From: Minisyncoccota bacterium | GTDB lineage: Bacteria; Patescibacteriota; Minisyncoccia; UBA6257; JAGOQP01 | Direction: 5' to 3' | DNA length: 35,709 nucleotides | Assembly (NCBI GenBank): GCA_017991375.1 | Contig: JAGOQP010000007.1 | Location: forward strand, 1 to 35,709 | Shown: positions 1 to 35,709 of the stretch, in pieces | Position numbering within the stretch: position 1 is the stretch's first letter | Layout of the letters: the number at the start of each line of letters is the position of its first letter | The notes under the pieces: model-generated | Seen by the model: the letters and a program-made list of their open reading frames with translations, nothing else | Database searches by the model: none | Told to the model about the DNA's origin: nothing | Position numbers and translations under genes: made by a program

Positions 1-719
1 ATTCTGATATCAGAGCAATCGCTATTCATTTTATTGGCGGCAATGAGGGTGGCGGTGTCCAAAGGAACATCTACCTGGAAGTCAGTGAGGGTTGAGGTCG
101 CGTTGTTGATGGTAATGGTTCTTTTGTGCGAATATCCAGAAGGTCCGACTATCCTTGGAGTAACTCCTATATGAGAACCTCTTTCATAGATAACAGGAGA
201 GTCCCCTCCATCCATAGCAGCAATTCGTTGCTGATATTTAACTGATTCCAACAAGGCCGTAAGTTCATAAGATCCGGCCACATAAGTGTAATAGAGGCCG
301 GTAGAAGTATTATTTACAGGATCTATTGGAAGTTTAGAAATTGGAGCGATCCCCGAACTATTAAAATTAACTGGTACCCAACCAGTACCATCTATATTTG
401 TAAGATTGCTTGGTGTTACGCAATGGTAGGTCCAACCATCAACCGTATCAAATCCCAAGTTATTACAAGTTTCCGATGTATCTGGGATAGAAACATAAAT
501 AACATTACTATCACCAAAGGAAGTTGCTCCTTGGGCCTCCATAAAAGCTAAAGCCTTGTCTAAAGAAGCCAAATCAGTAATTCTTTTGGAATCCCTTGAC
601 TGTTTGAGATATTCAAATGGGTTAAGAACGATAAAAACCGCGGCGACTAAAATGGCGAGAATGCCTATTACAATTAGAAGTTCTATAAGAGTAAAGGATT
701 TTTTATCGTAGAGATTCAT
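1..719 (-). CDS. Type IV pilin-like protein with DUF2341-like region (partial)
   Basis: The reading frame starts with ATG at 719 and runs off the left edge, so the C-terminus is missing (about 239 residues visible). The N-terminus is a class III prepilin signal: a short basic leader MNLYDKKS, then FTLIELLIVIGILAILVAA, with Glu at +5 and a hydrophobic helix. The residue before the cleavage point is Ser, where prepilin peptidase substrates usually have Gly. The last ~40 visible residues (TITINNATSTLTDFQVDVPL, then a DCSDIRI motif) resemble the start of a DUF2341 domain, a beta-rich extracellular module. A surface pseudopilin carrying an appended domain is the likely reading. The pilus role follows from the signal; the DUF2341 call is pattern recognition. 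Confidence 0.8.
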   Translation of the reverse strand, partial: MNLYDKKSFTLIELLIVIGILAILVAAVFIVLNPFEYLKQSRDSKRITDLASLDKALAFMEAQGATSFGDSNVIYVSIPDTSETCNNLGFDTVDGWTYHCVTPSNLTNIDGTGWVPVNFNSSGIAPISKLPIDPVNNTSTGLYYTYVAGSYELTALLESVKYQQRIAAMDGGDSPVIYERGSHIGVTPRIVGPSGYSHKRTITINNATSTLTDFQVDVPLDTATLIAANKMNSDCSDIR

Positions 720-821
720 ATGTTAACAGTTAAAGACAGATTAAATTACAAATTAGAGGCAATAAAAAATAAAATGATTTATGTCTATTATCATTATTTT
801 TCAACCGAATACCAAAAGAAT

Positions 822-2312
822 CTATTTATTAAGCACATCAATATCTTCTTGGAATTCCTGCGCTCGTTCTACTACGCGAGCACCATACCCATTAAGATGG
901 GTTCGCCAGTTTCCTCCCGCATAGTATCGAGCCGCGGCTACTTTTTCGTCATACAAAGATCCTGATGCCGCGCCAACATCTTTTAGATAAAATGCAGTTG
1001 CTATAAAAGCTGCCTGATTATTCCATGGAGATGATGGGGTAATTCCTGTAATTGCTCCTATTCTATCTTTTGCCTTATCGTACGACCAAGACCCAGTTCT
1101 TCCCGTACATTTTCCCGAGACGCTGTTGACATAGCCGCTATAACAACCCCACGTTGAAGGAATAAATTGCGCGGGGCCCATAGCGCCACCATACGCACCA
1201 TCTTCTTTTATTGGGCAAGATACAAAAACACTTTGTGGATCCATGTCCAACTCCTCCATTATTTTCAAAAATAATGGGATATCACGAGTTGGATGCATTG
1301 CTGTATCATATTTGCACCTTCCCACGTTACGAGCAAGCGCTGACTCTTTATCAATCACCGCGAGGATAAGCGCGGCCCGCACTCCTGTTGCATCTTGTGC
1401 CGCTTTAGCCAACTTATACGCCTCGCCAAATGACAACTCACCTCCTCCGAGCAATTTAAAGATTCTGCTCCTGATTTGCGCGGCGGTTTTCTTCGTTTCG
1501 GTAAGTAGTTGTTGATACTTTGACTCTTGCCCCTTAGTTACTTTAAGCAATGATTTTTTCTCTTCTTCAGTAGCTTTGGCGGCTTTTTGTTGCGCTTCCT
1601 GATACGCTTTGAGTTCAGAAACATCGTTAAACTGCGCGGCAAGGGCTTCTTTTTGATCCATGAGATCGCTCTTTAATTGCACGATATGTTCTAAATTTTC
1701 TCTCACGCCCTCTTGCACGGCAAGTAAATTATTTACATCCAAGAAAAAATCAGAGAGTTTTGGGTTATTCATAATCATCTCAACTGTATTTTTTTGTTCG
1801 TTTTCATACAACGTTTGAAGTACTGCTGAGAGATTCTTTTTGGTAACCGTAATATCATCCTCTGTTTTTATGATTTTCTGCTTAGTCGCTCCTATTTCTT
1901 CGTCTAATTTCTTGAGATTGAGTGTTATTGCCTTTACCTGCAGATTGAGTTTCGCGATTTTGCTATTAAGCGTCTTTATTTCTGATTCTAATGTTTTTCC
2001 TTTTGTTTTGTACTGACTTACCGTACCTTCGTATGCGGCAATTTGTTTTTCAAGCTCTTTAAGTTGTGACTCGAGTTCGGCGCGTTCCGTTTCTTTGCTT
2101 GATGCCGCAAATGTGTACCCTTTATTTATGGGCGCGTTTGCTAGTCCAAGCACGAAAGAAAAAACCGCCAGAGAGATAACGGCGTATATGCCTATTTTTT
2201 TCACCGGAATAGTGATAATCGTATCAGCCCTTTCTAGAATAATTCGCTTTTGAATCGATGTTCTGCGTGCTACCGGTCTCTTTTGAATGTCAGTGAATAA
2301 CCGTTGACCCAT
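822..2312 (-). CDS. Membrane-anchored coiled-coil lytic transglycosylase (MltB/SLT-like)
   Basis: Peptidoglycan hydrolase of 496 aa from the ATG at 2312. An in-frame TTG at 2327 would add five residues, but ATG seems likelier. After a basic ~38-residue cytoplasmic stretch there is one membrane segment (IGIYAVISLAVFSFVLGLA). A long coiled coil of about 190 residues follows, like the CwlO/EnvC type, then a C-terminal transglycosylase-like domain. That domain has a Glu in AVIDKESA, a candidate catalytic acid, and the substrate-groove motif GGAMGPAQFIPSTWGCY, typical of MltB/SLT_2 enzymes. Four cysteines in the catalytic domain could pair outside the cell. The likely role is remodelling the wall during division or pilus passage. 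The family call is firm; the exact cleavage chemistry is inferred. Confidence 0.85.
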   Translation of the reverse strand: MGQRLFTDIQKRPVARRTSIQKRIILERADTIITIPVKKIGIYAVISLAVFSFVLGLANAPINKGYTFAASSKETERAELESQLKELEKQIAAYEGTVSQYKTKGKTLESEIKTLNSKIAKLNLQVKAITLNLKKLDEEIGATKQKIIKTEDDITVTKKNLSAVLQTLYENEQKNTVEMIMNNPKLSDFFLDVNNLLAVQEGVRENLEHIVQLKSDLMDQKEALAAQFNDVSELKAYQEAQQKAAKATEEEKKSLLKVTKGQESKYQQLLTETKKTAAQIRSRIFKLLGGGELSFGEAYKLAKAAQDATGVRAALILAVIDKESALARNVGRCKYDTAMHPTRDIPLFLKIMEELDMDPQSVFVSCPIKEDGAYGGAMGPAQFIPSTWGCYSGYVNSVSGKCTGRTGSWSYDKAKDRIGAITGITPSSPWNNQAAFIATAFYLKDVGAASGSLYDEKVAAARYYAGGNWRTHLNGYGARVVERAQEFQEDIDVLNK

Positions 2313-2342
2313 AGAAAACACTGGCAAAAAGCCATCCCTTTT

Positions 2343-2348
2343 AGTATA
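2343..2348 (-). promoter_or_regulatory. Extended -10 promoter of the lytic transglycosylase gene
   Basis: On the minus strand TATACT is preceded by TGA, giving an extended -10 (TGATATACT). The -35 position, 17 bases upstream, reads TTTAAT and is weak. Transcription would start near 2336, giving a leader of about 24 bases before the ATG at 2312. Confidence 0.5.
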
Positions 2349-2416
2349 TCACAAGAATGGGTGTTATTAAACACACTGTAATAAGATTCAGAAAAAACAT
2401 TTTTTCTCCCTTCCCC

Positions 2417-2450
2417 GACCCCTTTTTTCACGATCGTGAAAAAAGGGGTC
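2417..2450. repeat. Perfect 34-base palindrome, core CACGATCGTG
   Basis: Two 17-base arms with no spacer, running GACCCC, T-run, CACGA and the exact complement. It lies between rplY (with its own terminator at 2498-2525) and the transglycosylase gene. No T-tract directly follows it on either strand, so it is not a canonical intrinsic terminator. The palindrome at 22887-22922 has the same 10-base core. Confidence 0.75.
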
Positions 2451-2497
2451 AAAAAGAACGATTTTTCATTATGATTTTTTCACTGTACTAACACAAA

Positions 2498-2525
2498 AAT
2501 CCCCCCGGTTATGACCGGGGGGATT
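2498..2525 (-). terminator. Intrinsic terminator after rplY
   Basis: A perfect 12-bp stem (AATCCCCCCGGT and its complement) with a four-base loop is followed on the minus strand by TTT. It begins 12 bases after the rplY stop codon. Confidence 0.85.
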
Positions 2526-2537
2526 AGATGCATTATA

Positions 2538-3185
2538 TTATTTTTCTTCACTTTTATCACCTTGGGTTTCTTCTGGAGGTGTTTGACTCTCTCCTTCTGG
2601 GGTTACTGCTTCAGGTTGTGGAGCGGGCTCTTCTTCTTTCGCGGGCTCAATGACCGTTGCCACCGTCGTGTGTGAATCTGCATTTATTTTAACCCCCTTC
2701 TCAACCACAAGATCGCTCACGTGGATGCTCTGGTGAATTTCTTTAAGAACAGTAACATCGACAACGATTTCGTGAGGCAAGTCGGCAGGCAATGCCTCTA
2801 CCTCCAACTCTTCTACTGCTTTTACGAGCACGCCTCCTTGCCCTCTAATCGCTGGCGCTTCTCCCACAAAAGAAAGAGGAACTTGCGCGGTGATTTTTTC
2901 TGACATGTTCACCTTATAAAAATCAATATGGGCAACTCGCTGATTGATTGCGTCATATTGAACATCATGAATAAGAACTGGAAATTCAGTCCCATCAACA
3001 ACAAGAGTGATGACACTGCTTTGACCAGCTGTTTTGAAAACTTTTGTGAATTCTTTTACTGGCACTTGAATACTCATGTTTTCAACGCGATGGCCATAAA
3101 GCTGAGCTGGGATTATGCCTTGCTCAAAAAGTTCGCGGACCTTTTTGCCCAACGTTGATCGGGTATATGCAATAAGAGATATCAT
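2538..3185 (-). CDS. rplY: 50S ribosomal protein bL25 (CTC/TL5 form)
   Basis: A protein of 215 aa that binds 5S rRNA in the large subunit. The first ~90 residues fit the L25 beta-barrel (YTRSTLGKKVRELFEQGIIP, then AQLYG, then an HIDFYKV strand). Residues ~95-180 fit the TL5/CTC C-terminal beta domain (VPLSFVGEAPA, GGVLVKAVEELEVEALPADLP). The last ~30 residues are an acidic, Pro/Gln-rich tail. This is the two-domain version, longer than the ~95-aa E. coli L25. It starts with ATG 60-80 bases after the terminator of an upstream structured RNA candidate, which could be a leader of this gene or an independent RNA. It has its own terminator. Confidence 0.93.
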   Translation of the reverse strand: MISLIAYTRSTLGKKVRELFEQGIIPAQLYGHRVENMSIQVPVKEFTKVFKTAGQSSVITLVVDGTEFPVLIHDVQYDAINQRVAHIDFYKVNMSEKITAQVPLSFVGEAPAIRGQGGVLVKAVEELEVEALPADLPHEIVVDVTVLKEIHQSIHVSDLVVEKGVKINADSHTTVATVIEPAKEEEPAPQPEAVTPEGESQTPPEETQGDKSEEK

Positions 3186-3260
3186 GTTTTTAACTTTTCA
3201 CTAGTAACAATTAGCTTCTGATGTGATACTACCCTATATCAAATAGTGTAAAAAAGCAAG

Positions 3261-3303
3261 AAAAAAACCCGTCCTCGGCAGAGAGGGTCCACCAAGAGAC
3301 GGG
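3261..3303 (-). terminator. Terminator of the structured RNA upstream of rplY
   Basis: On the minus strand a CCCGTC/GACGGG stem (3298-3303 with 3268-3273) encloses a weaker inner pairing and is followed at once by seven T. It sits about 75 bases before the rplY start, so it ends a separate RNA or acts as an attenuator for rplY. Confidence 0.65.
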
Positions 3304-3456
3304 GGGTGAAGACGACTGTGGCGGCGTACTAAAAGAGCGTCTTTGGCGCGTACCCCTAGTAAGATGGGATGCACGTCCTCACAAAGAGGAGGTGGCGATG
3401 AGGTAGGCGCCATGTAAGCTCTCAAAAGTACTGAAAGGACCACAGTCACCCATACT
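3262..3456 (-). ncRNA. Structured ~195-nt RNA candidate (6S-like rod or rplY leader)
   Basis: Hand folding of the minus strand gives one long interrupted hairpin. Paired blocks, plus coordinates: 3446-3451 with 3304-3309 (GGGTGA/TCACCC); 3440-3445 with 3316-3321 (CTGTGG/CCACAG); 3427-3431 with 3326-3330; 3418-3422 with 3334-3338; 3407-3412 with 3344-3349 (TGGCGC/GCGCCA); 3402-3405 with 3351-3354; and a tip hairpin, 3376-3380 with 3386-3390. All blocks are nested. A promoter-like pair lies just upstream and a terminator just downstream. The rod with internal loops is 6S RNA-like in size and shape, but I recognise no diagnostic 6S sequence. A cis-acting rplY leader is the main alternative. Confidence 0.55.
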
Positions 3457-3462
3457 AAGAAG

Positions 3463-3491
3463 ATGCTAACATCAAATGCTGTTATTGGCAA
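3463..3491 (-). promoter_or_regulatory. Promoter candidate for the structured RNA
   Basis: On the minus strand TTGCCA (3486-3491) and TAGCAT (3463-3468) are 17 bases apart, inside the 3' end of the aldolase gene. The predicted start near 3456 is four to five bases before the outer closing stem of the RNA candidate. Confidence 0.45.
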
Positions 3492-4383
3492 TATCGCCAG
3501 TAGAAGCATGGCTGTTTTGAAAAAGAGTTAATTTTTCTTCAACAACCTTCTGGATCTCGTGCAATGCTTCGGGAAGTAGTTTATACGGCGCTATTTCGTT
3601 AGGATGTGAGAGTAATGCCATATTAATTCCCCGTTTCCATGCGACGCGTAATTCGGTATTAATATGCACAATCGCCATCCCACTATCTATCACGTTTTTT
3701 ATATCTTTTTCGCTGTTACCAGACGCACCATGAAGCACCAGCGGGATTCTTACCGCGTCCGATATATCTTTTACACGCGCACAATCAAGAGCAGGGTCTG
3801 GAACGTGTTCAAACATACCATGGACGTTTCCTACCGCTGGAGCAAGAAGATCCACCCCCGTTTCTTGCACAAAACGTTTGGCATCGTAAGACGTGGTAAG
3901 ATCTTCTGGTTTAATGGAAACACCGTCAGGAATCCTATCTAAAATAACCGATCCCCCGCCAATATACCCAAGCTCCCCTTCCACAACAACATGAGTATCG
4001 CGCGTATGGTTAAATTCTTTTACCCACTCAACAACTTCTTTTGTGCGAGAGATATTTTCATCCAGAGGCAACGTGCCGCCATCAAAAAGCACCGCGTCAA
4101 AACCCGCTTCAACTGCTTCTTTTATCTTTTCAAACGAATGCGTGTGATCAGCATTAAGGAAAATATCTTGATGGTATTCATCTTTGATGCTACGCACCAA
4201 GGCAACAAGTTGTTTTATCCCTATAAACTCTCGCTCTCCCTCTGACACGCCAATAATCACCGGTACGCTCATATTCCGCGCGCCAGAAGCGATTGCTTTG
4301 AGTCCCACCAGATCGGATATATTAAAATGCCCAAGCGCGATATGAGCATGATAAGCACGCTCGATATATTCATGTAACATCAT
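3472..4383 (-). CDS. fba: Class II fructose-bisphosphate aldolase
   Basis: Cytoplasmic zinc aldolase, about 303 aa, cleaving fructose 1,6-bisphosphate to glyceraldehyde 3-phosphate and dihydroxyacetone phosphate. The TIM barrel shows the expected metal-site segments: LNADHTHS (catalytic Asp, zinc His), VVEGELGYIGG, APAVGNVHGMF and PLVLHGASG. It is shorter than E. coli FbaA and closer to the GatY/KbaY size class. The start is placed at ATG 4383 because it overlaps the PfkB gene's TGA in an ATGATG arrangement. A longer frame to 4422 would lie inside pfkB. The adjacent ATG at 4380 is equally possible. It is the last gene of the sugar-phosphate block before the structured RNA. Confidence 0.9.
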   Translation of the reverse strand: MMLHEYIERAYHAHIALGHFNISDLVGLKAIASGARNMSVPVIIGVSEGEREFIGIKQLVALVRSIKDEYHQDIFLNADHTHSFEKIKEAVEAGFDAVLFDGGTLPLDENISRTKEVVEWVKEFNHTRDTHVVVEGELGYIGGGSVILDRIPDGVSIKPEDLTTSYDAKRFVQETGVDLLAPAVGNVHGMFEHVPDPALDCARVKDISDAVRIPLVLHGASGNSEKDIKNVIDSGMAIVHINTELRVAWKRGINMALLSHPNEIAPYKLLPEALHEIQKVVEEKLTLFQNSHASTGDIANNSI

Positions 4384-5420
4384 ATACACACGCGATGACG
4401 AACGCTTATTGGTCGCGTCCACCGTTTATTTTTTTTAAACGACGAGAGAGTCAAAACTCCTTCGGTTGCTCCCCGATGCTCTATAACCGATATTGCATTT
4501 GCCATCGCGCGACGAATCGCGTAATCAATCATTTCATCGGTTATGCGGTGATTTTTATCTTCTTTCTCCATAAGCCCCGCGACAAATCCGCTACCAAACG
4601 CATCTCCCGCTCCTGTTTGATCAACTATTTTTTTCTCTTTAAACGGAACAACATCCCATATTATTTTCCCATTTGATACTGTCGCTCCCTTTTTGCCATC
4701 AGTCATCACGACGATTCCGTCTATGGCGGCATCTAGTTTTTTGAAAATTCCTTTCTTGTCGGTATACGGGACTCCGGTAAAATAAGACGCCTCTTCTCTA
4801 TTTAACGTAATAACGCGCGTTGCTTTAAGTATAGACGCGCACCGTTTAAGTCCATACGCAATAAAATCTTTAGAAGGGGCCAGCGCTATGGCGATATTAT
4901 TTTTTTTGAGCACCCGATAAAAATCGTTGAGTAATGACAGTGACATAGCGCCCGGAACAATGTACGCCCAGCGAGACGCGAGACGCGCCATTAGTTTGTG
5001 CGCCGAAGAAAAATCACTCGATGAACCACGATGAATAAGTATCGTGCGCTCCCCCGTTTTTCCAATAAGAATGTATGAAAGCGCGGTCATTCCTTTTTGA
5101 TCTTGCGCCACCAAAGAAGAAATATGTTCTTTTTCAAGTGCTTCAACGATAAGCTTTCCCGCGTAATCGCGACCGGTCTGTGCAAGTGTCGCTACCTTGA
5201 ATCCCGCGCGCGAAAAGGTCACCGCCGCGTTAACCGCGCCGCCGCCAACAGTTATGAGTGGTTTTGGTATCTCTATTTTTGAACCGAGCGAAAAGCACTG
5301 AGCCGCGCCCGTTTTAAATCCAATGCGTGTCAGATGTTTTGGATCGGACACGGTTTTTAAAAAACGCGCCTCGATAAAAGTATCAAGCGTTGCCGTCCCA
5401 ATAGTGAGAATATCAAACAT
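4380..5420 (-). CDS. PfkB-family carbohydrate kinase
   Basis: Ribokinase/PfkB-fold sugar or nucleoside kinase, 346 aa. The N-terminal substrate motif appears as VGGGAVNAAVTFSRAG. The C-terminal signature DQTGAGDAFGSGFVAGL contains the catalytic-base Asp and the anion hole. The substrate cannot be read from sequence. Lying immediately upstream of aldolase (4-base overlap) and downstream of transketolase, it could phosphorylate fructose 6-phosphate, ribose or another sugar. The C-terminal ~15 residues are unusually basic (KKNKRWTRPISVRHR). The stop TGA overlaps the aldolase start, which suggests translational coupling. Confidence 0.88.
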   Translation of the reverse strand: MFDILTIGTATLDTFIEARFLKTVSDPKHLTRIGFKTGAAQCFSLGSKIEIPKPLITVGGGAVNAAVTFSRAGFKVATLAQTGRDYAGKLIVEALEKEHISSLVAQDQKGMTALSYILIGKTGERTILIHRGSSSDFSSAHKLMARLASRWAYIVPGAMSLSLLNDFYRVLKKNNIAIALAPSKDFIAYGLKRCASILKATRVITLNREEASYFTGVPYTDKKGIFKKLDAAIDGIVVMTDGKKGATVSNGKIIWDVVPFKEKKIVDQTGAGDAFGSGFVAGLMEKEDKNHRITDEMIDYAIRRAMANAISVIEHRGATEGVLTLSSFKKNKRWTRPISVRHRVCI

Positions 5421-5463
5421 AGAATAATTAAAGATCCGCAGTAAAAAGAAAGATGAGCGTGGA

Positions 5464-6456
5464 TTATTTTCTTCGAACGACTTTTTTTGCCGCGTTTACA
5501 ATATCTTTGGTATCTATGTGATACCTCACCGCAAGCTCGCGTGGGTTTCCTGATTGACCAAATACGTCACGAGTTCCTATGTGTTCTATGGGAACTGGGT
5601 GTTCGCGAGCACACAGAGCCGATACGGCTTCGCCCAGCCCCCCGATAACACTGTGCTCCTCGATAGTTACCACCGCGCGTGCCTTTTTAATCCACATACC
5701 GATTGTTTTTTCATCGAGTGGTTTTATAGTCGCGCTATTTATGACCGCAATTGAATACCCCTCTCTTTCAAGTATGCATGCCGCCTCAAGACCACGATAT
5801 ACAATAGGCCCCGCCCCAATAATGACCACATCACAATTTTTTTTCTTCGGCTCCCAAAAGACATGAGCCACGCCCGGAAGAAATGGCGTTGCAATAGTGG
5901 TTATTAGCGGTGTCGACTCTCGCTGTAAACGTATATATGCCGGGCCCCATGTGTGCGAAACCGCAACGGTTGCTTTACGCGCCTCCACCGCATCACAGGG
6001 AACTATAACTTTCATATTGGGGAGCGCGCGCATAAGCGCGATATCCTCCAATGCTTGATGGGTTGCCCCATCGGGACCAGTGGAAACGCCCGCATGGTGC
6101 CCCGCTATCTTTACATTCGCATCGTTATACGCGATAGCGGTTCTAATTTGTTCCCAATTCCTCCCCGGAGAAAAAGTGGCGTACGAGTTAATAAATGGAA
6201 TTTTCCCAGACACCCCTAGTCCTGCCGCGATACCTGCCATATTTTGCTCGGCAACGCCACATTCGATAAAACGCTCTGGATACACCCTTTTAAACCAGTG
6301 GCAGCGTGTCGACTCATCAAGATCCGCTGAAAGCACAACAACACTTTCGTTTTTCCCAACCTCAAGGAGCCCCTTACCATACCCATCACGAGTCGGTTCT
6401 TGATCGATGTGCTTTGAACAGATAGCGTGGTTAAGATACAGGTTGGGGTTGAGCAT
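5464..6456 (-). CDS. Transketolase, C-terminal subunit
   Basis: Second half of a split thiamine-diphosphate transketolase (330 aa), holding the pyrimidine-binding and C-terminal domains. The Glu that activates ThDP is in ECGVAEQNMAGIAAGL. The ARAVVTIEEHSVIGGLGEAV region and the FGQSGNP segment fit the transketolase/DXS C-terminal domain. With its partner subunit it moves two-carbon units between ketose and aldose phosphates in the non-oxidative pentose phosphate pathway. It is separated from the N-terminal subunit gene by a small membrane-protein gene, all on one strand. It starts with ATG at 6456, and the reading frame continues directly into conserved sequence by residue ~20. Confidence 0.92.
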   Translation of the reverse strand: MLNPNLYLNHAICSKHIDQEPTRDGYGKGLLEVGKNESVVVLSADLDESTRCHWFKRVYPERFIECGVAEQNMAGIAAGLGVSGKIPFINSYATFSPGRNWEQIRTAIAYNDANVKIAGHHAGVSTGPDGATHQALEDIALMRALPNMKVIVPCDAVEARKATVAVSHTWGPAYIRLQRESTPLITTIATPFLPGVAHVFWEPKKKNCDVVIIGAGPIVYRGLEAACILEREGYSIAVINSATIKPLDEKTIGMWIKKARAVVTIEEHSVIGGLGEAVSALCAREHPVPIEHIGTRDVFGQSGNPRELAVRYHIDTKDIVNAAKKVVRRK

Positions 6457-6524
6457 GAGATAGTGAAAAGTGATTAGTGAAAAGAGGGATGATAGAAAGT
6501 GTGTCGTATTTTTACTTGAGAACT

Positions 6525-6857
6525 TTATGCGTTTTTTCTTGCTAATCGCCAGTGGTATGAAAACAGTGGCACACCGATAACCATCATCGCAAACGCATTT
6601 GATGCCTGACGTTGCCGACGAGCAGCAATATCTTTTTTATAATACTCTTCGACATCCTTTTGAAACGGCTCTTGCACTGTCTCTTGAAATGTCTGACTCA
6701 TCGGTTTTGCTACAGGATACGAGTAGTACATATCCGCTTTGGTAAACACCCATGTTTTAAGTCCAAGATTAACCAACTGCACCGCGCCAATAATAACAAG
6801 AATAAGGCCGGCTGCCGAGAAGATATAGATGTATATTTTTTTAACCCATTCAATCAT
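6525..6857 (-). CDS. Small two-helix membrane protein, unknown function
   Basis: Unrecognised 110-aa protein lying between the two transketolase subunit genes. One clear membrane helix is near the N-terminus (IYIFSAAGLILVIIGAVQL). A second, weaker one is near the C-terminus (NAFAMMVIGVPLFSYHW). Between them is a charged ~50-residue loop rich in Gln, Glu and Lys (FQETVQEPFQKDVEEYYKKD). The gene starts with ATG 31 bases after the N-subunit stop and ends about 70 bases before the C-subunit start, so it is very probably co-transcribed. Nothing indicates a role in sugar metabolism. Confidence 0.7.
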   Translation of the reverse strand: MIEWVKKIYIYIFSAAGLILVIIGAVQLVNLGLKTWVFTKADMYYSYPVAKPMSQTFQETVQEPFQKDVEEYYKKDIAARRQRQASNAFAMMVIGVPLFSYHWRLARKNA

Positions 6858-6888
6858 ATGTGGTTGTTGTGACTTACTAATAATTTAA

Positions 6889-7746
6889 TTACTCATGCTC
6901 GCTATGAATTTTACCTTGCAACGATCTTAGTTCGCGCAATGCCTTTTTTGCTTCCTCTTTTTTAGGGGGTTTGCCGTGCCACTCAAATTTGTTTTCCATA
7001 AAGTTAACACCTTTGCCAGCAATAGTGTGCGCGATGACCACGGTCGGTTTTTCATACACCGCCCTGGCCTCATACAACGCGTCAATAATATCTTCTATAT
7101 TGTGCCCATCAACGTCCAACACATTCCATCCAAACGCGCGCAGTTTGTCTCGGAGTGGCTCCACGGGCATAATGTCTTCGGTGTATCCCCCAATCTGTAT
7201 ATTGTTTCTATCGATAATAGCCGTGAGATTATGCAAACGATTTTTTCCCGCAAACATAAATGCTTCCCATATATTCCCCTCTTGTAACTCTCCATCGGAA
7301 AGCACACAGTACACGCGATATTTTTTTTCATCTAATTTTGCCGCCAGAGCCATGCCAATTGCTTGAGAAAGACCTTCCCCAAGCGGGCCCGAGGTGATTT
7401 CAATTCCTGGTAATGCCTTACGATGTGGATGTCCTTGTAGACCACTACCCATTTTTCTCAACGTAGATAATTCCTTAAGGGGTATATACCCAGCGCGTGC
7501 GAGTGTTGCATATAGTATCGGACAAATGTGCCCGTTTGAAAGCACTACTCGATCACGATCAGCCCACTCGGGCTGTTTTGGTTTATGATTAAGAACACCA
7601 AAATATAAGGCCGCAAAAACATCGGCCATACCCAGCGACCCCGCGCTGTGACCCGATTCCGCTTTTTCAAGCATCATAATCACGTCTTGACGAAGGTGAC
7701 TTGCAACAACGTAAAGATCTTTTATGCGTTTGTGAGAAAAAAACAT
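6889..7746 (-). CDS. Transketolase, N-terminal subunit
   Basis: First half of the split transketolase (285 aa), carrying the ThDP pyrophosphate-binding domain. It shows SGHSAGSLGMADVFAALYFG and RVVLSNGHICPILYATLA. It also shows SGPLGEGLSQAIGMALA and the GDG-type motif as SDGELQEGNIWEA, followed by DRNNIQIGG. The start is placed at ATG 7746 (MFFSHKRIKDLY). The open frame upstream to 7812 crosses a dispersed intergenic repeat and is not conserved-looking. It works with the subunit encoded at 5464-6456. Both are needed for one active site at the subunit interface. Confidence 0.9.
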   Translation of the reverse strand: MFFSHKRIKDLYVVASHLRQDVIMMLEKAESGHSAGSLGMADVFAALYFGVLNHKPKQPEWADRDRVVLSNGHICPILYATLARAGYIPLKELSTLRKMGSGLQGHPHRKALPGIEITSGPLGEGLSQAIGMALAAKLDEKKYRVYCVLSDGELQEGNIWEAFMFAGKNRLHNLTAIIDRNNIQIGGYTEDIMPVEPLRDKLRAFGWNVLDVDGHNIEDIIDALYEARAVYEKPTVVIAHTIAGKGVNFMENKFEWHGKPPKKEEAKKALRELRSLQGKIHSEHE

Positions 7747-7759
7747 GGAAATAACTAAT

Positions 7760-7830
7760 AACCTACCCTTCGACTCATACTCAGGGTCTGCCCAAAGGCA
7801 GACAACTAACAACCAACAACAAAAAACGGA
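7760..7830 (-). repeat. Dispersed composite intergenic repeat, copy A
   Basis: Read on the minus strand: a CAA/GTT-rich tract, then a TCTGCC(TTTG)GGCAGA hairpin (7786-7801), then CCTGAG and GTCGAAGGG. The same order of parts occurs at 28596-28660. Partial copies with CCTGAG...GTCGAAGG are at 30060-30093 and 33653-33673. Confidence 0.65.
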
Positions 7831-7839
7831 AAAGAGAAA

Positions 7840-9870
7840 TTAATTGGCGCGACGGAAACGAGTTAAGATCTTAAGCAATGATTGGATGGAGAATGGAGAC
7901 GTTATGCGTGAGGTAGTTGCCACAGGCGGAGATACAGTTGTCGTTGGCGTTGGAATAATAGTCGTTCCTCCTCCCATAGGCACTCCATTGGCAAATACCA
8001 CTTTCGCGGTACTGATGTGTTTTGATCCATAAACATATGCCACAAAATTCTTAGTATCTATTTGTTGTACAAATCCATTCAAACACGATGTCGCTCTTAC
8101 ATTTGGGACGATAGAGCCAAAACAATTATTTTGATAAGAGCTGTTTTTAAGTTCGTTTTCGTATCCTCTTATCGCCGACGAGGAATTGGCAATCCACGAA
8201 AATCCATTAGTGCCATTTCCAAAAAATCCAAGGCGCGCCCCATAATCCTTTGCGATAAAGAGCGTCAACCCATTTTCAACATCCACTGGAATACCTGAAA
8301 CGCCACTAAATCCAGACCCCGCGCCACAAAGGTTTCTCACCACTTCACTGTTATAAAAACCACTACCTATCCGTTCACATAGAATCGAGCGCGATAATTG
8401 GGAAAATGAAATGGTACTGCCGCTACTTGCTACAGAAAACGAAGCCGCGACCGTGCGACGACGCAGACCAGAACGCGCGGCTACTTCATCTTGAGGACTT
8501 ACCATCGCCGCAACTCCCGCAGCTAGATTGGTTGTTTTTGCCTCGTAAAAATCAAAAAGTTTTTTGTTCGCGTCATCAACAAATAACATCGCATCGGTGT
8601 AGCTTAGATAAAATTTTTCTGCCGCGGTAAGATCCCACGCATGCCCACCAATATCTTCAAGTTTTTTTCTCATAATCACTACGGGGCGAGCAACAGTAGT
8701 AACATCAATAAATTCTATCCAGTACGATGCGGTATGTTTTGCGTGAATGTTATGTAGAATGGGGACAACAGCAATTACTTTAGACGCCGTATGAATAACC
8801 CCCCATTCAAACGCGGAGTACGGACCAGACACAGAGTCCCCCGTCCCTAGTGGAAAATCATCAGCGCTCTCAGTCGTTCCGGAGATTTCAACAAAACCAT
8901 TCTCTGGTGTTGATAAATCATACCATGTCACGCTATTACGAAGCGGATTTTTCGTCGCGTCGATATACACTTTTTCTGTTATCCCCCCAGCGTATATTTT
9001 TCCATTACCTCCTCTAAAAAGAAGCTCTATAATCCCCCCCGTGGCATCGATTTTTACCAGCGAAACAGTCCCGCTTGAATCAAATTTAAAAATTCCTTTT
9101 CCAGCAATAAAATAATTGTGGTTAGGAACCGCGCGAACATTAAAAATTCCCTCTGCTCCCGTTACATCAAACGATGTGCTTATTGAATTTTTTTTGAGTA
9201 ATGTTGGTTTATATTGATTAGTCGCGTCGAAGATTAAGATATTCTTCCCGCTTGCGGTCGATTCTATCGCACCCAAGAACTTCTTACTCCCGAGCGATAG
9301 AGGAAATATATGCGTTATTTTAACCGACGCATCCGAAGCGTCGTACACAAGTCCTCCATACGAAGCTGTCGCGACGCTTGTGTTTTCACTTGCTACCACC
9401 CCTGGCGGGCCCGCGGTAGTATCAAGTGATGTATAGGCGCGTTTTACAAAGTGAAGCGTTACTGTTTTTGAGCTTCCTTGACTCACCGTAAATGTTGCCA
9501 AAGACATTTCGGTGGCAACCGCCGGCTTAGTAATATATTGCACTAAATACTCGTCTCTGTTGGTGCCACTCGGATTGGCAATAATCTCATTCGCTGGAAT
9601 CACATATCCTTTCCCCAATTCTCCGCTTGAGAGCACCACTTCCGTCCGTATGCCATAGTCACGAATAATCTTAAAACTAACCCACTGTTTCTCCTCTGTG
9701 GTAAGAGGGCGCGATGAACTGATTGTCGTAGAAATCATGGTATCCAACACCGCGTCAAATGTTACCGTTGCGGTTCCCGCGGCATGCGTTCCTAAAGGAA
9801 CGATTGAAAGGGTGAAAGCAAATAAAGCAATCACCGACCACGCGCGCGCAATATATATACGCTTTTTCAT
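7840..9870 (-). CDS. Large secreted protein, unknown function
   Basis: A 676-aa protein with an evident Sec signal peptide (basic start MKKR, hydrophobic WSVIALFAFTLSIVPLG, THA/A cleavage). Residues ~32-140 are Thr/Ser-rich and beta-looking. Residues ~170-480 contain repeated short strands (KFLGAIESTASGKNILIFDA; NYFIAGKGIFKFDSSGTVSL; GKIYAGGITEKVYID) that suggest beta-propeller blades. Four cysteines near residues 505-620 could form disulfides. A Thr/Pro linker (TIIPTPTTTVSPP) precedes a short basic C-terminus, but I see no clear LPXTG motif or membrane anchor. It lies between the epimerase and transketolase genes. Function is not recognised; an envelope or binding role is only inferred. Confidence 0.75.
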   Translation of the reverse strand: MKKRIYIARAWSVIALFAFTLSIVPLGTHAAGTATVTFDAVLDTMISTTISSSRPLTTEEKQWVSFKIIRDYGIRTEVVLSSGELGKGYVIPANEIIANPSGTNRDEYLVQYITKPAVATEMSLATFTVSQGSSKTVTLHFVKRAYTSLDTTAGPPGVVASENTSVATASYGGLVYDASDASVKITHIFPLSLGSKKFLGAIESTASGKNILIFDATNQYKPTLLKKNSISTSFDVTGAEGIFNVRAVPNHNYFIAGKGIFKFDSSGTVSLVKIDATGGIIELLFRGGNGKIYAGGITEKVYIDATKNPLRNSVTWYDLSTPENGFVEISGTTESADDFPLGTGDSVSGPYSAFEWGVIHTASKVIAVVPILHNIHAKHTASYWIEFIDVTTVARPVVIMRKKLEDIGGHAWDLTAAEKFYLSYTDAMLFVDDANKKLFDFYEAKTTNLAAGVAAMVSPQDEVAARSGLRRRTVAASFSVASSGSTISFSQLSRSILCERIGSGFYNSEVVRNLCGAGSGFSGVSGIPVDVENGLTLFIAKDYGARLGFFGNGTNGFSWIANSSSAIRGYENELKNSSYQNNCFGSIVPNVRATSCLNGFVQQIDTKNFVAYVYGSKHISTAKVVFANGVPMGGGTTIIPTPTTTVSPPVATTSRITSPFSIQSLLKILTRFRRAN

Positions 9871-9892
9871 ATACTATGTAGTGTAACACATT

Positions 9893-10528
9893 TTACTTTT
9901 TTATCCCAGCACGCGCGAGCTCTTGCAATGCTTCGCGTGGATCCGACGCGTTCCAAACGTATGACGTTGAAACAATGTCTTGTATCTCATAACGCGCTAA
10001 TTTTTTTGCAATAAATGGAGTAATACCACCATCAACATATAAACGTTTTGATGGGTATGTTTTTTTAACTTTTTCAATAAATGGAAGTGCTTTTTCAGAA
10101 AATAGTTGTTCAGAACGTCCTGGACGCACTGTTAAAATAAGAACATGTCCAACATTTTTGGGTATAGCAGGAAGCGTATCTTGTACGCAAAGCGCGAGAC
10201 CAATTTTTTTGCCATGACGCGCCGCTTTTTTTGCCATTGCCTTCCAATCGCGCACATACTGTCTATGAAAAAATAAAACCGACGCTGGAAATGAAAACAG
10301 TCGTGGAACGCGTAGCCCCAGGGGAAGCATAACGTGGGCGGTCGTGCGTGCTTGCATATTGATTTTTTTGAGAGCGCCTGCGTCTACCGCAGTATTAATA
10401 CTCGCAAATCCTTTGCGAGCGATATCTATGTGAAGAAAAACTCTTCTCCCAAAAAGAGTATGGATTTTTTTAAGTTTTTTTATAAAATCACTCTTAGTCG
10501 CACAGTTAATCCCAATATGCACACGCAT
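9893..10528 (-). CDS. rpe: Divergent ribulose-phosphate 3-epimerase
   Basis: TIM-barrel protein of 211 aa that would interconvert ribulose 5-phosphate and xylulose 5-phosphate. Possible counterparts of the active-site residues are present: HID in VFLHIDIARKGF (His and Asp metal ligands), His in TTAHVMLPLG, and Asp in LYVDGGITPFIAKKL. The phosphate-loop region reads VLILTVRPGRSEQLF, where typical Rpe has MTVNPGFGGQ. The N-terminal strand lacks the usual PSIL motif. So the fold and active site look intact but divergent. Its place between RpiB and transketolase genes supports the pathway role. A related barrel enzyme cannot be excluded. Confidence 0.72.
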   Translation of the reverse strand: MRVHIGINCATKSDFIKKLKKIHTLFGRRVFLHIDIARKGFASINTAVDAGALKKINMQARTTAHVMLPLGLRVPRLFSFPASVLFFHRQYVRDWKAMAKKAARHGKKIGLALCVQDTLPAIPKNVGHVLILTVRPGRSEQLFSEKALPFIEKVKKTYPSKRLYVDGGITPFIAKKLARYEIQDIVSTSYVWNASDPREALQELARAGIKK

Positions 10529-10538
10529 ACGATGTAGT

Positions 10539-10574
10539 ATAACACAAAACCCCTCCTAGTGGGTTTTGTGTTAT
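10539..10574 (-). terminator. Intrinsic terminator after the 413-aa secreted protein gene
   Basis: A 14-bp inverted repeat (ATAACACAAAACCC and its complement) with an eight-base loop follows the stop of the 413-aa gene on the minus strand. The descending arm is T-rich (GGGGTTTTGTGTTAT). It ends 11 bases before the epimerase start. Confidence 0.7.
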
Positions 10575-10578
10575 ACGC

Positions 10579-11820
10579 TTAGTACACATAGAATTCCTGA
10601 CTCGTTCCAACAATAGATGTTCCGATAATCTGAATAGTGATTTGCTGCACCCCTCGATAAACGCCCGCCAAGTTGGACGGAATACTCCACTCATGCACCC
10701 CACTATTATCAACACTTTCAGCAATAGTGTAAGGAGCGATAGTCATTCTAAGACATGGCGTTATAGAGCTCAAACACGCGGCTTGCGGAGGAGCTAATTG
10801 AATAAGAACTTTTGATCCATCTCCTACCTTTACCAAATCGCTGTTTGATTCAATAGCCCAGGTAATTTTATTTTTATCACCCGTTTTCCAACGACTACCC
10901 GCGATAGGATTGGTTACGATAAGCGTTTCCTTTTTTACCGTTGGTGGCTGTGGGTCGCCTACCGAGACAACACCATAGGCGGTGATCCCCCAAAATCCCC
11001 CCTCGAGTGAATAGTATTCTTTTGTTCCCAAAAGTTTTATCGTTTTCCCCTCATTTGATTTTAGCAATGCAAGGACATCGTTGTTAAGCGCTTTGACACG
11101 ATATATTTTTACGACCGTTGGTTGAAGCAACTGCGTTTGCACACAGATATTTCCTCCACACCACCCTTCCGGGGCAATCGTGAGCGTGTGCGTCCCCCAT
11201 TGAATAATATCCGGAGATACCGCCGCCTGGAGTGTTCCTATAAGTTCAATATTTTGCTTTATAGGAGGGGTAGCTGTTGGAGAAGCGGTTACTTTCGGCG
11301 TTGGAGAAACCGGCTGAGTAACTCCGCTACATGCTGTATATCTGAGCGCTACGGCATTAGTCAGAGCCAGAGCTGTCGTGCTATCAACAAACCCATTGCT
11401 GGGCAGTATACCACGCGCTTTTTGATACGATTGTATTGCCGCTTTTGTAAGCACTCCGTAATACCCCGTCACTGGCCCAGTATAATATCCTTCCTTAGTT
11501 AAAATAGTTTGAAGCATGTAGACGGATTTATGCCATGCCCCATATTTGAGAATGGGAATCACACAAGGAATCGCTGGAATTTCTGGTAGCCCCTCAAGTG
11601 TAATGGTCGCTTTTGTAGTGTCTGATAATGGAGATGTTGTTGGCGAACTTTGCTGTATGGTATTTATTTTTTGCTGTAATACCTTAATCTGCTCCAAAAG
11701 AGATTGAATTTTTTGCTGAAGCGCGCTTACTGGGTCGACTACTGAGGAAGAAACGGCGTATGCGCCCATGGCGCTTGTAATAAGTGCCACAAACACAATG
11801 CCTGCTATAATTTTTTTCAT
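10579..11820 (-). CDS. Secreted peptidoglycan-binding protein with Ig-like domain
   Basis: A 413-aa exported protein. Its parts in order are: signal peptide (MKKIIAGIVFVALITSAMGAYA); coiled coil at ~30-60 (LQQKIQSLLEQIKVLQQKIN); and a PG_binding_1 domain at ~90-150 (YMLQTILTKEGYYTGPVTGY, TKAAIQSYQKARG). Then come a Pro/Thr linker (SPTPKVTASPTATPP), an unassigned domain at ~195-290, and a C-terminal Ig-like domain of Kre9/KNH type (LIVTNPIAGSRWKTGDKNKI, then TW). It probably binds the cell wall non-catalytically. It starts with ATG at 11820 and is not obviously coupled to the rpiB gene upstream. Confidence 0.82.
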   Translation of the reverse strand: MKKIIAGIVFVALITSAMGAYAVSSSVVDPVSALQQKIQSLLEQIKVLQQKINTIQQSSPTTSPLSDTTKATITLEGLPEIPAIPCVIPILKYGAWHKSVYMLQTILTKEGYYTGPVTGYYGVLTKAAIQSYQKARGILPSNGFVDSTTALALTNAVALRYTACSGVTQPVSPTPKVTASPTATPPIKQNIELIGTLQAAVSPDIIQWGTHTLTIAPEGWCGGNICVQTQLLQPTVVKIYRVKALNNDVLALLKSNEGKTIKLLGTKEYYSLEGGFWGITAYGVVSVGDPQPPTVKKETLIVTNPIAGSRWKTGDKNKITWAIESNSDLVKVGDGSKVLIQLAPPQAACLSSITPCLRMTIAPYTIAESVDNSGVHEWSIPSNLAGVYRGVQQITIQIIGTSIVGTSQEFYVY

Positions 11821-11882
11821 ATAAAATGAGTATCTACTCTATGTTATATAAGACGAATGAATGTACTATTTGTTTCGACTTT

Positions 11883-12350
11883 TTATTCAAAATAATTGGT
11901 TGTTTTAAGTTCCAGTTCTGATAACTTTTTGAGTCGTCGCTGGTAACGCTCTTCGTTTTTAAACTGAGTTGAAAACCAAACTGACGTTATTTTCTTCGCG
12001 GTGTCCTCATCAATAAACTCAGCTGGCAATACTAATATATTAGCATCATCCTCGGCGCGCGCTACCATCGCGTGGTCAGGAGAAAAACATAAAGACGCGC
12101 GAATGTTCCGGAACTTATTAGCGGCAATAGCCATACCAACCCCTGATCCACATATAAGCACCCCCTTACCAAGCGCGGGATCTTGACTGATTGTTTTTAC
12201 GCCCGCCATCGCATAGTCGACATAATCATCGTCCTGCGCGTACTCAACATTCCCCACATCAACCACCTCATACCCAAGATCAACCATATACTGTTTAAGT
12301 ATCTGCTTGAGCGAAAACCCTTTGTGATCTGCCCCTATATAGATAATCAT
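11883..12350 (-). CDS. rpiB: Ribose-5-phosphate isomerase B
   Basis: A 155-aa RpiB/LacAB-family enzyme interconverting ribose 5-phosphate and ribulose 5-phosphate. It shows the N-terminal IGADHKGFSLK motif, the catalytic Cys in VLICGSGVGMAIAANKF, and the DHAMVARAEDDANIL segment. Length is normal for the family. The start is ATG at 12350 directly before the first beta strand. It supplies the isomerase step next to the epimerase and transketolase encoded nearby. Confidence 0.95.
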   Translation of the reverse strand: MIIYIGADHKGFSLKQILKQYMVDLGYEVVDVGNVEYAQDDDYVDYAMAGVKTISQDPALGKGVLICGSGVGMAIAANKFRNIRASLCFSPDHAMVARAEDDANILVLPAEFIDEDTAKKITSVWFSTQFKNEERYQRRLKKLSELELKTTNYFE

Positions 12351-12432
12351 CGCATTGTAAGTATAACGTGAAATATTAAATGAAAAAAGAGGTTAAAAAC
12401 TCACATGCCACACTCAAACACATACGATATTA

Positions 12433-13503
12433 TCAATCATAAAGAAGCTCAAATCGGGGTTGATAAAATTCGTTCATTGGGGTTTTAAAGTAACGAATGG
12501 CGTCTATGTGATGATTTTTTATGGTTATTTCCATCGCGCGTCCCTCCATGGTTTCTTTTGAAAAATTTTGGTCAAACACAAAGTTCCCCAAACTGTACGC
12601 GATTACCCCTCGATCTCCGTTTTCATTTTCAAATTCTTCCACTTCTTGTGGTACGTGTGGATGATGCCCAACAATCACATCGGCGCCAGCAACCGCTAAT
12701 TCGTGAGCGATGCGTTGCTGAAGCGCGTTTGATACACTCTGGTACTCATCTCCCCAATGAAGGGAGATGACGATAATATTATCATTAACCGTTGACTTTT
12801 TACTTTTAATCGCCGCTATTTGATCTTTTATCTTTTCAAGATTGAAGTCGCTTATGCCTGGAGTATTTTTTGTTGCTGCCAAAGATGATGGGTACAAATT
12901 AGTAAACGCGAGAAAACAAAATGTTGTTCCTTTCACGGTGATGCGCGCACATTCATTCGCGTCAGACGCGGTAGTTCCAGCGCCTATGGGGATAATATTA
13001 TTTTCTTTCAGTATGGAGATGGTGTCTACGAGCGCCTCTTTTCCCCAGTCCAAGATATGGTTGTTGGCAAGAGAAAGCACGTCAAAACCGGCGTGGGTCA
13101 GTCCTTCTATAACACGAGGATTGGCACGAAAAGAATACATACTCCCCCGGTTTTCACCCTCGTCCGAAATCGAACTTTCTAAATTACCAAAAGAGATATC
13201 TGCCGCCGCGATAATGTCGGACGATGACGCAAACGGAAATGTATAATCGTTACCATGGCGCTCAATCTGCGTTTGAATAAACCGCGACAGCATAATATCC
13301 CCCACAAACAAGAGAGTAATCGGGTCCTCTCGCGATTCAAAGCTCACCTTCGCTTGTGGAAAATCACTCTCGGAAGTAACAGAAGACAAAGAAGCGGTAA
13401 GGTGCCTACCTGTTTTTGATTGATAGACAGAATAGTGCCCAGCAAGCGCGCCCCCGAGAATAGAAACACCCACCAAAAAAGCGCCCGCAATCCATTTATT
13501 CAT
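12433..13503 (-). CDS. CapA-like metallophosphatase-fold protein, membrane-anchored
   Basis: A 356-aa protein of the CapA/PgsA (poly-gamma-glutamate biosynthesis) family. One N-terminal membrane segment (WIAGAFLVGVSILGGALAG) places the rest outside the membrane. The calcineurin-like fold shows LFVGDIMLSRF, FGNLESSI, VLSLANNHILDWG, VISLHWGDEY, DVIVGHHPHVPQ and YSLGNFVFDQ, the usual metal-binding and fold motifs. Poly-glutamate synthesis genes (PgsB/C) are not in view, so the substrate is unknown. A cell-envelope phosphoesterase role is plausible. It follows gapdh on the same strand after a strong terminator. Confidence 0.87.
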   Translation of the reverse strand: MNKWIAGAFLVGVSILGGALAGHYSVYQSKTGRHLTASLSSVTSESDFPQAKVSFESREDPITLLFVGDIMLSRFIQTQIERHGNDYTFPFASSSDIIAAADISFGNLESSISDEGENRGSMYSFRANPRVIEGLTHAGFDVLSLANNHILDWGKEALVDTISILKENNIIPIGAGTTASDANECARITVKGTTFCFLAFTNLYPSSLAATKNTPGISDFNLEKIKDQIAAIKSKKSTVNDNIIVISLHWGDEYQSVSNALQQRIAHELAVAGADVIVGHHPHVPQEVEEFENENGDRGVIAYSLGNFVFDQNFSKETMEGRAMEITIKNHHIDAIRYFKTPMNEFYQPRFELLYD

Positions 13504-13529
13504 AGAGTAACTATACCTGTTTTTGTCTA

Positions 13530-13565
13530 AATCTTAAAACCCGCTGATAGGCGGGTTTTAAGATT
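13530..13565 (-). terminator. Terminator after GAPDH
   Basis: A perfect 15-bp stem (AATCTTAAAACCCGC and its complement) with a six-base loop begins two bases after the GAPDH stop. The 3' arm on the minus strand ends in GGGTTTTAAGATT. Confidence 0.82.
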
Positions 13566-13566
13566 G

Positions 13567-14586
13567 TTATAAGGCGTGAGTAATTGCCTCCAAATGTTTC
13601 ACTAGTGTAGTCGCGTATCCCCATTCGTTATCGTACCACGCAAGCACTTTAACCAAATTTCCCCCCACCACTTTAGTAAAGGTAAGGTCCACTAAAGATG
13701 CGCAATTTATTCCAATAATATCCGATGACACAAGGTGTTGGGTTGAAACCTCAAGTAATCCCTTCCAGCGTGGCTCTTTTGACGCCGCCGTCAATATACT
13801 ATTTATCTCCGCGGATGTTGTTTCTTTTTTCGCAACGAAGGTAATGTCTATAAGAGATCCAGACACTACCGGCACACGAATAGCAATACCATCAAAAAGT
13901 CCCTCAAGTTGTGGGAACGCGCGAGTTACCGCTGTTGCCGCCCCGGTGGTTGAAGGAATAATATTTTGCGCCGCGGCGCGACCCCGACGATAATCTTCTC
14001 CTTTAACAGGCCCATCAACAATACTCTGCGTTGCGGTATACGCGTGCACCGTTGAAAGAATCGCCTTTTCAACACCAATTGTTTCAGAGAGAACGGCAAT
14101 AAGTGGCGACGCGCCATTAGTGGTGCACGACGCGTTTGATGATATTTGACACTCGGCAAGTTGTTGTTCGTTAAGACCCATAAGGACGGTTTTCCCAATC
14201 GCGGTATCGGCATCTTTGGCGGGCGCGGTAATGAGTACACGCTTGGCTCCCGCGTCTAAATGAATTTTTGCTTTTTCAAATGATTCAAAAACACCAGTTG
14301 ATTCAACCACCACATCAATACCTAGTTTTTTCCACGGAAGCTGCGCGGGGTCTTTTTCGTTAAAAAATTGAATTTCTTTATTATCAATGACTAACATCGC
14401 TTTATCGGGATACCCCACCACATCGTGATCCCACGCGCGATACACCGAATCATGCTTGAGTAGATATGCCAAATTAGCAACGTCCCCCAGGTCGTTTATC
14501 GCGACAATATGCACATCAGGACGCCCCCACAATTGCCTGCATAACAATCGACCAATGCGCCCAAATCCATTTATTGCAATATTCAT
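13567..14586 (-). CDS. gap: Glyceraldehyde-3-phosphate dehydrogenase
   Basis: A 339-aa phosphorylating GAPDH that oxidises glyceraldehyde 3-phosphate to 1,3-bisphosphoglycerate. The NAD-binding start (MNIAINGFGRIGRLLCRQLW), the catalytic Cys in SNASCTTNGASP and the catalytic His in STVHAYTATQ are all visible. So are the C-terminal AWYDNEWGYATTLV and DGPVKGEDYRRGRAAAQNII. The active-site helix has Gly-Ala after TTN, where Cys-Leu is common. On the minus strand a TATAAT box (14602-14607) lies 16 bases before the ATG with no clear -35, so transcription may begin there or read through from pheS. A terminator follows directly. Confidence 0.95.
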   Translation of the reverse strand: MNIAINGFGRIGRLLCRQLWGRPDVHIVAINDLGDVANLAYLLKHDSVYRAWDHDVVGYPDKAMLVIDNKEIQFFNEKDPAQLPWKKLGIDVVVESTGVFESFEKAKIHLDAGAKRVLITAPAKDADTAIGKTVLMGLNEQQLAECQISSNASCTTNGASPLIAVLSETIGVEKAILSTVHAYTATQSIVDGPVKGEDYRRGRAAAQNIIPSTTGAATAVTRAFPQLEGLFDGIAIRVPVVSGSLIDITFVAKKETTSAEINSILTAASKEPRWKGLLEVSTQHLVSSDIIGINCASLVDLTFTKVVGGNLVKVLAWYDNEWGYATTLVKHLEAITHAL

Positions 14587-14616
14587 ATAATTAATGTGTT
14601 AATTATACTCTAAGCT

Positions 14617-15768
14617 CTAGCGAATAGTAGCCCCTAGTTCTTTTTGCGTTTCTTCAATGATTTTCTCTTGAATGGTATTTACTTCTTCATTAGTGAGCGT
14701 TCGTTCGGGAGAGCGATACGTTATTCTAAAAGTGTAACTGATATTTCCCGCGCCAAACTTCTCATCGTTTTCGTATTGGTCGGTAAGCGCCACTTCCTCA
14801 ACCAACTCGCCGGCACAATCGCGTACAATTTCGTAATAATTGTTTAAACTCACGTCTTTTTTGATAACAAACGAAATATCACGATACGTCATAGGAAACT
14901 TACTAACCTCTTTGTATTGGCTATTAAGATCAACAAACTGTTTGGTGATACGGGGATCGTTTGACCACAAAATGCGAATATCGGGAATGTGTGATTTAAT
15001 CATCGCCAATCGCTCCAATCCAAATCCAAACGCCCATCCGTTATACACATTCGGATCAATACCTAAGTTAGTAAGCACTTGCGTGTGTACGATTCCCGCG
15101 CCCACAATTTCAAGCCATCGATCACCAATGTTGACCTCGATTTGCGTACTCGGATACGTAAAAGGAAACGTGTCGTCCAGAATGCGATAGACAACATCCT
15201 TGCCAAACAAATGTTGCGCAATATCCACCAACACTTGTTGCAAATCAACAAGTCCGATTTCTTTTTTTTCTTTTGTGCACAAGTAAAGTCCGTCTATTTG
15301 ATGAAAGACCGGGAAATGGTTGCGATCAATCTCGTCTTTACGAAACACCTTGCCAAAGCTCAGTAATCCCAACTCTCCTTCTGTCTCTAGTTCCTTTTTT
15401 ACCTCTTCACGCTGAAGATAAAACGGCCACATAACAGTTGTTTGCGTCCGCAAAATATGAGTCGCGTCAACATAGTAGGTATCTGTTTCTTTTCTGCTGG
15501 GGTGATCCACTGGCGCGTTGAGCAAATCAAAATTATCTCGGACGGTAACCATTTCGGGGATTTGGATAATATCAAAACGTTCAAAAAGAGGCATTGCCAA
15601 AATAGCGTCAATAATAAACTTGATCGGAGACCCTTCTTTTCGAGAAAGATCGGGAAGTGCTAGTAATCGTTGCATGCGTTGGCTCTTGATGTCGGTCTTT
15701 GAACGCAATTCATCAGCGAGTTTTTGACTCTCTGCGTCGTCAGCAACTATGTAATTTCTTTTATTCAT
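14617..15768 (-). CDS. pheS: Phenylalanyl-tRNA synthetase, PheS catalytic core fused to FDX-ACB domain
   Basis: Class II synthetase of 383 aa charging tRNA-Phe. The catalytic core shows NAPVDHPSRKETDTYYV, motif 2 as FRKDEIDRNHFPVFHQIDG, and motif 3 as GWAFGFGLERLAMIKSHIPD. From residue ~290 a ferredoxin-fold anticodon-binding domain follows: KFPMTYRDISFVI, VALTDQYEN, FRITYRSPERTLTNEEV. In most bacteria this domain is at the end of PheT, not PheS. A PheS-FDX-ACB fusion without the N-terminal PheS coiled coil is the layout of the monomeric mitochondrial enzyme. No pheT neighbour is seen. The fusion is read directly; monomeric action is inferred. Confidence 0.85.
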   Translation of the reverse strand: MNKRNYIVADDAESQKLADELRSKTDIKSQRMQRLLALPDLSRKEGSPIKFIIDAILAMPLFERFDIIQIPEMVTVRDNFDLLNAPVDHPSRKETDTYYVDATHILRTQTTVMWPFYLQREEVKKELETEGELGLLSFGKVFRKDEIDRNHFPVFHQIDGLYLCTKEKKEIGLVDLQQVLVDIAQHLFGKDVVYRILDDTFPFTYPSTQIEVNIGDRWLEIVGAGIVHTQVLTNLGIDPNVYNGWAFGFGLERLAMIKSHIPDIRILWSNDPRITKQFVDLNSQYKEVSKFPMTYRDISFVIKKDVSLNNYYEIVRDCAGELVEEVALTDQYENDEKFGAGNISYTFRITYRSPERTLTNEEVNTIQEKIIEETQKELGATIR

Positions 15769-15861
15769 ATGTTTAATTGCCTCATTTTACACGATGATAA
15801 TAAGGATGGAAAGGAGAAATAAAATCATTAACTATTAATCCTTAATCTTTAAGATGATAGT

Positions 15862-15897
15862 AAAAAAAAAGAGGGGGAGGTCGCAAGACCTACCCCC
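15862..15897 (-). terminator. Terminator of the two-gene GC-rich unit
   Basis: On the minus strand GGGGG-T-AGGTC, loop TTGC, GACCTCCCCC is followed by TC and nine T. It lies 31 bases after the stop of the zinc-finger gene. Confidence 0.85.
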
Positions 15898-15927
15898 AGA
15901 GAGCCCGCATGAGCTTAGTTTGTTACG

Positions 15928-16464
15928 TTACCACATAGAACCGCACACCCGAGGAACATGGTGACGGCCAACGTGTTGTTTCGGACGACGCGGCAACGCG
16001 ATCGATCTTAGGAGATTATTGCGCTCCTGGGCGATCATCGCGTGAACATCAGCAAAGCGTGGCCTTCGACCGCTTCGTTCTTTGCCCTCAAGAAGATCAA
16101 CGACCTTTGCGCGCACTTCGTTGGCGCTCGCAGGAACTTGATGATCTTCTCGCTTGCGAGAAACAATAGCTGCCAGAAGATCAATCTCTTCAAGCGCCGC
16201 GAGTGCCGCCGCATGGGATCGAACAACCAAAAGTCCCTCGCGTCCCCTCTGACTGAACGGGGGCTCTCTTCGCTCAATCGAAAGAGCGAATTTCTCTTGG
16301 AGATTCTCCACGGCTGCGCTTGCCTTGAGAGCAGCTTTTGGATAAAGCTCTCCGAATCTCCTCACGCTCCCATGAAAACGCACGACGGCGCGCGCAAATT
16401 CAAAACACGTTGAGCAGAATTCGCGCCCGTCGGTGTGCGTTCCACACTTCTGGCACGTCTTCAT
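15928..16464 (-). CDS. Zinc-ribbon protein of unknown function
   Basis: A 178-aa protein from ATG 16464, which overlaps the previous gene's TGA (ATGA). The N-terminus is a four-Cys zinc ribbon, CQKCGTHTDGREFCSTC. The remainder is helical and rich in Ala, Arg and Glu (LKASAAVENLQEKFALSIER; EEIDLLAAIVSRKREDHQVP) and ends in a basic His/Arg-rich tail. I do not recognise a family. It is the second gene of a two-gene unit with its own promoter at 16918-16945 and terminator at 15862-15897. Base composition is GC-rich relative to the metabolic genes. The zinc ribbon plus basic tail suggests nucleic-acid or protein binding, without direct evidence. Confidence 0.65.
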   Translation of the reverse strand: MKTCQKCGTHTDGREFCSTCFEFARAVVRFHGSVRRFGELYPKAALKASAAVENLQEKFALSIERREPPFSQRGREGLLVVRSHAAALAALEEIDLLAAIVSRKREDHQVPASANEVRAKVVDLLEGKERSGRRPRFADVHAMIAQERNNLLRSIALPRRPKQHVGRHHVPRVCGSMW

Positions 16465-16709
16465 GAGCAAGCACCTATCACCCACTGATCAGACCCAGGA
16501 AGCTGGTGACTTACACCGACTTTCCCCCGGCTTCCTACGTATACTTTGAGAGTGATTGTGACACTCTCTGCCGGCCCAGTTTTGACCGGAACCAACACGC
16601 GGTGGGTTCCGCCCGCCACGAGCGTACGGGGAATAGCTCCTTGGAGCCACCCGTCGGGAAAATGGGTGTTAAGATGAGTTGCAATGGCTTCCCTGATCCT
16701 GTTCTGCAT
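16461..16709 (-). CDS. Small protein of unknown function
   Basis: An 82-aa protein from ATG 16709, preceded by a purine-rich AAAGGGAAAGC. The frame stays open upstream to a TTG at 16937, but that codon lies inside the promoter, so the shorter start is chosen. Residues 1-20 are helical (MQNRIREAIATHLNTHFPDG). The rest looks like beta strands (HRVLVPVKTGPAESVTITLK, then VYVGS). No family is recognised. Its stop overlaps the start of the zinc-ribbon gene. There is a ~200-base leader between the predicted start of transcription and the ATG. Confidence 0.55.
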   Translation of the reverse strand: MQNRIREAIATHLNTHFPDGWLQGAIPRTLVAGGTHRVLVPVKTGPAESVTITLKVYVGSRGKVGVSHQLPGSDQWVIGACS

Positions 16710-16911
16710 TGCTTTCCCTTTCTTTCTGTAGCGCGACTCAAATTTTGCTTCGGCCACGACTGCACGCGTGCTTCGTGGTTTTGAGCGAACTTCTTGTTCA
16801 CCCCAAATGTTGCTACGGTGGCACTGTCTCGCCCTCCTTTTTGTGCCGTAGTTGCCCTCGTGCAAACGCACGATAATATAGTGTGCAAATAAAAACAGCC
16901 CAAATGCTGAT
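16710..16911 (-). other. ~200-nt leader with a strong SD and a three-codon ORF
   Basis: Between the promoter and the ATG of the 82-aa gene, the minus strand carries AAAAAGGAGGGCGAGACA followed by GTG CCA CCG TAG. That is an excellent Shine-Dalgarno eight bases from GTG, but the frame is only three codons. Two other frames remain open. The segment could be a leader, or the first gene may start upstream by a non-ATG codon. Confidence 0.35.
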
Positions 16912-16917
16912 GATTTT

Positions 16918-16945
16918 ATTGTATATGAAACATTCAATTTGTCAA
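16918..16945 (-). promoter_or_regulatory. Sigma70-type promoter of the two-gene unit
   Basis: On the minus strand TTGACA (16940-16945) and TACAAT (16918-16923) are separated by 16 bases. Predicted start is near 16911. Confidence 0.75.
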
Positions 16946-17042
16946 ATGATAATAACTCTATTTCATATTCATAAAAAATTTTCCTTTTTCGTTATTAAAA
17001 CTACAAAGGACGCGGCGAAGGGTTATTCCTTGTAAATATAGC

Positions 17043-17102
17043 AACTCTACTTCGCGTAAAGCTGCGTAGAGTTATTTTCACTTTGTTTAATAAAGTGAAA
17101 AT
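17043..17102. repeat. Two adjacent hairpins
   Basis: AACTCTAC/GTAGAGTT (17043-17050 with 17066-17073, with an inner CGC/GCG) is directly followed by ATTTTCACTTT/AAAGTGAAAAT (17074-17084 with 17092-17102). They lie just beyond the terminator of the 434-aa gene. The rest of 16946-17042 shows nothing I can name. Confidence 0.55.
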
Positions 17103-17154
17103 AAAAAAAAGACCCCAGGGGCGGGCACGCGGATGCGTGTCTGCCCCCGGGGTC
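17103..17154 (-). terminator. Terminator of the 434-aa gene
   Basis: A long GC-rich stem (GACCCC..GGGGTC outer, GGGC inner) spans 17111-17154 and is followed on the minus strand by eight T. It starts 20 bases after the stop codon. Confidence 0.88.
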
Positions 17155-17173
17155 AGTGTGCTGCAAGCGTCGG

Positions 17174-18478
17174 TCAGGCAACGCTCTTGTTGCGCCGTCG
17201 CTCGACCGACGAGAGCTTGGAGAAGAGGACTCGGAGCATCGCTCCGAGGGGGTACTTGAGCCCCTCGAACTTCTCCCCCGGGTTTGCGAGGATTCGGTTC
17301 TCGCTGTCGGCGGGGAAGATCTCCTCGGGTCCTTCGACGACCCGAATCGCTCCCTCCTCATCCCTCTCTGCGAGGAACACGATCGACTCGAAGAGTCGAT
17401 CGTTGATGCTCCATTCGTCGAGCCTGATCTCGGCGATGCCCACGGCGCCGCGGAGCACGAAGTCGAAGACCGAGACGGTCGTCTTGGCCTGCCGCTCCTC
17501 CCTCTCTTCCGCGGCGAGCTTCGCCCGAAGCTCGCACTCGTAGCCGGCCCGAAGCGCGGCATGGAAACCGCACAATGCGCCGTAGAGATGCGGCTCCAGG
17601 AAGAACGGCAGTTCCAGCCGTTCGTGCCGAAGCGAGCTGACGGTGACGTGAAGATCGGCATCCCGGACAGTCCTGGTCATGTAGGACAGACGGGACGTTG
17701 CGGCCACCGGGAAGATCCTGCCACCCTCCACGCGAACACGGATGTGTCCGGACGGACGCCACTTGTCGCCCGACTTGTAGGATGGCACGAAGAGAACGGC
17801 CTCCCCGCCCTGCTCGAGAATCTCGAGGAAGGTCTGAGTGACCCCCTCTCGAAGAGCAACGGTCTCCGCCTCTCTTACCAACTTCTCTGAGGCCTCAACC
17901 TCCGTGGCGAATGCCCGAAGGGCGCTCGCCACTTCGTCGTAGCCGTGGACAGCTGCCACGGCCTTTCTGGCCCACTTGCTGTCCGGCATGGTGACTGGCG
18001 CCCAAACGACTCCCGTCGATGGCGATTCGTCGCCCATCATCCGAAGAGCCCCGACTGCCAGCCCAACCGTGGCCAGATGGTTGAGCCCCGTTGAGGTCCT
18101 CGGGAACTCCCTGACCATCACCTGGAACACTGCCTTCGCCAACTCCTGGCGAGCGGCGAGTGGAATGGTCGGGTCGGTGATCGCGCCGATCACCGTCTTC
18201 TCGTCGGCATCCACACTCTCTCGCGCGTACGAGAGGGCGTCCGAACGAAGCAGCCCAGCGATCGCCACGATGAAATCGGCGATCTGAGCAGCGAGAGCCT
18301 TCACTCCCGCCTTGAGTGCCTCGAGGTCTGCCACGTTCTTGCTCTTGGGCGTGCCCAACTTGGGCAGCCCTGAGCTGGAAGGAAGATCGATCTCCGCCGT
18401 TGCGCTAGCAACGGCATCGGCGAAAGACAACGTGGTGGGCCTCGGCTTACGTGCGGACATTGGCTTACGTGCGGACAT
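17174..18478 (-). CDS. 434-aa protein of unknown function, GC-rich
   Basis: Unrecognised 434-aa protein. Residues ~20-230 look alpha-helical and Ala-rich (ADLEALKAGVKALAAQIADF; EVASALRAFATEVEASEKLV). Residues ~240-400 look mixed alpha/beta (GEAVLFVPSYKSGDKWRPSG; GIAEIRLDEWSINDRLFESI). There is no signal peptide or membrane helix. The N-terminus repeats MSARKP twice in tandem through an 18-base duplication, so two start codons exist (18478 and 18460). Sampled lines count 62-67% G+C, against about 42-47% for metabolic genes, which suggests acquisition. It is a single-gene unit with a consensus promoter, a ~145-base leader and a terminator. Confidence 0.72.
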   Translation of the reverse strand: MSARKPMSARKPRPTTLSFADAVASATAEIDLPSSSGLPKLGTPKSKNVADLEALKAGVKALAAQIADFIVAIAGLLRSDALSYARESVDADEKTVIGAITDPTIPLAARQELAKAVFQVMVREFPRTSTGLNHLATVGLAVGALRMMGDESPSTGVVWAPVTMPDSKWARKAVAAVHGYDEVASALRAFATEVEASEKLVREAETVALREGVTQTFLEILEQGGEAVLFVPSYKSGDKWRPSGHIRVRVEGGRIFPVAATSRLSYMTRTVRDADLHVTVSSLRHERLELPFFLEPHLYGALCGFHAALRAGYECELRAKLAAEEREERQAKTTVSVFDFVLRGAVGIAEIRLDEWSINDRLFESIVFLAERDEEGAIRVVEGPEEIFPADSENRILANPGEKFEGLKYPLGAMLRVLFSKLSSVERRRNKSVA

Positions 18479-18496
18479 TTTATTTTCCTTTCCGTG

Positions 18497-18513
18497 TCGC
18501 CCAATGGGCGACT
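18497..18513 (-). promoter_or_regulatory. Leader hairpin before the 434-aa gene
   Basis: GTCGCCCA/TGGGCGAC inverted repeat in the 5' leader, about 20 bases before the ATG and directly upstream of the purine-rich ACGGAAAGGAAAAT. It could influence ribosome access. Confidence 0.4.
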
Positions 18514-18630
18514 TTTTGTGCTACGTTAGCAAAAGAAAAAATAAATCCACCAAAACTCAAAAAAGACGGTATCCTCCTCTCCTTTTTTTAGTTTTCAACA
18601 AGCTGGCCTATTCCAACTTGTACTAGGTAC

Positions 18631-18659
18631 ATTATACACCAATAAAAACGCCTTGTCAA
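18631..18659 (-). promoter_or_regulatory. Perfect consensus sigma70 promoter of the 434-aa gene
   Basis: On the minus strand TTGACA (18654-18659) and TATAAT (18631-18636) are spaced exactly 17 bases apart. Predicted start is near 18624. The -35 box lies within the 3' arm of the upstream gene's terminator. Confidence 0.88.
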
Positions 18660-18674
18660 GTGATGACAAGGCGC
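18648..18674 (-). terminator. Terminator of the beta-CASP nuclease gene, overlapping a promoter
   Basis: CGCCTTGTCA/TGACAAGGCG, 10-bp stem with a five-base loop, followed on the minus strand by TTTTTATT. It starts 23 bases after the nuclease stop. Confidence 0.85.
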
Positions 18675-18696
18675 GTACACTGCCTCAATTAAAGAG

Positions 18697-20223
18697 CTAC
18701 AAAACGTAAGGAGTACCCATTCGAGCAACGACCGCCTTGTGTCCAACCCTATCCTTAAGAATTGCCAAATCGCTCTTGCCCCCATGAACGAGAAAAACAC
18801 GTTCTGCCGGATTCAATCGCTCAACCATTTGAACGATATCCAGTCCTGGCGCATGAGCTGAGATAGGAAGCTGGACAACGCGAGCCGATACATCTACCAC
18901 CTTTGTCCCCACAGTAAGCTTCATCGATGAGCGTCCTTTTTGAGCAAGACGTGCCCCAGGAGTCTGGGGTTCTTGGAAAGATACTAGTGCTACGAGGGTG
19001 TTTCTCTGCCCACCCCAAGCCTGCACAAAATAGGACGACCGCCCACCAAGAAGCATTCCATGGGGGGCAACTACCACACACGGAGCATCGCTGTGGACGA
19101 TCACTTCGCGATGCCGATCATCAACAATAAAATGCTCTCTGACCGATGGATCAATCACTCCGTGATTGATGTAGATTTCGGCGACGTTCCGAGCGGCCCC
19201 ATCGATCCAAACTGGATACTGATCGACAATCCCGTGTCGCTTGAGAATCGCAAACACCTCTTGCGATCTCCCAATTTGAAACGCGGGGATAATGACTTTT
19301 CCGCCAATACGAAGATGTTGCAATACCACGGAAACGAGCGAGCGAGCTGCCTCGTCGTACGTTGATGCATTCTTTGCTCCGTATGTTCCCTCGGCGAGAA
19401 CATAATCAATCATCCCGATTTCCGCATTCCCAAGTAATGGAGCTCCCCTCAAGATGTTTTGATCGTGGAAGCAAATGTCCGACGAGACAAACACTGAGAC
19501 GGTTTTCCCATCTCTGATGGACAATTTCAAACTTACTGCACCAGGCACGTGTCCTGCTGGAAAAAAAGAGATTGAAAAAAGACCAAGGTCGATCTGCTCA
19601 TACTCAAAAACAGTTGTGATTCGAGACTTTGTCGCCTCAATATCACCCCTGGAGTAGAGAACTGGCAATTTCTCAGCTTTTGCAAAACCGAGATACTGTT
19701 CCCAGCTCCACAGGCTCACATCGCGAGTGATGGGCGTCATAAAAATTCGCGCGTCAGGAAAAAGCTTGCTGATCATTGGAATTGCACCCGCGTGATCAGC
19801 GTGACTGTGAGTGACAATAACGCAAAGATCCTTGAGTCCAAGAGAGTGCAAATAACCAACATTCGGAATGAATGCTCCAGCGCTTTCAAGAATCACCTCT
19901 TGAGCTGTTTTCCCTTGAAACCGCGCAAGCGAAGACCGAGGAAGTTTTGGAAGACTTAGTTCGCCAAAAGAGGTGCGTTCCATTGGCACCTCGCGATCAA
20001 AGTCATCTCCCTCGTCACCCTCTTTTCCAAAACGTCCAGAAACACCAACATCCACCAAAAGTCCATGTCTGCCTTTTTGATCTTCGGTGACAAAAAGATA
20101 CGCGCTTGCGCCGATTTTCTCAGCGCCACCAAGAGGAATGAATGTGATCACTGTAGCCTCCTTTTGCTCTTCTTGTATTTCAAAGAGCTGTTTGATGGGG
20201 TCTAATACCACACCCCTTATCAT
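18697..20223 (-). CDS. Beta-CASP metallo-beta-lactamase ribonuclease (CPSF/Ysh1-like)
   Basis: A 508-aa cytoplasmic zinc nuclease. Metallo-beta-lactamase motifs are LVDVGVSG, THSHADHAGAIPMI (the HxHxDH metal motif), FFPAGHVPGAVSL and VFVSSDI. The beta-CASP insert shows LAEGTYGAKN and GGKVIIPAFQIGRSQEV. The late motifs are LPISAHAPGLDIVQM and VFLVHGG. The HGG end and SAHA motif resemble CPSF73-type proteins more than RNase J. The expected role is RNA processing or decay. An acidic insertion (GKEGDEGDDFDREV) follows the first motif. The gene forms its own unit, with a promoter at 20228-20256 and a terminator at 18648-18674. The predicted transcript start coincides with the ATG. Confidence 0.87.
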   Translation of the reverse strand: MIRGVVLDPIKQLFEIQEEQKEATVITFIPLGGAEKIGASAYLFVTEDQKGRHGLLVDVGVSGRFGKEGDEGDDFDREVPMERTSFGELSLPKLPRSSLARFQGKTAQEVILESAGAFIPNVGYLHSLGLKDLCVIVTHSHADHAGAIPMISKLFPDARIFMTPITRDVSLWSWEQYLGFAKAEKLPVLYSRGDIEATKSRITTVFEYEQIDLGLFSISFFPAGHVPGAVSLKLSIRDGKTVSVFVSSDICFHDQNILRGAPLLGNAEIGMIDYVLAEGTYGAKNASTYDEAARSLVSVVLQHLRIGGKVIIPAFQIGRSQEVFAILKRHGIVDQYPVWIDGAARNVAEIYINHGVIDPSVREHFIVDDRHREVIVHSDAPCVVVAPHGMLLGGRSSYFVQAWGGQRNTLVALVSFQEPQTPGARLAQKGRSSMKLTVGTKVVDVSARVVQLPISAHAPGLDIVQMVERLNPAERVFLVHGGKSDLAILKDRVGHKAVVARMGTPYVL

Positions 20224-20227
20224 ACAT

Positions 20228-20256
20228 AACCTAACAGATTTGTATTATTGTGTCAA
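20228..20256 (-). promoter_or_regulatory. Promoter of the nuclease gene, apparently leaderless
   Basis: On the minus strand TTGACA (20251-20256), 17 bases, TAGGTT (20228-20233). Transcription would start near 20221-20223, at the ATG itself. Confidence 0.65.
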
Positions 20257-20296
20257 TACCAAAAAAATGCCCCTAAAAATAGGAGGATGTTTTAAT

Positions 20297-20329
20297 TGGT
20301 GCGCGGGAGAGGAATCTCACGTCGTCCTT
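20297..20329 (-). pseudogene. Degraded 3' end of a tRNA-Leu (attachment-site-like)
   Basis: On the minus strand AAGGACGACGTGAGA then TTCCTCTCCCGCGCACCA matches the variable arm, T arm, acceptor strand and CCA of the intact tRNA-Leu at 21564-21650. A 17-base exact block (TCCTCTCCCGCGCACCA) is in the same orientation. The T-loop GTTCAAA is lost. It is 1.2 kb downstream of the intact tRNA's 3' end. Confidence 0.65.
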
Positions 20330-20364
20330 CATATACATTCAGGACTCTTTCAAAACCCTCGGTT

Positions 20365-20687
20365 TTTCCGCCTGAGGCGGACTATACGGGAAACTGCTAG
20401 TTTCCCGTTCCTGGGTGTAGTGCTATCGCATACGCGATGATGCAACACCCGTTGAAACCGTTGGTTTCAACCCCCTTCCTGATTCAATTCTCTAGCCAAC
20501 ACACAGAAAATCATCTCATCGTAAGACGAGATAATTTTCTGTGCAGTATTCTTGAATTAGTCCGAACGCATTTCGCCGCCTGCGGCGGCGAGGAACCCCC
20601 CGCGAATTCGGAGCGGCTTCGCCGCGAGATTTAACAATTTCCAATTTTTCTTTGGCGGCAATTCAATCCAAGAATTCGCAAAGCGAA
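20365..20687. repeat. Array of eight consecutive hairpins, no gene
   Basis: Inverted repeats follow one another closely. They are TCCGCC/GGCGGA (20367-20381) and ACGGGAAACT/AGTTTCCCGT (20386-20408). Next are GGGTGT..ATCGC/GCGAT..ACACCC (20413-20450) and GTTGAAACC/GGTTTCAAC (20451-20471). Then CACAGAAAAT..ATCTC/GAGAT..ATTTTCTGTG (20502-20543) and CGCCGCC/GGCGGCG (20574-20590). Last are GCGGC/GCCGC (20613-20625) and ATTCGC/GCGAAT (20673-20687). No plausible coding frame crosses the region, and the stems do not share one sequence. Confidence 0.7.
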
Positions 20688-20731
20688 TACCTAAATAATA
20701 AAGAATTTTTATGAAAATTACAATGATTTTA

Positions 20732-20776
20732 GAAAAAAATAGAGCCCCGAGCGAAAACGTGTTTCGCAAGGGGCTC
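20732..20776 (-). terminator. Terminator of the 138-aa gene
   Basis: GAGCCCC/GGGGCTC outer stem with inner GCGAAA/TTTCGC (20742-20776), followed on the minus strand by TATTTTTTTC. It starts 39 bases after the stop codon. Confidence 0.85.
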
Positions 20777-20815
20777 GTGATTGGCCGCGCACTACTCTCA
20801 TGGAGTTTCCTCCAT

Positions 20816-21232
20816 CTAGTAGATGAGCATGGCCGCTCGGATGCCGTGTGTGGTGAGACAGACGTCCGCGTTGTCGAGAAGACACGTGAGCCGCTTCTTG
20901 AGCTCCTTCTGCCACCCGATGTCTTCGGGAAGGTTTGGGAGCATCTCACGCAGGCGAGCGAGGTGCTGCTTGCGCGGCTCGAGAAGGATGTACCGCTGGT
21001 TCTCGCTCCCCTCGCAAAGTTCGAGGAACGCACCCCGCGTCATCTTGTTCATCGCCCGCACACCAGAGATGTTGAGGCCGAGGTAGCCGATCGAGAGGTC
21101 GTCCTCGCCATTCGTGTCGAGCAGAACGACTCCTTCCTTCGGATCGTCCACGTCCGGCTCGTCCTTGAACAACTCGTGCATGTAGCCGTCCTTTCCGAAG
21201 GGAACGACCGCGAAACCGAATTCCATGCTCAT
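20816..21232 (-). CDS. 138-aa protein of unknown function, GC-rich
   Basis: Unrecognised soluble protein. The N-terminal half is acidic (FKDEPDVDDPKEGVVLLDTN, then GEDDL). The C-terminal half is helical and basic (QHLARLREMLPNLPEDIGWQ, then KELKKRL), with three cysteines in all. No signal peptide. The ATG at 21232 is preceded by AAAGGAGA at a spacing of about seven bases, a strong ribosome binding site. A near-consensus promoter and a terminator frame it as a single-gene unit. A sampled line counts 58% G+C. It lies between an intact tRNA-Leu 3' end and a degraded copy of that end, so it may have arrived with a small integrated element. Confidence 0.68.
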   Translation of the reverse strand: MSMEFGFAVVPFGKDGYMHELFKDEPDVDDPKEGVVLLDTNGEDDLSIGYLGLNISGVRAMNKMTRGAFLELCEGSENQRYILLEPRKQHLARLREMLPNLPEDIGWQKELKKRLTCLLDNADVCLTTHGIRAAMLIY

Positions 21233-21269
21233 CGTATGTCTCCTTTCAGTGTTTGGATTTTGAGGTTAC

Positions 21270-21322
21270 TTCACGCAGTTTTACCAATAAAACAGCGGGA
21301 ATTACAGGCAAAACTGCGTGAA
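21270..21322 (-). promoter_or_regulatory. Leader inverted repeat of the 138-aa gene
   Basis: 13-base perfect arms TTCACGCAGTTTT/AAAACTGCGTGAA (21270-21282 with 21310-21322) enclose 27 bases, within the predicted 5' leader. It could be an RNA control element or an operator-like site. Confidence 0.5.
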
Positions 21323-21358
21323 ATACCGTATTGGAAAGAGCTGTATTTTTCTGTCTAT

Positions 21359-21387
21359 AGTATAGCAGATTGCATCGTGTCTGTCAA
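21359..21387 (-). promoter_or_regulatory. Near-consensus promoter of the 138-aa gene
   Basis: On the minus strand TTGACA (21382-21387), 17 bases, TATACT (21359-21364). Predicted start is near 21352, giving a ~120-base leader. Confidence 0.82.
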
Positions 21388-21515
21388 GCCCTCGTGGGCA
21401 TCAAAAAAGACCTCTGTTTTAGGCCTATTTTCAACACTTTTCTTGATTAAAAATTTTTCTTTTCTTCTTTCAAAATCGCCAATTCGTTTTTGCCCCGAAA
21501 ATTCAATACAAACTG

Positions 21516-21538
21516 GCCGCCGAGCGAAGCGAGGCGGC
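21516..21538. repeat. GC-rich hairpin after tRNA-Leu
   Basis: GCCGCC/GGCGGC arms around GAGCGAAGCGA, 26 bases past the tRNA 3' end. It may stop tRNA transcription, but no clean T-tract follows. The rest of 21388-21515 is AT-rich with nothing recognised. Confidence 0.5.
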
Positions 21539-21563
21539 TTCCTCTGGCTTGCTATTTCCGAAA

Positions 21564-21650
21564 TGGTGCGCGGGAGAGGATTTGAACCTCCACGTCCTTG
21601 CGGACACTAGCACCTCAAGCTAGCCTGGCTACCAGTTACAGCACCCGCGC
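21564..21650 (-). tRNA. tRNA-Leu (GAG)
   Basis: An 87-nt class II tRNA including an encoded CCA. Acceptor GCGCGGG pairs with CCCGCGC. The anticodon stem CTAGC/GCTAG holds loop TTGAGGT, giving anticodon GAG. Variable arm GTCC-GCAA-GGAC. T arm GGAGG-TTCAAAT-CCTCT. The 5' end directly abuts the stop codon of the LAGLIDADG gene. Confidence 0.95.
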
Positions 21651-22331
21651 TCATATTTTTATGCTCTCAACACTAAGAGCTCTTTCAATCTTCTTTCTCT
21701 TTCGCGAAAGACACACTACATTCTTATCATAGAACATAGCCGAAATCAATCTAACCGACTCTTTTTTCCCATATTTAAGCTGAAACACTGAACCATGAAC
21801 ACTTGTGGTGATATGCCCACGTATTCCGAGAAACTTTTCCAATTCACCCCGTATCCACATAACATGAGAATTACTTGCCGAAATAAATTCCATATACCAC
21901 ATAAAACTAGACCTCCAACGATGATCCCAATATGAATAAAATGTTCCATCTCCATCAAATTCGCCTCTTAAAAAATCATATAAATAAGCTGATGGTATAT
22001 CAATCGTGCTTATTGTTTTTGACTTCGCTTGCGTTATACCTATAGATACAAGGAATCGATAGAATGAAACGTCTCCAATTTGAATCGTGTAATATCTTCT
22101 TATTGACTCCCCTCCTCTTGCTTTTTTGCCAACCTTGTTTTGTATTCCGAGACATTTTTTAAAATTATCTATCATCTCTTTGTCTTTTGAGGTCAGATTA
22201 ATATGTCTTCCGTCAGAAGATAAGTTACCATCGGTAGCGAGTAATCCAATCGCATATGCGAATTTTGGTGACCATTGTATATTAATCTTATTAAGTGGAT
22301 TCATATAGTTTCTATAAACATAATATATCAT
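21651..22331 (-). CDS. LAGLIDADG homing endonuclease
   Basis: A 226-aa protein with two LAGLIDADG helices: AYAIGLLATDGNL (~25-37) and LYDFLRGEFDGDGTF (~117-131). Each carries the catalytic acidic residue (Asp in TDG, Asp in DGDG). Such single-chain enzymes make site-specific double-strand breaks and spread their own genes. The TGA stop (21653-21651) is directly followed by the first base of tRNA-Leu. It is not within an intron of that tRNA, which is contiguous. The composition is AT-rich, unlike the GC-rich genes on the other side of the tRNA. An internal ATG (MNPLNKINIQW) is an alternative start. Confidence 0.88.
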   Translation of the reverse strand: MIYYVYRNYMNPLNKINIQWSPKFAYAIGLLATDGNLSSDGRHINLTSKDKEMIDNFKKCLGIQNKVGKKARGGESIRRYYTIQIGDVSFYRFLVSIGITQAKSKTISTIDIPSAYLYDFLRGEFDGDGTFYSYWDHRWRSSFMWYMEFISASNSHVMWIRGELEKFLGIRGHITTSVHGSVFQLKYGKKESVRLISAMFYDKNVVCLSRKRKKIERALSVESIKI

Positions 22332-22387
22332 CTTTATTATTTTCCCTCAAGGTAGTAGCGTATACCAAATATTACTATATTATTAAT

Positions 22388-22411
22388 ATAAAATCCCCAA
22401 TGTTTATTGGG
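22388..22411 (-). terminator. Terminator after rplS
   Basis: CCCAAT-GTTT-ATTGGG hairpin (22396-22411). On the minus strand GGATTTTA follows, and on the plus strand AATTTTTT follows. It is 21 bases past the rplS stop. Confidence 0.65.
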
Positions 22412-22431
22412 AATTTTTTCACACATTCTAT

Positions 22432-22755
22432 TTACACGGCAACACCAATCTTCTGACGAGATTTTTTCTTTGAAACCGTGCGCACATAATACAGTTTTGA
22501 ACGGCCTACTTTTTTCGGTGATGAGATAACTTTTACCGAAGCTATATTCGGAGAGTTAAAAGGATACACTTTCTCAACTCCTACTCCCCCAACCATAGAT
22601 CGAACAGTAAATGTGGCGCCCTTTTGCGATCCATGTTTGCGCGCCAAAACAATACCTTTAAACACGCTGGTGCGTTCCTTATCTTTTTCTCTGATGCGTT
22701 CGGTAACCGCAATGTGTGCTCCCGATTTAATTTGATCCATTAATTCCTTTGTCAT
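22432..22755 (-). CDS. rplS: 50S ribosomal protein bL19
   Basis: A 107-aa large-subunit protein at the 30S/50S interface. It shows the L19 core: FKGIVLARKHGSQKGATFTV, SMVGGVGVEKVYPFNSPNIA and KVGRSKLYYVR. It is slightly shorter than the ~115-aa E. coli protein. ATG at 22755 is preceded by AGGAGATATT, a clear ribosome binding site. It stands alone between the endonuclease gene and the coiled-coil operon, with its own terminator. Confidence 0.95.
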   Translation of the reverse strand: MTKELMDQIKSGAHIAVTERIREKDKERTSVFKGIVLARKHGSQKGATFTVRSMVGGVGVEKVYPFNSPNIASVKVISSPKKVGRSKLYYVRTVSKKKSRQKIGVAV

Positions 22756-22886
22756 AATATCTCCTGCTTATATTTAGAGTAGAAACATCCTACTACACAA
22801 AAACACCACAGTCAACCTTCTCGAGATGGCGCGCGTTTATCATTCATACACTCCTACCACGCCCAGACATAACCACTAATCCCTTA

Positions 22887-22922
22887 CACCACAAATCTCC
22901 ACGATCGTGGAGATTTGTGGTG
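22887..22922. repeat. Perfect 36-base palindrome, core CACGATCGTG
   Basis: Two 18-base arms (CACCACAAATCTCCACGA and its complement) without a spacer, in the intergenic region between rplS and the 96-aa gene. No T-tract follows on either strand. The core is identical to that of 2417-2450. Confidence 0.75.
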
Positions 22923-22996
22923 GGTATGTATCAGGACAAAAAACTCAACTCACTGGCTTTCTATTTCTATTTTTAAAACTTTTTGACCCCTCTCGC

Positions 22997-23287
22997 CTAC
23001 GCTTGTCCATCTTTTCTTTTTGAAGCAGTCCCTTCTACCAAGTCCGCCAAATACGAAAGCGACCGCGCGTCAAGTTCGTCAATAGTATCTTGCTCTTCTT
23101 TTTCTATGTGTTTGGTAGCACGCGCAATTCCCTTCTCATAGTCGGCAACTCTTTTGCCTAATTCTTTAATTTCCTTTTCAACCACCTCAAACTCGGCGCA
23201 ACAAAGCTCAATTTCTTTTTGCAATTTTTCTACGCGCGTCAAATTATCTTGATCGCTGGATATATTATGTGATGACGTGTGATTCAT
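22997..23287 (-). CDS. 96-aa coiled-coil protein
   Basis: Small soluble protein of unknown function. Residues ~17-70 form a charged coiled coil (RVEKLQKEIELCCAEFEVVE, KEIKELGKRV). The tail reads SYLADLVEGTASKRKDGQA. It starts with ATG five bases after the stop of the 1099-aa gene, so the two are very likely co-transcribed and may act together. No domain recognised. Confidence 0.65.
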   Translation of the reverse strand: MNHTSSHNISSDQDNLTRVEKLQKEIELCCAEFEVVEKEIKELGKRVADYEKGIARATKHIEKEEQDTIDELDARSLSYLADLVEGTASKRKDGQA

Positions 23288-23292
23288 ATAAA

Positions 23293-26200
23293 TTACAACG
23301 CAACGCGCGCGCGTATATATTCAACCATTTCGTCGACTTTTTTATCAGAAAGCTTTTTAAGCTCTTTTGGCACCGGGTGCTTTGCTCGAATATGCGCCTC
23401 TTTGACCTTTTGAATATACGTTCGGAGTAATAACTCAATCCATCGTGGAGATATCTCTCCATCCAAAGAAACCTCCCTGAGCTCCGGCATAATGTTCGCC
23501 GCTAAATTTTTTCTTATTTTTTCCAGTTCACCTTTGTCAAACCGCACCACATCTCCAAAGCGCTCGTCCCACAACGATTGATACTTTTCTACTGATACGC
23601 GCGCCTCTAGTTCTTCATGCTCATTATGTTCATCCTCTTCCCGCGCATGCGACGCGGCTTCATAGTCAATAACTTCATAATCCGCGGACGCGGGCGGCTC
23701 GCTGGGCATTCTATTTGGCATTGGCCGTGTTGTTCTCTCCAATTGTGCGGTTTTTTCTTTCCACGCGACAACTTTTTCTTTTGCGCTCACTAGTTTTTTT
23801 GCTATACGAGCAAGCTCACTCTGACACTGAGCGTAATGCTTGAGCGCCTTTTCAAGCATTGCTTGTATTTCTTTTAACTTCTTTTTTATCACAAGCTTTT
23901 CCGATGTAAGCGTCGTCTCCTTACGCTGTTTTTCAAGTGCTCTAGCTATTTCTCTAAACGCAAGGATGTCTGAGTAGAATTTTTTCGCTTTTTCGTACAA
24001 CCCCCCATATTGCGCTTCGATATCTTCGAGACGTTCGCGATAAGGAGCCGAAATGCGCTCAATGCGCGCAAACGCCCGATACGCGATACTCTCGCACGCA
24101 TGCTGATATTGTTCTTTCTTTTTTTCTTTAACATCCAATTCGCGCATCACCGAATCTCGTTTGTGCGCTATTTCTTCCAACGCGCGTTCTCTTTTAATAC
24201 GATCTTTACGCGCGGCTGTTTTTTGTTTTTTGGTGGTCAGTGTTCCACGCTCCAATTCATCCAGTCGCGCAAGATCTTTTTTAATTCGTTTGATACTTGC
24301 GTCATACTCATCGACAGTAGCCCTAAGCACTCGCGCGCTTTTATCGTGGATAAGGCGCATCTGCGATGGAACATTTACCATCCACTGCTCAAGTTTAACA
24401 CCTGCCCGATCCCATACGCGCCCGGCAATTTCTTTCGCGCGCTCTCCTAATGTTGCAAATACCCGAGCGGCTTTTCCATGTTTTTGCTGAGGCACGTATG
24501 CTTCATGACGTGTTATCGGCGGTTCACTAGGTGGATTACTGGCTGAAGAATCAAGTTCCTCTTCTTCCTCGACAAGTGTCGTTTTTTGATCTACGGATGA
24601 TTTGGGAACGGCAGCAAAGTAGAATTCCTCATGCCATGATAAACTACCGAAGAGAGAGGGAGGTCTTATCTCCCGGTTATGATACTGTTCAGGCGTCTGC
24701 TCTACCTTTGGCTCACGTAACCGTAACCAAGAATCAAGGCTGCTTAGGTGACGATAATTCTTTTTGCCATATCTTTCTTCCGTATAAAGGTACGCGCCTC
24801 CAGCGGCCATGACAGCTGGGTTGTATCCATAGGGTTCAAATGTCCCCATGAAAGCAATGCGGTGCTGAAAACTGGGGAAATGTTCTCCGAAAGCAAGCGC
24901 GTGCTGAGAATTGGCGGGAGTAAGACCCATTCGATCCAGTGCGTCAACTACCTGCTGAGTAGTCATTCTTCTATTGAAACAAACAAGATGGATATCCGTT
25001 TCCTCGACTACTTCTCTGATAGGAAGGACTGTTGCTGGATGACTATCTATGTAGTCGTAACCACCAGCTTTAATACCATCCTCAATACTACGACCGTAGT
25101 CAACAGTAAGATGGAATACCTTATGTGTTATCTCTTTTTTTGTATCAATGGCCTCTTTGGATTGCTCGTCCATTTCGACACTCTCTCCATGTTTGAGTGA
25201 ATTAACGGGCATCTCTTTCAATTTTTCAGAAAGCTTCCACTCTGGACGGGCGACTGATTCTGATGTTTGCCCCCGATGCCTTTTGGCATCTTTAATAAGT
25301 TGTTCGGCAAAATAGAATAATCCTTGTACGTCAGAGATAGCTATTTCTGGGTTTTTTGCTTTTAAGATGTGAATAAGCTCAACCGCGTTAGTAACCTCCG
25401 GGTGTTGCCGCGCCAAAACGGTTATTCTTTCAAACAATCGCTCTCGCTCCCTCTCCACTAGGCCCGAAATGATCGAGTCGTTTTTATCACTATGAGTGAG
25501 CGCATACTCATATAAATTATGCGTATCAACATCTCTAATAACATCGTTCCCAACAGCTTCTTTAAGCCGCTCAACAAACAGCTCGTATGAATCACCACCC
25601 CCTATTTCAAAAAGAATTGTTCGCGCAATAAGCAAAAGACCCGATGGAAAATCTTTTTGTTCTAATTCAGAAGTTTCAGGAGGTGTTTTTTGAGATTCTT
25701 CTTTGGGTTGTTTCTCTTTCTGCTTTGTCGCAAGAAATTCCGTTCGGGCGGCATTGTACAACACATAGTAATCATCTGGTGAAACCGTCAGGTTAGTCAT
25801 CTGCTCAACAGCTTCTACAAATTCAGCTGTGCTTAATGCGATACCGCGTTCGTTAAGCACGCGGATACCCGCCTCAACAAAAGCGCGAGAAAGTTCTTTA
25901 TTCCCTGATCCAAAGCGAGGTCCTCGTTCTTGTGTAACAAACTCACCTCGTGTTAATTCTCGCGAGGTTTCTTCTTCTAGTTTTGGAGTGGCTAACGATT
26001 CCTCTTTTGGCTCTTTTTGTGTAGCAACCACGGGTGTTTGATCGATTTGTTGCGTGGCCTCTCTCGATTCTCGTGTATCTAGCTGCGGCTCAATTGACTT
26101 TGGTGGGTTAGATTCTAATTTTTCTTCTTCATCCTCTGGATAAGATACTATTGTTTCACCTGTATCGGACTGCTCGGGCGCCACAGCATCTTCTGTTGGC

Positions 26201-26592
26201 GTGATTCTTTCTCTTTTTCGTCCACGCCTTCTGTCTTGATCATCAACTGACTCTCCTCTTTCTTCGCTGCCCACTCTGCTCATTTCTTTTTGTGACGCAA
26301 CAACCAATGCTCTCACTCCTTCTTCAAATTCTTCGCCAGCGCTTTGCACATCAGCATGCTCTTTTGGAGTTGCTCCCTCCCGGCCTGCTTGAATGTCGTC
26401 CGCGACAACTTCCTGATGAGCATCACCCTCAAATTGTCTTAAAATCGCTTCAAGTTTTACTAACTCTTCTTGAGTAAAAGAACCCCGCTCCGCCACATCT
26501 GCCCCCGACTCAACCGAAACGCTACCTTCTTCCGTAGGAGGTATATCCAACTCATGCGATGCTCTTTTTAATTCTTCTTTCCAATCATGCAT
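23293..26592 (-). CDS. 1099-aa coiled-coil multidomain protein, unknown function
   Basis: Largest gene of the window. Residues ~1-230 are acidic, low complexity and probably disordered. Residues ~235-450 contain three similar helical blocks of ~70 residues (e.g. LSTAEFVEAVEQMTNLTVSP, YELFVERLKEAVGNDVIRDV, AVELIHILKAKNPEIAISDV), each ending in a Tyr/Phe-Ala-rich helix. Residues ~495-650 form a globular block (VFHLTVDYGRSIEDGIKAGG, then YDYIDSH, and HALAFGEHFPSFQHRIAFMG). From memory it resembles a small hypothetical domain common in Patescibacteria. Residues ~730-960 are a long coiled coil. A charged C-terminus follows. No signal peptide or membrane segment. A scaffold-like intracellular protein is inferred. 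Confidence 0.75.
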   Translation of the reverse strand: MHDWKEELKRASHELDIPPTEEGSVSVESGADVAERGSFTQEELVKLEAILRQFEGDAHQEVVADDIQAGREGATPKEHADVQSAGEEFEEGVRALVVASQKEMSRVGSEERGESVDDQDRRRGRKRERITPTEDAVAPEQSDTGETIVSYPEDEEEKLESNPPKSIEPQLDTRESREATQQIDQTPVVATQKEPKEESLATPKLEEETSRELTRGEFVTQERGPRFGSGNKELSRAFVEAGIRVLNERGIALSTAEFVEAVEQMTNLTVSPDDYYVLYNAARTEFLATKQKEKQPKEESQKTPPETSELEQKDFPSGLLLIARTILFEIGGGDSYELFVERLKEAVGNDVIRDVDTHNLYEYALTHSDKNDSIISGLVERERERLFERITVLARQHPEVTNAVELIHILKAKNPEIAISDVQGLFYFAEQLIKDAKRHRGQTSESVARPEWKLSEKLKEMPVNSLKHGESVEMDEQSKEAIDTKKEITHKVFHLTVDYGRSIEDGIKAGGYDYIDSHPATVLPIREVVEETDIHLVCFNRRMTTQQVVDALDRMGLTPANSQHALAFGEHFPSFQHRIAFMGTFEPYGYNPAVMAAGGAYLYTEERYGKKNYRHLSSLDSWLRLREPKVEQTPEQYHNREIRPPSLFGSLSWHEEFYFAAVPKSSVDQKTTLVEEEEELDSSASNPPSEPPITRHEAYVPQQKHGKAARVFATLGERAKEIAGRVWDRAGVKLEQWMVNVPSQMRLIHDKSARVLRATVDEYDASIKRIKKDLARLDELERGTLTTKKQKTAARKDRIKRERALEEIAHKRDSVMRELDVKEKKKEQYQHACESIAYRAFARIERISAPYRERLEDIEAQYGGLYEKAKKFYSDILAFREIARALEKQRKETTLTSEKLVIKKKLKEIQAMLEKALKHYAQCQSELARIAKKLVSAKEKVVAWKEKTAQLERTTRPMPNRMPSEPPASADYEVIDYEAASHAREEDEHNEHEELEARVSVEKYQSLWDERFGDVVRFDKGELEKIRKNLAANIMPELREVSLDGEISPRWIELLLRTYIQKVKEAHIRAKHPVPKELKKLSDKKVDEMVEYIRARVAL

Positions 26593-26595
26593 ACA

Positions 26596-26757
26596 TTAGA
26601 TACCTATTTTTTTCTTGAGTTCTTTTATTTTCCGCTCTCTTATGCGCTCAAACACCGCCTGTATTTTTTGACGATATGTCTGTTTCAGATGTTTGTATTC
26701 TTCCTTAAACTCCTGCTCTATGTCTTTGGGAGTGGTTTTCTTTTCCTCGGTATCCAT
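26596..26757 (-). CDS. 53-aa highly charged helical protein
   Basis: Small gene, ATG at 26757 and TAA at 26596-26598. The product is almost all charged helix (DIEQEFKEEYKHLKQTYRQK, then IQAVFERIRERKIKELKKKI). It begins 12 bases after the pseudouridine synthase stop and ends three bases before the start of the 1099-aa gene. That spacing, and uninterrupted coding-like composition, support a real gene. Its function is unknown; it may be a partner of the large coiled-coil protein. Confidence 0.65.
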   Translation of the reverse strand: MDTEEKKTTPKDIEQEFKEEYKHLKQTYRQKIQAVFERIRERKIKELKKKIGI

Positions 26758-26769
26758 AGGTACAGTATG

Positions 26770-27462
26770 TCATTTTTTTATAAAAGCTTCAAAATCGTCT
26801 GGGATAGGTGCCTCTACGGTGACCATAACCCCTTCTTTTGTTTTAAACGTCAACGCGCGGGCGTGAAGCATACACCGTAGAGCGCGACGAGCATTATTCT
26901 TCCCCCCATAGAGCGGATCTCCGATGATAGGCGTGTGTATAAAAGCAAGATGAACTCGTATTTGATGCGTCCTTCCGGTCCGCGGTCGCGCCTCAACAAA
27001 CGCGTATTCTTCTCCGTCTCTTTTTATAATTCGCATAACCCGATAATCGGTAATCGCTTCTTTAATCATTTTTGTGCCATGAACGCTCCGTTTAGTCGTC
27101 CCCACTTTAAGACCAATGGGCTTGTCTATTGTTCCCTCGCGTTGAACGGGAACTCCATGAATAATTGCCCAATATGTTTTTTGTATTTCTCTTGTTGCAA
27201 AAAGATTTTTAAGATACAAAAAATATTCTTGGGTGAGCGCGACAAGCATAATTCCCGATGTTTCTTTATCTAACCGATGGACGATACCGGGACGATGAGT
27301 AGTATCATCTCCCACTCTTTGTATTTGAGGAAAATGACTAAGAGCCCATGAGACAACCGTCGGTTCTTTTGAGTGTATATAATCGGCAGCATGCACCAGC
27401 AACCCCGCGGGCTTGTTTATCGCGATATAATTTTTACACTGATAAATAATAGATGGAATCAT
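26770..27462 (-). CDS. RluA/RluD-family RNA pseudouridine synthase
   Basis: A 230-aa enzyme isomerising specific uridines in RNA to pseudouridine. The family signature GIVHRLDKETSGIMLVAL holds the catalytic Asp. AINKPAGLLVH, EARPRTGRTHQIRVHL and GDPLYGG are the other conserved segments. There is no N-terminal S4 domain, so it is shorter than RluD. ATG 27462 is preferred over a TTG at 27471. It is the first gene of an apparent operon leading into the 53-aa and 1099-aa genes. The rRNA or tRNA target cannot be told. Confidence 0.92.
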   Translation of the reverse strand: MIPSIIYQCKNYIAINKPAGLLVHAADYIHSKEPTVVSWALSHFPQIQRVGDDTTHRPGIVHRLDKETSGIMLVALTQEYFLYLKNLFATREIQKTYWAIIHGVPVQREGTIDKPIGLKVGTTKRSVHGTKMIKEAITDYRVMRIIKRDGEEYAFVEARPRTGRTHQIRVHLAFIHTPIIGDPLYGGKNNARRALRCMLHARALTFKTKEGVMVTVEAPIPDDFEAFIKK

Positions 27463-27515
27463 AGCAATCAACCAACAACTTACAACTTACAACAAATAAC
27501 AAAAAGGAACAACTC

Positions 27516-27908
27516 TTAAGAAATGTCGTCTTGTATAACAAATAAAGAAGTATAATCTATAAAAAGAGGGGCGACACGTTGTGTCGCCCCTTTCGTAGTG
27601 TGCTGCTGATGGAGTTCACTAGGGCTTCGGTCAATCGCCCCAAGGACGATGACAAAGCCCACCACCGCAACTCCAATCCAAAAAACCGTGTGAGCACCCC
27701 GACGACTCACACACGCGAGCAGGACACCGACGAGCATGATTCCTGCTCCCACCGCGACCACAGGAAGCCAAACAGCCAGTCCACCAAGACCCCCTACCAT
27801 CAGGAGGATCGGGATTGCCATCTTCTCTCCCAAGACGATGGCTTTTACCGCATCCCCGAAACCGAGAAGCAAACACAGGGAACCAAACACTCCAAAGATG
27901 TATTCCAT
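27516..27908 (-). CDS. Small multi-span membrane protein, unknown function
   Basis: A 130-aa protein with about four hydrophobic segments (YIFGVFGSLCLLLGFGDAV; IPILLMVGGLGGLAVWLPVV; GAGIMLVGVLLACV; VFWIGVAVVGFVIVLGAI). ATG 27908 has a strong GGGAGG site located at the stop codon of the upstream gene. The intrinsic terminator at 27561-27590 lies inside the reading frame, 40-50 bases before the stop codon. Either the true C-terminus ends earlier through a frameshift, or most transcripts lack a stop. A +2 frame would end with TGA near 27631, before the terminator. Confidence 0.6.
   Translation of the reverse strand: MEYIFGVFGSLCLLLGFGDAVKAIVLGEKMAIPILLMVGGLGGLAVWLPVVAVGAGIMLVGVLLACVSRRGAHTVFWIGVAVVGFVIVLGAIDRSPSELHQQHTTKGATQRVAPLFIDYTSLFVIQDDIS
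27561..27590 (-). terminator. Intrinsic terminator inside the end of a reading frame
   Basis: GGGGCGACAC-AAC-GTGTCGCCCC (27568-27590) followed on the minus strand by TCTTTTT. It is a perfect 10-bp stem, one of the strongest terminators in the window. Confidence 0.88.
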
Positions 27909-27918
27909 CTCCGCCTCC

Positions 27919-28371
27919 CTACAGTACGTGGTAGTACGCCTCGTTAGGTCGCTTGCCAAGCTGCACCTTTGCAAGATGCAGCTTCACTCGAGAATCTCCC
28001 TCGCCGTCGATTGGGCAGAAGACGATACCAACGTTCTCCACCTCCGGCCCAAGACACGCGATCGTCCATCCGCCGGTTGTGTAGATGAGAAACGTTTCGT
28101 CTTCCAAGATAATCATCCCAAAAACACCGGGGATCGGACAAACCGCAACTGCTTCGTTTGCCGAACTCATTACCCAGTAAGGAAGATCTACTGGGTTTCC
28201 AAAGACAGTTGGTCTGGTTGGCCACACATCTTCGAGCCCCCCTGGAGACGGCACGAGGGAAAGATTGGGGCTCTTTCCATCTGCTGTCCCAGCCAGTGCG
28301 GTTGAGACCTCTTCAAGAAAAGTCTCAACGCGTTCATCAAGTATGAATGGCTTTCTTTGGAACGAAACCAT
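27919..28371 (-). CDS. 150-aa protein of unknown function
   Basis: Soluble protein from ATG 28371, preceded by GGAGGATAAC, a near-ideal ribosome binding site. The start is followed by a short helix (DERVETFLEEVSTALAG) and then beta-like segments (LPYWVMSSANEAVAVCPIPG; FGMIILEDETFLIYTTGGWT; VENVGIVFCPIDG). I cannot name a family. It is the first gene of a two-gene unit with its own promoter and terminator. A sampled line counts 60% G+C, so it matches the other GC-rich accessory genes. Confidence 0.65.
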   Translation of the reverse strand: MVSFQRKPFILDERVETFLEEVSTALAGTADGKSPNLSLVPSPGGLEDVWPTRPTVFGNPVDLPYWVMSSANEAVAVCPIPGVFGMIILEDETFLIYTTGGWTIACLGPEVENVGIVFCPIDGEGDSRVKLHLAKVQLGKRPNEAYYHVL

Positions 28372-28414
28372 GTTATCCTCCTCCCTTATTTTCGTCTTTT
28401 TAGTGTGCGGGATT

Positions 28415-28443
28415 ACACTATCACATATCAAATCATTTGTCAA
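28415..28443 (-). promoter_or_regulatory. Promoter of the 150-aa/130-aa gene pair
   Basis: On the minus strand TTGACA (28438-28443), 17 bases, TAGTGT (28415-28420). Predicted start is near 28408, a ~37-base leader. Confidence 0.7.
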
Positions 28444-28490
28444 TAATAACCTTTTTGGTTAAAAACATCCCCCTTCTTGCAAATACTAGC

Positions 28491-28543
28491 TAACCGCTAT
28501 AAAATAACTTTCTGTTACTATTGAGTAACGCCATATACGGTTA
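28491..28543. repeat. Nested inverted repeats
   Basis: Outer TAACCG/CGGTTA (28491-28496 with 28538-28543) encloses GTTACT/AGTAAC (28514-28519 with 28524-28529). They lie between the promoter of the minus-strand pair and tRNA-Ile. No gene is seen from 28444 to 28772. Confidence 0.4.
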
Positions 28544-28595
28544 AAGATGAAGGTAGGAAAGTTACACGTGGAACGATAAATGTGGAATGAGCAAG

Positions 28596-28660
28596 GTTGG
28601 TTGTCTGCCTATGGCAGATCCTGAGCTTGTCAAAGGGTTAGTTGTTTGTTGTTGGTTGTT
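28596..28660 (+). repeat. Dispersed composite intergenic repeat, copy B
   Basis: GGTTGTCTGCC(TAT)GGCAGA hairpin (28604-28618), then CCTGAG, TTGTCAAAGGG and a GTTAGTTGTTTGTTG tract. It has the same order of parts as the minus-strand copy at 7760-7830. Confidence 0.6.
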
Positions 28661-28672
28661 AGTTGTGAGTTA

Positions 28673-28703
28673 CTTTGCGTGTGTAGTTTCCGCCAGAGGC
28701 GGA
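28673..28703 (+). pseudogene. tRNA-Ile 5'-end fragment joined to a palindrome
   Basis: TTGCGTGTGTAGTT repeats the first bases of the intact tRNA-Ile about 95 bases downstream. It is followed at the D arm by TTTCCGCCAGAGGCGGA, a palindrome nearly identical to 20365-20381. Confidence 0.45.
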
Positions 28704-28772
28704 GTAGCGCGTGCGCGTCTAGGTGGTTAGTAGCACATTATCAGTTGTTTGTTATTAGTGGTTAGTCAACTT

Positions 28773-28844
28773 GCGTGTGTAGTTCAGTGGTAGAACGCTG
28801 TCCTGATAAGACAGAGGTCGAAGGTCCGATTCCTTCCACACGCA
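28773..28844 (+). tRNA. tRNA-Ile (GAT)
   Basis: 72 nt. Acceptor GCGTGTG/CACACGC, D arm GTTC-AGTGGTA-GAAC, anticodon stem CTGTC/GACAG with loop CTGATAA giving GAT, T arm AAGG-TCCGATT-CCTT, discriminator A. CCA is not encoded. Confidence 0.94.
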
Positions 28845-28874
28845 CACTTCGGCTCGCTTTGCTCGCTCAGTGCA

Positions 28875-29129
28875 AGCACAAAAAGAAATGAGACGAAGTT
28901 TCGGCTCGCTTTGCTGGTTCGACGAGCTCACTATAAATCGCTCTCGTCCGAGCTTAAAGGTGAGGGCTCATTCCTCAGAGTCGAAGATAGCACAAAAAGA
29001 AATGAGACGAAGTTTCGGCTCGCCTTGCTGGTTCGACGAGCTCATTTTTCAACTGAATTCAGAATAAACCATAAATCGCTCTCGTCCGAGTCTAAACATG
29101 AGGACTTATCCCTCAGAGTCGAAGACCGT
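28875..29129 (+). repeat. Two-copy tandem repeat between tRNA genes
   Basis: Unit 1 (28875-28988, 114 bases) and unit 2 (28989-29129) share GCACAAAAAGAAATGAGACG, GTTCGACGAGCTCA, ATAAATCGCTCTCGTCCGAG and CCTCAGAGTCGAAGA. Unit 2 has about 25 extra bases in the middle (TTTTCAACTGAATTCAGAAT). Partial units flank both ends. It is not a CRISPR: no short conserved repeat with unique spacers. Confidence 0.8.
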
Positions 29130-29140
29130 ACAAAAAATAA

Positions 29141-29212
29141 GCGCGATTAGCTCAGTGGTAGAGCACTTCATTGACATTGAAGGGGTCGCAGGTTCAATCC
29201 CTGCATCGCGCA
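29141..29212 (+). tRNA. tRNA-Val (GAC)
   Basis: 72 nt. Acceptor GCGCGAT/ATCGCGC, D arm GCTC-AGTGGTA-GAGC, anticodon stem CTTCA/TGAAG with loop TTGACAT giving GAC, T arm GCAGG-TTCAATC-CCTGC, discriminator A. CCA is not encoded. Confidence 0.95.
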
Positions 29213-29220
29213 CATATTGC

Positions 29221-29251
29221 AAAAAAATCGCCTATCTCGAGGTGATTTTTT
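29221..29251. terminator. Bidirectional terminator between tRNA-Val and the PilO-linked gene
   Basis: ATCGCC/GGTGAT stem (29227-29232 with 29241-29246), flanked by seven A on the left and six T on the right, so it can serve both converging transcripts. Confidence 0.7.
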
Positions 29252-29256
29252 CGTTA

Positions 29257-29493
29257 TTAATTCGACGACGTTGCGGTTGGTTCAATTCCCAAGGCGGGAA
29301 GTAGGTCGGTATTGAAACGAACGGATTCTGATACTCCGTCATCAACGCTTATCGCCTGATTAAGATGAGAAACTAAAAAACTAACCGAATACACGAACAC
29401 GACAATAGTGCATATCAACAGCGCTATTCCTATCGCACCAAAATAAATATCTCTAGCGTTCCGTTTGAGCGCGCTCAGATCAATTTTTTTCAT
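29257..29493 (-). CDS. Small single-span membrane protein next to pilO
   Basis: A 78-aa protein starting at ATG 29493, within the last codons of the pilO-like gene (14-base overlap). The longer frame to 29574 lies inside pilO and is rejected. One membrane helix (IYFGAIGIALLICTIVVFVY) follows a basic N-terminus. The periplasmic tail ends in FNTDLLPALGIEP. The family is not named. The overlap with pilO suggests a part in the type IV pilus machine, a role that pilP or another assembly gene fills elsewhere. Confidence 0.65.
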   Translation of the reverse strand: MKKIDLSALKRNARDIYFGAIGIALLICTIVVFVYSVSFLVSHLNQAISVDDGVSESVRFNTDLLPALGIEPTATSSN

Positions 29494-30031
29494 AAGAAAG
29501 ATCTTTATATAACACCACCCCCCTAATAAACGCGCGAATATTATCCCCGCTCTCATTTTGTGAGGTACTATCAACTACTTCTATCCTCATGGTGTAGTAC
29601 CGTTTTTCAAGAGCATATAAAAAAGAAACGACCTCGTCGCGTCGCCCGTCAAGCGTTGCCTCAAAACCAATCGAACCAAGATCATCAACAGTGCCTGGTT
29701 TTGTTTCATTGTTAAGAGACAGGTTTATACCAACGCTCTGCGTCTCCGCTAATTTTTTCATATCAGCGGAAAACGAAACTAATTCATCAGCAGAAGGAAC
29801 GAGAGCGGCAACATATGGCTCGTACTTTTTGGCATTGTCTGCGTCTTTGTTAAGTAGAGCTAAATTTTCCAACGCCTGTGATAAAAACTCTTTTTGTCCA
29901 ATAATGTTTTTTACCGCGGTAACTTGAGCAATAATATTAAGACGCAACAAAATGCCAAATATAACAAAAACAACGAGCGTTGCCGCTATACTAACACCAT
30001 TTAATATGAGCGATTTTTTAAAGTCAGTCAT
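29480..30031 (-). CDS. pilO: PilO-like type IV pilus assembly protein
   Basis: A 183-aa inner-membrane protein. One N-terminal helix (ILNGVSIAATLVVFVIFGIL) is followed by a coiled-coil stretch, then a ferredoxin-like periplasmic domain (SVGINLSLNN; SIGFEATLDGRRDEVVSFLY; YYTMRIEVVD; FIRGVVLYKDL). This is the PilO layout. PilO joins PilN in the platform that links the pilus motor to the wall. PilM and PilN genes are not in view. It is transcribed divergently from dprA. Confidence 0.75.
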   Translation of the reverse strand: MTDFKKSLILNGVSIAATLVVFVIFGILLRLNIIAQVTAVKNIIGQKEFLSQALENLALLNKDADNAKKYEPYVAALVPSADELVSFSADMKKLAETQSVGINLSLNNETKPGTVDDLGSIGFEATLDGRRDEVVSFLYALEKRYYTMRIEVVDSTSQNESGDNIRAFIRGVVLYKDLSYEKN

Positions 30032-30174
30032 GAAGATAATGAGTGAAAAGTGGAAAGCTTGCCCTGAGTGAACGAAGTGGGTCGAAGGGTGATTAGTGGT
30101 TGGTGGTTGGCGCGCAAAAAAGATTGAAAAGAGCGATAATTATCCTTTCTTTTTCTTTCTTCTTTCTATTATTG

Positions 30175-30180
30175 TATACT
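30175..30180 (+). promoter_or_regulatory. -10 element of dprA, apparently leaderless
   Basis: TATACT ends eight bases before the dprA ATG at 30189, so the predicted transcript start falls at or next to the start codon. The -35 region is a pyrimidine tract without a clear hexamer. Confidence 0.5.
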
Positions 30181-30188
30181 AGCACGTA

Positions 30189-31061
30189 ATGGAAGACAAC
30201 GCTCCTGCGTACACTATTAAACGTGATGATGAGAGCTATCCTATCGCTTTGACACAAGATAATCGACCGCCATCAACGTTATACATACGCGGATCATTAT
30301 CATCAACTCCGTCAATTGCCATTGTAGGAACGCGGAAGGCAACACAATATGGAAAAACGCTCGCGTATGATTGGGCATCAGCGTTAGCTAGACATGGCTA
30401 CGCGATTGTCAGCGGTCTTGCGTTTGGCATTGACGCATCCGCGCACCAAGGAGCGCTTGATGCGCATGGCATCACGTACGCCGTACTCGCCCATGGACTA
30501 GATACTATCTGTCCAACCTCACATCGTTCGCTCGCACAAAGCATCATATCGTCCAATGGAGCTCTTATCTCTGAATACGCTCCCGGGACACCTCCTTTGA
30601 CGCATCATTTTATAGAACGTAACCGCATTATTAGTGGTTTCTCTCGAGCCGTTATTATTATAGAGGCCCCGGAGCAATCAGGGGCGTTATCGACGGCAGC
30701 ATATGCTCTCAAACAAAAGATACGTGTTTTTGTAATACCTGGGCCGATAACTGCCCAAACATTCACCGGATCACATCAACTCATCCGAGCAGGAGCTCGA
30801 TTGGTCTCCTCTATTTCTGACGTGCTATTTGATCTTGAGGGAGAGCGCCAAACATCGTTTTCAGAAAATCGTTCACGCATGTTACCGCATTTAGATCACA
30901 GCCCAATTTTGCAAGCTCTTTCTAAAGCGGGTGTCCCGTGCTCAGTTGACAAACTCGCGCAATTAACTAAACTGACCCCGCAGGCAGTGTCGCGACAACT
31001 CACTACACTTCTTCTGGAAAATAGCGTCACGGAAGAACACGGAACGTATAGAATCACGTGA
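30189..31061 (+). CDS. dprA: DNA processing protein DprA
   Basis: A 290-aa protein that loads RecA on incoming single-stranded DNA in natural transformation. The Rossmann-like domain shows SIAIVGTRKATQYGK, YAIVSGLAFGIDASAHQGAL, ISEYAPGTPPLTHHFIERNR, IISGFSRAVIIIEA and GALSTAAYALKQ. The C-terminal ~60 residues form a winged-helix domain (SVDKLAQLTKLTPQAVSRQL). The usual N-terminal SAM-like extension is short. It is followed by topA, as in many bacteria. Together with the pilus genes just upstream it supports DNA uptake. Confidence 0.94.
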   Translation: MEDNAPAYTIKRDDESYPIALTQDNRPPSTLYIRGSLSSTPSIAIVGTRKATQYGKTLAYDWASALARHGYAIVSGLAFGIDASAHQGALDAHGITYAVLAHGLDTICPTSHRSLAQSIISSNGALISEYAPGTPPLTHHFIERNRIISGFSRAVIIIEAPEQSGALSTAAYALKQKIRVFVIPGPITAQTFTGSHQLIRAGARLVSSISDVLFDLEGERQTSFSENRSRMLPHLDHSPILQALSKAGVPCSVDKLAQLTKLTPQAVSRQLTTLLLENSVTEEHGTYRIT

Positions 31062-31151
31062 GATGGTTGCAATAGAAGCTCTTGCGTGCATAATAAAAAA
31101 TACATATATGTCTGTGCATGTCGATATTATTTTATCGGAATCAATCTGTAT

Positions 31152-33443
31152 ATGAAGCTCATCATTGTTGAATCACCAACAAAAGCAAAAACAATAAGCA
31201 CCTTTTTAGGAAGCGGTTTTCAGGTGCTTTCTTCGTATGGACATATTCGTGATCTTCCCAAAAGCAAATTAAGTATTGATGTTGCGCATAACTTTGAACC
31301 AACGTATAGCATTCCACCAAAAGCCAAAGAACATGTAAAAGATCTTCTGGCAGCCGCTTCAAAAGCCGATAGCGTCATTCTTGCAAGCGACGAAGACCGC
31401 GAAGGAGAAGCTATCGCGTGGCACATCGCACATGTGATAAAAGAGGGATCAAAAAATAAAAAAGGATCTCGTGACGACTTTCAACGAATCGTATTCCACG
31501 AGATCACTAAACCAGCCATAGAACATGCGCTCAAACACCCTCGTGGTATCGACATGAACCTGGTCAATGCACAACAAGCACGACGCGTGCTGGATCGCTT
31601 GGTAGGATATGAGCTCTCTCCTTTTCTGTGGAGAAAAATTCGCTATGGGCTTTCGGCGGGGCGAGTGCAAAGCGTCGCGGTTCGTTTAGTAGTTGAACGG
31701 GAACGGGAAATACAACAGTTTGTCGCCCAGGAATATTGGACTATCGAGGGTTTGTTTTCAAAGGATGGATCACCTGACACGTTTACCGCGACACTGCACT
31801 CCATGCAGGGAAAAACACTCTCTAAGATGGCGCTTTCATCAGAGACCCAGACGCGTGACATACTTTCTAATCTTTCTGGAGCGCGTTATCGCGTTGCGTC
31901 GGTCACTAAAAAAGAATTGCTCCGAAATCCCTCTCCTCCCTTTATCACCTCAACATTACAACAAGAGGCGGCGCGCACATTCGGCATGAGCGCAAAGCAA
32001 ACAATGGTGATCGCTCAACAGTTGTATGAGCACGGACACATTACTTATATGCGCACTGACAGCACTCATGTATCACGTATCGCACAAGAACAGGCACGCG
32101 AAATTATCGGCTCTTTATTCGGTGCTCGCTATCAACTTGACACTCCCCGCGTTTACGCGACAAAAAGCAAGGGGGCACAAGAAGCACATGAAGCTATTCG
32201 TCCCACCAACATATTGCACACGCCTGATCGCATTTCTCTTTCTGATAGTGGACAGCGTCGATTGTACACGCTTATTTGGAAACGAACTGTGGCGTCTCAG
32301 ATGCAACAGGCACGCGTCGAACAAACAACCGCAGATATCGCGACCAAAGATGACCAGTATGTATTTAGAGCCACCGGGCAGGTTATACTTTTTGACGGAT
32401 TTATTCGCGTTTATACAGAAGGTACCGACGATGAATCATCGGAGTCATCCGCCACGCTCCCGCCGCTTACTCAAAATGACCACATTATATGCGCTTCTCT
32501 TAAACCACTGCAACATTTTACCGAGCCGCCCGCGCGATACACGGACGCCACACTTATTAAAGCATTGGAAAACGCGGGTGTTGGGCGCCCTTCAACGTAC
32601 GCTCCAACGCTCTCCACCATCCAAGAACGTGGGTATGTTGAAAAAACGGACAAAAAATACCACCCAACAGAAATCGGAATAGTGGTAAATGATATGCTTG
32701 TCCAACATTTTCCAGAAATTGTTGACATTAATTTTACCTCTCATATCGAAGAGGAGCTGGATGCTATCGCTGAAGGCACGCACGATTGGGTATCGGTATG
32801 TCGGGAATTTTATGAACCCTTTAAAAAACATCTTGTCGCTAAGGAACATTCGGTACAAAAGAGTGTTGAGCAATCTGATATTCCCTGTCCTCACTGTGGC
32901 AAACTAATGATTATAAAATTTGGACGATTCGGTCGGTTTCTCTCATGCCCCGAAGAAGGCAGTAAAATAACAAAACCACTCCCCGAAGAGGAAGCGCTCA
33001 TACGATCGCTCGAAGAAAAAACAAAGGATGAGCACTGTCCTCTGTGTAAAAAAACGATGACGGTAAAGCGAGGACGTTTCGGTTTCTTCTTGGGGTGCGT
33101 TGACTACCCGACGTGTAAAGGTATAGCAAAAATTTGGAACAAAACAGGTTTTAAGTGTCCTTTGTGTTCACAGACGCCCCAGCGATCATCAGACCCGGGA
33201 GATATCGTCGAGAAAAAGGGCTGTGGTAGAGGAAAGCCATTTTGGGCATGCACACGGTGGCCCGACTGCACACTAATACTCAACAAAAAACCAACCACCC
33301 AAGAAGAGCTTTCCGCTCTGTTTGAGGAATGGAAGATCGCGCAAAATAAACCAAAAAAGAAAGCGGGCAAGAAAACGACGCGGAAAACAAAACTATCTCG
33401 TTACGTAAAAACACTAAAAAAGTTCCCAATTGAAAATTCATAA
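31152..33443 (+). CDS. topA: DNA topoisomerase I
   Basis: Type IA topoisomerase of 763 aa that relaxes negative supercoils. The Toprim domain starts MKLIIVESPTKAKTIS and carries LASDEDREGEAIAWHI. The active-site Tyr is in HITYMRTDSTHVS. NAQQARRVLDRLVGYELSPF and GRPSTYAPTLSTIQERGYV are also present. Three C-terminal zinc modules are visible (CPHCGKL..; CPLCKKTMTVKRGRFGFFLG; CPLCSQTP..). The last ~40 residues are Lys-rich. ATG 31152 is chosen because it begins the conserved Toprim strand. The frame upstream to 31086 lacks conservation. The gene lies 90 bases after dprA. Confidence 0.96.
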   Translation: MKLIIVESPTKAKTISTFLGSGFQVLSSYGHIRDLPKSKLSIDVAHNFEPTYSIPPKAKEHVKDLLAAASKADSVILASDEDREGEAIAWHIAHVIKEGSKNKKGSRDDFQRIVFHEITKPAIEHALKHPRGIDMNLVNAQQARRVLDRLVGYELSPFLWRKIRYGLSAGRVQSVAVRLVVEREREIQQFVAQEYWTIEGLFSKDGSPDTFTATLHSMQGKTLSKMALSSETQTRDILSNLSGARYRVASVTKKELLRNPSPPFITSTLQQEAARTFGMSAKQTMVIAQQLYEHGHITYMRTDSTHVSRIAQEQAREIIGSLFGARYQLDTPRVYATKSKGAQEAHEAIRPTNILHTPDRISLSDSGQRRLYTLIWKRTVASQMQQARVEQTTADIATKDDQYVFRATGQVILFDGFIRVYTEGTDDESSESSATLPPLTQNDHIICASLKPLQHFTEPPARYTDATLIKALENAGVGRPSTYAPTLSTIQERGYVEKTDKKYHPTEIGIVVNDMLVQHFPEIVDINFTSHIEEELDAIAEGTHDWVSVCREFYEPFKKHLVAKEHSVQKSVEQSDIPCPHCGKLMIIKFGRFGRFLSCPEEGSKITKPLPEEEALIRSLEEKTKDEHCPLCKKTMTVKRGRFGFFLGCVDYPTCKGIAKIWNKTGFKCPLCSQTPQRSSDPGDIVEKKGCGRGKPFWACTRWPDCTLILNKKPTTQEELSALFEEWKIAQNKPKKKAGKKTTRKTKLSRYVKTLKKFPIENS

Positions 33444-33750
33444 TGAGCGGGATAGGCAAGGTTACACGTGAAACGGGCAATGGGCTGCGATTAACGATTG
33501 GATACGGTTAACGGTTAATGATTAATAATTATCTAAGGCTACGAAATACGAATGGGACAATACGAATATACGAAATACCAACCTCTCCTTTGCTCTGCGA
33601 GCTTCGGATGGGCGCGGTACGATATACGCTCCCCACTTTTCACCTTCCATTTATCCTGAGCGAAGTCGAAGGACTTTTCACCTTTCATTTATCCTTCCGT
33701 AGCTCATTGAAAATGAGCGAGGGAGGATTAACCACTATTCACTACCCCTT
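33444..33750. other. Repeat-rich intergenic region between topA and the RSH gene
   Basis: No gene. It holds GTTACACGTGAAACG (33461-33475), matching 28561-28575 with one change. An AT-rich TACGAAATACGAAT tract is at 33539-33577. A 23-base direct repeat beginning ACTTTTCACC (33635-33657 and 33673-33695, one mismatch) flanks TGAGCGAAGTCGAAGG, a partial copy of the dispersed repeat. Confidence 0.6.
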
Positions 33751-35445
33751 ATGACCCTCGAATCAGTAATCAAACAATACAATGCGCACTTTCCCAATAA
33801 CACACAAGGGCAAGAGTTAATCCGTCGTTCCGCGCAGTTTGCCAAACGAGCGCATAAAAATCAGAAACGTGCCAGTGGAGACGATTATTTTGTGCACCTT
33901 ATAGAAACTGCCGGGCGTCTCGCCCGATGGAAAATGGGCGCCTCATGTATTGCCGCCGGTTTTTTGCACGACACCATTGAAGATTGCGGAGTAAATCCTA
34001 GCGAAATAGAATCGCTTTTTGGTTCCGATATTCTTTTTTTGATAGAAGGAGTCACCAAACTGGGCACGCTTAAATATCGAGAAGAAAAGGAGGGTATTGA
34101 ATCGTTACGCAAGATGATTTTGGCAATCAGCCGCGATTTGAGAGTGATATTCATAAAACTCGCCGACCGACTCCATAATATGAAAACACTTGCCTATCTC
34201 CCCGTCCAAAAACAACGTCGTATCGCGCTTGAGACGCTGGAAGTGTACGCGCCACTTGCGTACCGACTTGGTATGCAAGGAGTCGCCGGAGAACTTGAGG
34301 ACTTAGCGTTCCCCTACACACATCCAGAGCAACACACATGGCTCAAAAAAAATGTTCGCGAATCATACGAGGAACGCGATCATTATCTACGATCGGTTGA
34401 GCCCGTCGTGCGACAATATCTAAAAAAAGCATCAATCGCCCCTCTCTCGATAGATTATCGCGCCAAACGTCTTTATAGTTTGTATCGCAAACTATTTCGT
34501 TATGATATGAACTTAGAGCAAATATACGATCTCGTCGCATTGCGTATTATTGTCTCTACCATCGAAGAGTGCTACATAGTCATGGGTATTATTCATCAAC
34601 TGTGGCCTCCCATGCCTGGGCGTATCAAGGACTACATTGCGCTTCCCAAACCAAATGGATATCGCAGTTTACACACGACTGTTTTCTGTGTTGATAACAA
34701 ACCGACCGAGTTTCAGATTCGCACCATGCAAATGCACGAAGAAGCCGAACACGGAGCGGCCGCCCACTGGTTATATGAATCACGAAAAGAATCGCATCAA
34801 CGTAGTGAACCGCACACGCTCACGCGAGAGCTCGAATGGGTCAGACAACTCAAAGAATGGCAGAATCAGTTTCCGGGCTCAAAAGAATTTCTTGAAGCGC
34901 TCAAAATTGATTTCTTTTCCGATCGCATATTTGTACTCACTCCCAAAGGACGCGTAGTTGATCTACCCGCGGGAGCAACGCCAGTTGATTTTGCGTACCA
35001 CGTGCACACCGAAATTGGAAATTCGTGCGTGGGTGCTCGCGTAAACGGAAAAATTGTCACTCTTGATTATCAGCTGCAATCTGGAGACGTAGTTGATATA
35101 CTCACTCAAAAAAGCAAGAAACCGCCTGAAAACTGGCTTAATTTTGTAAAAACGGACTACGCTAAAAAGAAAATCCGTACCGCGGTTAATAAAAAAATCG
35201 CTCTTCCTAAAAAAGTTGAACTACGCATCACGTGTCGCGCGCGCATCGGACTTATTAAAGACGTCACAACCGTCATTTCTCGAAACCATCTCCCAGTGAT
35301 GAAACTAGAAACGTTTCTAAACGAAAAATATCCCTTTATCAAAATAGTACTCGGCACCGATAGCAAAGAAAAAGCCGAACATTTGGTTCTTAAAATAAAA
35401 AAAATAAACGATATCCAAGAAATCTCGTATCGGCTCGTGGATTAA
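33751..35445 (+). CDS. RelA/SpoT-family (p)ppGpp synthetase/hydrolase
   Basis: A 564-aa stringent-response enzyme. The N-terminal HD hydrolase domain shows RAHKNQKRASGDDYFVHL, GFLHDTIED and IKLADRLHNMKTL. The synthetase domain shows LVALRIIVSTIEECY, GRIKDYIALPKPNGYRSLHT, EFQIRTMQMHEEAEHGAAAH. A TGS domain (IFVLTPKGRVVDLPAGATPV) and a C-terminal ACT-like domain (VELRITCRARIGLIKDVTTV) follow. It is shorter than typical ~720-aa RelA/SpoT proteins: the region between TGS and ACT is short. Both catalytic domains keep their key residues, so it is probably bifunctional. Confidence 0.94.
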   Translation: MTLESVIKQYNAHFPNNTQGQELIRRSAQFAKRAHKNQKRASGDDYFVHLIETAGRLARWKMGASCIAAGFLHDTIEDCGVNPSEIESLFGSDILFLIEGVTKLGTLKYREEKEGIESLRKMILAISRDLRVIFIKLADRLHNMKTLAYLPVQKQRRIALETLEVYAPLAYRLGMQGVAGELEDLAFPYTHPEQHTWLKKNVRESYEERDHYLRSVEPVVRQYLKKASIAPLSIDYRAKRLYSLYRKLFRYDMNLEQIYDLVALRIIVSTIEECYIVMGIIHQLWPPMPGRIKDYIALPKPNGYRSLHTTVFCVDNKPTEFQIRTMQMHEEAEHGAAAHWLYESRKESHQRSEPHTLTRELEWVRQLKEWQNQFPGSKEFLEALKIDFFSDRIFVLTPKGRVVDLPAGATPVDFAYHVHTEIGNSCVGARVNGKIVTLDYQLQSGDVVDILTQKSKKPPENWLNFVKTDYAKKKIRTAVNKKIALPKKVELRITCRARIGLIKDVTTVISRNHLPVMKLETFLNEKYPFIKIVLGTDSKEKAEHLVLKIKKINDIQEISYRLVD

Positions 35446-35497
35446 CTGACAACAAACAACTTACTACCAACCACAAGGGGGTTCTATGTTTCTGTTG

Positions 35498-35709
35498 TTA
35501 GTTGTCTATTGTTCCTTCTTGTTGTATTTTTTTGGCAATACCAAACGCTTCCTCTGGAGAGTAAAAATGAATAACGATTTTCCCTCCATTACGCGAAAAG
35601 TCAACGCTTACCGGAGCTCCCAAAAAATCAGCGAGAATGCGCTCCATGTTTTTTAACTCAAGATCTTCTACCACCACTGGTCCTTCTTTGTGCTCTTGAC
35701 TAGATGAGT
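35498..35709 (-). CDS. parB: ParB-like C-terminal domain (partial)
   Basis: The last 70 codons of a minus-strand gene that continues beyond the right edge, ending with TAA at 35498-35500. NMERILADFLGAPVSVDFSR, NGGKIVIHFYSPEEAFGIAK matches the ParB/Spo0J C-terminal dimerisation domain pattern (short helix, LG.pV.i, GkI.I.fyS.ee). ParB binds parS sites and segregates the chromosome. The N-terminal CTPase and DNA-binding parts are not visible, so the call rests on this domain only. Confidence 0.72.
   Translation of the reverse strand, partial: SSSQEHKEGPVVVEDLELKNMERILADFLGAPVSVDFSRNGGKIVIHFYSPEEAFGIAKKIQQEGTIDN

Follow-up and report, generated by a model that had tools for sequence, protein, structure and literature searches.

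Gene context of the rod

The window, meaning the whole stretch of 35,709 nucleotides analysed here, carries a structured element between two genes of the minus strand. Upstream lies the gene for a class II fructose-bisphosphate aldolase (3472‒4380, PF01116), itself preceded on the minus strand by a transketolase pair and a PfkB kinase, and downstream lies rplY, which encodes ribosomal protein L25/TL5 (2538‒3185, PF14693 and PF01386). The aldolase-rplY gap of ~290 nt is filled by an interrupted rod of 148 nt (3304‒3451, minus strand), followed by an intrinsic terminator (3261‒3303, minus strand) with a 15-bp stem, one bulge, a 5-nt loop and a tract of 7 U. An intrinsic terminator had been called after the rod in the first-pass annotation, and the hairpin bears this out; it is a separate structure placed exactly at the end of the rod and the single terminator-like site between the two genes. 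Beyond rplY, at 2401‒2525 of the window, a near-perfect long hairpin (GACCCCTTTTTTCACGATCGTGAAAAAAGGGGTC) is followed by a second terminator-like hairpin.

A promoter-like pair, TTGCCA-17-TAGCAT, with TG before the −10 element and a 9/12 match, lies on the other side of the rod (3463‒3491, minus strand). The first-pass annotation had taken this pair for the promoter of the element, a claim that gained no statistical support, because one such pair was found where 2.0 are expected in shuffles of the region. The pair also falls inside the aldolase reading frame, where it overlaps the run-on C-terminus: the frame exceeds the conserved end in relatives by ~15 codons and extends into the promoter-like region (window 3472‒3520). 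A second promoter-like pair, TTGCTT-17-TAGGGT (3231‒3259, minus strand), is located just downstream of the terminator, in front of rplY. Of 10 relatives, 9 have the pattern TTG[AC]N[TA]-17-TANNNT no more than 160 nt before rplY (chance 0.8‒4% per sequence); in the remaining one, L010, the pair is readable by eye farther upstream of the gene. Since the rplY promoter lies 3′ of the terminator, a transcript of the rod, if made, would end before rplY starts.

An ORF of 91 aa (3234‒3509) spans the rod. The protein-coding reading was rejected: the ORF shows neither a Pfam match nor a visible ribosome-binding site, and its frame passes through the terminator. Elsewhere in the window, a gene for a LAGLIDADG-type protein (21651‒22331; PF14528, E 3e-8) adjoins tRNA-Leu(gag) and lies just downstream of a 107-aa ORF (22432‒22755) that looks like ribosomal protein L19.

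Fold of the element

The minus strand of 3262‒3457, a unit of 196 nt that comprises the rod and the terminator, has a minimum free energy (MFE) of −82.1 kcal/mol. Dinucleotide shuffles of this unit reach −56.3 ± 4.3 kcal/mol on average (z −5.95), and none of 200 is as low. The 230-nt stretch likewise beats all of its shuffles (z −5.5), and the rod without the terminator gives z −5.15. In the MFE fold, the rod holds 44 pairs (26 GC, 15 AU and 3 GU) in about seven blocks of 13 (4+9), 5, 6, 6, 6 and 3+5 bp. Pair probabilities are mostly 0.9‒1.0, falling to 0.6‒0.8 in the outermost pairs. The nested pairing that the first-pass annotation had placed here on the minus strand is thus confirmed by the MFE fold, the pair probabilities and the shuffles, and both the nested pairing and the terminator are present beyond chance.

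Such a z-score is shared by other parts of the window. On a window-wide grid of 195-nt stretches, about 20 of 712 have a z equal to or lower than that of the rod, which reflects the hairpins present in several intergenic regions; the rivalling stretches are mostly other intergenic inverted repeats. Strong intergenic inverted repeats are found at 17001‒17240 and 20321‒20840, where the fold z goes down to −8 to −10. The rod stands out by its GC content, 55% vs 44% in the flanking genes. The unit is single-copy, with nothing similar elsewhere in the genome, and is therefore not a dispersed repeat.

We also compared the stability of the two strands, with mixed results. The rod core is more stable as the opposite strand (−63.2 vs −57.9 kcal/mol for the minus strand), unlike the 6S RNAs of the family, among which the sense strand folds better in 11 of 13. 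In the terminator hairpin, by contrast, G-U pairs make the minus strand the more stable one (−22.4 vs −14.1 kcal/mol). For the whole unit, the terminator thus favours the minus strand and the rod core does not.

The locus and the rod in relatives

In all seven aldolase-rplY intervals read from relatives, a pilin gene with an N-terminal FTLVE-type motif lies between the two genes; one of these pilin genes was scanned and carries a LamG domain (Laminin_G_3). The pilin gene is missing from the window, and a rearrangement may have replaced it. In a more distant genome (L003), the aldolase gene lies directly before rplY, ~60 nt apart, with no rod. The rod was found neither after the aldolase gene in relatives nor upstream of rplY, for which the 10 family relatives carrying this gene and six GTDB contig loci were inspected. 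In genus g6, the space that separates the pilin gene from rplY holds a different promoter-to-terminator element (L012:1270‒1430, and the same place in L011). It is 74% identical between these two genomes and absent elsewhere in the family; its sequence differs from the rod and matches only L011 and L012.

A DNA search returned no match to the rod in the 12 other genomes of the family, in phages or in plasmids. We then used R2, a covariance model built from the rod sequence alone. Run at E ≤ 10 on 244 order, 384 class and 13 family genomes, and with filters off on the syntenic loci, R2 gave no credible match other than the rod. The best R2 match outside the rod scores 12.7 bits (E 0.87) and falls in a non-syntenic coding stretch. 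As a control of sensitivity, R3, a model with the 6S RNA of this genome as its only sequence, recovers 15 of 15 homologs tested, 12 from the family and 3 from other families, all with an E-value of 3e-8 or lower; R3 was run on short loci instead of whole genomes, so that its E-values are not directly comparable with those of R2. The bit scores of R3, 33‒68, are far above the best of R2. Because the control recovers all 15, conservation of the rod of the kind seen in 6S RNA would have been detected.

A covariance search against Rfam, a check that the first-pass annotation had called for, found no credible family for the rod at the gathering threshold or at E ≤ 10; the best matches on the strand of the rod are terminator look-alikes, anti-hemB and MtlS. 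Judged by sequence comparison, the rod is an orphan among the family, order and class genomes searched, all of which lie outside its own genus. The searches yielded no homolog in which conserved pairs or compensatory changes could be compared. According to the first-pass annotation, its reading would be refuted if relatives did not conserve the paired blocks, and no conserved blocks were found at the level of family, order or class. The missing homologs speak against a conserved class of RNAs but are compatible with a lineage-specific RNA.

A short 6S RNA in the order

Across 200 genomes from the order, the Rfam model of 6S RNA (RF00013) has no match over its threshold. Four weak matches (25‒29 bits) nevertheless show a promoter, a closing stem, a central bubble, the GGGAG...CACCCACCUGG core and a terminator. 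From these four sub-threshold matches, we built a 6S model, R1, after trimming a few bubble bases from the seeds to keep the columns in register. Of the order's 244 genomes, 164 contain a match to R1; all 13 family members are among them, and one copy lies in the genome under study, on a contig other than the window (G000:C12:40445‒40565, minus strand, the same as L057:646‒766, minus strand; 37.6 bits). The 6S RNAs of the order are ~120 nt long (about 112‒127 nt from closing stem to closing stem), and every copy in the 200 genomes tested lies below the Rfam gathering score. The order's 6S genes (L057, L027‒L069) often have a tRNA gene within ~0.5 kb.

The core is common to the 13 copies of the family, and their promoters are mostly TTGACT-like. 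In the helices of these 13 copies, 8 of 22 pairs have changed on both sides, and the covariation score is 0.284, vs 0.164 in shuffles and 0.03‒0.10 when slid; the alignment was fitted to the model, and the score leans in favour for this reason. Rfam's own 6S model, below its threshold, recognises five of the family copies at the same place. These results settle that an order of Patescibacteria carries its own short canonical 6S RNA, which is missed by current Rfam thresholds. A full-text literature search, mostly without subscription journals, returned no paper on 6S RNA in Patescibacteria or the Candidate Phyla Radiation.

Discussion

The first-pass annotation had described a folded, terminator-ended RNA upstream of rplY that matches no Rfam family, and this description stands; the two identities it had offered, a 6S-like RNA or a ribosomal-protein leader, do not. 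With ~195 nt and the shape of a rod, the element is comparable to 6S/SsrS RNA (RF00013), but it has no central bubble and no GGGAG...CACCCACCUGG core, and the closing stem, large bubble and core that together mark a 6S RNA are not found in it. The Rfam 6S model misses the rod even at E ≤ 10, the order's own model R1 does not match the window at E ≤ 10, R3 does not match it either, and the genome has its separate canonical 6S RNA on another contig. We consider it extremely improbable that the rod is a divergent or second 6S RNA. Leaders of L25 (rplY) are known in Enterobacteria, according to PMC7247131, which cites Aseev et al. 2015, and the position upstream of rplY is what the rod has in common with them. 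An L25 leader, however, would lie on the same transcript as the gene it regulates, whereas the terminator (3303‒3261) here appears to precede the promoter of rplY (3259‒3231), which recurs in relatives. Unlike the Enterobacteria leader, the rod would end before the rplY promoter, and it lies upstream of no relative's rplY. An autoregulatory rplY leader ending in an attenuator can hardly be the nature of the rod. Bacterial SRP RNA (RF00169, RF01854) was also rejected: it shares the rod shape, but the element has no Rfam match and no GGAA-type apex, and a housekeeping RNA would not be absent from relatives, as the rod is. Separately, neither RF00169 nor RF01854 detects an SRP RNA at E ≤ 1 in any of the 13 family genomes, and the two models match 13 and 10 of 14 control genomes; the SRP RNA of the family is either very divergent or lost.

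The rod is most likely either a lineage-specific terminated small RNA or a 3′ trailer of the aldolase operon. We tentatively prefer a lineage-specific small RNA gene of ~195 nt, to which the non-chance fold, the high pair probabilities and the strong terminator at the very end of the rod all point. The recurring promoter of rplY after the terminator closes the unit off from that gene, the G-U pairs of the terminator favour the minus strand, and the single copy and the 91-aa ORF with neither a Pfam match nor a visible ribosome-binding site are consistent with the same reading. The lack of homologs in 12 family, 244 order and 384 class genomes, the chance-level promoter match, the greater stability of the rod core as the opposite strand and the ~20 of 712 stretches that fold as well by z weigh against it. 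The chance-level promoter, lying within the aldolase frame, favours instead a trailer without an independent promoter, and so do the end of the aldolase gene at 3472, right at the rod and on the same strand, and the absence of any other terminator-like site before rplY. Such a trailer, which would stop transcription, protect the 3′ end of the mRNA and insulate rplY, is quite possible; however, a 148-nt rod is superfluous before a plain terminator, and relatives have no such rod after the aldolase gene. A further reading, in which the pilin gene was lost by a rearrangement that left the rod behind as an imperfect and inert inverted repeat, with only the terminator at work, is rather unlikely. 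The order aldolase, LamG pilin, rplY is kept in all seven intervals of relatives and broken here, the aldolase frame runs ~15 codons over its usual end and may thus mark the breakpoint, the two strands fold almost alike, and homologs are missing, all of which agree with an inert repeat. Against it, the mismatches cluster in loops that separate clean blocks of 5‒9 bp, the GC content departs from that of the flanking genes, and nothing similar exists elsewhere in the genome.

If the rod is a small RNA gene, transcription would start near 3456 on the minus strand, a position suggested by the weak promoter-like pair, and the transcript is predicted to fold into the rod. RNA polymerase would then stop at the terminator (3303‒3261), for which the sequence evidence is strong, before the promoter of rplY. 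The rod would probably resist decay from the 3′ end, and it might act in trans via a bound protein or its unpaired loops, at the place where relatives carry the LamG-pilin gene. This small RNA would share an intergenic position, a stable fold and a strong intrinsic terminator with orphan intergenic or 3′-UTR-derived bacterial sRNAs, from which its long single rod would set it apart. We regard as distinctly improbable the further proposal that a new trans-acting structured RNA, confined to one genus-level lineage of Patescibacteria, arose at the aldolase-rplY locus with the loss of the pilin gene, and that the rod is the first representative of it to be seen.

The rod thus adds one more species-level candidate to the orphan small RNAs. 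The 6S RNA now known from the order removes a common misreading, in which unidentified rods are taken for 6S RNA, and makes global control of transcription by 6S RNA testable in these reduced genomes.
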